From a virus, in the IMG/VR virus record IMGVR_UViG_3300044533_001947, positions 1 to 39,939 of that record: 39,939 nucleotides of DNA; one strand, written 5' to 3'. Numbering within the stretch: position 1 is the stretch's first letter; every line of letters begins with the position of its first letter. Both the position numbers and the translations under genes were made by a program. The notes beneath the pieces are model-generated. The model did not search any database, was not told where the DNA came from, and saw only the letters and a program-made list of their open reading frames with translations. This document shows positions 1-39,939 of the stretch, piece by piece.

Positions 1-67
1 AATGCGGGTTCGTGACGATCCACGTCCGCCACGGCAGGCCGGCCGGCGGGCGCCACGTCGACACCGG
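1..67. repeat. 67-bp terminal direct repeat, left copy
   Basis: Bases 1-67 are identical to the last 67 bases of the window. One open reading frame runs unbroken through the joined ends, so this is best read as the overlap of a circular assembly, or as a terminally redundant, circularly permuted phage genome. It is not likely to be a biological long terminal repeat because it lies inside a gene. The unique unit is 39,872 bp. Confidence 0.95.
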
Positions 68-289
68 CACGCGGTCGCAGGGGTAGCCGGGCGCGGCGTC
101 CGGGTCGATGTCGCACCCGAGCACCCTCACGCCGGGGGCCGCCCGCTGCGCCGCGCGCCCGAAGGCCCCGCCGCCGCTGCAAGGCTCAAGGACCACGTCG
201 GGCACGTCGAAGCAGTCGATCAACCAACGCACACACGCGAGGGCCAGCCGGTCGTCGGTGTAGTAGCGATCCAACGGGTCTCGACTCAT
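1..289 (-). CDS. DNA N6-adenine methyltransferase-like protein, N-terminal part (cut by window edge)
   Basis: This is the 5' part of a gene that continues at the right end of the window; the joined product is 195 aa. The start is the ATG at 289, whose ATGA overlaps the stop of the upstream gene (286-516). Visible here are a Tyr-Tyr-Thr stretch near residues 9-11, the SAM-binding motif I (LEPCSGGGAFG, about residues 34-44) and an acidic motif II (LGCDIDP, 57-63). Together with the TNPHY motif in the other part, this fits a class I SAM-dependent methyltransferase that would methylate adenine N6 in DNA, probably to protect phage DNA from host restriction or to regulate it. The gene sits in the replication operon directly upstream of the SF2 helicase. 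The fold is fairly clear. Target site and activity are unknown. Confidence 0.75.
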   Translation of the reverse strand, partial: MSRDPLDRYYTDDRLALACVRWLIDCFDVPDVVLEPCSGGGAFGRAAQRAAPGVRVLGCDIDPDAAPGYPCDRVPVSTWRPPAGLPWRTWIVTNPH

Positions 290-516
290 CCCTCACCTCG
301 CCCAAGCTCAAACAGCCGCCGCGCCGCCACCGACGTCGCCCCGCGCATCCACTCCCGCTCGCCCAAACCCATCGCCGGCCCGGTCGCCGCCCCGCCCTGC
401 GGCACCACCTGACGAGGGCCAGCCCGCAGCTCAGCCCAAGCCAAGGCACGCGCCCGGACCTCGCCCTCACCCTGGGCTGGCCCCACGCCCTCGAAGACGT
501 CAGCGACGCGGATCAT
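286..516 (-). CDS. hypothetical protein, 76 aa
   Basis: A small protein with no recognised domain. It starts at the ATG at 516, overlapping the upstream stop by ATGA, and its own stop overlaps the start of the methyltransferase-like gene, so it is translationally coupled within the leftward replication operon. The sequence begins MIRVADVFEG, is rich in Ala, Gly, Arg and Glu, and has a basic C-terminal helix-like stretch (SVAARRLFELGRGEG). No catalytic or metal-binding motif is visible. The coupling on both sides is the main reason to call it real. Confidence 0.65.
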   Translation of the reverse strand: MIRVADVFEGVGPAQGEGEVRARALAWAELRAGPRQVVPQGGAATGPAMGLGEREWMRGATSVAARRLFELGRGEG

Positions 517-758
517 GCCCCACCCCGCATGAGCAAGCCCAACAGCCCGACCTGCCCCGGCTCGCTGTCGCCGGCGGGCTGCCCCAGATCGACCACATCC
601 ACGCCGTGGGCTCCCATCCACAGCAGCTCCGCCGCCGCGGCCTCAGCCTTGGCCAGCGACCGGTGCGTCGGCCCGACCTGCACACGCCGCTCGCCCCCAC
701 CCGAGGCCCACACCTGCCACGGCCCCACGGGCCGGATCGCCACCGTCTCGTCTTCCAT
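513..758 (-). CDS. hypothetical protein, 81 aa
   Basis: It starts at the ATG at 758, sharing one base with the stop of the RuvC-like gene (TGATG), with a G-rich Shine-Dalgarno about 6 nt upstream. The protein has an N-terminal strand-rich segment (AIRPVGPWQVWASGG, then RRVQVGPTHRS), an Ala-rich helix (LAKAEAAAAELLW) and a short hydrophobic tail. This resembles a small strand-strand-helix domain, but I do not recognise a family. It lies between the resolvase-like gene and another small coupled gene of the replication operon. Confidence 0.65.
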   Translation of the reverse strand: MEDETVAIRPVGPWQVWASGGGERRVQVGPTHRSLAKAEAAAAELLWMGAHGVDVVDLGQPAGDSEPGQVGLLGLLMRGGA

Positions 759-1309
759 CACAACCCCCTCCCCAACGCCAAAGCCATCCACACCGCGTCG
801 CCCGCCCCATCGCTGGCGACGCGCCCACCCGGGGGCGCGAGCAGGTCGAGGGACAGCCCCGCGCCCGTCATCTCCTGCCCCACCCGCTCCAGCACCATTG
901 TCTTGCGCAGGGCCCGGCCCAGCCCCCGGGGCAGCCCCATCCTCGCGTCCACCTGCAGAGCGGTGACCTCGCGCCCACACCCCGGCCCAAGGCTCAAGTG
1001 CAGAACGCTCCACCACACCGCCCACCCCCGCGCCGTCGTCGCCGTCGAGGCCACGCCCTCGCCCGGGCGCAGCCCCAGGGCTTCGAGCGCCCACAGCGCC
1101 GCGCCCGGGGCCAGGGGCTGACCCAGGCGGCCCAGCACATCCTCGACGGCGGCCCATGCCTGCAGAGGTGCAAGGTGCCGCTCGCCCGCCTGGTAGCCGC
1201 CCCTGCCCCCGGCGTGGGCGATGGCGACGGCCTCGAGGCGGCCTATGCTTGTGAGCCGGACAGCGGCGACGGCGCCGCGCTGCCCGGGGTCGATGGCGAG
1301 GGTGATCAT
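758..1309 (-). CDS. RuvC-like Holliday junction resolvase (RNase H fold)
   Basis: The 183-aa product opens with a typical RNase H-fold first strand, MITLAIDPGQRGAVAAV, giving catalytic Asp7. A second acidic residue sits at Glu76 (LWALEALGL). The C-terminal helix GGRVASDGAGDAVWMAL supplies Asp167 and Asp171, the spacing seen in RuvC-type enzymes. The expected role is cleavage of Holliday or branched DNA junctions during phage recombination, or debranching before packaging. The start ATG overlaps the upstream stop (ATGA). Length is close to cellular RuvC (about 170 aa). It belongs to the same operon as the Prim-Pol replicase and SF2 helicase. Other RNase H-fold nucleases remain possible, but the pattern is good. 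Confidence 0.8.
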   Translation of the reverse strand: MITLAIDPGQRGAVAAVRLTSIGRLEAVAIAHAGGRGGYQAGERHLAPLQAWAAVEDVLGRLGQPLAPGAALWALEALGLRPGEGVASTATTARGWAVWWSVLHLSLGPGCGREVTALQVDARMGLPRGLGRALRKTMVLERVGQEMTGAGLSLDLLAPPGGRVASDGAGDAVWMALALGRGL

Positions 1310-1857
1310 GGGCTGACCCCCTCATCGAGCGCCGTCGCGACCATCACGATGGCCGCCCGCACCGTCCGCCGGCCTGCGCCGCCCTCCACCGCGGAGAGCA
1401 GCGCGTCCGTGAGCCTCCCCAGCGTGCCGCCCGCGTCCTCGTCGAGCGCGGCGAGGATGGCCGGCGCGTGCCGCCGGACGAGCGGCTCCAGGGCGGCCTG
1501 TGCCTCGACGGCCTCGCGGGCGCGCTGGATGGCCTGCCACGTCAGCTCCAGCGCTTCGGGGCTGCGGAACCCGGCGCAGGGGCCCAGGACGCGCAGCTTG
1601 CCGGCCCGGATGCGGTCTGCCACGCTCGCGCGGGGGTCCTCGCGCAGCACGAGCACGCCGTCGCGGACCACGACTCGGGCGGGCAGGACCGGGGAGCGCG
1701 GCGTGTCGATCCACCACCACCCGGCCGTCACCCGCTCCGGGGGCAGGCCCCGCCCAGCCACCCGCGGGGGCAGCCGGACAGGCAGCGGCTCAGGCTTCAC
1801 CGGCGCCGTGCGCGTGGCCTCGTACAGCAGCGACCCTCGGCCGAGGTCGGCGGTCAT
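1306..1857 (-). CDS. hypothetical protein, 183 aa
   Basis: A protein without a recognised family. The N-terminal half is Pro/Arg/Val-rich and strand-like (residues 20-75, including a GWWWIDTPRSP stretch). The C-terminal half is helical (ALELTWQAIQRAREAVEAQAALEPLVRR). Start and stop both overlap neighbours by ATGA, so it is tightly coupled between the coiled-coil gene and the RuvC-like resolvase. The context suggests a DNA metabolism accessory, which is inference from position only. Confidence 0.7.
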   Translation of the reverse strand: MTADLGRGSLLYEATRTAPVKPEPLPVRLPPRVAGRGLPPERVTAGWWWIDTPRSPVLPARVVVRDGVLVLREDPRASVADRIRAGKLRVLGPCAGFRSPEALELTWQAIQRAREAVEAQAALEPLVRRHAPAILAALDEDAGGTLGRLTDALLSAVEGGAGRRTVRAAIVMVATALDEGVSP

Positions 1858-2660
1858 GCCGCACCCCCAGCCGGCGCCCCGGCCTCGAGCAGCGCGAGCA
1901 GCGCGAGCAGGCCCCGCCCCCGCTCCGCCGACCCCTCGGGCAGCGCCGCCGCAGCCGAGGCGAGCGCCCGCGCGCCGTCAGCCACGGGGCTCGGGCCTTG
2001 GAGCCACGCCATCGGCAACCGCTCGGCGAGCTTCTGCCCGCGCTTGCCCATGCCCTCGAGCAGCTGCGCCACGCACAGCGCCGGCTCCCTGCGGTCGCGC
2101 CGCACGTCGCCCCAGCGCGTCGAGAGCTCGTCGACCTGCCGCTCGAGGTCGTCGATGCGCGCCGCCTGCGCCTTCGCACGGTGCTTCGCCTGCGCCAGCG
2201 CATCATCGGCGCGCTTGTCGTTGGTCTTCCGGTCGAGCGCCTCCTCGCGCGCCTTGTCGAGCGCGTTGCGCAGAGCCTTGACCTCATCCTGAAGAGCAGC
2301 AGCCGTGCGCCCAGCCGCGGCCGCCTGCTCTTCGGACCGCTCGGCGCACGGCCGGGCCTTCTCGAGCCGGTCCTCGAGGTCTCGCTTGACCTGCGCACCC
2401 CAGGCCCACGCCTCGCGCTCCGACGCCTCGGCCACGCGTCGGGCGTCGAGGTCCTTGCGCGCGTCTTGGATGATGACCCACACCAGGTCCCGCCCGCGCG
2501 CGTTGTAGACGCTGTGCAGCTTGTTCAGAGCGATCGCCCTCTCGTCGAGCATCTTGCGCCGCTTGTCGCTGCCGACCGGCTGCCCGCCCCCGTTGGGGTT
2601 CTGCCCCCAGTGTGTCGGCTCGAACTTCTGCGCCAGCTGCCCCACCATGTCCTCTGCCAT
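1854..2660 (-). CDS. coiled-coil protein, 268 aa, first gene of the leftward replication operon
   Basis: Residues about 70-180 form a long charged helical region with heptad character (RDLEDRLEKARPCAERSEEQ, then LQDEVKALRNALDKAREEAL and RIDDLERQVDELSTRW), so a coiled coil is likely. The N-terminus (GQLAQKFEPTHWGQNPNGGG) may be a short recognition segment, and the C-terminus is Ala/Leu-rich. I chose the ATG at 2660 because GGGAGG lies 5 nt upstream; GTG codons at 2663 and 2666 would overlap that Shine-Dalgarno. It is the first leftward gene after the divergent control region. Its function is not recognised. Given its operon, a scaffold for replication proteins or a DNA-binding role is conceivable but unsupported. 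Confidence 0.72.
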   Translation of the reverse strand: MAEDMVGQLAQKFEPTHWGQNPNGGGQPVGSDKRRKMLDERAIALNKLHSVYNARGRDLVWVIIQDARKDLDARRVAEASEREAWAWGAQVKRDLEDRLEKARPCAERSEEQAAAAGRTAAALQDEVKALRNALDKAREEALDRKTNDKRADDALAQAKHRAKAQAARIDDLERQVDELSTRWGDVRRDRREPALCVAQLLEGMGKRGQKLAERLPMAWLQGPSPVADGARALASAAAALPEGSAERGRGLLALLALLEAGAPAGGAA

Positions 2661-2836
2661 CACCACCTCCCAGGGCCAAGCGGCCCGACAGGGCCAGCCA
2701 TCGGCCCGACGCCCCGCAGCCTACCACCGACCCGCAGCCGACGCTACACTTTTTTTCGGTGGATTTTCGCTTGCGCTTCGCCTGCCTTTCGCATAGCCTT
2801 CACCAGTCACGCTCACACCAGCCCAGGAGGCCCACC
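2661..2836. promoter_or_regulatory. divergent control region between leftward replication and rightward early operons
   Basis: A 176-bp gene-free stretch separates two operons that run away from each other. It contains the most A+T-rich tract seen in this part of the window (seven T's at 2750-2756, then GGATTTTCGC). Rightward, TTGCGC (2771-2776), a 17-bp spacer and TAGCCT (2794-2799) make a plausible sigma-70-type promoter, followed by AGGAGG at 2825-2830 and the GTG start at 2837. A second TACACT (2745-2750) lacks a good -35. I could not pick a convincing leftward promoter, although one is expected here. Confidence 0.5.
2771..2799 (+). promoter_or_regulatory. putative rightward early promoter
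   Basis: TTGCGC at 2771-2776 and TAGCCT at 2794-2799 are separated by 17 bp, and transcription would start near 2806, about 30 nt before the first early gene. Matches are 4/6 and 3/6 to the bacterial consensus, reasonable for a region this rich in G+C. Confidence 0.4.
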
Positions 2837-3307
2837 GTGACCACCGTCTCAGCGCCCACCGCCAGCCCCGCGGCTGGCCTGCCCGTCCAGACCCGAGAGC
2901 GCGCCAGCTCGCTCCTCGCCGCCGTCAGCGCGATAGTCGCCGCCGACCTGCCGCTTGAGCACCACCCGCGCCGCCGGGGCCTGCTCTCCGCCCTCGCCCT
3001 CGTGCACGGCGGCGCCGGCTACAGCGCCACCCACGGCGTCTGCGCGGCCTACCAGCTGCAGCCCGGCGACCCCGAAGTGCAGCCCACCGCCGCGGCCGCT
3101 GCCGCCGCCCTCCTCGAGCTGGCCCGGGCCTGCCCCAGCGACGACCTCGCGGACGCCGTGCGGCACCTGCGCCGGACGTGGATCGGCCGCCGGGCCCCAG
3201 GCGGCGCCGACGCCCCCGAAATCGTCATGCTCCGGGCCGCGGCCCAGGAGCTGGCCGCGCGGCAGTTCCTGGGGCGGGCCTCGATCATCGGCGGGGGTGG
3301 GGCGTGA
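2837..3307 (+). CDS. hypothetical early protein, 156 aa
   Basis: First gene of the rightward operon. The GTG start at 2837 has AGGAGG 6 nt upstream. The product is Ala-rich and mostly helical (RASSLLAAVSAIVAADLPLE; LLELARACPSDDLADAVRHL), with a central YSATHGVCAAYQLQPGD segment. No known domain is recognised. Its stop overlaps the GTG of the exonuclease gene (GTGA), so it may work with the recombination module, but nothing in the sequence shows how. Confidence 0.7.
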   Translation: MTTVSAPTASPAAGLPVQTRERASSLLAAVSAIVAADLPLEHHPRRRGLLSALALVHGGAGYSATHGVCAAYQLQPGDPEVQPTAAAAAAALLELARACPSDDLADAVRHLRRTWIGRRAPGGADAPEIVMLRAAAQELAARQFLGRASIIGGGGA

Positions 3308-4164
3308 GCGCGGCCCGGCTCATCGCGGGCCAGCCGTTCGGCAGCTACCAGGCCGCCGAGGGGCTCAACTGGAGCCGCCTCAAGCGCGCCGTCCGCAGCC
3401 CCCTACACTACCGCGCCGCCCTCGCCGGCGAGCTTCGCGACAGCAGCGTGGGCCCCGAGTACAGCGCGATGCACGCCGCAATCCTTGAGCCCGGCACCTT
3501 CGCCACCGCCTATGGCACCTGGCCCGGCCGCCGCGCCGGCGCCGACTTCGAGGCCGCGCAGGCCGCCGACCCCCGGCGCGTGTGGCTGTCCCAGGGCGAG
3601 GCTGATCTGGTGTCGGCGGTCCGCGACGCTGTGCACGCCCACCCGGTCGCGGGCCCGCTGGTCCGGGGCGTGGGGGCCGTGAAAGCTCTCGCCGAGCTCA
3701 GCATGTACTGGAGCGAGAACGGCAGGCGCATGAAGGGCCGCGCCGACCTGGTGCTCATCAAGCCCGACGAAGTGCAGCTGATCGACCTCAAGGCTGTCCC
3801 CTCGATCCGCCCCCGCCAGATCGCCGCCGAGGTCACGCGCAAGCTCTACCACGCCCAAGAGGCCCACTACGCCGCGGGCCTCGCCGCCTGCCTCGGGGCG
3901 CTGGGGCTGCGGCGCCCCATCCGCGGGCTGATCCTCGCCTACGAGACGCGCCCCTGCCCCGACGTCGCCGTCTACGACCTGGGGACAGCCGACAGCGACG
4001 GCCCGCTGTGGGTCGGCGCCGAGGTGCGGGGCGAGGCCCTGGCTGCCGTCGAGGCTGCCGAGAAGAGCGGTGCGTGGCCGGGGCAGGTGCCTGAGCTTGC
4101 CCCTCTTCACCTGCCCAGCTGGGCGTACGACGAGGCCGACGACGAGTCGGCCGGGGAGGCGTGA
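3304..4164 (+). CDS. exonuclease VIII/RecB-type PD-(D/E)XK nuclease
   Basis: The 286-aa product has the hallmarks of the exonuclease VIII-like phage family (DUF3799 type). These are LNWSRLKRAVRSPLHYR near the N-terminus, His57 in SAMHAAILEPG, a GTFATAYG segment, the core GRADLVLI (Asp148) followed by LIDLKAV (Asp161-x-Lys163), and a Q-x3-Y motif (Gln185 to Tyr189 in YHAQEAHYAAGL). The expected activity is Mg-dependent 5'-3' resection of double-stranded DNA ends to feed single-strand annealing recombination. GTG start and upstream stop overlap (GTGA). The next gene and the SbcC-like ATPase downstream fit a phage recombination set. No obvious Redβ/RecT annealing protein was recognised nearby. 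Confidence 0.85.
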   Translation: MSAARLIAGQPFGSYQAAEGLNWSRLKRAVRSPLHYRAALAGELRDSSVGPEYSAMHAAILEPGTFATAYGTWPGRRAGADFEAAQAADPRRVWLSQGEADLVSAVRDAVHAHPVAGPLVRGVGAVKALAELSMYWSENGRRMKGRADLVLIKPDEVQLIDLKAVPSIRPRQIAAEVTRKLYHAQEAHYAAGLAACLGALGLRRPIRGLILAYETRPCPDVAVYDLGTADSDGPLWVGAEVRGEALAAVEAAEKSGAWPGQVPELAPLHLPSWAYDEADDESAGEA

Positions 4165-4820
4165 TGCCTGACTACCGCGAGTTCTTCGCTGGGCAGTTTC
4201 TCACGGGGCCCGAGTGCAAGACCTGTCCCACGTTCAGGATCGCCGAGGTGCGGCGCGAAGAGGTGGAGGACCCTGAGAAGCCGCAGCAGCGGCGCCAGAA
4301 GCTGGTCGTCTACGGGCTGAGCTTGCAGGGCAGGGAGCGCCCCTGGATCGTCTGCAAGACCTCCGCCATCCTCCTCGCCGCGATGCTCGGCGACGACGTG
4401 GACGGCTGGCCGGGCCGCGCGGTGACGCTCGGCTTCGACGACACCGTGACCGTCGACGGGAAGAAGGTCGGCGGCGTGCGCCCCATCGGCGCCCCGGACC
4501 TGCAACGGGAGATGACGGTGCAGGTGAAGCTCCCCCGCCGCAAGGCCAAGCCGCACGTCTTGCGGCCGACGGGCGACCCGCTGGGCGTGATGCTCACCAG
4601 CCTGAACGCCACCCCTGACGCTCTTTCCCAAGCCCTCGCCGCCCTGCCTACCCCCCGCACCATCCCCACCGACCGCGAGGGCCGGGGCAAGCTGGCCCGG
4701 GCGCTCGGCGACGACTGGAGCGGCATCGCGACGAAGATCCGGGGGTCAGCCCAGACCCCCACCCCTGGCCAGACCACCGACCACCACGAAGAGCCCGGCG
4801 CTGAAGCCGGCGAGGAGTAG
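4164..4820 (+). CDS. conserved phage protein next to the exonuclease, 218 aa
   Basis: The N-terminus has a short cysteine pair (ECKTCPTFRI). The middle (GRERPWIVCKTSAILLAAML, then GDDVDGWPGRAVTLGFDD and VGGVRPIGAPD) matches a pattern I recall from small phage proteins that sit beside recombination nucleases and are usually annotated as hypothetical or possibly ssDNA-binding. The C-terminal 30 residues are Pro/Thr/Glu-rich and probably disordered. The ATG at 4164 shares its A with the exonuclease stop (TGATG); a GTG at 4161 is the alternative start. The role is inferred from position: a recombination or single-strand DNA accessory. Confidence 0.7.
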   Translation: MPDYREFFAGQFLTGPECKTCPTFRIAEVRREEVEDPEKPQQRRQKLVVYGLSLQGRERPWIVCKTSAILLAAMLGDDVDGWPGRAVTLGFDDTVTVDGKKVGGVRPIGAPDLQREMTVQVKLPRRKAKPHVLRPTGDPLGVMLTSLNATPDALSQALAALPTPRTIPTDREGRGKLARALGDDWSGIATKIRGSAQTPTPGQTTDHHEEPGAEAGEE

Positions 4821-4823
4821 CCC

Positions 4824-5396
4824 ATGTCTGACTTCACGAGCGCCACCGCGCGCGCCTACCCCAAATCGACCCTGGAGCACATCCTCCGCGAGAGCGAAGA
4901 CCGCGTGCTGCGCGCCAAGGCCGACGCCTTTGACGACCTGCGCGCCGGCGTCCGGTGGCTGCTCGAAGTGATGGGCCCCAACGGCCTGCGCGACATCAGC
5001 CACGACGCCCCCGAGCCCGTCGAGGTCAAGACCGACGGCGCCGACACCCAGCCCCAGCCCCCCATCGAGGCCATCACCACCACCCCCGACGCCGACCCCT
5101 TCGCCCCCGCCAGCCCCACGGAGGCCCAGCCCCAGCCCCGCCGCGGCGGCCGCCGTTCCCGCCGCTCGGAGGAGGGGCAGCCCCAGCCCCAGGACGCCGG
5201 TCCCAGCCCCGAGCCCCAGCCCGCCCCCGAGGAGGGTCAGCCGCTGACCGCCGAGGCCTTGGGGCTGACCCCTGAGCCAGCGCCCACGGCCCAGCCCCTG
5301 CCCCTGCCCGTGGTCGAGGCCCCCGACGTGTCCACCGCCCCGGCCACGGCCGACGACGTGTACGGCACCGAGCCCGCCGAGGACCCCTTCGCCTAA
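4824..5396 (+). CDS. Pro/Gln-rich protein with acidic C-terminus, 190 aa
   Basis: Residues 1-70 form a folded, helical-looking domain (YPKSTLEHILRESEDRVLRA; FDDLRAGVRWLLEVMG). From about residue 75 to the end the protein is low complexity, with repeated QPQP and PEPQP units encoded by CCCAGCCCCAG repeats, an Arg cluster (RRGGRRSRR) and a very acidic end, EPAEDPFA. The tail is reminiscent of the acidic tip of single-strand binding proteins, but the final Phe is followed by Ala, so this is only a suggestion. It has a good Shine-Dalgarno (GAGGAG) before the ATG and follows the exonuclease partner by 3 nt. Confidence 0.7.
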   Translation: MSDFTSATARAYPKSTLEHILRESEDRVLRAKADAFDDLRAGVRWLLEVMGPNGLRDISHDAPEPVEVKTDGADTQPQPPIEAITTTPDADPFAPASPTEAQPQPRRGGRRSRRSEEGQPQPQDAGPSPEPQPAPEEGQPLTAEALGLTPEPAPTAQPLPLPVVEAPDVSTAPATADDVYGTEPAEDPFA

Positions 5397-5405
5397 GCAC
5401 TGGCA

Positions 5406-5437
5406 GACGTTGCCGACTGACAGCGTCGTGATACACT
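5406..5437 (+). promoter_or_regulatory. putative early promoter P1 (GACGTTGCC type)
   Basis: TTGCCG (5410-5415), a 16-bp spacer and TACACT (5432-5437) lie in the 110-bp gap after the Pro/Gln-rich gene. The -35 region GACGTTGCC is shared with the promoter-like element at 8706-8738, and both spacers contain GACA, CG and CGT blocks at matching places. This supports a common promoter class. Confidence 0.5.
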
Positions 5438-5464
5438 GACTGCGCCCCGGCGCTCACACCATCA

Positions 5465-5488
5465 GCCCGCCGACCGGGGACGGCGGGC
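5465..5488 (+). other. GC hairpin in the leader of the 5507 gene
   Basis: GCCCGCCG (5465-5472) pairs perfectly with CGGCGGGC (5481-5488) around an 8-nt loop. The stem ends 18 nt before the ATG at 5507, leaving the Shine-Dalgarno free. There is no T-run, so it is more likely an mRNA-stabilising or processing element than a terminator. Confidence 0.6.
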
Positions 5489-5506
5489 GCACCTCTGGAG
5501 ATGACC

Positions 5507-5623
5507 ATGCTCTGCGCGCTTCAAGCCCTCGTCTTCACCGCCATCACCGTTCTGACCACCGTTGCTGGCGCCGAGCCGGTCGCCAAGCCCGACGACGAAG
5601 AGTGCAACGGCGGTTGGATGTAG
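5507..5623 (+). CDS. short secreted or membrane peptide with signal sequence, 38 aa
   Basis: A very short gene with a good signal-peptide profile. After MLCALQ comes a hydrophobic stretch (ALVFTAITVLTTV), an AGA cleavage-like site, then an acidic mature part of about 14 residues (EPVAKPDDEECNGGWM). The ATG at 5507 has GGAG 6 nt upstream within the recurring GGAGNNGACC leader; an in-frame ATG at 5501 lies too close to that Shine-Dalgarno. It is flanked by a hairpin on each side and preceded by promoter P1, so it is probably strongly expressed early. A role at the host envelope, such as superinfection exclusion, is conceivable but is inference. Confidence 0.6.
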   Translation: MLCALQALVFTAITVLTTVAGAEPVAKPDDEECNGGWM

Positions 5624-5653
5624 CAGCGCCCGGCCGCCCGTGGCCCCATCCCC

Positions 5654-5679
5654 GCGCGCCGACCGGGCCTCCGGCGCGC
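5654..5679 (+). other. GC hairpin in the leader of the 5698 gene
   Basis: GCGCGCC (5654-5660) and GGCGCGC (5673-5679) form a perfect 7-bp stem with a 12-nt loop. As in the preceding leader, the stem ends 18 nt before the start codon (5698). The equal spacing suggests a shared design. Confidence 0.55.
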
Positions 5680-5697
5680 CGCTTCATCGGAGACAAC

Positions 5698-6066
5698 ATG
5701 CGCAACATCACCCACCACATCGACCCCTTCGGCGCCGCCGACATCAAGATCACCTGTGACGACACCGACCCGAACGCGGGCGGCGCATCGCACGCCTACG
5801 ACGCCGTGATTGGCGACAGCGAAGACCTCATCATCACCGTCAACTTTCAGCACGGCCCCCGCGGCGCCGACGGCAAGTTGACCGGCGCCATCGACGCCGC
5901 GCTGGCTGCCATCCTCATCGACCGGCTGGAGTGCTTCCAGGCCGGCGACTTTGCTCACGAGAGCAACGACCGCGCGCTGGCCTGCTTCCGCACCGGCTTG
6001 GACATCCTCCGCAGCCGCGCCGCCGAGCGCAAGGCCCGCGGCGTGCTGGGCCAGAACAAAGCCTGA
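5698..6066 (+). CDS. conserved phage early protein, 122 aa
   Basis: The N-terminal half is strand-rich (ADIKITCDDT; DAVIGDSEDLIITVNFQHG). The C-terminal half is a likely helical hairpin (AALAAILIDRLECFQAGDF; NDRALACFRTGLDILRSRAA) ending in ERKARGVLGQNKA. The pattern FQ-x-GP, RL-x2-FQ-x-G-x-F, N-x2-AL and a terminal R-x2-RGV-x-G is one I recall from a widespread family of small tailed-phage proteins of unknown function. The ATG at 5698 has GGAG 7 nt upstream. It lies between two hairpin leaders in the early operon. No function is assigned. Confidence 0.75.
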   Translation: MRNITHHIDPFGAADIKITCDDTDPNAGGASHAYDAVIGDSEDLIITVNFQHGPRGADGKLTGAIDAALAAILIDRLECFQAGDFAHESNDRALACFRTGLDILRSRAAERKARGVLGQNKA

Positions 6067-6095
6067 GCCCAACGGCCGGCCCTGGCCTGTCCTTC

Positions 6096-6118
6096 GCACC
6101 CCGAGGCGCCCGGGGTGC
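6096..6118 (+). other. GC hairpin in the leader of the SbcC-like gene
   Basis: GCACCCCG (6096-6103) and CGGGGTGC (6111-6118) form a perfect 8-bp stem with a 7-nt loop, 30 nt upstream of the ATG at 6149. No T-run follows. It is one of the series of leader hairpins in this operon. Confidence 0.6.
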
Positions 6119-6148
6119 TGCCCCTCACCTGCCACGGAGCCGACCACC

Positions 6149-8287
6149 ATGCCCCGCCTCACCACCCTCCACATCACCGGCCTCGGCCCCCACGCCGCGC
6201 CCCTCCCGCTGGCCCTGCCCGCCGCGCCCGTCGCCGAGCTCGCCGGCCCCTCGCAGGCGGGCAAGTCCACGACCCTTCTCGCCCTCTGCCTCCTGCTGAC
6301 CGGGCAGGCCCCGGACGGGAGCGCCTTCCCCGTCGAGCTCTTGAACGACACCGTGGACGACGCCGACGCCAGAATCTCCGCCGTCCTCGCCGACGGGTCA
6401 GCCCTCGCCCGCACGATGACGCTGAGCAGGTCGTCGACGTGGAAGACAGCCTCACCCCCGCAGGTGCCGGCAGACCCCAAGAGCCGCATCGTGACCTCCT
6501 TGCAGAGCCAAGCCGCGTGGCAGGCATCATTGGGAATCGACGCTGACCTCACCCGCGCCATCCTCTGCCCCGGCGAGGCGCTGGCCCTGACCCGGCAGGC
6601 CCGCGGCCGGCCGCTGCGGGACCTTCTGCTCTCCGTCCTGCCCCCCGTCGACGTGCGCGCCATCGTCGCCCAGTGGGTCGGCGGGTTGACCGAGGATGAG
6701 GCCCACGTCGAGGAGGATGTGGGCAAGGGCAAGGCCCGCGTCATGGGTGCCAAGTCGCGCCTCACCGCCGCGAACAAGGCCGCCGCCGAGGCCGCGGGCG
6801 CCAGCGCCGAGGCCTCGAACGCGCTCGACGCCACCCGCGCCGCGCGCCCCACCGAAGGGCCAGCCCAAGGCCTCGACGCGCTGAAGGTCAAGGCCGACGC
6901 CGCCCAGCTGTGGCTGGCCCAGGCCGACGCCTACGCCTCCACCGTCGCCGACCACGCCCTGCAGCACCGGTACACTGAGGCTGCCCAGCGCGCCCACGAC
7001 GAAGCGCAGGCCCGGGCCGCAGCTTGGGACAGCCGCGCCGCCGAGGTGTCGATCCCCGACCACCCCGGCGAGATGCCGTCCGCGTCTGCGCAGGCTGGGG
7101 AGCGGGTCAGGCGGGCGGGCGTGCTCGAGGCCGCGCAGGCCAGCCTCGCCGTAGCCCAGAGCAGGGCGTGGGAGGCGGCCCGCTGGTCCGACCCGATGGT
7201 GTCGCAGCGCCGCGCGAGCCTCACGCTCGCCGTCGAGGCTGCCGACCGCGCCGCCGCCGGGCCCACCGATGGGGACTGCCCAACGTGCGGGCAGCAGGTC
7301 AGCGCCGAGCACGCCGCGGCCCATCAGGCGCGCGCCGTCGAGGCCGTGGCTCAGGCCCGCGCCGCACTCGAGCTCGTCGAGGCTGAGCAGGCTCGCGAGC
7401 GTGAGCAGCGCGTCGCTCGAGCTAGGGGCGTGGTCGAGGCCGCGGAGGCCAGTCTGGACGAAGCCCGAGCCGCCCTCGCAGCCGCCGACGCGGACCTTGA
7501 GGCCGCCAAGGCCGCGCAGGCCCAGCACCAGGTCTTGCTGAACCAACGGGCCGCCGCCATCGCCGCGCAGAAGGCCCTCGGCCCGCGCCCCACCGTCCCG
7601 TCCGCCCCCGAGCCCGTCCCACCCCTGACCCTCACCCCGCCCGCCCACTGGGGCGACGACCACGGCGCCGCCACCCGGGCCCGCGCCTCTGCCTCTGTGG
7701 CCGCCTACGCGGCCGCTCAGGCCCGGCAGGCGGGGTCAGCCCTCGCCGCGTGGGAGGCGCAGGTCGCGGCCGCTGAGCAGCGTCTGGCGGCCGCCCAGAC
7801 CCGCTCCATCGCCGCCCAGGCCGCGGCCGCCCGCGCCGAGCGCGTGCTCGACGCCGTGCGCCGGGCCCCGACTGAGGCTGCGGCCCGGTCCTCTGCGGCT
7901 CTGGGGCAGGTCCTCCCGCCGTCGTCCGGCGTCTCGATCCGCTGGGGCGGCCCCGAGGAGGGCGGGCCCGAGGTCGAGGTCTTGATCGACGGCCGCCCGT
8001 GGTGGTGCGCCAGCTCCGGCCGCCAGGTCGTCGCCGACCTCGAGCTGCGGCTGGCCCTGCGCCGCTTGGCCGTCGCCCGCACGGCTGGGGCCAGCCTGCG
8101 GTCGGGCGCCCTGCTGACCTACGCCGACGTGCCGGTGGTGGTCGACCGCGCGCAGGACTGGAGCGGCGCTTGGCCCAGCCTGCGCCCCGGCGAGGGCTCC
8201 GTGCTCCTCATCCGCACCGTGTCTCACACCACCCCGGGGCCGGCGATCCGCGTCTCTGCCCACACCACCACGTCCGCTCGGAGCTGA
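6149..8287 (+). CDS. SbcC/Rad50-like SMC-family ATPase with zinc hook
   Basis: The 712-aa product has the SMC/Rad50 plan. There is an N-terminal Walker A (GPSQAGKST, residues 33-41), a long Ala/Glu-rich coiled coil from about 200 to 590 interrupted by a CPTC zinc-hook motif (Cys377, Cys380), and a C-terminal ATPase half with a signature-like SSGRQVVADLELRLALRRL and Walker B (VPVVVDRAQDW, Asp666). The usual catalytic Glu after the Walker B Asp is replaced by Arg. Rad50/SbcC proteins tether and process DNA ends; phage homologues sit beside exonucleases. No SbcD-type phosphoesterase is visible, so the partner may be the exonuclease at 3304 or a host protein. The ATG at 6149 has GGAG in the GGAGCCGACC leader. 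Confidence 0.85.
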   Translation: MPRLTTLHITGLGPHAAPLPLALPAAPVAELAGPSQAGKSTTLLALCLLLTGQAPDGSAFPVELLNDTVDDADARISAVLADGSALARTMTLSRSSTWKTASPPQVPADPKSRIVTSLQSQAAWQASLGIDADLTRAILCPGEALALTRQARGRPLRDLLLSVLPPVDVRAIVAQWVGGLTEDEAHVEEDVGKGKARVMGAKSRLTAANKAAAEAAGASAEASNALDATRAARPTEGPAQGLDALKVKADAAQLWLAQADAYASTVADHALQHRYTEAAQRAHDEAQARAAAWDSRAAEVSIPDHPGEMPSASAQAGERVRRAGVLEAAQASLAVAQSRAWEAARWSDPMVSQRRASLTLAVEAADRAAAGPTDGDCPTCGQQVSAEHAAAHQARAVEAVAQARAALELVEAEQAREREQRVARARGVVEAAEASLDEARAALAAADADLEAAKAAQAQHQVLLNQRAAAIAAQKALGPRPTVPSAPEPVPPLTLTPPAHWGDDHGAATRARASASVAAYAAAQARQAGSALAAWEAQVAAAEQRLAAAQTRSIAAQAAAARAERVLDAVRRAPTEAAARSSAALGQVLPPSSGVSIRWGGPEEGGPEVEVLIDGRPWWCASSGRQVVADLELRLALRRLAVARTAGASLRSGALLTYADVPVVVDRAQDWSGAWPSLRPGEGSVLLIRTVSHTTPGPAIRVSAHTTTSARS

Positions 8288-8289
8288 CC

Positions 8290-8691
8290 ATGTCCACCAC
8301 CCACCGCGTCCTCGTGCACCTGACCCTCTCCGAGACCGCCGCCGCCACTCTGGCCGCGCACCCCGACCCCGCCGCCGAGGCCGTCCGCCTGCTGGGGCTG
8401 CCCCCGACCCCGCGCACGCCGCACTCGCGGCAGGTCGGCTGCGGGCTCGCCAACCCGGGCCGCCCGCGGCTGCCCCTGCGGCTGCCCCCGTCCGACGCGC
8501 GCGACCTGCCCGAGCTGCCGGGCCCGATTGTCTCCGCGCTGCTGGACGGCACTGGGACAGCCCCGATTGCGGTCCCGGCCGAACTGCTGCAGCGGGTGCG
8601 GGCGCTGCAGCCGGGGCCGATTGAGCAGGTCGTCGTGGCGATGCTGCGCGCTGAGGTGAGCCGTCTTGAGGCGGTTCTCGGCGAAGTTTGA
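8290..8691 (+). CDS. hypothetical protein, 133 aa
   Basis: It starts 2 nt after the SbcC-like stop, with GGAGCTGACC before the ATG, so it is co-transcribed and probably translated in step. The N-terminus (TTHRVLVHLTLSETAAATLA) is strand then helix. A Pro/Arg-rich middle follows, and the last 40 residues look helical (VPAELLQRVRALQPG; IEQVVVAMLRAEVSRLEAVL). No family is recognised. It is possibly an accessory to the ATPase. Confidence 0.7.
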   Translation: MSTTHRVLVHLTLSETAAATLAAHPDPAAEAVRLLGLPPTPRTPHSRQVGCGLANPGRPRLPLRLPPSDARDLPELPGPIVSALLDGTGTAPIAVPAELLQRVRALQPGPIEQVVVAMLRAEVSRLEAVLGEV

Positions 8692-8705
8692 GAAAGTTGC
8701 GCGTG

Positions 8706-8738
8706 GACGTTGCCAGCGGACACGGCGTGCGATAAGGT
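8706..8738 (+). promoter_or_regulatory. putative early promoter P2 (GACGTTGCC type)
   Basis: TTGCCA (8710-8715), a 17-bp spacer and TAAGGT (8733-8738) lie in the 94-bp gap before the 8786 gene. The -35 box sits in the same GACGTTGCC sequence as P1 (5406). This is the better of the two matches. Confidence 0.5.
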
Positions 8739-8785
8739 TGTGGGGCGGGCGGGACACGAACCAACCCCGCCGACAGGAGCCGACC

Positions 8786-9157
8786 ATGAACGCCCTCGCC
8801 ATCGAGACCGGTCCTTCCAACGCCTACATCGTCAACGCCTGGACGATTGAGGCCCCCAACGCGACGATCATCGACCACACCCCCAAGCACCTTGTTGTCC
8901 GCACCGTGCGCCGCCTGCTCGCCCGCGGCTGCCAAGTGGACGGCGTGTACTTCAACGAAGGCAAGCGCCGCATCGTCCCCGTGTGCCAGCTCGCGAAGCG
9001 CGACATCTACGAGATCGACGCGGTGAGCCGCACCGGCGTCTCCTTCACCCTGAAGGTTGAGCTTGACTGGACCCAGGGCGACGGCTGCATCACCAAGGAC
9101 CTTGAGTCCCGCATCGTTGGTGAGGACTGGGTCTACGAGATGCTCCGCGGGATGTGA
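8786..9157 (+). CDS. hypothetical early protein, 123 aa
   Basis: It is preceded by promoter P2 and the leader AGGAGCCGACC-ATG. The product is strand-rich, with balanced composition and little low complexity (AYIVNAWTIEAPNATIIDHT; LVVRTVRRLLARGCQVDGVY; YEIDAVSRTGVSFTLKVELD), so it is probably a compact alpha/beta protein. Codon use is slightly less GC-extreme than that of its neighbours, often a mark of a well-expressed early gene. I do not recognise a family. It is followed by a strong UUCG hairpin. Confidence 0.75.
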   Translation: MNALAIETGPSNAYIVNAWTIEAPNATIIDHTPKHLVVRTVRRLLARGCQVDGVYFNEGKRRIVPVCQLAKRDIYEIDAVSRTGVSFTLKVELDWTQGDGCITKDLESRIVGEDWVYEMLRGM

Positions 9158-9170
9158 GCGACCAACCCCC

Positions 9171-9196
9171 GGGCCGCCCGGTTCGCCGGGCGGCCC
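9171..9196 (+). other. 11-bp GC hairpin with UUCG tetraloop
   Basis: GGGCCGCCCGG (9171-9181), loop TTCG and CCGGGCGGCCC (9186-9196) make a perfect 11-bp stem capped by the very stable UUCG tetraloop. It lies between two genes, ending 13 nt before the ATG at 9210. Only a weak CTT follows, so it could be a leaky terminator, a 3' stabiliser of the upstream message, or a leader element like the other hairpins in this operon. Confidence 0.75.
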
Positions 9197-9209
9197 CTTG
9201 GAGGCCCTG

Positions 9210-9491
9210 ATGCCGAAGTCCACGCTGCACTACCAAGTCAAAGAGGCCGCCGTCTGGTTGGTGGCTGCCGGGTTCGCCCAGGCATGGCGCACCGCCGGCC
9301 CGCGGTCGGTCGCGATCACCTTTCCGCCCCGGGAGACGCCGAACGAGCTCAACGATGGCGAGGCCAACGCCCTCCGCGTCGTCGAGGACCAGCTTGCCGC
9401 GACCGGCCTGCGGCTCGCCGACTGCCGCGCGTTCAAGGACGGGCGCGTGGTCATGGTGTACCGCGACCCTGACGAACACCTGTTCGTCTGA
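9210..9491 (+). CDS. hypothetical protein, 93 aa
   Basis: The ATG at 9210 follows TTGGAGG by 5 nt. The protein looks like a small alpha/beta fold (HYQVKEAAVWLVAAGFAQAW; RSVAITFPPRETPNEL; GRVVMVYRDPDEHLFV). No motif is recognised. It is probably co-regulated with the 8786 gene through the hairpin that separates them. Confidence 0.7.
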   Translation: MPKSTLHYQVKEAAVWLVAAGFAQAWRTAGPRSVAITFPPRETPNELNDGEANALRVVEDQLAATGLRLADCRAFKDGRVVMVYRDPDEHLFV

Positions 9492-9504
9492 CCTCCCCCG
9501 GCCA

Positions 9505-9525
9505 CGGGGCCGCCGCAAGGCCCCG
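9505..9525 (+). other. GC hairpin downstream of the 9210 gene
   Basis: CGGGGCC (9505-9511) and GGCCCCG (9519-9525) form a 7-bp stem with loop GCCGCAA. It lies in the 114-bp gap between the 9210 and 9606 genes, and no T-run follows. The rest of the gap holds other GC-rich short palindromes and no gene that I can support. Confidence 0.45.
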
Positions 9526-9605
9526 GCACCGCCGCGCACACCGCGCGCCGGCCCGCCCGCTGCCGATGCGGGATGCCCCTGGGGATGGGGCGGAGGGAGA
9601 CGACC

Positions 9606-9833
9606 ATGAGCCGCACCCCGAGCAGCTTCTACCACGCCGATGATGCGGCGCGCCTGCCCGAGCCCGAGCGCCGAGCGTTGGTGCGCGAGCGCCTGCAGGA
9701 AGGCGCGTGCTGCACTTGCTTCATCGCCGCGCCCTGCAAGCTCTGCCGCATCATGTCCGAGGATGAGGCGGTGGCCTTCGCCGAAGGCGGCGAGAGCGCG
9801 GCTGTCAGCGTCATTGACCACGCCAACGACTGA
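9606..9833 (+). CDS. small cysteine-rich protein, 75 aa (possible zinc site)
   Basis: The ATG at 9606 has GGAGGGAGACGACC upstream. The middle of the protein carries a tight cysteine cluster (EGACCTCFIAAPCKLC, residues about 32-46) with a C-x-C or CC-x-C half and a C-x2-C half. A single zinc site is plausible. The N-terminus is helical and charged (LPEPERRALVRERL), and the C-terminus is acidic. Small zinc proteins in early phage operons often contact host RNA polymerase or DNA, but nothing here shows the target. Confidence 0.7.
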   Translation: MSRTPSSFYHADDAARLPEPERRALVRERLQEGACCTCFIAAPCKLCRIMSEDEAVAFAEGGESAAVSVIDHAND

Positions 9834-9849
9834 CCAACAGGAGCCGACC

Positions 9850-10059
9850 ATGACTGCCCGCAAGCTGACCGTTCGCCGCACCGTGCGCCGCGCGGGCCCC
9901 GGCGCCGCCGTCGCCCGCAGCCACGCGTGGAGCGTGACATTTTGGACCAGCCGCAAGGAGGACGCGCTTGCTGATATTGCCGTGCACCCGCACAATGTCG
10001 CCAAGCACCGCGGTTTGGCTCACGAGTGGCTTGTGGCTTGCGCGCGGTGGCGGCGATGA
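9850..10059 (+). CDS. hypothetical basic protein, 69 aa
   Basis: The start has the leader AGGAGCCGACC-ATG. The N-terminal 20 residues are strongly basic (TARKLTVRRTVRRAG), and the rest contains aromatic and His residues (SHAWSVTFWTSRKED; HPHNVAKHRGLAHEWL). Nucleic-acid binding is possible from charge alone. The stop overlaps the next ATG (ATGA). Confidence 0.65.
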   Translation: MTARKLTVRRTVRRAGPGAAVARSHAWSVTFWTSRKEDALADIAVHPHNVAKHRGLAHEWLVACARWRR

Positions 10060-10262
10060 CCGCCCCCGACTGGCAGACCCTCTACATCGCCGAGCGCACC
10101 GCCCGCCTCGCCGCCGAGGCCCGTCTGCGCGCCATGCACGCCGTGATGTGGCTGGCCCTCGCCGGCGTCCTCACCATCGCCGCCCTGTGCGGCACCCTTC
10201 ACGCCGCCGAGGCCGCGTCGCACGCGGTGGCGGCGCACAACGCCCGACAGGAGCAGCCATGA
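10056..10262 (+). CDS. small single-pass membrane protein, 68 aa
   Basis: The start is the ATG at 10056, overlapping the previous stop (ATGA). After a helical, basic N-terminus (LYIAERTARLAAEARLRAMH) comes one clear membrane segment (AVMWLALAGVLTIAALCGTL) and then an Ala/His-rich tail. Positive charge before the segment suggests the N-terminus stays in the cytoplasm. Its place among early genes argues against a lysis holin. It may be an exclusion or envelope-modifying protein. No family is recognised. Confidence 0.65.
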   Translation: MTAPDWQTLYIAERTARLAAEARLRAMHAVMWLALAGVLTIAALCGTLHAAEAASHAVAAHNARQEQP

Positions 10263-11197
10263 ACCCGACCTTTACCACCATCCTCGCCGCCGACTTCACA
10301 GGCGAGCACGTCAGCGTCAACGATGTCGGCGCCCTGCGCGCCCGCGCCGAGACGTGGGAGGCCACCGCGAACACGTGGCGCGCCTTCGCCGTCGACGTTG
10401 CCCGCGTAGTTGGCACCGAAGACCCCGAGGACGTGGGCATCGAAGACCTGCGCGATCTTGCCGAGGCGGTGGAGCAGCTGCGCGCCCAGGCCGAGGCCGC
10501 TGAGGCCAAGGCCAAGCAAGCCGCTGACGACCACGACTTTCTCGCCCGGCAGATCGGCGCCGCCGCGGTGGCGTCAACGCTGGCCCCCGGCGAGAGTTTG
10601 GTCCGCGAGCCGGGCGAGACGCCATTCTTCCTCATCGGCGTTGTCGAGCGCTTGGTGGCCCGCGCCCACGCCGCCGAGGCGACCGCCGCCCGGCTGAACG
10701 CTGCGAACGTGCGCCTCATGCGGCGCCTCGCCCCAGCCATGGGGGCGTGGAAGGCTGCCGCCGACGAACTCGCAAAGATGGGCCGGCGGGCAGTGGAGGC
10801 CGAGGCCGCGGTGGCCGCCGCTGCAGCGGCGGGCCCCATCACCGTCTGCGACTGCGGCGTGGGCGGCCCGCGCCTCTGCGATGAGGACGGCCTGTGCGTG
10901 AACTGCGGCTGTGACGTCGTCGTCGTCGCTGACCAGCACAGTGCCGACATCGTCGCCCAACTGCGGCAGGAGCGCGAGGCCGCCGAGGCGCTGGCCACCG
11001 CGCGGGCGGAGGTTGACGCCGCCTTTCAGCAAGGCTTGACCGCCGGTCAAGTGGCAACCTGCGGCGCGCTGAGCGCCATTGCTGCCGAGGTCGCCAGCGC
11101 CGGGTTCGACGAGACGGCGACCGCCATTCGCATCGCGGCGGCGACCTTGATCAAGGCTGACCTTCGGCTTGAGCGCGGCCCAGTGGAGAGCGCATGA
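10259..11197 (+). CDS. helical protein with C-terminal cysteine cluster, 312 aa
   Basis: It begins at the ATG at 10259, overlapping the previous stop. Most of the protein is Ala/Glu-rich and helical (residues 25-105 and 150-200), with coiled-coil character (AEAVEQLRAQAEAAEAKAKQ). At about residues 197-221 a cluster CDCGVGGPRLCDEDGLCVNC offers six to seven cysteines, probably a zinc-binding knuckle. A further helical region follows (AQLRQEREAAEALATARAEV). I know no matching family. An architecture of coiled coil plus zinc knuckle would suit an oligomeric nucleic-acid or protein-binding factor, which is inference. Confidence 0.7.
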   Translation: MNPTFTTILAADFTGEHVSVNDVGALRARAETWEATANTWRAFAVDVARVVGTEDPEDVGIEDLRDLAEAVEQLRAQAEAAEAKAKQAADDHDFLARQIGAAAVASTLAPGESLVREPGETPFFLIGVVERLVARAHAAEATAARLNAANVRLMRRLAPAMGAWKAAADELAKMGRRAVEAEAAVAAAAAAGPITVCDCGVGGPRLCDEDGLCVNCGCDVVVVADQHSADIVAQLRQEREAAEALATARAEVDAAFQQGLTAGQVATCGALSAIAAEVASAGFDETATAIRIAAATLIKADLRLERGPVESA

Positions 11198-11529
11198 GGG
11201 GCCGCCCCTGGCACCACCGCCGCCTGCGGGTCCGCCCCGGCGGGCGGCGCACGTCGGCGGCCGCGCGGCTGCGGGCGCACGTGCTCGCGCTCGGGGCGTG
11301 GGAGGCTGCGCTGGCCGCTGCCTCGGGGTGGCGCGGGGCTGTGGCCGCCGGCCCGCTGGCGCTGCGGGCCTACATCTTCCGTCGGCCGAGGGGTGAGCAC
11401 CCGCCCTCCGCGGTCCAGATGTGCTGGGGCGCGGCCGGTCAGCGGTGGCGGGATGCGGCGCTGGGGTGGGCCCGGCGCGCCGAGGTGGCTGCCGACGGCT
11501 GGGCCGCGGCTGCGCGGCGGTGGTCGTGA
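11194..11529 (+). CDS. hypothetical basic, Trp/Ala-rich protein, 111 aa
   Basis: The ATG at 11194 overlaps the previous stop (ATGA), and its own stop overlaps the next GTG. The N-terminus is very basic (RGRPWHHRRLRVRPGGRRTS). The rest is Ala- and Trp-rich and helical (AHVLALGAWEAALAAASGW; AAGQRWRDAALGWARRAEV). It is probably a helical DNA- or RNA-associated protein by charge, but with no known domain. The coupling on both sides supports it as a gene. Confidence 0.6.
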   Translation: MRGRPWHHRRLRVRPGGRRTSAAARLRAHVLALGAWEAALAAASGWRGAVAAGPLALRAYIFRRPRGEHPPSAVQMCWGAAGQRWRDAALGWARRAEVAADGWAAAARRWS

Positions 11530-11723
11530 AGGCCGCCATCACCGCCCCCTGCCCCGTCTGCGGCCGCCGCTACCGCAGCCCCGGGGATGCCCCGTGGTGC
11601 ACGGTCGCGTGCATGGGCGAGGTCTACCGCGAGCCCGAGCCCGCCCCGGTGCCCGATGTGGGGCGCGGGCGGGCGGCGAGGACACACAGGAGCGCCGCGG
11701 TTGCGGCGAAGGAGGACCGATGA
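11526..11723 (+). CDS. small zinc-ribbon-like protein, 65 aa
   Basis: GTG start at 11526 within GTGA. The first half is a compact two-pair cysteine motif, CPVCGRRYRSPGDAPWC followed by TVAC, of the kind seen in small zinc ribbons and treble-clef proteins. The second half is Arg/Ala/Pro-rich and probably disordered. The function is unknown. It is the third cysteine-cluster protein in this block. Confidence 0.7.
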   Translation: MKAAITAPCPVCGRRYRSPGDAPWCTVACMGEVYREPEPAPVPDVGRGRAARTHRSAAVAAKEDR

Positions 11724-12064
11724 CACCGACACAAGCGCAGGCGATCCATTGGCTGGCGAGAAGCGAGGCGGGCGAGAGTAGCCGCTGTATGGCGCTCTGG
11801 CTTGCATTCGGTGAGCGCGTGAACCGGCCGTCACATCCGTACGATCCTGCCGATTTGGACCGATGCCTACGACTGTTGGAAATAGCGCCAGGACTGCGGC
11901 AAGACCTTCCGAAAATGGCCGAGGTGTGCCCCAAGTGGGCAGCGTTGGTCGCGCGCTGGGACGAGGTTGAGGCGTCGCACCTCGCCGAAGTGGGGCTTGG
12001 TTGGACCAAGAGCCAGGAGGCACCCAAGACCTACGCGCTGATGGACAGCATCCTGTGGCCCTGA
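11720..12064 (+). CDS. conserved tailed-phage protein of unknown function, 114 aa
   Basis: The ATG at 11720 has AAGGAGG 5 nt upstream and overlaps the previous stop (ATGA). The order QAIHWLARSEAGESSRCMAL, then HPYDPADLDRCLRLLEIAP, then LPKMAEVCPKWAALVARWDEV is a pattern I recall from small early proteins in many phages of Gram-negative bacteria (SS-x2-M, HP-x-DP-D-x2-RC-x2-LL, W-x2-L-x2-RWDE). No biochemical role is known to me. Its DNA is visibly less GC-rich than its neighbours', with more A/T at third codon positions, which suggests recent acquisition. Confidence 0.75.
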   Translation: MTPTQAQAIHWLARSEAGESSRCMALWLAFGERVNRPSHPYDPADLDRCLRLLEIAPGLRQDLPKMAEVCPKWAALVARWDEVEASHLAEVGLGWTKSQEAPKTYALMDSILWP

Positions 12065-12152
12065 GCCCCCTGTCACCGCGTGAAATCCCGGACCCCTCCG
12101 CCGCGCGGTAGACTCCGGGTAGGCTCGCCCCACCCCTCCCGGCGGTCGCGGC
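12065..12152. other. intergenic gap with weak promoter-like and hairpin elements
   Basis: A short gap before the last rightward gene. It contains TAGACT (12109-12114) without a good -35, and a 6-bp inverted repeat CCCGGA/TCCGGG (12087-12092, 12114-12119). Neither is strong enough for a firm call. Confidence 0.25.
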
Positions 12153-12479
12153 GTGCCCGGGGGGAGCGTGACCGACACCCGCAGGCAGGCCCACCCGCAG
12201 CCCAGCGCCACCCCCGGGGGCCAGCCCGCGCCGGTCCTCACGCCGCGCCCTGACGTCGTGGAGGCGTGCCTCGGGGTGCGGGCGGACATCACCGCGGCCG
12301 TGCGCACGGACCGGGCCCACGCGGACCTGTGGGCGGTGCACGCGGCCGTCGGCGGGCTGCTCGCCGCGGAGCTCGCCGGGGCCGGGCGGCTGCCGCTGGC
12401 GGTGGCGTGGGCCCGGCTGGTCTGGCGCTGTGCGGTCGTCGTCGCCCGGTGGGGCGGGCCGATGCCGCCTACGACTTAA
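12153..12479 (+). CDS. hypothetical protein, last rightward gene, about 108 aa
   Basis: The product is Ala/Arg/Val-rich with a Pro-rich N-terminus and a helical core (VVEACLGVRADITAAVRTD; LWAVHAAVGGLLAAELAGAG; AVAWARLVWRCAVVVARWG), with no recognised family. The start is uncertain: GTG at 12153 or GTG at 12168, where GGGGGG lies a few bases upstream. Its 3' end overlaps the end of the convergent leftward gene (12469-12783) by 11 nt, marking the meeting point of the early and late blocks. Confidence 0.5.
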   Translation: MPGGSVTDTRRQAHPQPSATPGGQPAPVLTPRPDVVEACLGVRADITAAVRTDRAHADLWAVHAAVGGLLAAELAGAGRLPLAVAWARLVWRCAVVVARWGGPMPPTT

Positions 12480-12783
12480 ACGCGCGCCGGGCGGCGGCCT
12501 TGACCGCGGCGGCCGTCATGCCGCGGGCGGTTGCGGCGGCCATGAGGCGCCCGGTCCACGCGGGCAGCTTGACCGCACAGTCGTCGTACCAGTCGGCGGT
12601 GCTGACCTGCGTGTCGTCGGCGCTGGCCTGCAGCGTGGCGAACTGCGCGTTGGTGGGGCTGTCCCCGGTGCCGGTCGCGATGTGGAGCATCCGGCCGTCG
12701 GGGCACTCTTCCATGCCGACCCAGACCTCGCGGTGGGTGGTGCCGAAGCCGTCGTTTCCGCTGTTCGTCTCGATCTTGCCCAT
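12469..12783 (-). CDS. hypothetical protein, last late gene, 104 aa
   Basis: The ATG at 12783 shares a base with the upstream stop (TGATG). The N-terminal part has a non-repetitive, soluble look (NSGNDGFGTTHREVWVGMEE; GRMLHIATGTGDSPTNAQ). The C-terminus is an Ala/Arg-rich helix (RLMAAATARGMTAAAVKAAA). The family is not recognised. It ends the late operon after the lysis genes. A small virion or lysis accessory protein is possible, but only by position. Confidence 0.65.
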   Translation of the reverse strand: MGKIETNSGNDGFGTTHREVWVGMEECPDGRMLHIATGTGDSPTNAQFATLQASADDTQVSTADWYDDCAVKLPAWTGRLMAAATARGMTAAAVKAAARRAFKS

Positions 12784-13007
12784 CAGGTCTCCGTGGGGCC
12801 GCCGGGCGAGACCAGCCGCAGCGGCCGCACCTCCGCCGGGGGCGTGGGGGTGGTGTCGGGCCCGCGCAGGGCCGCCTCGGCGCTCAACAGCAGGGCCAGC
12901 CGCAGGGCCCACAGGGCGTCGCCCGGACGCGGGGCGGCGGTGGGCGGGGCGGTGGGCGGGGCGGTGGAGGGGCGCGGGGCAGGGGTATCGAGGGCGAGGG
13001 CGGTCAT
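12783..13007 (-). CDS. hypothetical Pro-rich protein, 74 aa
   Basis: The ATG at 13007 overlaps the stop of the holin/spanin-like gene (ATGA), with GGAGAG upstream. The N-terminus is low complexity with repeated APPTAPPTA units. A helix follows (ALWALRLALLLSAEAAL) that is moderately hydrophobic, then another Pro-rich tail. The helix could touch the membrane, which fits the lysis neighbourhood, but this is weak evidence. Confidence 0.55.
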   Translation of the reverse strand: MTALALDTPAPRPSTAPPTAPPTAAPRPGDALWALRLALLLSAEAALRGPDTTPTPPAEVRPLRLVSPGGPTET

Positions 13008-13396
13008 CGGCTGCTCTCCATGCTCGCGCGCACGGCAGCGACGGCATCGCCCGCGCGCTCGAGACGGTGGGTGGTGTCGAGGCGCAGGTGCTCCAACTCG
13101 CGCCGGAGCGCGGCCACGTCCTCCCGCAGCCGCTCGCGCTCGGCCGCGTGGCGCTGCGCCTCGGCGCGCCACTCGCGCCAGACGCCCACGAGCACGGCGA
13201 CCACAACGCCAGCGGGGCCCGCGCCGTCGAGCAAGGGCGCCAGCGCGCCGAGGCCGGGGTCTGCCGCGGGAGGCAGGCCCTCCGCCTGCGCCAGCGCGTC
13301 GGTCGCCCACGCGGCCAGCGCGAGGAGGGCCAGCCCGACGAGGGCGTAGAGGGCGGGGCCGCGGAGGTGGGTGGGGATCGTCTTCATCAGCTGCAT
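13004..13396 (-). CDS. membrane protein of the lysis cassette (holin or i-spanin-like), 130 aa
   Basis: The N-terminus carries one clear membrane segment (ALYALVGLALLALAAWAT, about 14-31). A second hydrophobic segment follows (AGVVVAVLVGVW, about 61-72), then a long charged coiled coil (EAQRHAAERERLREDVAALR and RRELEHLRLDTTHRLERAGD). It directly follows the endolysin gene. Two membrane segments suggest a holin that lets the amidase reach the wall; the coiled-coil tail is also like an inner-membrane spanin. The start may be the ATG at 13396 or the one at 13387 (MKTIP). Confidence 0.6.
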   Translation of the reverse strand: MQLMKTIPTHLRGPALYALVGLALLALAAWATDALAQAEGLPPAADPGLGALAPLLDGAGPAGVVVAVLVGVWREWRAEAQRHAAERERLREDVAALRRELEHLRLDTTHRLERAGDAVAAVRASMESSR

Positions 13397-13397
13397 C

Positions 13398-14024
13398 CTA
13401 CGCCACCCCGAGCCCGCGCGCGAGCCCGGTCACCAGCCCGACAGCCAGCCGCGCCCGGGCTGCCCCATCCATCAGGAGCGCCGCGTGCGAGGGCGTGTCG
13501 ACGAAGGCAGCCTCGACGACGAGGGCGTGGACGATGCCGCCGGGGAGGCCTTTGCCGGCCGTCCACGCGGTCTCGATCAACCCCTCGGCGCGGGGGAAGC
13601 CGTCCTGCCAGGTTGATCGGGTCTTGCGTCTGGTCAGCACGCCCGGCGCCGCCCGCTGCATCTCGGCCTCGACGTGGTCGGCGATGGCGCCGCAGGTCGG
13701 GCTCCGGGCGTCGGTGATGGTCGCCGTGTAGGTGCCCTGCCCCGTGCCAGAGGCGTTGCAGTGCAGATGGCAGACGACGACCCGGGACAGCCCCAGCCCC
13801 CGCGCCGTGCTGATCGCCTGCCCCACGCGGTCGCGGTACTGCGGGTGCGCGTCGTGGATGCCGCCGGTCAGCAGCGGGTAGCGGCCCAGCGCCATCATCG
13901 CCCGCGCGGCGATGTCGCGGACGACGACGGCCTCGCGGACGGCTCCTGAGACGGCGCCGGGGTCGTAGCCGCTGGGGCGGGCTCCGTGGCCGGGGATGAA
14001 GGCGATGTAGGCGAGGGCGGGCAT
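13398..14024 (-). CDS. N-acetylmuramoyl-L-alanine amidase (Amidase_3) endolysin
   Basis: The 208-aa product shows the zinc amidase pattern: His13 in FIPGHGARPSGYDPGAV, Glu31 in VREAVVVRD, His88 in VVVCHLHCNAS and the catalytic Glu171 in ALVVEAAFVD. This matches Amidase_3 enzymes, which cut the bond between muramic acid and the stem peptide. There is no signal peptide or separate wall-binding domain, and the catalytic domain fills the protein. It would need a holin, and the membrane protein follows immediately. The domain call is confident. The role as endolysin is inferred from the lysis-gene position after the tail fibres. Confidence 0.9.
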   Translation of the reverse strand: MPALAYIAFIPGHGARPSGYDPGAVSGAVREAVVVRDIAARAMMALGRYPLLTGGIHDAHPQYRDRVGQAISTARGLGLSRVVVCHLHCNASGTGQGTYTATITDARSPTCGAIADHVEAEMQRAAPGVLTRRKTRSTWQDGFPRAEGLIETAWTAGKGLPGGIVHALVVEAAFVDTPSHAALLMDGAARARLAVGLVTGLARGLGVA

Positions 14025-14028
14025 GGGG

Positions 14029-14316
14029 TCAGCCGTCCGAGGCGGTGGGGTCGGCGTCGCCGTTCGCCGCCTTGTAAGCGTCGACGTAGGCGCCGACCTT
14101 GCCCTTCAAGCCGTCGAACCCATGCGCGAAGGCGTCGAAGTTGCCGTCATCACCGCCGGTCACAACGAAGTCGGTGACCATCGTGACCGTCTCGCGCCCC
14201 GGGTCGACGGTCTGGACGACGATGGCGTAGGCGGCGAGCGAGCCGTCGCGGGCGGCGGCGGCGAGGCGGTCGAAGAGCTCGGCGTCGGGGTTGGTGGTAT
14301 CGGTAGCGTCGGACAT
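14029..14316 (-). CDS. probable internal, in-frame gene, 95 aa
   Basis: Inside the 203-codon frame, the sequence AAGGAGCCGACC-ATG ends at 14314. It is the same leader that starts at least eight other genes here. Translation from this ATG would give a 95-aa protein (MSDATDTTNPDAELFDRLAA onward) identical to the C-terminal part of the longer product. Either both forms are made, or the upstream part was once a separate gene that lost its stop. The domain is not recognised. Confidence 0.5.
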   Translation of the reverse strand: MSDATDTTNPDAELFDRLAAAARDGSLAAYAIVVQTVDPGRETVTMVTDFVVTGGDDGNFDAFAHGFDGLKGKVGAYVDAYKAANGDADPTASDG

Positions 14317-14640
14317 GGTCGGCTCCTTGGTGGATCGGGGTTGGGCGCGGGCCAGCCGCAGAGACGCCTCGTAGGCGGCGACGATGTCGCGGGTCAGCCC
14401 CTCAGGCAGCCCCCCTGCGACGGCGTAGGCAACGGCGTCGGCGAGCTCCTGCGCAAGCTCGACGGGGGCGGGGCCCCAGCCGATCCGCAGGTCGGAGCCG
14501 TAGCGGGCCCTGCCAGCGGCGAGGCGCGCGAGGATGAAGCTGCGGGCGTCAGGGGACAGCCACGACGGCAGGTGGTCCCGCACGGCTGGCCCTGGGGTCA
14601 GGCACGGGCCGCAGTCGTGGGTGGCGAGGTCGGCGGTCAT
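14029..14640 (-). CDS. two-part protein, 203 aa, with strong internal start
   Basis: The ATG at 14640 overlaps the upstream stop (ATGA). The first part (residues 1-108) contains a helical stretch SPDARSFILARLAAGRARYG, then PVELAQELADAVAYAVAGG, faintly like small phage nucleotide-pyrophosphatase-type helical domains but without their acidic metal motif. The second part (from Met109) is separate in character: DAELFDRLAAAARDGSLAAY, a strand VTMVTDFVVTGGDD, and a C-terminal helix. No stop codon separates them, but a strong Shine-Dalgarno leader precedes Met109 (see 14029-14316). It lies between fibre-like genes and the endolysin. Confidence 0.6.
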   Translation of the reverse strand: MTADLATHDCGPCLTPGPAVRDHLPSWLSPDARSFILARLAAGRARYGSDLRIGWGPAPVELAQELADAVAYAVAGGLPEGLTRDIVAAYEASLRLARAQPRSTKEPTMSDATDTTNPDAELFDRLAAAARDGSLAAYAIVVQTVDPGRETVTMVTDFVVTGGDDGNFDAFAHGFDGLKGKVGAYVDAYKAANGDADPTASDG

Positions 14641-14885
14641 GCGGGCAGGCCGTCGAGCTGACCAGCGGCGAGAGCAGCGGCCAAGCCCGCGCAGACCGCA
14701 TCGGCGATGGCGGTGCGGCCGGCGTCGTAGGCGGCGAGGTCGTCAGGATCGGTCGGGGGCGTAAGCGTGGCGCAGACGCGGGCGGGGGGCTGGGTCAGCG
14801 TCAAGGCGAGGCGCACGGCTGGGGCGTTGTCCTCGCCCTGCCGGACAACCTCGATCACGACGGCGGCGGCGGTCGGGGTGCTCAT
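14637..14885 (-). CDS. hypothetical protein, 82 aa
   Basis: The start ATG and the stop both overlap neighbours (ATGA). The sequence is a short strand-rich N-terminus (AAAVVIEVVRQGEDNAP; VRLALTLTQPPARV) and a helical C-terminus (DDLAAYDAGRTAIADAVCAG). It may be a small structural or chaperone-like partner of the fibre-like protein upstream. No family is known to me. Confidence 0.65.
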   Translation of the reverse strand: MSTPTAAAVVIEVVRQGEDNAPAVRLALTLTQPPARVCATLTPPTDPDDLAAYDAGRTAIADAVCAGLAAALAAGQLDGLPA

Positions 14886-15961
14886 GCGGTCCTCAGCTTC
14901 TTAACAGTGATGGCCTCGAGCACGAACCGCGCTTGAAGCTGCGCGGTCCCGCCGGCGTGGAGCACAGAGCCGTAGCGGAGGCCGGTCAGCGCGGTGCCCC
15001 CGGTCTCTGCGGCAACGGTGGATGAGAGGCGGACGGCGCCGTTGAGGCTGGTCAGATCGGCGTCCGAGGGGGCGCCGGACTCGCTGTAGATGGCGAAGAT
15101 CGCGGCCCCGCCACCCATCAAGATCAGCGTCGCCCAGAAGTCGCCGCCTGGGAGGGCCTGCCCGGTGGCAATGTCGGTGTAGCTGCCGCCGGTGTTGACC
15201 TGCCGGTCGAGTGTGGTGTTGGTGTTGCGGTAGAGCCGGACCGCGTTGGCCGATGACGTCGTGAGGCGCGACTGCGCGTTGGCAATGCCTGCCTGCACCG
15301 CGTTTCCGGCCGTCGTCCAGTCCGCCAGCCCACTGCACCGCAGGGTGATGGCGAGCCCGTAGAGCGCATCGGTCGGGAGGGTCAGCCCGGCGGCGGCTTC
15401 GATGTCGATGAGGGCGGTCACCGAACCGGTCCCGGCGGCCCCATCGATGGTGAGGCCCGCGGCGCCAGCGGTGACGCTGCCGCCCGTGTTGGTGTTGACG
15501 TCGACCCAGACCGCTGCAACCGTGGCCCCACCTGATGCGCGGGTGACGTTGGTGGTGGCAAGGCTGGTCAGGGTGGCAGACGTCAGGCCGGTCAGGTCAA
15601 GGTCGAGGACCGTCTCCCATCCCGGGTCAGTGTCGCCGCCCGCCTCCTCGACGACGATGACGCCCGGCGTGCTGCGCGAGGTCTGCCCATCCGGCCCCTC
15701 GGCGTCCATGTAGTGCACGGCGCGGGTGCCGTCGCTGACCGGGATGGAGTAGGCGCCGAGGTCCGCGCCAGACGACGGGGTGATGGGGCTGCCCGTCGCT
15801 TGGTCGATGACGTGGAGGGTCCACGCGGTGCCCGCCGGCGCGCCCGGGTGCGTGTAGGTGATGGAGACGGACGTGGTGCCGACCGGCTCGGGCGGGCCTT
15901 GCGCAGGGGGCGTTGGGGCGGTCAGGTCGGCGGTCGGGCCGAGGCGGCTGAGCGTGGGCAT
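14882..15961 (-). CDS. fibre-like or receptor-binding virion protein, 359 aa
   Basis: After a Pro-rich N-terminus comes an Ig/fibronectin-like strand region (SVSITYTHPGAPAGTAWTL; DGTRAVHYMDAEGPDGQTS). A C-terminal domain of about 230 residues rich in Gly, Ala, Thr and Asn then follows, with many short strands (SGLADWTTAGNAVQAGIAN; SANAVRLYRNTNTTLDRQVN; DFWATLILMGGGAAIFAIYS), resembling a concanavalin/laminin-G-type jelly roll. This composition and its position after the tail genes suggest a tail fibre or adhesion protein. No enzymatic motif is seen. It is confident as a gene, moderate as a fibre. Confidence 0.65.
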   Translation of the reverse strand: MPTLSRLGPTADLTAPTPPAQGPPEPVGTTSVSITYTHPGAPAGTAWTLHVIDQATGSPITPSSGADLGAYSIPVSDGTRAVHYMDAEGPDGQTSRSTPGVIVVEEAGGDTDPGWETVLDLDLTGLTSATLTSLATTNVTRASGGATVAAVWVDVNTNTGGSVTAGAAGLTIDGAAGTGSVTALIDIEAAAGLTLPTDALYGLAITLRCSGLADWTTAGNAVQAGIANAQSRLTTSSANAVRLYRNTNTTLDRQVNTGGSYTDIATGQALPGGDFWATLILMGGGAAIFAIYSESGAPSDADLTSLNGAVRLSSTVAAETGGTALTGLRYGSVLHAGGTAQLQARFVLEAITVKKLRTA

Positions 15962-15965
15962 GGGG

Positions 15966-16298
15966 TCAGCCCCGGCTCAGGACGAGGTGCGCGTAGCCGC
16001 TCGCCGTCCCGCTGAGGAAGATGCTCCCGCCGCCTGGCGAGAGCACAAGGTCGCCCCACGACGACCCCGCAGGGCAGGGCATCGCGTCCGTCGACTGCGC
16101 GGCGTCGTCGGTGCCCGAGGTGGCCCACGCACCCTCCGCGTCGGCGCCGGCGCTGGTCCGGAAGAACACAGCGAACTTGCGCGCCCACGTGGGCAGGATG
16201 ACCTCGCGGACGTTGCCGGCCGAGGATGGCAGGGCGACCCGCTTGGTGCGGAGGCCTTTGTCGCCGCGGGTGAGGCTGGAGAGGTCTGTGGCGGCCAT
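15966..16298 (-). CDS. small strand-rich virion-like protein, 110 aa
   Basis: The ATG at 16298 has CGGAG about 6 nt upstream. The sequence alternates strands and glycine turns (KRVALPSSAGNVREVILPTW; KFAVFFRTSAGADAEGAW; GGGSIFLSGTASGYAHLVLS), as in small jelly-roll or carbohydrate-facing virion proteins. Its TGA stop is inside a copy of the abundant GGCTGACCC motif. It is likely a minor tail or fibre component by composition and position. Confidence 0.6.
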   Translation of the reverse strand: MAATDLSSLTRGDKGLRTKRVALPSSAGNVREVILPTWARKFAVFFRTSAGADAEGAWATSGTDDAAQSTDAMPCPAGSSWGDLVLSPGGGSIFLSGTASGYAHLVLSRG

Positions 16299-16410
16299 GC
16301 GGACTCCGAGGGGCGGGAGGCGCCGGCTGGCCCTGGGGTGGGGTCAGCCGGCGGGCTGGGCGGGGGATGCTTCAATGGGGCCCGGCCGGGGGCGCCGGGA
16401 AGGGCGAGGC

Positions 16411-16983
16411 TCAGGCCTTGGTCGCGCGGAAGGCGAGGATCTTGATCTTGTGCGTGGCGGTCGGGGCGGACGCGAAGACCAAGCGGTCCACGCCCCCGGT
16501 CCCGGCGCCGGCGGAGACGGACCACGCGCTGTTGTCTGCGGGGATGCCGTTCACGAAGACGATAGTCTGCGCGATGTTGGCGCTGGGCAGGTCGTAGTTG
16601 ACGGCGGTCCCATCGGCCGTGTACTCGGTCCACTCGGTGGCGGTGGCGCGGATGACGCTCGGGGCCACGGAGCGGTTGATCAGGAGCCACCCGCGGCCGT
16701 CCCAGACGTAGGTGCGGGCCTCGCCGGGCAGCAGGGTCACGTCCGAGGTCGTGAGGGTCAGCCGCAGGGGGTCGCCCGAGGTGGCGCCCTCGCCGATCTC
16801 GAGCCCGGCCGCGGCGCTCGACACCTTGCAGCCCGTGCCGGCGGCCTTGACGATGACGATGTAGTCGTCGCCGTTCACCTTGGGCAGCGCGATCTCCACA
16901 CCGGCGGAGAGAAGAAGGACGACGCCGCCGCGAAGCTCGCGGATAGAGGCGGTGCGGTCAGCGGGGACGGAGACGACGCGCAT
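16411..16983 (-). CDS. tail appendage or fibre-like protein, 190 aa
   Basis: I take the ATG at 16983 (MRVVSVPADR) as the start; longer readings upstream are basic and low complexity. The C-terminal third (AVNYDLPSANIAQTIVFVNG, then GGVDRLVFASAPTATHKIKI) matches the common fibre/appendage unit in which a strand pair VFVNG is followed by a strand ending in AP-x3-x-I-x-I. The N-terminal part has Gly-rich strands (REVRGG-like, GWLLINRS). It is probably part of the tail tip or a fibre. Confidence 0.65.
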   Translation of the reverse strand: MRVVSVPADRTASIRELRGGVVLLLSAGVEIALPKVNGDDYIVIVKAAGTGCKVSSAAAGLEIGEGATSGDPLRLTLTTSDVTLLPGEARTYVWDGRGWLLINRSVAPSVIRATATEWTEYTADGTAVNYDLPSANIAQTIVFVNGIPADNSAWSVSAGAGTGGVDRLVFASAPTATHKIKILAFRATKA

Positions 16984-17060
16984 GGCGGGCTCGCTTTGGC
17001 TCGGGGGCCGGACTCGCCGCGCTGCGCCGCGGCATGGGGTGGGGTGTCGCAGGGGTCGGG

Positions 17061-17237
17061 TCAGAGGCCCAGGGTCTGCCGCGCCTTCCATCGGGCGGCC
17101 GGGCTGGCTCCCTTGTCGCGGAGCACGGCGTCGGCCTGCAGGTGAGCGCGGGCGGCGAGGAGGAGGGCTTGGTCGTCGGGGGAGAGCTTGAAGACTGCGG
17201 CGGGGTCGCCGGTGGAGGTCCAGCCCTCGCAGATCAG
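17061..17237 (-). CDS. second tail-assembly-chaperone frame (frameshift product or CTG start)
   Basis: A frame of about 58 codons reads ICEGWTSTGDPAAVFKLSPD, then QALLLAARAHLQADAVLR, ending at 17061. It overlaps the end of the 17234-17572 gene in the -1 frame. It is open from 17339 but contains no ATG, GTG or TTG, so it must be reached either by a -1 ribosomal frameshift from the gene above (the classic tail-chaperone arrangement) or by re-initiation at CTG (17237-17235), which overlaps the upstream TGA as CTGA. I see no textbook heptanucleotide slip site. The helical, acidic product fits a chaperone extension. Confidence 0.5.
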   Translation of the reverse strand: MICEGWTSTGDPAAVFKLSPDDQALLLAARAHLQADAVLRDKGASPAARWKARQTLGL

Positions 17238-17572
17238 CTCTGCGAGGGCGGCTGAGGGATGTCGCTGGCCTTGACGGTAGGGCTGGTCAGGGCCTCCTGC
17301 GCGGCCCGCAGGTCGGCGTGGGTGGCGTCGCGGCCGGCCTCAGCCTCGGCGGTCAGCCACGACTCGGAGTCGCTGAGCAGGTCGGCGAGCGTCGACGGCG
17401 CCAGCGGGCGGGGCAGACCCCCCTCGCGGTGGCAGCGCAGGACCAGCGCGGCGTAGGCGAGGGGCCGGCGCTCGGCGGCGTCGGCGAGGAGGGTCAGCCC
17501 GACCACGCCGGGGCGGTAGAGCTGGATGGCGGGCTGGGGCTGCGTGCTGCCCGAGGTGTCGGGGGTGGTCAT
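17234..17572 (-). CDS. putative tail assembly chaperone, 112 aa
   Basis: It directly follows the tail tube gene and has the leader AGGAGCCGACCACC-ATG. The product is helical and lacks membrane or catalytic motifs (GVVGLTLLADAAERRPLAYA; LAPSTLADLLSDSESWLTAE; HADLRAAQEALTSPTVKASD). Size and position match the first protein of the tail-chaperone pair in long-tailed phages, which guides tail tube and tape measure assembly. The overlapping -1 frame without a start codon strengthens the call. Unusually, the tape measure gene lies upstream of this pair, not downstream. Confidence 0.6.
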   Translation of the reverse strand: MTTPDTSGSTQPQPAIQLYRPGVVGLTLLADAAERRPLAYAALVLRCHREGGLPRPLAPSTLADLLSDSESWLTAEAEAGRDATHADLRAAQEALTSPTVKASDIPQPPSQS

Positions 17573-17607
17573 GGTGGTCGGCTCCTGTTGATGAAGAGGT
17601 CAGCAGA

Positions 17608-18117
17608 TCAGGCGGTGGCCCAGGTCTCAAGCGCGGCGGTGACGCTGCGCAGGGTGACGCTGATGACGGTCGGCGTGCCCTCCTGGATGGTGCGGGACAC
17701 GAGGATGCAGTCGTCGATCTTGGCGTAGCGCTTGCCCGTGCCGGTGCCCTGCGGGTACCACAGCGCATCCAGAGTCGCCTTGCTGTCGGTCCGGGTCGTG
17801 GTCGAGGCCCAGGACGCGGTGGGGACGGCGGCGGCGCTGGTGTCGCTGGTGAGCCGCATCCAGCGGAGGATCGCGTCGGTCTTCACGGCGTCCGTGAAGT
17901 CGTGCGCGTAGTAGGTGAAGGACAGTTCGCAGAAACCATCCTCCTGCCCGATGATGCCCTCGCCGTCGGCCATAACGCTGCCGCGGTGCTTGACCTCGGC
18001 GAAGGTGGTGTCGCCGGGGGTGATGCTGACGTCGCCCTCCTGCGGGTACACGGTGTGCGTGCGCGTGCCGTCCGTGAGGATGAGCACGCCAGACTTGGAA
18101 GTGGCGACAGCAGGCAT
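17608..18117 (-). CDS. major tail tube protein
   Basis: The 169-aa product is strand-rich with turns typical of tail tube proteins (SGVLILTDGTRTHTVYPQEG; DVSITPGDTTFAEVKHRG; GFCELSFTYYAHDFTDAVK), ending in a strand pair (TPTVISVTLRSVTAALETW). Such proteins stack as hexamers to make the tube of long-tailed phages. The ATG at 18117 has GGAG 6 nt upstream. It sits just before the chaperone-like pair, as expected. The tape measure gene, normally downstream, is about 5 kb upstream. The call rests on composition and order, not on a signature motif. Confidence 0.7.
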   Translation of the reverse strand: MPAVATSKSGVLILTDGTRTHTVYPQEGDVSITPGDTTFAEVKHRGSVMADGEGIIGQEDGFCELSFTYYAHDFTDAVKTDAILRWMRLTSDTSAAAVPTASWASTTTRTDSKATLDALWYPQGTGTGKRYAKIDDCILVSRTIQEGTPTVISVTLRSVTAALETWATA

Positions 18118-18142
18118 GGGGTCTCCGACGGCGGGCGGGGGT

Positions 18143-19816
18143 TCAGGTCGTAGAAGAAGGCTGGCGGCCGACCTGCGCAGCCCAGCGCACGGTCAGCAGG
18201 GCGGCGCCCCCAGCATACCCCACGCGCTCGACCTGTGCAGCGACGTCGAGACGGAGTGCGTCATCCACGACCCGCACCACGTCGCCGGGCAGCAGGTCGA
18301 CGCCTTGCTCGACGGCGAGGTCGGTGGAGTAGCTGGGGCGGCAGCGGGCGGCGAGGTGGTCTTGGGCGATGCGGATGGCGGTGGTCTCGTCCGAGGTGAC
18401 AGGGACCTCGATCTCGACGGCCGCCAGCGCCCCCGGGGCCCGGGTCTGCGCCGCGCGGCTGGCCCAGTAGTCGAGGAGCACGTCGGCGCCGTCGTGGGGT
18501 AGCCGGCGGCCGGCGACGGTGGCGCGGCGGGCGGCGCGGCCGGCGCGGGCGTCCCAGGCGTAGGCGACGGTCACGCGCTCGACGGGGTCGAGGGGGCTGG
18601 CGAGGACCGGGGACAGCCGCGCGCAGGCGACACCCACGCGGAGCTCGAGCACGGCTTCGGCGTGGGTGGGAGTGGCGAGGCGGGGCCAGAGGTAGAGGCC
18701 CGCGGGGCCGGTGGCGACCGCGAGGGGCAGGTGGGGCAACAGCTGGCTGCGGATCCAGTCCCAGGGGCGCGCCTGGGAGTAGATCGCCACGTCAATCAGG
18801 TAGCCGCGCAGGGCGCCGAGGCGGGGCAGCTGGCGGCGGTCGTAGCGCAGCGTCGACCTGTCCAGCGCCCAGCGCAGGACGTGATCTGCGCGGCGCAGGG
18901 GCCCGGTGCCGTAGGGGTCGGCGATGCCGTCGCCGCTGGTCAGGCAGATCCAGCTCTCCGCGTCTTCGGTAGGGATGTCGAGGGCGGTCTGCGGGCTGAT
19001 CACGGAGACCAGCCGGCCCTGCCGGTCGTGGGCGATGTCGACTGTGCAGTCCTCGGCGGTCGTCGCACCGTTTTGGTCGGTGGACAGGCGGCGCACGGTC
19101 ACGGCGTCGATGCGGCCTGCGGAGACGACCAGCACGTGGTCGTCGACGGCGGTCGCGCTCGGCGTCGTCTCGACAAGGAGGGCGGGGGAGCATGGGGCAG
19201 CCCCCTCCCATGATGCCCCCAGCGTGCGGTAGGGGATGCCCTGCCCCGGGCGGCCGATCAACACCGGGTAGGGGGCGAGCTCGACGGCGGGCTGGCTGGC
19301 CTCAGGTGCGCCCACGTAGGCGGGGGCGCCGTCGGTGGCGCGCTGGGCGTCGGTGCGGGGCCATGTCTCGGGGCCGACGACGGCGCCTGCGTCGAGAAGA
19401 AGGCCGCGGTCTTCTTCTGCGTCGTCGATGATGCTGACGCTGAGCGTGTGCTCGTCAAACGCCACTTCATCCAAGCGGCCGGCGGTCAGCAGGGTGCGCT
19501 CGCTGAGGTCTTCGACGGGCTGACCGCCGGCGTCGACGGCCACGCGGTGGAGCTCGCCGCGGCCGGTCAGGTCCCAGATCGGGGTGTCGTCGGAGGCGAG
19601 GGGTGTCGCGAGGGTCAGCCGACAGGCGCGGGGGCCGGTCTCGCCGGTCGTGAGGAGGAGGTCGAGGTCACCCTCGACGGCGAGGCCGGGGGCGGCGAAG
19701 AGCGCGCCGCGGGTGAGGTGGTCGATGGCGAGGGCGGGGCCGTCGGTGAGGATGAGGGGGCCGGCCGTCGTGTCGAGGATGGCGACGAGCGTGTGGGTGT
19801 CGACGAGGGCGGGCAT
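18143..19816 (-). CDS. tail tip or hub-like protein, 557 aa
   Basis: The ATG shares a base with the upstream stop (TGATG). The protein is long and strand-rich without low complexity. It has an N-terminal region with short repeats (LVAILDTTAGPLILTDGPAL; GDLDLLLTTGETGPRACRLT), a central segment (LRYDRRQLPRLGALRGYLID) and a C-terminal part (LAVEQGVDLLPGDVVRVVDD) that resembles regions of tail hub proteins describing phage tip domains. It probably forms the baseplate or tip that the 1072-aa protein and fibres attach to. The family name is uncertain. Confidence 0.6.
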   Translation of the reverse strand: MPALVDTHTLVAILDTTAGPLILTDGPALAIDHLTRGALFAAPGLAVEGDLDLLLTTGETGPRACRLTLATPLASDDTPIWDLTGRGELHRVAVDAGGQPVEDLSERTLLTAGRLDEVAFDEHTLSVSIIDDAEEDRGLLLDAGAVVGPETWPRTDAQRATDGAPAYVGAPEASQPAVELAPYPVLIGRPGQGIPYRTLGASWEGAAPCSPALLVETTPSATAVDDHVLVVSAGRIDAVTVRRLSTDQNGATTAEDCTVDIAHDRQGRLVSVISPQTALDIPTEDAESWICLTSGDGIADPYGTGPLRRADHVLRWALDRSTLRYDRRQLPRLGALRGYLIDVAIYSQARPWDWIRSQLLPHLPLAVATGPAGLYLWPRLATPTHAEAVLELRVGVACARLSPVLASPLDPVERVTVAYAWDARAGRAARRATVAGRRLPHDGADVLLDYWASRAAQTRAPGALAAVEIEVPVTSDETTAIRIAQDHLAARCRPSYSTDLAVEQGVDLLPGDVVRVVDDALRLDVAAQVERVGYAGGAALLTVRWAAQVGRQPSSTT

Positions 19817-22800
19817 CAGGCCTCCTCCTCGAGCTCGACGTCGGAGACGCGCACGATCTCGCGGCCGCCAGCCTCGTCACCATCGACGTTTTCAGTGACC
19901 GGGGCGCCGCGGAGGGTGGTCAGCGCGCACATGTCGCGCCCGGGGCACTGGACAGTCTCTGGGCTCGACGCCCCGACCGTGTGCGCGACGCGGGGCAGGT
20001 AGACGACCTGGCCCAGCCCGGCGCCGTGGGAGTCGGTCAGCGCCTCGAGGACGGAGACGTCACCGGCCGACGTCAGCGGCACCCCGCCGCCGGCCTGGTA
20101 GCTGGGCGCGGTCAGGTGGCGGCGCGTGGGCAGGCCCTCGGACCAGGTGACGCGCCAGCGCCGGCGGGTGGGGGCCAGCCGGCGGGCGCGGGTGAGACCG
20201 GGGGCCTCGTAGGTGTCGACCTGCGCTTCCTGCACTTCAACGCGGCCGCGGCCGTAGCGGGCGCCGAACGCCGCGAACGTGCCGATGACCATGCGGCCGA
20301 TGCGAAAGTCGTCGGTCAGCGTCGTCTGGGCGGGAAGGTACAGCCCCCAGCGCGTGTAGCCGGTGGTGTGGCCGAGCCGGACGGCTGCCCCCTGCTGCAG
20401 GTAGAGCGTCGCCGTGCCGGACGCGGGCTCGGTGCCGTCCGGGTCCTCGATGCGGAGGGTGGCCGTCGCCGAGCCGTAGCTCCACGTCCCGCCCTGGGCG
20501 CCGGCGATCCGGCGGACGCAGCCGGTGCCGAGGATGATCGTGGAGCCGACCAGGTCGCGGGCCCGAAGCTGCCCGCGGGCTGTCCCCCCGCTGGCGACGC
20601 GGACGGTGTCGCCGCTGAGGGTGAAGGCGAGGCCGGTGAGGCGCAGGTCCAGCGCGGCGACGGTCTGCCACGCGGAGCCGTCCCAACCTTGGAGCTCCGC
20701 TTGGCCGAAGTTGGCATCGAAGAGGGCGAGGCCGACGGCGCGCCCGCCGGGGTGGTGGGCGTGGGTGCCGGCCGGGGCCCAGACGAGGCGCTGGGCGGTG
20801 GCGTCGGCGCTGCGCCAGCCCTCGGCGGGGGAGCGGGTGAGCACGTGGTCAAGGGCGTAGCGATCATCGGGGGCGATCTGCCACGACTCGCCGCGGAGGC
20901 CGGGGCCGCCGGATGCGCAGAGCGTCAAGCCTTCGAAGAGAGGGAGCTTGGCGGAGGGGTCGGGCAGCAGCGCGCCCGGGAGCGGGGCCCAAGACCGGTC
21001 CAACAGGTGGCCGGAGGCGGGGGAGTCGGTGACGCCGTCATGGTCGCCGTAGCCGGCGGGGGTGGCGTAGCTGACCCGGTGCCAGGTGCTGCGGCACTGC
21101 GTCGCGCCCACGCCCGAGCCGTGGCCCCAGGCGATCGTGTCGGTGGCGGTGGTCGTCGTCGACAGGGTGCCGGTCGCGACGAGGTGCCAGGTCGTGAGGT
21201 CGCTGCGGCGCACGTAGAGGGCGGCGCGCGCGGTGGGCCCCTGGACGCTGAGGCGGACGTGCCAGCGGTGGCCGCCGTTCGTGCTGAAGGCGTGGTCGGA
21301 GCCGACGGCCGCGCCGGCGACGCTGTCCCAGAGGCGGATGTGGCTGCGGGACATCCGGGCCTCGACGGCCACGGTGTCCAGCACCACGCGCAGGTGGACC
21401 TCCTGAGCACTGAGGCTGCCGACGATGTCGCTGACCTCGGCGTGCACCGTCACCCCGTTCGCGAGGGTGAGGCTGGGCTGGCGGACGTGCTGCGAAGACG
21501 TCGCGGTCGGCAGGGTCAGGGCCGGGGCGCCGGTGGAGGCCAGCGTGCCGGTGGTGCCGATCAAGGTCCAGCCGAGGTCTTGGGGGTGGTCCCAGGGGCC
21601 CCAGGTCACACCCCAGGCGCGCAACTCCGCGGGGTAGCCGCCGGCGACGCGGGGCTGACAGAGGGTCTGCCAGCCGCCGCTCTCGACGATGTGGAGGATC
21701 TGGGGGGCGCGCGTGGTCTTCGTGGTGTCGACGAGGGCCCACACCGTCTGCGACCTGCAGGGGCAGGCGAGGAGCCGGTTCGCGTAGCCGATGGGGTCAG
21801 CGTAGGGGCTTGTCGCCAGGCTGGCCCACGAAGCGCCGCCGTCGAGGCTGCGGGACAGGGACAGCCCGCCGAGCGTGCTCGAGTAGGCGGCCGCCCAGAG
21901 CTGGCCCTGCTGATCGGCCCAGGCGGTGACGACCTTGGCGCTGGATGCCGTGCCGAGGGCTGCGACCGTCTCAGCGTCGACGTCGCGCAGCGCCTGAAAG
22001 GGACTGGCGAGGCGCTGGACGACCATCGTGTCGCCGGCGGAGGTCTGAACGGAGACGACGCAGAGGGTGCCGGTTCGCGGGTCGGTAGCGATGGCGGGGG
22101 GCTGGGGGTCAGGGCCGGACGCGGGCGGGTCGTCGCCGTCCCAGCGCACGAGACGGAACGAGGCCCCCGCGTCGGTGCTGGCGTACTGCGCCCAGCCCGG
22201 GGTCCGGTCGTTGCCCTCGCCGTAGTCGACGGTCACGACCACCAGCACGGCGTCGCGGACGTGGTCGTAGCCGACGGCGAGGGCGTCGGGGGTGTAGGTG
22301 GTGGGCAGGGTCTCGTCGGCGGCGAGGTAGGAGCCCGACCGCCACGTGAGCCCGTGGTCGTCTGACCAGTAGGTGAGGAGGGATAGCCCCGAGGACGTGT
22401 AGCGGCCCGTCGTCACGGCGAGGAGTCGGCCGCTGCGCAGGCGGCAGACCCCGACCACGGGGTCGACGTCGGGGGCGGCCACGTCGTCGTCGGCGAGGAG
22501 AGAGGAGTCGGCGACGCTGACGGCCGCCCCGTCCCATGCGTGCGTCTCGGGGTCGTAGCGGCGGGCCTCGATGAGGCCGCTGTTCGCGTAGACGAAGAGG
22601 ACGCGCCCGTCTAGCGTTTCGACTGCGGCGGCGTTGTGGGCGCCGTTCAGGCCCTTATCGAGGACCTCCGCGCTCCAGTGCTCGATCACGTGCGGCTGCG
22701 ACCACCCGTACCAGACGGGCTCGCCCTCTTCGTCGACCTTCATCGCTGCGACGTCGAGGCCTTCACCGGGCATCCCGGCGCGCACCACGACCACGCCCTG

Positions 22801-23034
22801 CGTCGTCGCCTGACTGCCAGACGCCATCGGGCGCAGGTCGGGGGAGCGCGTGCCAAGGGTGGGGGAGGTGCCGGTGTTGGTCGGGACGAAGGCCGGCCGC
22901 CCGGGGATCGGGTCAGCCGCGGCGGCCGTGGTGTCGCTGGCGCCGCCGGCCGCGGCCACAAGGGTCGCCGAGGTGATCAGCTCATCGGGAATGAGGAGGC
23001 CCGCCAGCGCGGCATCCAGCACGATCTCGCCCAT
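19816..23034 (-). CDS. large tail protein with Asp-box (sialidase-type) propeller, 1072 aa
   Basis: The ATG at 23034 shares a base with the tape-measure stop. Residues about 130-420 contain at least three Asp-box motifs of the S-x-D-x-G-x-x-W type (SDDHGLTW near 224, STDAGASF near 286, SLDGGASW near 396), each on a propeller-blade-like repeat. This suggests a sialidase/BNR-type beta-propeller that binds or cuts surface glycans. Residues about 500-640 look like a laminin-G/concanavalin-type jelly roll (VTVHAEVSDIVGSLSAQEVH). The C-terminal third is strand-rich. I see no firm catalytic set, so it may be a receptor-binding protein rather than an enzyme. It takes the place where a distal tail protein is usual. 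Confidence 0.65.
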   Translation of the reverse strand: MGEIVLDAALAGLLIPDELITSATLVAAAGGASDTTAAAADPIPGRPAFVPTNTGTSPTLGTRSPDLRPMASGSQATTQGVVVVRAGMPGEGLDVAAMKVDEEGEPVWYGWSQPHVIEHWSAEVLDKGLNGAHNAAAVETLDGRVLFVYANSGLIEARRYDPETHAWDGAAVSVADSSLLADDDVAAPDVDPVVGVCRLRSGRLLAVTTGRYTSSGLSLLTYWSDDHGLTWRSGSYLAADETLPTTYTPDALAVGYDHVRDAVLVVVTVDYGEGNDRTPGWAQYASTDAGASFRLVRWDGDDPPASGPDPQPPAIATDPRTGTLCVVSVQTSAGDTMVVQRLASPFQALRDVDAETVAALGTASSAKVVTAWADQQGQLWAAAYSSTLGGLSLSRSLDGGASWASLATSPYADPIGYANRLLACPCRSQTVWALVDTTKTTRAPQILHIVESGGWQTLCQPRVAGGYPAELRAWGVTWGPWDHPQDLGWTLIGTTGTLASTGAPALTLPTATSSQHVRQPSLTLANGVTVHAEVSDIVGSLSAQEVHLRVVLDTVAVEARMSRSHIRLWDSVAGAAVGSDHAFSTNGGHRWHVRLSVQGPTARAALYVRRSDLTTWHLVATGTLSTTTTATDTIAWGHGSGVGATQCRSTWHRVSYATPAGYGDHDGVTDSPASGHLLDRSWAPLPGALLPDPSAKLPLFEGLTLCASGGPGLRGESWQIAPDDRYALDHVLTRSPAEGWRSADATAQRLVWAPAGTHAHHPGGRAVGLALFDANFGQAELQGWDGSAWQTVAALDLRLTGLAFTLSGDTVRVASGGTARGQLRARDLVGSTIILGTGCVRRIAGAQGGTWSYGSATATLRIEDPDGTEPASGTATLYLQQGAAVRLGHTTGYTRWGLYLPAQTTLTDDFRIGRMVIGTFAAFGARYGRGRVEVQEAQVDTYEAPGLTRARRLAPTRRRWRVTWSEGLPTRRHLTAPSYQAGGGVPLTSAGDVSVLEALTDSHGAGLGQVVYLPRVAHTVGASSPETVQCPGRDMCALTTLRGAPVTENVDGDEAGGREIVRVSDVELEEEA

Positions 23035-25514
23035 CACCACCCCCCGCCGCCGTAGGGCGAGCGCCTGCCGCTGCTATCCCGGCCCGCACCGCGGCGGCTG
23101 AGGTCCCGGGCGACGGCACGGGACAGCCCGAGGGACACGGGGCCGTCGCGGACGTCGAGGGTGACGACGACGGCCTGGGGGCTGGGCTGACCCCCAAGCT
23201 GCGCGGCGAGGCCTTCGCGGCTGCGGGCGGCCACGACGTAGTCGCCGGCGGAGACGCGGGCGCCCTGCGGACCCACGCGCTGGGGCCCGGGGGTGTCGCC
23301 GAAGGTCTGGGTATCGGCCCTGCCCCCGGTGGCGATCTCGCGGAAGATGTCGCCGATGACGCGCTTGATGCGCTGGCCTGCCTCGACGAAGCCCTCGCCG
23401 ATGCCGACGGCGAGGGACTTGGCGATGGCGGGGAGGTTCGCGAGGAGCTGGATCGGCAGCTCCACCGCGAAGGCGGTCGCGAGGTCGATGGCGATCTGCG
23501 GGGCAGCCTTGGCGAGGGCGACGACCAGCTGGGGGATCGCGCTGATGATGCCGTCGATGAGCCGCGGCGCGCTGTCGACGAGCCCGTCGACGACGGCGGG
23601 TAGGGCCTCGACGATGGCCTCGACCATGTCGGCGGCGCCGTCCACAAGCCCCGTCACGAAGGCGTAGGGGCGGGCGGCCTCAAGCTCGGCCCGCGCACTC
23701 TGCAGGGCCGCGCGGGCCTCGGCGATGGCGCCTGCGTCGCCCGAGGCCACGGCGTCGCGCAGGCTGGCCCGGGCCTCGGCGACGGTGGCGAGGGCGTCGC
23801 GCTCGGCCTTCACTGCGTCGCCGGCGAGGCTGAGGATCGTCTTGAGCGGGCCGCCGGAAAGGTCAATGCCGGCCGCCGCGCCGAGCTCCATGCCGAGGTC
23901 GCGGGCGGCCTGCAGTGCGCCGAGGAGGGGGTCGGTCACCATCGACCGCACCTCTTCGCCGAAGGCTGCAACGCTCGCTTCAAGGTCCGCGAAGGCTTTC
24001 GCCTGAGCTGCGGCTCCGGTCTGCTCAAGCAAGGCGATGACCGCCTCAAGCTCGGGGATCAGCGCCTGCAGCGCCTGCGCCTGCGCGTTGATGGTGCCCT
24101 CGAACATCGCCCACTCGCGGGCCGCCTTGGCTGCCGCGGCCTGCGTCTCGGCCAGCTCCCGGGCCCGCTGGGCGGCCTCGCGCTCTGCGTCGGCTGCCCG
24201 CTCGGATGCGGCCGTCGCGCGGTCCTGCGCCTCTTTGCGGCGCTCGAGCACGGCCTCGCTGGCCTCGAGCTCCCGGCGGTACTCGGCCGCGTCGGCGGCC
24301 GCCTGCACTTCGGCGTCGGCGGCGGCCCGGGCTGCGGTGGCCTGCGCTCGGCGGGCGGCGATGTCGCGCTCGAGCGTCTTGATGCGCTGCGAGGCCTCGG
24401 CGCGCTCGGTCACGCTGGCGTCGCGCGAGCGAAGCAGCGCCTTCTCGTTCTGCAGCGCGACTTCGGCCGCGGCGAGGCCCTGCGTCACGCTGAGCAGCTC
24501 CGCGCGCTGCCGCTCGCGGATGGCCTTGGTCTCGCGCTCGAGCGCGACCGCGTAGCTGTCTGCGGTCCCGACGAGCACGGCGAGGTCTTGCTGGGCGGTC
24601 CGGGTCGCGGCCGACAGGCTGACGAGCGCGGTGGCTTGCGCGGATGCGGCGGCGGTGGCCTTGTCGTGAGCGGCGCGGCTGGCGTCGACCTGCGCGCGGA
24701 GGGTGACGAGGCCGTCGTTGGCCTTCTCGACGTTGTTGGCGACGAGAATGTAGGCGGTGGCCAGCGATGCGGCGGCGATGGCGATGCCGGCGAGGGGGGC
24801 GGCGAGGCCCGCAGCTGCGCTGGTAAGGCCACCAAAGGCGTTCTTGAGCGCCTCGGCCGCGTCGCCGGACTGGCCCAGTGCCTCGGCGATCTGCGGGCCC
24901 TGCTGCCCGAGCGCAGTCAGGGGATCTTGCCCGGCGAGGAGGGACTGCCCGAGGTCGAGCACGTTCTTACGCAGGCTTTGGACCTGCTGCTGCATCTGCC
25001 ACGATGCCGCGCCCGCGCCCTTGATGGCGCCGGCCGCGCCGTCGGCGGCGGGCTTGAGCTGGCCCATCGCCTCTTGATGGGCGGCCGTCGCCGCCGCCAC
25101 AGCCTTCGCCCCCGCCGCCTGATCGCCTGTGACCTCGACCAGCCGCTGGATCTCGGCGATCTGCTCACGGTAGGCGTGGGTCAGCCGCTCGGTCTCGGTG
25201 CGGCCGGCGGCCATCGCGGCGAGGGACTTGGCGGCCCGGGCTTGGATGTCGGCGCGCTTCTGCGCCTCGGCGGCAAGGGCGCGCTCGGCCGCGGCCTGCT
25301 CGCGCGCTGCAGCTGCGGCATCGCGCGCGGCTTGGTCCTGCAGGCGGAGCTGGACCTTGAGGGCTGAGGCCGCCTCCCGCGTCGCCTCGGCCGCGGCCTT
25401 CTTCGCGCCGGCGAGGGCGCGCTGGGCGCCTTTCGACAGGCCGTCCATGCCCTCGCGCAGCACCGCGTCAAAGGCGCTGAGGTCAAGGCCGAGGGTGACG
25501 ACGCTGTCGGCCAC
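23034..25514 (-). CDS. tail tape measure protein
   Basis: The 826-aa product is long, Ala-rich and helical, with extended coiled coils (residues 30-140 and 280-480) and a hydrophobic stretch in the middle (AAGLAAPLAGIAIAAASLAT, about 237-256). The C-terminal third has amphipathic and hydrophobic helices (AVVDGLVDSAPRLIDGIISA; PQLVVALAKAAPQIAIDL). This is the usual tape measure make-up. It sets tail length and may help DNA pass the inner membrane. By the rule of about 0.15 nm per residue the tail would be near 120 nm. The GTG start at 25514 has GGAGG 5 nt upstream. A 69-nt gap separates it from the upstream gp10-like gene. Confidence 0.9.
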   Translation of the reverse strand: MADSVVTLGLDLSAFDAVLREGMDGLSKGAQRALAGAKKAAAEATREAASALKVQLRLQDQAARDAAAAAREQAAAERALAAEAQKRADIQARAAKSLAAMAAGRTETERLTHAYREQIAEIQRLVEVTGDQAAGAKAVAAATAAHQEAMGQLKPAADGAAGAIKGAGAASWQMQQQVQSLRKNVLDLGQSLLAGQDPLTALGQQGPQIAEALGQSGDAAEALKNAFGGLTSAAAGLAAPLAGIAIAAASLATAYILVANNVEKANDGLVTLRAQVDASRAAHDKATAAASAQATALVSLSAATRTAQQDLAVLVGTADSYAVALERETKAIRERQRAELLSVTQGLAAAEVALQNEKALLRSRDASVTERAEASQRIKTLERDIAARRAQATAARAAADAEVQAAADAAEYRRELEASEAVLERRKEAQDRATAASERAADAEREAAQRARELAETQAAAAKAAREWAMFEGTINAQAQALQALIPELEAVIALLEQTGAAAQAKAFADLEASVAAFGEEVRSMVTDPLLGALQAARDLGMELGAAAGIDLSGGPLKTILSLAGDAVKAERDALATVAEARASLRDAVASGDAGAIAEARAALQSARAELEAARPYAFVTGLVDGAADMVEAIVEALPAVVDGLVDSAPRLIDGIISAIPQLVVALAKAAPQIAIDLATAFAVELPIQLLANLPAIAKSLAVGIGEGFVEAGQRIKRVIGDIFREIATGGRADTQTFGDTPGPQRVGPQGARVSAGDYVVAARSREGLAAQLGGQPSPQAVVVTLDVRDGPVSLGLSRAVARDLSRRGAGRDSSGRRSPYGGGGW

Positions 25515-25583
25515 AGATGCCTCCGGGGGTGGGCGTGCGCCAGCCTACCACGGCAGGGGCCACGTCGAGGAAGAGGAGAGGGG

Positions 25584-25973
25584 TCAGCCCAGAAGGTCGG
25601 TCAGCGCCGCGGCGGCCACGTCGGCGGCGCGGCTGGGCAGCGTCCGGCGGCTGGCCCGGACGGGGTCGCCAAGCTCGCGGGTGAGGACGGGGCGCCAGTC
25701 GCCGGCGCTTTTGGTGCCGACTTTGAGCGAACGGATGAAGCGCGCGTAATCGACGCTGTTCCCCAGCCTGATGACGATGAGGTCGCCGCTGGACTCGTCG
25801 CGGAGGAAGAGGCCGGCCTTGGAGCGGCCCGTCCGCACAGGCCAGCGGGCCTCGGCGTCTGCGTAGATGCGCTGGGCGTCGTCGGTGACGAGGGGCACAA
25901 GGCGGGCCCGGACTTCGGCGACGAGGCGGGCCGGGTCGGCGGCTGGCCCGGAGAGGAGGGGCGCGTGCCTCAC
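25584..25973 (-). CDS. HK97 gp10-type tail completion/neck protein
   Basis: The 129-aa product has the family pattern ARWPVRTGRSKAGLFLR, followed by a strand and NSVDYARFI, seen in HK97 gp10-like proteins that join tails to heads or finish the neck. The ATG at 25973 overlaps the upstream stop (ATGA). The TGA stop is inside a copy of the GGCTGACCC motif. Position between connector genes and tape measure agrees. Confidence 0.75.
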   Translation of the reverse strand: MRHAPLLSGPAADPARLVAEVRARLVPLVTDDAQRIYADAEARWPVRTGRSKAGLFLRDESSGDLIVIRLGNSVDYARFIRSLKVGTKSAGDWRPVLTRELGDPVRASRRTLPSRAADVAAAALTDLLG

Positions 25974-26419
25974 GACGTCAGCACCATCGCCGAGCCGGTG
26001 GCGGTGACCTCCACCCGGTGCCAGCCGTCGAGCACGGTCACCGACAGGGTCAGGGTGTCGAGGCTCAGGCTCGGGTCGGCGAGGACGGACAGCAGCAGCC
26101 CGCCGCGGTCGAGGGCGTCGTCGTAGCTGTGCTGTGTGCCACTCGCGCGGATCTTGTCGGGCTGGCGTCTGATCCAGCTGCGGACGGTCAGCGTCGGCGC
26201 GGTCAGTGTGGGGTCGTCAGCGTCGCGGCGGCGGCCAAGCTGGCGGACCACGGCGGCGGCGACCCCGACGAAGACACGGCCGCCCATCGTGGTGTCGGGC
26301 TCGCCGCCCATCGTGTCGGGCGGGTCGTCGCTGACGTGGTCTGCGAGCGTGGCGTTCGCGCGCAGCACGGCGATGACGTCGCGCCGCAGGTCTTTGATCG
26401 AGCCTGTGTATTGCGTCAC
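25970..26419 (-). CDS. putative tail terminator/connector protein, 149 aa
   Basis: GTG start at 26419 overlapping the upstream stop (GTGA). An N-terminal helix (SIKDLRRDVIAVLRANATLA) is followed by a strand-rich domain (GGRVFVGVAAAVVRQLGRR; TLTAPTLTVRSWIRRQP) and a C-terminal strand pair (DTLTLSVTVLDGWHRVEVTA). This layout and size resemble tail terminator proteins that cap the tube, but no diagnostic motif is visible. Confidence 0.6.
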   Translation of the reverse strand: MTQYTGSIKDLRRDVIAVLRANATLADHVSDDPPDTMGGEPDTTMGGRVFVGVAAAVVRQLGRRRDADDPTLTAPTLTVRSWIRRQPDKIRASGTQHSYDDALDRGGLLLSVLADPSLSLDTLTLSVTVLDGWHRVEVTATGSAMVLTS

Positions 26420-27189
26420 CAGACCCCCCGGCCATAGCTCCGGGGCTCGCCCGGGTAGCGGGTCGCGGCGTCGTCCCAGGCCCCGCCCATCATCGGCAGG
26501 CTGGCGGCGGCGCGCACGTCGGCGCCGTCGGTCTGGTCGTCGGGCGCGGTGCGGAGGGTCAGCCGCGGCCAGAGGTCGCGGTACTCGTCGCGGGCGCGCA
26601 GGGAGAGGTCCATGTAGACGGCCTCGCCGGTGGTGCTGGCCGCGGAGAGGTAGACGAGCTCGAGGGTCCGGGCGAGGTGAACGCCGCGCAGGTCGACGCC
26701 GGACGTGATGAGGTGCGGCCGGCCGATCCTGTTGCGCAGCTCGGCGAGGACGTCCTGCCACGCCTGCGCGGCGACGGTGAGGACCGACTGCCCCGCGCCG
26801 AAGACGCGGAGGGGGTCAGCCGCAGAGGGGTTCAGCGCAGGAGCCCGGGCGTAGATGTCGGCCGGGGTGAGGCTCGGGTACAGGTCCCAGCGGCAGACGA
26901 TGGCGTCCTGCCGTTGGTCGACGCGCCCGCCGCTGTAGTGGATGGTCCAGCGGATCTGATAGTCGCTGGCGAGGGTGGCGGTGGAGCTGACCGCCAGCGC
27001 CCACGACACCGCCCCCGTGCCGCTTCCCGACGAGACGACGGCCTCGTTGCGGTAGAGCGCCGCCGTCCAGCTGGTCGGGGTGATGACGGCGGCGTCCTCG
27101 CCGCGGAGGACCGGGGCGAGGGTGGTGGTCGCGCCCCGGATCAGCTCGACGGGGCCGCCGGTGTCGACGAAGACGACGGGCGCGGACAT
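26416..27189 (-). CDS. head-tail connector or minor virion protein, 257 aa
   Basis: The ATG at 27189 has AGGAGCCGCCC upstream. The N-terminal 90 residues form an Ig-like strand domain (PVVFVDTGGPVELIRGATTT; WTAALYRNEAVVSSGSGTGA; YQIRWTIHYSGGRVDQRQDA). The rest is helical (AADPLRVFGAGQSVLTVAAQ; AWQDVLAELRNRIGRPHLIT), as in head-completion proteins. It occupies the connector position after the capsid genes. The family is not identified. Confidence 0.6.
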   Translation of the reverse strand: MSAPVVFVDTGGPVELIRGATTTLAPVLRGEDAAVITPTSWTAALYRNEAVVSSGSGTGAVSWALAVSSTATLASDYQIRWTIHYSGGRVDQRQDAIVCRWDLYPSLTPADIYARAPALNPSAADPLRVFGAGQSVLTVAAQAWQDVLAELRNRIGRPHLITSGVDLRGVHLARTLELVYLSAASTTGEAVYMDLSLRARDEYRDLWPRLTLRTAPDDQTDGADVRAAASLPMMGGAWDDAATRYPGEPRSYGRGVW

Positions 27190-27213
27190 GGGCGGCTCCT
27201 GCGGGTGTGAGGG

Positions 27214-28161
27214 TCAGCCCTTGGGGGTCTTGGACTTGGGGGCTGAGCCCTCGTCGAGGAAGGGCAGGGCCGCCTCCGCCGCCGAGGGCGAGCCGACCAC
27301 GACTCCCTGGGCCGGCGGCGGGGCGGCGGGGCTGGCTGAGGCGGGGGCTGCCGTGAGGCTGGCCAGCTGCGCAGACATGGCGGCCAGCTGGGCGCGCAGC
27401 TGAGCGATCTCGGTGGACTGGTCGGGGGCGGGCTCCGCCTCCTCAGGCTCAGGGTGGGCCCACCGCACCTGCGATGCGGGCAGGTCGAGGCCGTCGTCCC
27501 AGCCAAGGCTCCGCAGGATCTCGGCGATGCGGTCGAGGGCCTGCCGCCTGGTCGGGCTCTGGGTCGCGCCGATGGCGAGCCGGACCGCCTTGGTGCGCAG
27601 ATCGTTGCGCAGCGCGTCAAGCGTGTCGGGCTCGGGCTCGGCCATGCCAAGCAGCTCGTGGGCGACGTACTGGAGGAAGGCGACCTGCGCGTCGCGGTCG
27701 ACTTTGACGGTCGAGCGGCCAGCGCGCGCCAGCTCGGGGCGCTCCCAGGCCCAGACGTGGCAGGCGCCGCCGACCACGGGGTAGCGCACGCAGTAGTCGG
27801 CGTACTCTTCGCCGTTGGCGTGGATGGTGGTGCGCGGAACCTCGACGGCGCCGGCCGCCACGCGCTCGGCGATGACGCGGCGGGCGTCGGCGACGCGCTG
27901 GCCCGAGGCGTCGCGGCCGAGGCTGACCCCGCCGACGCCGGGCAGGAGCATCGTCTTGGCGAGCCGGGGCAGGATGTGCCACTGGCCCGAGTCGTCGCGG
28001 ACGGGGCCCCAGTCGGCCGGGTGTGCGGTGGCGATCCAGCCCGACGACGGCGGGAGCGCGAGGACTGCGGTGCGGCCCTGGGGGGTGGCGGCGCGCCGGA
28101 TCGGGGCGCCGATGGGGCGGTTGGTCTGCGAGGGGGCGGCGGTGGTGCGAGCGGGCAGCAT
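27214..28161 (-). CDS. virion-region protein of unknown function, 315 aa
   Basis: The ATG at 28161 has CAGGAGCCC upstream. Residues 1-150 look like a mixed fold with WIATAHPADWGPVRDDSGQW and a tail RVIAERVAAGAVEVPRTTI. A helical region around 170-225 follows (TLDALRNDLRTKAVRLAIGA). The C-terminus is Ala/Pro-rich and disordered, with a short coiled coil (IAQLRAQLAAMSAQLASLTA). It comes directly after the capsid gene, a spot often used for capsid decoration or head maturation proteins. I do not recognise a protease or decoration signature. Confidence 0.6.
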   Translation of the reverse strand: MLPARTTAAPSQTNRPIGAPIRRAATPQGRTAVLALPPSSGWIATAHPADWGPVRDDSGQWHILPRLAKTMLLPGVGGVSLGRDASGQRVADARRVIAERVAAGAVEVPRTTIHANGEEYADYCVRYPVVGGACHVWAWERPELARAGRSTVKVDRDAQVAFLQYVAHELLGMAEPEPDTLDALRNDLRTKAVRLAIGATQSPTRRQALDRIAEILRSLGWDDGLDLPASQVRWAHPEPEEAEPAPDQSTEIAQLRAQLAAMSAQLASLTAAPASASPAAPPPAQGVVVGSPSAAEAALPFLDEGSAPKSKTPKG

Positions 28162-28202
28162 GAAGGGCTCCTGACCCGGTGGGCGTGTGAGCGGAGGGAC
28201 AG

Positions 28203-28233
28203 CCCCTCGCCGCAGCTATGCCGAGGCGAGGGG
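28203..28233 (-). other. hairpin after the capsid gene
   Basis: CCCCTCGCC (28203-28211) and GGCGAGGGG (28225-28233) form a perfect 9-bp stem with a 13-nt loop, 10 nt beyond the capsid stop on the transcribed strand. No T-run follows. It may protect the 3' end of the capsid message or act as a partial terminator that keeps downstream expression lower. Confidence 0.6.
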
Positions 28234-28242
28234 CGAGGGCGA

Positions 28243-29187
28243 TCAGGTGCTGAGCACTTCGCGGACGAGGTCCTGCCGGAGGATGGCCACCCCGACGGTC
28301 ATGTCGCCGCCGAGCTGCGTGGACTTGTCCGCGAAGCTGTAGGCCGCGGTCACCTGGACCAGCGGGGTCTGCAGCACCACGTCCTGGCCGGGCGCGGGCT
28401 CGGCGGGCGGCACGATGGCCATGCCGATGCCGCCGCGCACGAACATCAGGCCGCTGTAGTCGCCGCCGCTCTCGGTGACGGCCGCCGAGGTCCAGACCTC
28501 GATGTCGTCCCAGATGCCCTGGAAGCCCACCATCCCGATCATCTGGGCGCTGTCGAGCTCGCGGCGCTCGGCGCGGGCACCGGAGGCGCTGCCAAGGTCG
28601 TCGACGACGCTCTCCCACTGCGCGGGGTGGAGGATCACGACGACGCGGCCGGCGGCCTCGCTGAGGCCCACGCGCTTGATCGCCTGGGCGCCCGAGCGGA
28701 TCACATCCCAGGTCAGCGGGGTGCCGGTGGTGCCGACGGTGGTCGTGGCGCTCGGGGCGAGCGCGACGAGGAGGCGGGTCACGGTCACCACGGCGCTGCG
28801 GAGGATGCGGCTGGCGATGCTCACGACCTGGTAAAGGCCGTGCTGGTCGCGCCGCCGGAGCTCGTTGCTCACGCCAAAGCAGACGTCGTAGGCGCCGGTG
28901 CTCATCGTGGTGTTGGTGAAGTCGAGCGTCGTCGCGGCGACCATGTCGGTCGTCTCGGCGGTCGAGGACATGGTCGGCAGCGCCATGTCGATCACAAAAG
29001 TGATGGTGCCGCCGGGGGTCAGCCCGACGTGCCAGTTCGGGCCCATGAGGTCCTCGGCCATCACGATCTCGGAGTGGCCGAGGAGCGAGGTGCGGTCCTC
29101 AAGGGCGCCGAGAACCATCTCGGTCGCGACCTTGTTGCTGTAGAGGAGGCCGTCGGTGGCGGCCTGGGCGGTGTAGGTGACGGCCAC
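28243..29187 (-). CDS. major capsid protein (HK97 fold likely)
   Basis: The 314-aa product starts at the GTG at 29187, where GGAGG lies 5 nt upstream; a TTG at 29199 is in frame but overlaps that Shine-Dalgarno. Composition is typical of phage capsids: Ala/Thr/Val/Gly-rich with few Cys. Segments include LEDRTSLLGHSEIVMAEDLM, VGLTPGGTITFVIDMALPT, a long helix SIASRILRSAVVTVTRLLVA and a C-terminal strand region (YSGLMFVRGGIGMAIVP; LVQVTAAYSFADKSTQ). The order portal, scaffold, capsid is standard. It is flanked by hairpins on both sides, consistent with high, stabilised expression. The N-terminal scaffold domain of HK97 is absent; a separate scaffold gene precedes it. Confidence 0.8.
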   Translation of the reverse strand: MAVTYTAQAATDGLLYSNKVATEMVLGALEDRTSLLGHSEIVMAEDLMGPNWHVGLTPGGTITFVIDMALPTMSSTAETTDMVAATTLDFTNTTMSTGAYDVCFGVSNELRRRDQHGLYQVVSIASRILRSAVVTVTRLLVALAPSATTTVGTTGTPLTWDVIRSGAQAIKRVGLSEAAGRVVVILHPAQWESVVDDLGSASGARAERRELDSAQMIGMVGFQGIWDDIEVWTSAAVTESGGDYSGLMFVRGGIGMAIVPPAEPAPGQDVVLQTPLVQVTAAYSFADKSTQLGGDMTVGVAILRQDLVREVLST

Positions 29188-29199
29188 GGGGGCCTCCAA

Positions 29200-29238
29200 G
29201 TGTAGGGGTGGGCTCGTGTCGCCTGTCCCGCCCTACAC
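29200..29238 (-). promoter_or_regulatory. leader hairpin of the capsid gene
   Basis: GTGTAGGG (29200-29207) and CCCTACAC (29231-29238) are perfect inverted repeats with a 23-nt loop, ending 12 nt before the capsid GTG and just before its GGAGG. The rest of the 129-bp gap up to the scaffold stop contains no gene, and no clear promoter. Confidence 0.6.
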
Positions 29239-29316
29239 CTGATGTCGGAGGTGACCCGTGGGCGTGCGCCTGTCGGCGCCTTGGCTCTGCATCGCCATCG
29301 TAGCGGGGGCCAGTCC

Positions 29317-29943
29317 TCAGCGCAAGCGCAGACCCTTGAGCGCCTCCCGCGCTTGCTCGCGGGTCGCCCCCTCGAAGGGGTCAGCGCCAGCGCGTCCGGC
29401 CGGGGCCGGGGCGGCGCCGCGGTTCGCCACCGGGAGCGGCGCGCGTTGCTGAGCGGGGGTCTGCCCCGGCTGCCCGGCTGCCGGGGCAGCCGGGGCGCCG
29501 AGGCCGTAGGCGGTCCGCAAGCTCTTGGGGATGACAGCGGCGGCCGCCTCGCTGCGCGCCCACTCGGCGATCTTCGGCCGCTTGCTCTTGTCGCTGACGT
29601 CGGCGTGCGCCTTCTCCCACGCGCCCAGCACCCGGTCGGCGTCGTCGTCGTCGTCGATGGCCAACTCAGCCCGGACACCGAGGCGCGCGGTAGTGCGCTC
29701 GAGCTCGGCGGCGCGGGCTTCGGCGGTGGCTGCGCGAACTTCCGCGGCCTTCAACGCCTCAGCCGCCTTCGCGGCCTCAGCCTTGGCGGCCTTGCCCTCG
29801 GCCATGACCTCCCGAAAGCGATCATAGGGCACAGGGTCGGGCGTGCGGCCCGCGGCGCGATGGACGTCGGCGGGGTCGATGGTGGCGGCCGTGGGAGGCG
29901 TGGCTGGGGCCGCGGCGGGCTGCCCCTCGGCTGGCGTGGTCAT
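29317..29943 (-). CDS. capsid scaffolding protein, 208 aa
   Basis: The ATG at 29943 overlaps the portal stop (ATGA) and has AGGAGCCGACCAC before it. The protein has an Ala/Pro-rich N-terminus, a charged helical and coiled-coil middle (EGKAAKAEAAKAAEALKAAE; RAATAEARAAELERTTARLG), a helical acidic segment (DDDDDADRVLGAWEKAHADV) and a short basic C-terminus (EQAREALKGLRLR). Such a protein between portal and capsid genes is the usual assembly scaffold, with its basic C-terminus touching the capsid protein. It would leave the head before DNA packaging. Confidence 0.8.
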   Translation of the reverse strand: MTTPAEGQPAAAPATPPTAATIDPADVHRAAGRTPDPVPYDRFREVMAEGKAAKAEAAKAAEALKAAEVRAATAEARAAELERTTARLGVRAELAIDDDDDADRVLGAWEKAHADVSDKSKRPKIAEWARSEAAAAVIPKSLRTAYGLGAPAAPAAGQPGQTPAQQRAPLPVANRGAAPAPAGRAGADPFEGATREQAREALKGLRLR

Positions 29944-31418
29944 GTGGTCGGCTCCTGCGGCGAGGCCGCGGCGGGGGTGGGCTCAGGGAGGGACGGGACA
30001 GCCGCGGGCAGCAGGCGGCCGGCGGTGACGAGGTCTTCACCGGTGATGTGCGCCCTCGCCTCCGCCCGGTTGAAGAGGCCCAGCCGCAGCGCCTCGGCGG
30101 CCTCGGCGAGGCGCTGGCTGCGCTCCATCGGGGACAGGGGGCTCAGCGTGTAGCGGACGCCCCAGCCGGACTCGGGGCGGTCGGTGATGCCGCCGACCCC
30201 CTGGCTGTTGAGCAACGCCGCGACCATCCCGACCAGCCGCTCATCGTGGGGCTGGTAGACGGGGGCCCGCGCGGCCTGCATCCTGCGCCGGCCGGTGTCG
30301 CTGACCATCAGGGCCACGCCGCTGCGGCTGTCGGCGGCGGTGCGCTGGATGTCGCTGGCGGAGAGGCCCCACGCGCCGGTCAGCCCGGCCGCCTGCCGCT
30401 CGGCCAGCTCCTGCAGCATCAGCACGTCGGTCTCGTTCCTCAACACGGTGATGACGGGCTGCTGCTGCGGGTCCAACGCCTCGAAGAACTGAATGGCGCT
30501 CGGGTCGAGGATGATCTGCTGCGCGACCGGGCGGCCCTGGTCGTCGACGACTTGGGTGGCGCCCATCGGGCGGGCGCCGACGACGACAGTGGTGGGGAAG
30601 CTCGCCTGCGCGGTGACGTGGGCGATCATGCTGGCGACGAGGCCTGCCTCAAGCGTGCCGTCCACCGTCTCGACGCGCCACCACGGCGAGAAGAGCCCGC
30701 GCGGCGCCGCTTGCGAGTGCCGAAGGCTGTAGGGGATGTAGGGTCTACCCTGCGGGTAAAGCGGGGTCGGGCTGTAGCGGTAGGGGTAGGCGTCGCCGTC
30801 GTACCGCTGGCCCAGCACCTGCTCGGTCACGTCGTCGCCTTCGGCGCTGAGCACGCGGTAGTGCGGCACGTCTTCGTCGAGCACGTTGAGCTCGTCGGCG
30901 TACCAAGCCGGCTCGCCCCGGACGGTGCGGACGCGCCACTCGCGCAGGAGGCCGGGCGTGCCGAGGTCGTCGGGCAGACCCACGCCCTCAAGGAGGTCCG
31001 GCGTCACCACGCGCCAGCGCAGGCGGCCTTCGATGAGGTCGACACGGATCGCCGCTTCGTTCAGCGCCTCAGTGAGGTGCTGCGCCTCGGCTGCGTAGCT
31101 CCAGAGGCTCGACAGGCGCAGGCGCTGCGTCATGTCGTCGACGATGAACGGCGCGACGTCCTCGGTGTGGGTGAGAACAGGGGTCTGCTCGTAGAGCACC
31201 GACACCGACGCGCTCAGGTCGCGCAGCGGGTTCGACGTGCGGGTCGGCTGGCCCCACGCGCGCGCCCGGACCGGCCCGATCCGGCGCACGACGTAGGCGC
31301 GCTGGTCGTCGCCGGCCTGCCCGTCAAGGATGCGGCGCCGGAGCTGCGTGTGCTGGATGTCGCCGCTGGGGCGGGCGTAGGGGCTGCCGAGCGGTGGCGT
31401 GGGCGTCAGGATTGGCAC
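29940..31418 (-). CDS. portal protein
   Basis: The 492-aa product starts at the GTG at 31418 with GGAGG 6 nt upstream. It has the extended N-terminus, long mixed alpha/beta body and helical stem region of portal proteins (LSASVSVLYEQTPVLTHTED; LWSYAAEAQHLTEALNEAAI; VLRNETDVLMLQELAERQAA, then GLSASDIQR). The C-terminus is Pro/Ala-rich. Twelve copies would form the ring through which DNA is packaged and ejected. It lies between the large terminase and the scaffold, as expected. The call rests mainly on order and length, plus the SASDIQ stem-like helix. Confidence 0.8.
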   Translation of the reverse strand: MPILTPTPPLGSPYARPSGDIQHTQLRRRILDGQAGDDQRAYVVRRIGPVRARAWGQPTRTSNPLRDLSASVSVLYEQTPVLTHTEDVAPFIVDDMTQRLRLSSLWSYAAEAQHLTEALNEAAIRVDLIEGRLRWRVVTPDLLEGVGLPDDLGTPGLLREWRVRTVRGEPAWYADELNVLDEDVPHYRVLSAEGDDVTEQVLGQRYDGDAYPYRYSPTPLYPQGRPYIPYSLRHSQAAPRGLFSPWWRVETVDGTLEAGLVASMIAHVTAQASFPTTVVVGARPMGATQVVDDQGRPVAQQIILDPSAIQFFEALDPQQQPVITVLRNETDVLMLQELAERQAAGLTGAWGLSASDIQRTAADSRSGVALMVSDTGRRRMQAARAPVYQPHDERLVGMVAALLNSQGVGGITDRPESGWGVRYTLSPLSPMERSQRLAEAAEALRLGLFNRAEARAHITGEDLVTAGRLLPAAVPSLPEPTPAAASPQEPTT

Positions 31419-31485
31419 GGGCGGCCTCCGGGGCGCAGCGTAGCACGGGCGGCCACGGCGCGCTTTGAGGCTGCGGGGTCAGCCC

Positions 31486-32991
31486 TCACCACGTCTTCAC
31501 CACGGGCGCGGCGGCGCGGCGCCGGGCGCCGGCCCAGTGCAGGACCAGAGCGTAGCGCAGGGCGTCCAGCGCGTCCTTGGTCGGGTGCATCGTCGTCCCG
31601 TCCCAGGCTTCAATGGCCTGCCGCACGCGCACGCACGAAGCGTCGAGCCACCACTGGCTGCGCAGCATCACCGCGTTCATCCAGCGGACGCTCGGCCAGA
31701 GCCCGCCCTCGCGGCCCAACCTGCCCACGCCCGGGACGCGCTTGGCGTTCATCACGGGGGGCGACAAGTGGGCCTGCCCAAGCAAGCGCGACACGTGGTG
31801 CGCCATCAGGCCGTTGGACTTGCGCGTCTCGCGGCCGCTGGCGTCCGTGAGCTTCTTGTCGCCGAAGACGCCGTCGAGGTCACTCCACCGCAGCCCGTGC
31901 GCCGCCAGCATCCCGAGCACGGCCTCGGCGTCCTGCTCAGGCAGGGTGGGACGGTCGGGCAGCCACTCGCCCAGCACCCAGACCCGCGTCTCGCGGTCGT
32001 CGCCGGCGGGGTCGGTGTAGACGGCGGCGAGGACTGCCGCGGTCCGGAGCTTGTCGTCGCCGTAGTCGATCCCCAGGTACAACTCGGCCGGCCGCTGGCC
32101 GGGGCCGGCGGCGCTGTCTCGGAGGGACGGGATCGCCATGCGGGCGCCGTCCCAGCCGCTGAAGATCTGGACGTCGCTGCGGAACTCCCATTCGCCGTCG
32201 ATGCGGACCGGCTCCTCGCGTGGGTCGCTGAGCTGGCGCTGCTCCTCGATCCACGCGGCATCCATCGGCCGCACCTCGCCGGTCTCAGGGACCGGGATCG
32301 TCAGCACGGTGCCGTCTTCGGTTGCAAGGTTCTCCGGCGTGCAACGGAAGTGCAGATCAAGGATCTGCCCCGCCTCGCACGCCTCCTTGAGCCAGTCGAT
32401 TTTGGCGTTGATGGGCGTCATCGTCAGCACGATGCGCCCGCCGGTCCGAAGAAACCGGCGCTCCAACTCGGTGAAGATCGCGCGGTCCTTGGGCGGCTCG
32501 TCGTACAGGATGAGGTCGAGCGTCCCGCCCGACATTGACTTTGCACCTTGGTTCTCGGTGCGGATGCGAATAACCGACCCGTTGCGAAACTCAAGCGCCG
32601 GAGCCTTAGTGCCAAACCCGTTTTTCGGGTCGCACGCCTGCCCCGGCATCAGCTCATCCTTGGGACAAAGTGCCCAGAGCTTCGCCTGAATGGCGAGACT
32701 CTGTGTCCAGTCGACGCACACGATCATGATTTGGACGGGCGGCTCTTTCGTACGAACGTAGGGGTTCCAGCCCAGGGCCGCCCAAAGCACCAACACTAAG
32801 CCGGCGGTCGTCTTGCCGATCTGATTGCCGGTCCTGAGCAAGACCCGCTGCCCGCGCGACTTCCACAGCGCGATCTGCGGCGGGGTGCCGCGGAAGAGAG
32901 CGAGCGGGTTGCGCGCCTTCGCCTCTCGCAGCTGCCGCAGCCGCTGCGACGTGCGCATGGCTGGGGCGACGATGGTGGGGTCAGCCGTCAT
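31486..32991 (-). CDS. terminase large subunit
   Basis: The 501-aa product carries the packaging ATPase and nuclease. Walker A is TGNQIGKTT (54-62), a variant found in many phage terminases. Walker B is LDLILYDEP (158-166). A coupling motif follows in IVLTMTPINAK (187-197). The C-terminal nuclease has Asp309 in LYLGIDYGDDKL, Asp377 in DGVFGDKK, and Asp473/Asp476 in TKDALDALRY. It cuts and pumps DNA into the prohead through the portal. The ATG at 32991 overlaps the end of the upstream gene by 11 nt. No copy of the GGGNCAGCC motif was seen inside this gene apart from its very start. Confidence 0.92.
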   Translation of the reverse strand: MTADPTIVAPAMRTSQRLRQLREAKARNPLALFRGTPPQIALWKSRGQRVLLRTGNQIGKTTAGLVLVLWAALGWNPYVRTKEPPVQIMIVCVDWTQSLAIQAKLWALCPKDELMPGQACDPKNGFGTKAPALEFRNGSVIRIRTENQGAKSMSGGTLDLILYDEPPKDRAIFTELERRFLRTGGRIVLTMTPINAKIDWLKEACEAGQILDLHFRCTPENLATEDGTVLTIPVPETGEVRPMDAAWIEEQRQLSDPREEPVRIDGEWEFRSDVQIFSGWDGARMAIPSLRDSAAGPGQRPAELYLGIDYGDDKLRTAAVLAAVYTDPAGDDRETRVWVLGEWLPDRPTLPEQDAEAVLGMLAAHGLRWSDLDGVFGDKKLTDASGRETRKSNGLMAHHVSRLLGQAHLSPPVMNAKRVPGVGRLGREGGLWPSVRWMNAVMLRSQWWLDASCVRVRQAIEAWDGTTMHPTKDALDALRYALVLHWAGARRRAAAPVVKTW

Positions 32992-33571
32992 TGCCGACCA
33001 CCCGGAGGCGGGTGTGCACGGTCGGGGCGAGGCGGTCGAGGATCTGCCGACGCTCCCAGTCCGACATGCTGAGCACGTCCGCGATCACGGACTCGAGCAC
33101 GTCTCCCGCCGGGGTGCGCGCAGCGGCGGCCTCGGCCTCGGCCTGCTCTCGGGCCAGCCGCGCGGCCCGGACCTCCTGCAGCTGGCGCTCGGCTGCCCCC
33201 GCTGCGACGTGGCTCCCAGCGGCGACGGCCTCCCGCATCTGGATGAGCAGGCGGCGCTCGACGTCGCTCTCGGCCGCCAGCGTGGCGGCGATGTCGTAGC
33301 GGTGGAGCTCGTCGCGGGCGTTGTGCAGCTTGCCACGCAGGGCCAGCCGGTCGCGGTCGTGGCCGCCGCGCTCCTCGAACTCGGCCAGGTCGCGCTCCCA
33401 CTCGGCGATGTGCGCAAGCAGGGTCTGCCGTCGCTTGCCGCCGATGGGGGTTGAGGCCTGCACAGGCGTCGAAGCGGGGGGCTGCCCCTCGGTGGTGGTG
33501 GCGCTCTGGGGGCCCGTGTGGGCGGCCGGAGCACTCTCTGGCCGGGCCTCAGCCGGGCGGCGTGGCGGCAT
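32981..33571 (-). CDS. putative terminase small subunit, 196 aa
   Basis: First gene of the late operon, overlapping the large terminase start by 11 nt. The N-terminal 45 residues are low complexity (Pro/Ala/Thr/Gln). The rest is charged and helical (LLAHIAEWERDLAEFEERGG; RRLLIQMREAVAAGSHVAAG; EVRAARLAREQAEAEAAAAR), ending in VLSMSDWERRQILDRLAPTV. Small terminases are helical oligomers that recognise the packaging site, and position and helical content fit. A helix-turn-helix is not obvious, so the role is inferred. Confidence 0.6.
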   Translation of the reverse strand: MPPRRPAEARPESAPAAHTGPQSATTTEGQPPASTPVQASTPIGGKRRQTLLAHIAEWERDLAEFEERGGHDRDRLALRGKLHNARDELHRYDIAATLAAESDVERRLLIQMREAVAAGSHVAAGAAERQLQEVRAARLAREQAEAEAAAARTPAGDVLESVIADVLSMSDWERRQILDRLAPTVHTRLRVVGNDG

Positions 33572-33675
33572 CGTTGCGGCCTCACTCGTCGAGAATGGCG
33601 ATTATTGCGGCTTTTTGGAACAGGTCGCGCGCGAGAGCGGACATTCCGGGGGCCCCGGCCCCCTCGCGCCCGACC

Positions 33676-33704
33676 ACACTACCGGCCGGTCGGTGGAGCG
33701 TCAA
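33676..33704 (-). promoter_or_regulatory. leftward late promoter
   Basis: On the leftward strand TTGACG (33704-33699), a 17-bp spacer and TAGTGT (33681-33676) give the best sigma-70-like promoter in the window, about 95 nt ahead of the first late gene. The spacer holds the palindrome ACCGGCCGGT (33681-33690). GACGTTGC, shared with the early promoters, lies 8 bp upstream of the -35 (33712-33719). Confidence 0.6.
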
Positions 33705-33749
33705 GCGGGGTGCAACGTCCTAAGCGACCGGCGGTCACCTACGGGATGT

Positions 33750-33763
33750 CGAACGCGCGTTCG
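33750..33763. promoter_or_regulatory. 14-bp perfect palindrome, possible operator
   Basis: CGAACGCGCGTTCG is a perfect palindrome about 45 bp upstream of the late promoter -35. A second inverted repeat, GACCG-N-CGGTC (33726-33736), lies between it and the promoter. Both could bind a dimeric activator or repressor of late genes. Confidence 0.4.
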
Positions 33764-33824
33764 GTGAACGTGCTCACTCGCCGAGCGCGCTCATGGGTCA
33801 GCCCTTGGCCTCGAGGGGTGGCGG

Positions 33825-34174
33825 GGTGGGATGCGAGGCCATCCCACCCCGCAGGTGGGATGCTGAAACCCATCCCACCCGTACCTATCGCCGCCTTGGA
33901 CCTGCCATATCGGCCCGCTGGGTGGGATGGGTGGGATAGCCGGCCACCTCCCGCATGTATGCGCGCGCGTGGTGCGCGCTGCGCTACACACGGACGTTGC
34001 GTGCGTACACGATTGAATGAAACTCCCGCGTACATAAAGACATCCCACCTATCCCACCTATCCCACCCAGCACGACGTTTAGGGTCTGCCATACGGTGTT
34101 GTCGACGAGGTGGGATGGTCTGAGCTATCCCACCCCGCGGCGTCGCATCCCACCTCAGGCTGTCCCATCCCACC
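33825..34174. repeat. cluster of 13 GGTGGGAT/ATCCCACC octamers, candidate replication origin iterons
   Basis: Exact GGTGGGAT starts at 33825, 33854, 33921, 33930 and 34109. Exact ATCCCACC starts at 33841, 33872, 34042, 34051, 34060, 34127, 34147 and 34167. The copies at 34042-34067 are in tandem at 9-bp spacing, and a further copy lies at 34393 inside the replicase gene. Composition predicts well under one copy in 350 bp. The cluster is just downstream of the replicase gene and encloses the most A+T-rich stretch of the region. This fits iterons for a replication initiator, most simply the Prim-Pol/AAA+ protein. Confidence 0.75.
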
Positions 34175-34198
34175 CGACCCACCCTCTGCCGACTCCAA

Positions 34199-34218
34199 CC
34201 GTATCGCGATTGATACGG
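34199..34218. promoter_or_regulatory. inverted repeat CCGTATC-N6-GATACGG
   Basis: Two 7-bp arms separated by GCGATT form an operator-like site between the iteron cluster and the terminator. A 9-bp direct repeat ATGACGTCG (34230-34238 and 34292-34300) flanks the terminator nearby. The binding factor is unknown. Confidence 0.4.
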
Positions 34219-34251
34219 CCGCTATGTGCATGACGTCGCACCAAACACGAA

Positions 34252-34279
34252 CGGCGCAGAGGGCTGTCCCTCTGCGCCG
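34252..34279 (-). terminator. intrinsic terminator of the replication operon
   Basis: A perfect 12-bp stem (CGGCGCAGAGGG with CCCTCTGCGCCG) has a 4-nt loop and begins about 29 nt beyond the replicase stop. On the leftward strand it is followed by TTCGTGTTT, a modest T-rich tail. It would stop leftward replication-operon transcripts before the origin-like region. Confidence 0.8.
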
Positions 34280-34307
34280 CTGTTGTCATCTATGACGTCG
34301 TGGTGGG

Positions 34308-37019
34308 CTATCTGGCCGCGAATGGGAGGACCTGCCCGCCGACCTCAACCTCTCCCACCTCGCGCAGCTGGTAGGTCGTGACGCCGTGCAGCATCCCACC
34401 CGCAACCACCTCAACCTCGCCGGCCTCGAGCCGCCACACGCGCCCGCGTAGCCGCCCCAGGGCAGCCCCCAGCCTGCGGGACCGGCTCAGGTGCTGCCCG
34501 TCGCCCAGCACGCCCAAAAGCAGCCCCCGCTCCGCGCAGACGGTCGCGAGCTCGCCCGCGCCGCGCCTGCCCCGCAGGGTCGGCTCCGTGGCCCAGAGCT
34601 GCAGCAGGCCCTGCCACTCGGCCGTCTCGGGGTCCACCTCCGCCGTCCGATGCTCCCGGTCGCCGAGGAAGCCGACCACGCCGCACGCCGAGAGGATGCC
34701 GCCCATGACGCGCGACCACGACTCATAGCTGCCGAGCGTGGCTGTCCCCGCGGGTCGACCCTCGAGCTGCCACGTCTGGACCAGCGTCAGCAGGGCGCTC
34801 AACAGGTCGTCGCGATGCTCGGCGGTGAAGCGCAAGAGGTCCGCGTGCCTCCACCCGGTGCGCGTCTCAGGCGTCGACGTGCGGGCGTTGAGCCGCACGC
34901 TGACCGTGCGCCGCTGCAGGTCAGCGTTCATCGTGAGGTTGTTGCCGGACAACCCCCAAACAGCCGTCGCAGGCACCCGCAGCCGGTCCTGCCCGCCCAT
35001 CCGCCGGTCGCTCCACGTCGGGTAAGCCGTGAGCACCCCTTCAAGCGCGGGGTCATGCAGGTGCCCGCGCACGTTGTCGAGGAGGACCACGGGCCGGCCC
35101 TCCTGAAGCAAGCTGCCCATCGCCTTCCGCCGCTCGTCCTCTTGGCTGGACATCGGCGTCGGCTCGACCGCCCTTCCTGTGGCGGCAGTCGCGAGGACCT
35201 GCATGAGCAAGCTCTTCCCCGTGCCCGCGGCCGGCGCTTCAAACACCGTCATCGGCACAGGCCCGCCGATGAGGTCCCGCACCAAGGGGCAGAGCGCGAA
35301 GGCCAGCGCGTGCGCGCGGTCGGACTGCCTCTCGAAGGGGAACTGCCCGATCCAGTCGTCGATGACGCTGAGGGCTTCGTCCACGCCCATCTGGCGCCGC
35401 CGCAGCGTCCCCGACAGGTAGCCGCGGCTGCCCGCGTCGTAGCCCTCGGCCACGACCAGCCGCCCATCCGCGTCGTAGTAGGGGGCTGTCGCGACCCTGC
35501 TGAGCAGGGGCAGCCAATCGCCTCTCTGGCCCTGCAGGCCGGTGACCAAGTACGACGGGAGAGCCTTGGCGGGCTCTTCGAGCATGACCTCACCGGCGGT
35601 GATCTCCTTCGGCCGCGGCTTCCTGAGCTCGATCCAGTCGGCCGCGTCGATCAGGGCCGCGGTCAGCTCTGCGCCCCCGACCTCGCGGATGGCGGGGCCG
35701 TGCTCGCTGACCACCACCTGCACAAGCCGCCCGTCCCGCAGGTAGAGCCGGGCCGGGCCGCGGAGGCTGGCGAGGGCACGCTGTGCGTCGCGCAGGACCT
35801 CGTGAAAGGGTCGGTGTGTGCAGACGATGCGGCGTCTGCCCATGACCTCGACGCCGGAGACCTCGGGGTCCTCCTCGCCCACGTCCTGCAGGCCGACGCC
35901 CGGGACGTGATCCTCATCGTGCATCCCGTCCCACGTCGGCTCGCCCGGGTCCAGCGTCTCCGGCGCGTCCGGGCTGCCCCAGTCCTCCCATCCATCGCCT
36001 GCGGCCATGCCACCCCCTCGGCTGTCCCTCATCCCGTCGGGCAGCGGCGGCAGGTCGCGGGGCTCGTTCATGCCGTGCTGGACGCCGTCCCTTGCGGTCC
36101 GGCGCGCGTCCTTCTCGGGCAGCCCAGCCCTCATCGCCGCCTCTGCCAGCGCAGCCGTCGCCTGCTCTTCGTCGGGGCTGTGCACAAGGTGAAGCCACCC
36201 GCCGATGGTGCGGGCCTCCTTGAGCAGGCTGGCGTGCCGCTGCCCCGCCGTGAGCTTCTCCAGCCGCTCGCACGCCCGGCTCAGCGCCCCCGCGACGTAG
36301 CGGCTGGCCCTGTCGCCCCCGACCTCCCACGACCGGTCCTCAGCCCCGCCAGAGGCGCTCAGGTCTCGCCCAGCCGCCGGCGCGACCTTGGCCTCGTCTC
36401 TGGCGCGCACGGCCGTCTCAAGCCACCCAGGCGCCGCGCAGAGGGCCTCAAGCCCCGCCCCCTCGCCCCAGGTGTAGCGCGCGCCTGTGGCGTGCATGGA
36501 GGGCGGCGCGACGATGTACCCGCCCAACCCCCGCGTGTCGGCGCTGGCCCACGCCCCGTCGTGCCGCAGGACCCGAGCCCGGGACCTGATGGCAGACCCA
36601 GCCTCAGGCCACCGCCAGAGCAGGTGCATCCCGCCCGAGCCCGTGAGGCTGACCGCGCCCTGGGGCAGCCCCCCGTGGATCTCGGCGAGGACTTCGAGGG
36701 CGTCGCGGCCGTCGATCTCCTGAGCCTTCGGCCGGTCGAGGTCCAGCACCCACCACCCGGTCAGCCCCTCGGCCGTGCTCGGCCCCGTGGCAAGGCCCAC
36801 GTTCGCCGTCGGCCAGCGGGCCCACCATGCCCTCACCTGCTCAGGGTCAGCCGAGGCCTCGCGGACCCCGTGCGCAAGCCGAGGGTGTTTGCCCGGCGAC
36901 TTGCACGTCGTTGGCTCCGAGCACGTGCACTCGCCGAGGTGGTCGACGCTGTGCAGCGGGAGGACGCGGAGGCCCTGCCCTGCGTAGGCGAGGGCGGCGC
37001 CGAGAAGGTCAGCCGACAT
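34308..37019 (-). CDS. primase-polymerase (Prim-Pol) fused to AAA+ helicase-like domain, 903 aa
   Basis: The N-terminal domain (about 1-205) is of the bifunctional primase/polymerase type. It has a zinc-stem-like CTC-x5-C-x2-PGKHPR (31-46), a metal-binding DLD in WWVLDLDRP (93-95), SGGMHLLW (His132) and GGYIVAPPS. The C-terminal half has Walker A EAPAAGTGKS (594-603), Walker B VVLLDN (644-649), sensor GNN (692-694) and Arg703-Arg704, as in D5-like or superfamily 3-type AAA+ helicases. It would prime and unwind DNA at the origin. I chose ATG 37019 because it overlaps the upstream stop by 11 nt and starts the conserved domain. A long linker (about 205-470) carries acidic low-complexity stretches. 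Confidence 0.88.
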   Translation of the reverse strand: MSADLLGAALAYAGQGLRVLPLHSVDHLGECTCSEPTTCKSPGKHPRLAHGVREASADPEQVRAWWARWPTANVGLATGPSTAEGLTGWWVLDLDRPKAQEIDGRDALEVLAEIHGGLPQGAVSLTGSGGMHLLWRWPEAGSAIRSRARVLRHDGAWASADTRGLGGYIVAPPSMHATGARYTWGEGAGLEALCAAPGWLETAVRARDEAKVAPAAGRDLSASGGAEDRSWEVGGDRASRYVAGALSRACERLEKLTAGQRHASLLKEARTIGGWLHLVHSPDEEQATAALAEAAMRAGLPEKDARRTARDGVQHGMNEPRDLPPLPDGMRDSRGGGMAAGDGWEDWGSPDAPETLDPGEPTWDGMHDEDHVPGVGLQDVGEEDPEVSGVEVMGRRRIVCTHRPFHEVLRDAQRALASLRGPARLYLRDGRLVQVVVSEHGPAIREVGGAELTAALIDAADWIELRKPRPKEITAGEVMLEEPAKALPSYLVTGLQGQRGDWLPLLSRVATAPYYDADGRLVVAEGYDAGSRGYLSGTLRRRQMGVDEALSVIDDWIGQFPFERQSDRAHALAFALCPLVRDLIGGPVPMTVFEAPAAGTGKSLLMQVLATAATGRAVEPTPMSSQEDERRKAMGSLLQEGRPVVLLDNVRGHLHDPALEGVLTAYPTWSDRRMGGQDRLRVPATAVWGLSGNNLTMNADLQRRTVSVRLNARTSTPETRTGWRHADLLRFTAEHRDDLLSALLTLVQTWQLEGRPAGTATLGSYESWSRVMGGILSACGVVGFLGDREHRTAEVDPETAEWQGLLQLWATEPTLRGRRGAGELATVCAERGLLLGVLGDGQHLSRSRRLGAALGRLRGRVWRLEAGEVEVVAGGMLHGVTTYQLREVGEVEVGGQVLPFAAR

Positions 37020-37605
37020 CAGCCACCCCCGCCACATCCTGCCAAGCCCGCTCCGCCTCCACTTCCCATCCAGCGGCCATCTCCGCCGCCTCACCCGCCT
37101 CCACGCGCTCCACCGCCCGCCGGGCCACGCTCCTGACCCGCTCCACCGGCCCCAGGAGAGCAGATGCCTCCCGCGCGTCCCGGGCTTCCCACAACCGGCT
37201 CAGCAGCGTCAGGGCAGCCCCCGCGATCAGCCCCCGCCGCACCGCTCGCCGCACCTCACCCCCCGACGTCCCAGGCGCCCACACCTGCCACCCCTGCCAG
37301 CAGACGACCCCCTGCCCAGCGGTCCCGTGCGCGCCGAGGTCGTGGGCCACAGCGAGGGCCAGCCCGACCGGGCAGTCGACCACCTCGACGCCGCAGGGGC
37401 TGCCCCAGCACATCAAGACCCAGCCGGGCAGGACCACCTCCCGGTAGTCGTCCGCCCCAGCCGGCCGAGCGGCAGGCCGCTCGTCTTGCCCCGCAGGCTC
37501 CCCGCCCCGCAGGACCAGCACCCGCGCCCGGGCCTGCCCCCGGGCCCATCGCAGGCCCTCCCAGCACGTCTCCACCACGTCCACGCCTTCCTTTGCGTCA
37601 AACAT
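37009..37605 (-). CDS. hypothetical protein between helicase and replicase, 198 aa
   Basis: It overlaps the helicase end by 8 nt and the replicase start by 11 nt, so it is tightly coupled to both. The middle is hydrophobic and strand-like with repeated Cys/Trp (VVLPGWVLMCWGSPCGVEVV; GQGVVCWQGWQVWAPGTSGG). The ends are helical (GEVRRAVRRGLIAGAALTLL; VARRAVERVEAGEAAEMAAG). No catalytic or metal motif is clear. It may be a replisome accessory. I cannot assign a family. Confidence 0.65.
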   Translation of the reverse strand: MFDAKEGVDVVETCWEGLRWARGQARARVLVLRGGEPAGQDERPAARPAGADDYREVVLPGWVLMCWGSPCGVEVVDCPVGLALAVAHDLGAHGTAGQGVVCWQGWQVWAPGTSGGEVRRAVRRGLIAGAALTLLSRLWEARDAREASALLGPVERVRSVARRAVERVEAGEAAEMAAGWEVEAERAWQDVAGVADVG

Positions 37606-39577
37606 CCGCCACCTCCTCAGTGTGTTTCGCCCTGTTACCCGACACATACGCGGCCCTGTGCGCCTTCCTCGCGCTCTGCACAGCCATCCGCCCCCACGCC
37701 GCGCCGATCAGCGCCGACGCCTCCCCCTTCCGCAGCTCCGTGAAGTCCCGCTCGAACCTCATCGCCCGCAACATCCGCACCTGCCCCGGGGTGGCCGGCT
37801 CCTCCCGCCAGCCCGCCGTCAGGTCCGGCGCCCGAGCCCTACCACGAAGCCACGCCTCCCCCGCGCGCTGACGGGACAGCCTGCCGAGGACCCCTTGCTC
37901 TTCGACGATCCGGCCGCGCTGCCTGTCCGGCACCGCGTGCGCGTGGGCTGTCCCCCGCTTGTCGCCGTTGACCACCTCGCGCCGCTCGGCCGTGTACAGC
38001 ACCCACCCGCCGCCAGAGGTCTCGGCGACGACGGCGTGGAGGGTGACGCGGCTGTCTTCCTCGCCGTGGGAGGGGCGGGCCTCCGCGCTGGCCACCCACC
38101 ACCGCCCCGGCTTCGCGCCCAGCTCCACCCAGGGCCACGCGCGCGAGGGGTCAGCCCCCGGCAGGATGCAGACGGTGCTTTCAGACGTCCCCGTCACCCG
38201 CAGCGGCACAGGGACCGCCTCGACGAGGTTCTTGGGGGCCCTCGACAGCTCCGCGAGCCCATGCAGCCGCACAGCCTCGGCCGGCGGCTCATCGGCCCCC
38301 ACACCCCACCGGACGCGCGCGAGGCTGTCCCCCCTGACCTCCATGACCTGCCCGACCCCCAGATCGTCGTACCTGTGGACGACGAGGTCACCGGGGCGGG
38401 GCTGCCACGCGCTGGCACCTGCAGCCTCGACGTCGCCGGCGCCTTGGTCCGACAGGCCGGGGACGTGGCTGAGGTCCAGAACGTCCAAAAAGCCCACGAA
38501 GTCGACGACGAGGCACCCGGTCTTGTTGGTCTGCGGGGACAGCCGCAGGCCGCGCCCGACAAGCTGCTGCGCGATGATCTGGCTCTTCGTCGGCCGCATA
38601 CACAGCAGCACCTCCACCCCCGGCGCGTCGAAGCCCTCGAAGAGCAGGTCGCGGCTGACCAACCCCCGCAGCCGGCCCGAGCGCAGGCTGGCGATCCGCT
38701 CCCGCCGCACGCTCAGCGGCTGTTCCCCATGCACGGCCTCGCAGGCCACGCCCTCCGATTGAAGAGCAAGGGCCAGCCGCTCCGCATGGGCAATCGATAC
38801 CGCGAACGCGAGGAACGGCCGCCCGCCGCCGTTCTCGGCGTACCAGCGTGCCACGACCTGGTTTCTTTCGTCGTGGTCGATGACCTTGGCGAGGTCTTCC
38901 TCGGCAAAGTCCCCGCCGCGGACCTGCAGCCCGGACAGCTCGACGTGCGTGTCGACGCGGATGGCGGAGGGCGTCACAAGGTCCCCGCACTCAATCGCCT
39001 GCCGGATGCCGTGCTCGTGAACGATGGCCTGGTAGACGGCGCCGAGGCCTTTGATTGACCCTGCCTTTGCCGTGCGGAAGGGAGTCGCCGTCATGCCGAC
39101 GTGCAGGACTTCGGGCAGACCCAGGGCCTGCCGCACGGCGTTGACCTTGGCGTAGACGGCCTGGTAGGTGGCCGCCTCGGCATGGTGACACTCATCGGTG
39201 ATCACCAAATCAAACCGCCCAACTTGGTCGAGCCGCGCGCCTTTCAGGGTCTGCACAGACGCAACGACAATACCGGCGCCGATGCCGTTCTCGTTGCCCT
39301 TCACCACGCCGGGCGGGGGCCCGGAGATCAAGGCCACGCGGGCGGCCAAGTCACGGATGAGCTCATCCCGGTGCACAAGGATGAGCACGCGCCACGCGCT
39401 CTTTTCGACCAACCGGGCCAGCCCGGAGAGGAGGGTGCCCTTGCCCGTGCCTGTCGCCGCCGTCACGACGATCCGGCGCAGGCGGTCCGGGCCCCAAGCC
39501 GCATCACGGATGGCGGTCAGGGCCTCGGTCTGCCACGCGCGCGGGGACTGCCCTGGGGGGCAGGGGAGGGCCTTCAT
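37598..39577 (-). CDS. SF2 DEAD/DEAH-type helicase with tudor-like insert, 659 aa
   Basis: The start is the ATG at 39577, overlapping the methyltransferase stop (ATGA). Helicase motifs are clear: Walker A TAATGTGKGT (39-48), DECHH box (128-132), TATPF (163-167), a second RecA domain with FEGFDAPG and motif VI QQLVGRGLRLSP (337-348). This matches the UvrB/RecG-neighbour phage SF2 family. Residues about 394-425 (RPGDLVVHRYDDLGVGQVME) resemble a small tudor/CarD-like barrel. The C-terminus has TPGQVRMLRAMRFERDF and GEASALIGAA, an end motif I recall from phage helicases and nucleases. It probably unwinds or remodels DNA for replication or recombination beside the Prim-Pol protein. Confidence 0.88.
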   Translation of the reverse strand: MKALPCPPGQSPRAWQTEALTAIRDAAWGPDRLRRIVVTAATGTGKGTLLSGLARLVEKSAWRVLILVHRDELIRDLAARVALISGPPPGVVKGNENGIGAGIVVASVQTLKGARLDQVGRFDLVITDECHHAEAATYQAVYAKVNAVRQALGLPEVLHVGMTATPFRTAKAGSIKGLGAVYQAIVHEHGIRQAIECGDLVTPSAIRVDTHVELSGLQVRGGDFAEEDLAKVIDHDERNQVVARWYAENGGGRPFLAFAVSIAHAERLALALQSEGVACEAVHGEQPLSVRRERIASLRSGRLRGLVSRDLLFEGFDAPGVEVLLCMRPTKSQIIAQQLVGRGLRLSPQTNKTGCLVVDFVGFLDVLDLSHVPGLSDQGAGDVEAAGASAWQPRPGDLVVHRYDDLGVGQVMEVRGDSLARVRWGVGADEPPAEAVRLHGLAELSRAPKNLVEAVPVPLRVTGTSESTVCILPGADPSRAWPWVELGAKPGRWWVASAEARPSHGEEDSRVTLHAVVAETSGGGWVLYTAERREVVNGDKRGTAHAHAVPDRQRGRIVEEQGVLGRLSRQRAGEAWLRGRARAPDLTAGWREEPATPGQVRMLRAMRFERDFTELRKGEASALIGAAWGRMAVQSARKAHRAAYVSGNRAKHTEEVADV

Positions 39578-39939
39578 CGGGCCCCCTTCGCGCGCCAAGG
39601 CGGCAGCAGGCTGATCCGCGACGTGGTGCCCTGACGCTCGCCTTCCTCCCACACGCAGAGCACCGACCCGCAGGTGTCCCCCGAGGTCAGCGCGGCGCCA
39701 CCGGGGCCACCCCAGCGCGGCCGGATGGGGCTCACGACGAAGTAGTGCGGCGGGTCCTCGCCAGCGATCAGCTGCCCGATGGTCGTCTCGCGCAGAAGCA
39801 GGGCCACAACCGACGCGCCGGCCCGGTCCTGCAGGGAGCGCAGATCGCGCACCGTGTCGTAGATGCCCTGGTAATGCGGGTTCGTGACGATCCACGTCCG
39901 CCACGGCAGGCCGGCCGGCGGGCGCCACGTCGACACCGG
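39574..39939 (-). CDS. DNA N6-adenine methyltransferase-like protein, C-terminal part (cut by window edge)
   Basis: This is the 3' part of the gene that begins at 289. It contains the catalytic motif IV as TNPHY (residues 93-97 of the joined 195-aa protein), where N6-adenine methylases usually have NPPY or DPPY. The His in place of the second Pro is unusual. The rest (ASVVALLLRETTIGQLIAGE; DPPHYFVVSPIRPRWGG) fits the end of the Rossmann-type fold. The stop overlaps the helicase start. No target-recognition domain is evident, so specificity is unknown. Confidence 0.75.
   Translation of the reverse strand, partial: PVSTWRPPAGLPWRTWIVTNPHYQGIYDTVRDLRSLQDRAGASVVALLLRETTIGQLIAGEDPPHYFVVSPIRPRWGGPGGAALTSGDTCGSVLCVWEEGERQGTTSRISLLPPWRAKGAR
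39873..39939. repeat. 67-bp terminal direct repeat, right copy
   Basis: This is an exact copy of bases 1-67. Joining the two copies restores a single 195-codon methyltransferase-like gene across the junction, which supports circularity of the sequenced molecule or of the assembly graph. Confidence 0.95.

Follow-up and report, generated by a model that had tools for sequence, protein, structure and literature searches.

A candidate iteron-type replication origin downstream of a phage Prim-Pol/AAA+ replicase gene, and its apparent exchange together with the C-terminal half of the replicase

Just downstream of the gene for a 903-residue Prim-Pol/AAA+ replicase, the viral contig analysed here (39,939 bp; the window from here on) carries 13 copies of the octamer GGTGGGAT within 350 bp. 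We propose, with a probability of roughly 0.8, that this cluster is the iteron-type replication origin of the phage and that it is recognised by the C-terminal half of the replicase. The window and its relatives display an array whose spacing and position are conserved, a link between this array and the C-terminal half of the replicase, the joint replacement of the two, and the coincidence of the array with an A+T maximum and a switch in GC skew. The window contig has a 67-bp direct terminal repeat and is therefore probably complete.

Layout of the octamer array

An initial annotation of this DNA had reported 13 exact octamers in positions 33825-34174, five in one orientation and eight in the other, three of them in tandem at 9-bp spacing, with a sole further copy at 34393. 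Our recount was identical on each of these points, and it added a second tandem, a pair on the left side of the array. The sites and the elements that they form are as follows.

33825..34174, no strand assigned: iteron cluster, putative replication origin, with 13 GGTGGGAT in the extended form R-GGTGGGAT-R
Starts 33825, 33854, 33921, 33930 and 34109, + strand: GGTGGGAT sites
Starts 33841, 33872, 34042, 34051, 34060, 34127, 34147 and 34167, - strand: GGTGGGAT sites
34393..34400, - strand: isolated 14th octamer, within the 3' end of the replicase (Prim-Pol) gene
33917..33939, + strand: left arm of an inverted repeat (23 bp), formed by two iterons at 9-bp spacing
34049..34071, - strand: right arm of the inverted repeat, with a 109-nt loop and the third tandem iteron at 34042
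33938..34041, no strand assigned: core between the convergent iteron arms, a candidate unwinding element, relatively A+T-rich, with alternating purine-pyrimidine tracts

The exact octamer thus occurs 14 times in the window, against a mean of 1.01 and a highest count of 5 in 100 shuffles, and the Poisson chance of at least 13 copies in 350 bp is ~3e-37. When the whole genome was scanned for clusters of any 8-mer, this array was the strongest and the runner-up reached 6 copies. That second cluster, formed by CCCAGCCC within ~245 bp (5053-5297), lies inside a reading frame and is probably coding repetition. Since 13 of the 14 copies of GGTGGGAT are in one cluster, the octamers are not spread evenly over the genome, a distribution that the initial annotation had named as speaking against an origin; dispersed genome-wide sites, e.g. 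stoperators, were rejected on the same count.

The bases that flank the octamer are also constrained, being purines on either side (R-GGTGGGAT-R). From start to start the sites are spaced by 16, 13, 18, 49, 9, 112, 9, 9, 49, 18, 20 and 20 bp, with the 9-bp tandems formed by the triplet 34042/34051/34060 and the pair 33921/33930, and the array is roughly mirror-symmetric about the core of ~104 bp. As a single strand, the DNA of the array folds much better than its shuffles do (z -6.3). An inverted repeat predicts such folding, so that this value alone is no proof of a hairpin.

The core had also been described as relatively A+T-rich, and this was borne out by an A+T content of 38.5% over 33938-34041 against a genome mean of 26.6%. 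In this genome of 73% G+C, the most A+T-rich 50-bp window starts at 34012 and the most A+T-rich 100-bp window at 34006 (34006-34105), and both cover the right-hand part of the core as well as sequence of the right arm.

The replicase and its neighbours

All genes around the cluster lie on the - strand. Along that strand, the order is helicase, 212-aa protein, replicase, hairpin, cluster, 196-aa protein, large terminase and 492-aa protein. The cluster lies 134 bp past the end of the Prim-Pol gene (34308), on its 3' side, in accordance with the earlier description of a position immediately downstream of the Prim-Pol/AAA+ gene.

37598-39937, - strand: helicase (PHROG 16)
34308..37019, - strand: replicase, 903 aa, with an N-terminal Prim-Pol domain (PF09250), an AAA+ helicase with the Walker A motif EAPAAGTGKS, and a predicted C-terminal winged helix
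34311..35861, - strand: C-terminal half of the replicase (residues 387-903), the protein part of the exchanged cassette described below
34353..34631, - strand: predicted winged-helix domain (residues ~797-889), presumed to bind the iterons
34250..34281, - strand: terminator-like hairpin of 14 pairs at the end of the replicase gene
34199..34218, no strand assigned: palindrome CCGTATC-N6-GATACGG in the replicase-terminase intergenic region
32981..33571, - strand: gene for a 196-aa protein without a family match, in the position of the small terminase; its counterpart in the relative G002 is 96% identical
31486..32991, - strand: terminase large subunit
Next to the large terminase, - strand: 492-aa protein in the portal position

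The start codon of the replicase was set from its homologues. Its N-terminal Prim-Pol domain matched PF09250 with an E value of 7.4e-38. Of an SF3 helicase domain, as in replicases of the pRN1 ORF904 type, Walker A/B-like and GNN motifs were seen and there was no Pfam helicase match, while the PHROG matches of the protein were to primase and to unnamed families. The C-terminal winged helix is predicted by a local model of moderate confidence (pLDDT ~72-89 over the domain); the full-length model, with a mean pLDDT of 44, was too poor for use. Compared with solved winged helices, the C-terminal model gave Z values of 6-7, the fold being a very common one, and a Foldseek search with this model against the PDB gave no match at E 0.001. 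By sequence, no solved homologues of the C-terminal half were found. The origin-binding domain of P4 alpha was absent among the structure matches listed, which excludes nothing, and a scan of genome contigs with the replicase alignment returned distant N-terminal (Prim-Pol) relatives only.

The repeat word follows the C-terminal half of the replicase

Relatives of the replicase with 61-66% identity were found on five contigs (G001 to G005). An absence of the cluster beside homologous replicases had been named as evidence against an origin, and the same octamer cluster was in fact retained 3' of the homologous replicase gene in G001, G003 and G005. At the same place, G002 and G004, which differ in the C-terminal half of the replicase, carry a cluster of another repeat, TTGCGGGGGTTG, as an initiator-iteron pair predicts.

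Over the remainder of the locus G002 and G004 are the closer relatives of the window. Their helicases are 95% identical to that of the window, compared with ~53-62% for G001, G003 and G005 (the G005 helicase being only partly in its locus). The 212-aa protein (g212) is 87-90% identical in the former and was not detected in the latter, and the protein in the small-terminase position is 54-96% (96% in G002) against ~30-34% identical. The large terminase (TerL) is 82-99% identical (99% in G002) against 56%. That the closer relatives nevertheless carry the other repeat is a contradiction which is resolved by an exchange within the replicase gene: residues 1 to ~386 of the replicase are ~95% identical to G002 and G004, whereas residues 387-903 are 72-77% identical to G001, G003 and G005 and ~40% to G002 and G004. 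A scan of nucleotide identity delimited the exchanged segment, across which identity falls from ~0.9 to 0.55 for G002 and G004 and rises from ~0.55 to 0.78 for G003.

33776..35860, no strand assigned: exchanged 2.1-kb cassette, consisting of the C-terminal half of the replicase and the iteron cluster

The segment from ~35,860 to 33,776 comprises the C-terminal coding half and the entire cluster, and nothing more. On these identities, the window is a natural recombinant in which a cassette was exchanged among sister phages. The bounds of the cassette indicate that the repeat word goes with the AAA+ and winged-helix half of the replicase and not with the primase domain, the helicase, the 212-aa protein or either terminase.

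The internal layout of the array is retained along with the word. Read in the direction of the replicase, and with GGTGGG-NN variants counted for the comparison between genomes, the spacings are 20-20-18-49-9-9-112-9-49-18 in the window, 20-18-49-9-9-104-9-47-18 in G001 and G003, and 20-20-18-49-9-9-101-9-48-18 in G005. In the alignment, iteron columns are 81-98% identical compared with 45-50% for spacer columns, and in all four of these genomes the inner pairs make up the arms (18-23 bp) of an inverted repeat with a loop of 100-109 nt. This pattern indicates that the architecture of the site is under selection.

Other elements of the locus were also compared. The palindrome CCGTATC-N6-GATACGG occurs once per locus, in the same intergenic region, in each of G001 to G004 (L004 8292; L005 10142; L006 9180; L011 964). 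Its placement relative to the iterons varies between the loci, and it was not found in the G005 locus (L014). In G002 the 212-aa gene and the replicase are separated by an additional ~1.1 kb (L005 ~6079-7226), which is absent from the window.

The recombinant is a single one, and its exchanged coding half directly adjoins the cluster, so that the co-transfer could be simple linkage. The octamer would then be tied to the C-terminal half only physically, its ligand would be some other protein, of the host or of the phage, and the origin would not be recognised by the replicase. We regard this as unlikely, since the repeat differs between the two lineages just as the C-terminal half does, since the helicase, g212 and the primase domain all stayed with the other lineage, and since the C-terminus of the replicase is predicted to fold as a winged helix, the domain that P4 alpha and ORF904 have there.

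A skew switch at the cluster

A GC-skew plot had been suggested as a check on the origin, and it gave a divided answer. The raw cumulative GC skew reached its maximum inside the iteron cluster in the window (33838), in G003 and in G004, the last of which has the other repeat word TTGCGGGGGTTG. However, the sign is that of a terminus, as by the usual bacterial rule the maximum of the cumulative skew marks the terminus, and the G005 contig, a fragment, had no skew switch at the cluster. The skew minimum of the window was located at 10738 (10.7 kb), where the whole-genome 8-mer scan revealed no repeat cluster. Third-codon-position skew in the window tracked the strand and not the direction of the genes: for + strand genes it was negative before ~11.2 kb and positive after, for - strand genes the coding-strand skew changed its sign from one side of the cluster to the other, and the genes on either side of the switch at the cluster share their direction. 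Such a strand-bound switch suggests that the cluster marks a boundary of replication. We read the cluster as an origin with an inverted skew asymmetry, opposite in sign to the bacterial convention, and this is the main difficulty of the origin reading.

The cluster could instead be a replication terminus, in accordance with its place at the cumulative skew maximum, or a parS-like partition array, as phage direct-repeat parS arrays beside a rep gene are known (PMC7157519). We consider both very unlikely. The skew minimum, as stated, is without a repeat cluster, and no ParA or ParB match was obtained among the window reading frames scanned against PHROGs or Pfam. Moreover, the array co-segregates with the helicase half of the replicase, and in SaPI and SCCmec it is the helicase that binds the similar arrays 3' of its gene (PMC7581432).

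Transcription control or packaging

The location of the cluster upstream of the late genes, just beyond the terminator-like hairpin, would also suit repressor operators or other transcription control of the late (terminase-structural) or replicase operon. Such a function is highly improbable: 13 sites in two orientations, with dyad symmetry about a core of ~100 bp at the A+T maximum and with conserved spacing, are unlike an operator, and the exchanged cassette carries no regulator gene. A weak promoter-like sequence, TTGACG-N17-TAGTGT, was found by eye at 33676-33704, under the search threshold; it is not part of the cluster, and by descent it belongs with the terminase lineage.

The location between the replication and packaging modules, beside the gene in the small-terminase position, could likewise suggest binding sites of the small terminase subunit (pac or cosB-like), but this is scarcely credible and was rejected, since the octamers are not conserved with the small terminase: G002, so similar in both terminase proteins, lacks the octamer cluster, G001, G003 and G005 carry the octamers despite their divergent small-terminase-position protein, and the swap boundary at ~33,776 keeps the region upstream of this gene with the terminase lineage. 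Because the word segregates with the C-terminal part of the replicase, recognition by the terminase is excluded, and an initiator-iteron pair fits.

Proposed mechanism and known systems

Three sequence features expected of an iteron origin were found here: one short word clustered by the initiator gene and rare elsewhere, an A+T-rich region beside or between the iterons (with its maximum at 34006-34105), and a cluster which is conserved at homologous initiators and whose word changes with the initiator. The relatives, the A+T maximum and the 8-mer scan thus support the view of the initial annotation that this cluster is the strongest origin candidate.

If the cluster is the origin, copies of the 903-aa replicase would bind the GGTGGGAT octamers via their C-terminal winged helix. 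The dyad-symmetric array, in which outer sites are followed by 9-bp pairs or triplets converging on the ~104-bp core, would assemble AAA+ rings that flank the core. These rings may then open the core in its A+T-rich part and travel outward, giving bidirectional initiation, with primers presumably laid by the N-terminal Prim-Pol domain.

The initiator helicases SaPI Rep and SCCmec Cch2 use a C-terminal domain to bind iterons located directly 3' of the genes that encode them (PMC7581432). In the window, too, the iterons form an intergenic array directly behind the initiator helicase gene; it differs in that the initiator carries an archaeo-eukaryotic Prim-Pol at its N-terminus, the iteron is GGTGGGAT, the element is a probably complete phage, and binding is presumed. 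The initial annotation had suggested a new initiator-iteron pair. The pairing is supported, as the word changes with the C-terminal half, but its novelty is tempered by iteron clusters 3' of the initiator gene being already established (PMC7581432). In a text search for the octamer GGTGGGAT, whose letters occur in 1,069 papers, the best matches among the 15 listed were unrelated.

P4 alpha combines, in one protein, a Toprim-type primase, a helicase and a C-terminal winged helix that recognises origin repeats (PMC4234260). Compared by description, the window replicase has the same combination of primase, helicase and (predicted) C-terminal winged helix, whereas its primase is a Prim-Pol. The iterons of P4 alpha presumably differ from those of the window.

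ORF904 of pRN1 has a putative origin 3' of its gene with a required stem-loop (21-nt stem, 58-nt loop) and was described without iterons; stem-loops rather than iterons have been proposed for proteins of this class (PMC4234260). The window replicase probably has this domain order too, with a Prim-Pol, a putative helicase and a predicted C-terminal winged helix, likewise with a putative origin 3', and the large-loop inverted repeat is similar, with 23-bp arms and a 109-nt loop in the window. In contrast to pRN1, the arms in the window are made of iterons and more sites lie around them. A pRN1-type origin consisting of a ~100-nt stem-loop without iterons was rejected, as the iterons form and surround the inverted-repeat arms.

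Arrays in other primase-helicase viruses

When 2.9 million viral contigs were searched for a core of 66-96 bp with octamers on its two sides, 10 contigs outside the family of the window were returned. In six of them, the cluster lies directly 3' of a primase-helicase gene from another family: a BT4734-like_N gene with PriCT_2 in L025, L039, L043 and L062 (L039 being placed by position and near-identical flanking DNA), a DUF5906 gene in L033 and an AAA_25 gene in L103. The polarity of these six is reversed (ATCCCAC-core-GTGGGAT), their sites being of the GTGGGAT type. In the other four (L065, L071, L073 and L104), no replicase was recognised next to the octamers. Octamer-flanked, very A+T-rich cores near terminase or tail genes in L065, L071 and L073 count against the origin reading; the L065 contig encodes a VapE-like helicase ~25 kb from its sites. 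This contig also encodes an 836-aa large terminase with LAGLIDADG/Hom_end domains (L065 2479-4989), which looks intein-containing. GGTGGGATNGGTGGGAT was present in 53 contigs, mostly inside reading frames, and is therefore not diagnostic by itself; only flanked-core patterns pick out origin-like loci.

Arrays of other words were found among annotated records. Archaeal virus vir525 (BK063673) has nine copies of TACCCGCA around an A+T-rich stretch (L106 5645-5978), starting 34 bp past the stop codon of its phrog_10537 replicase gene. Rhizobium phage 16-3 (DQ500118) has 13 copies of GCGTGACA (L127 6502-6829; ~56,244-56,571 of the record) directly 3' of the Prim-Pol gene p101, with the array starting at the end of p101. 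Both resemble the window in having clustered 8-mers 3' of a replication gene, the clusters of these two starting at, or at most 40 bp from, its stop codon, and differ in their repeat words and, for p101, in an AAA_25 helicase domain. No origin is annotated in the stretches of the two records that we read. The 16-3 array is a candidate origin in a cultured phage, and no paper on the 16-3 origin was recognised among the matches listed. In vir555 (BK063671), eight copies of CAGTTGAA lie inside the DNA primase gene rather than 3' of it (L123 5249-5540).

It is conceivable, if doubtful, that tailed bacterial and archaeal primase-helicase viruses share one origin plan, with iteron-built inverted arms around a core of ~100 bp directly behind the 3' end of the replicase gene. 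Such arms might serve both as sites for the winged helix and as the stem in a structure like that of pRN1, and the C-terminal half of the replicase together with the origin might be a portable cassette, exchanged between phages, which changes the match of initiator and origin (replicon compatibility) and leaves the primase and packaging genes in place. It counts against the origin reading of the window cluster, however, that most of the distant relatives checked lack such an array: besides vir525 and 16-3, the other eight annotated records surveyed had no cluster directly 3' of the gene. The large fused replicases of CcrColossus, DSS3_MAL1, MD18 and Cp1R7A-A1 had no 3' cluster, and TPWB-08 and Rctr197k had none directly 3' of the gene.

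Implications

As far as we found in the literature, the origins of Prim-Pol/AAA+ phages are mostly unmapped. The window offers a candidate iteron origin for the Prim-Pol class, in which an ORF904-like protein is combined with iterons, as opposed to the stem-loops proposed previously (PMC4234260). Conceptually it falls within the known iteron origins, while a natural swap is rare. Judged by sequence comparison, this natural recombinant would place the recognition function in the C-terminal half of the protein, and the presumed matched pair of initiator-iteron specificities, GGTGGGAT and TTGCGGGGGTTG, suits swap experiments. Clustered 8-mers directly 3' of the replicase gene may furthermore serve as a simple predictor of the origin in other phages, including the cultured phage 16-3.
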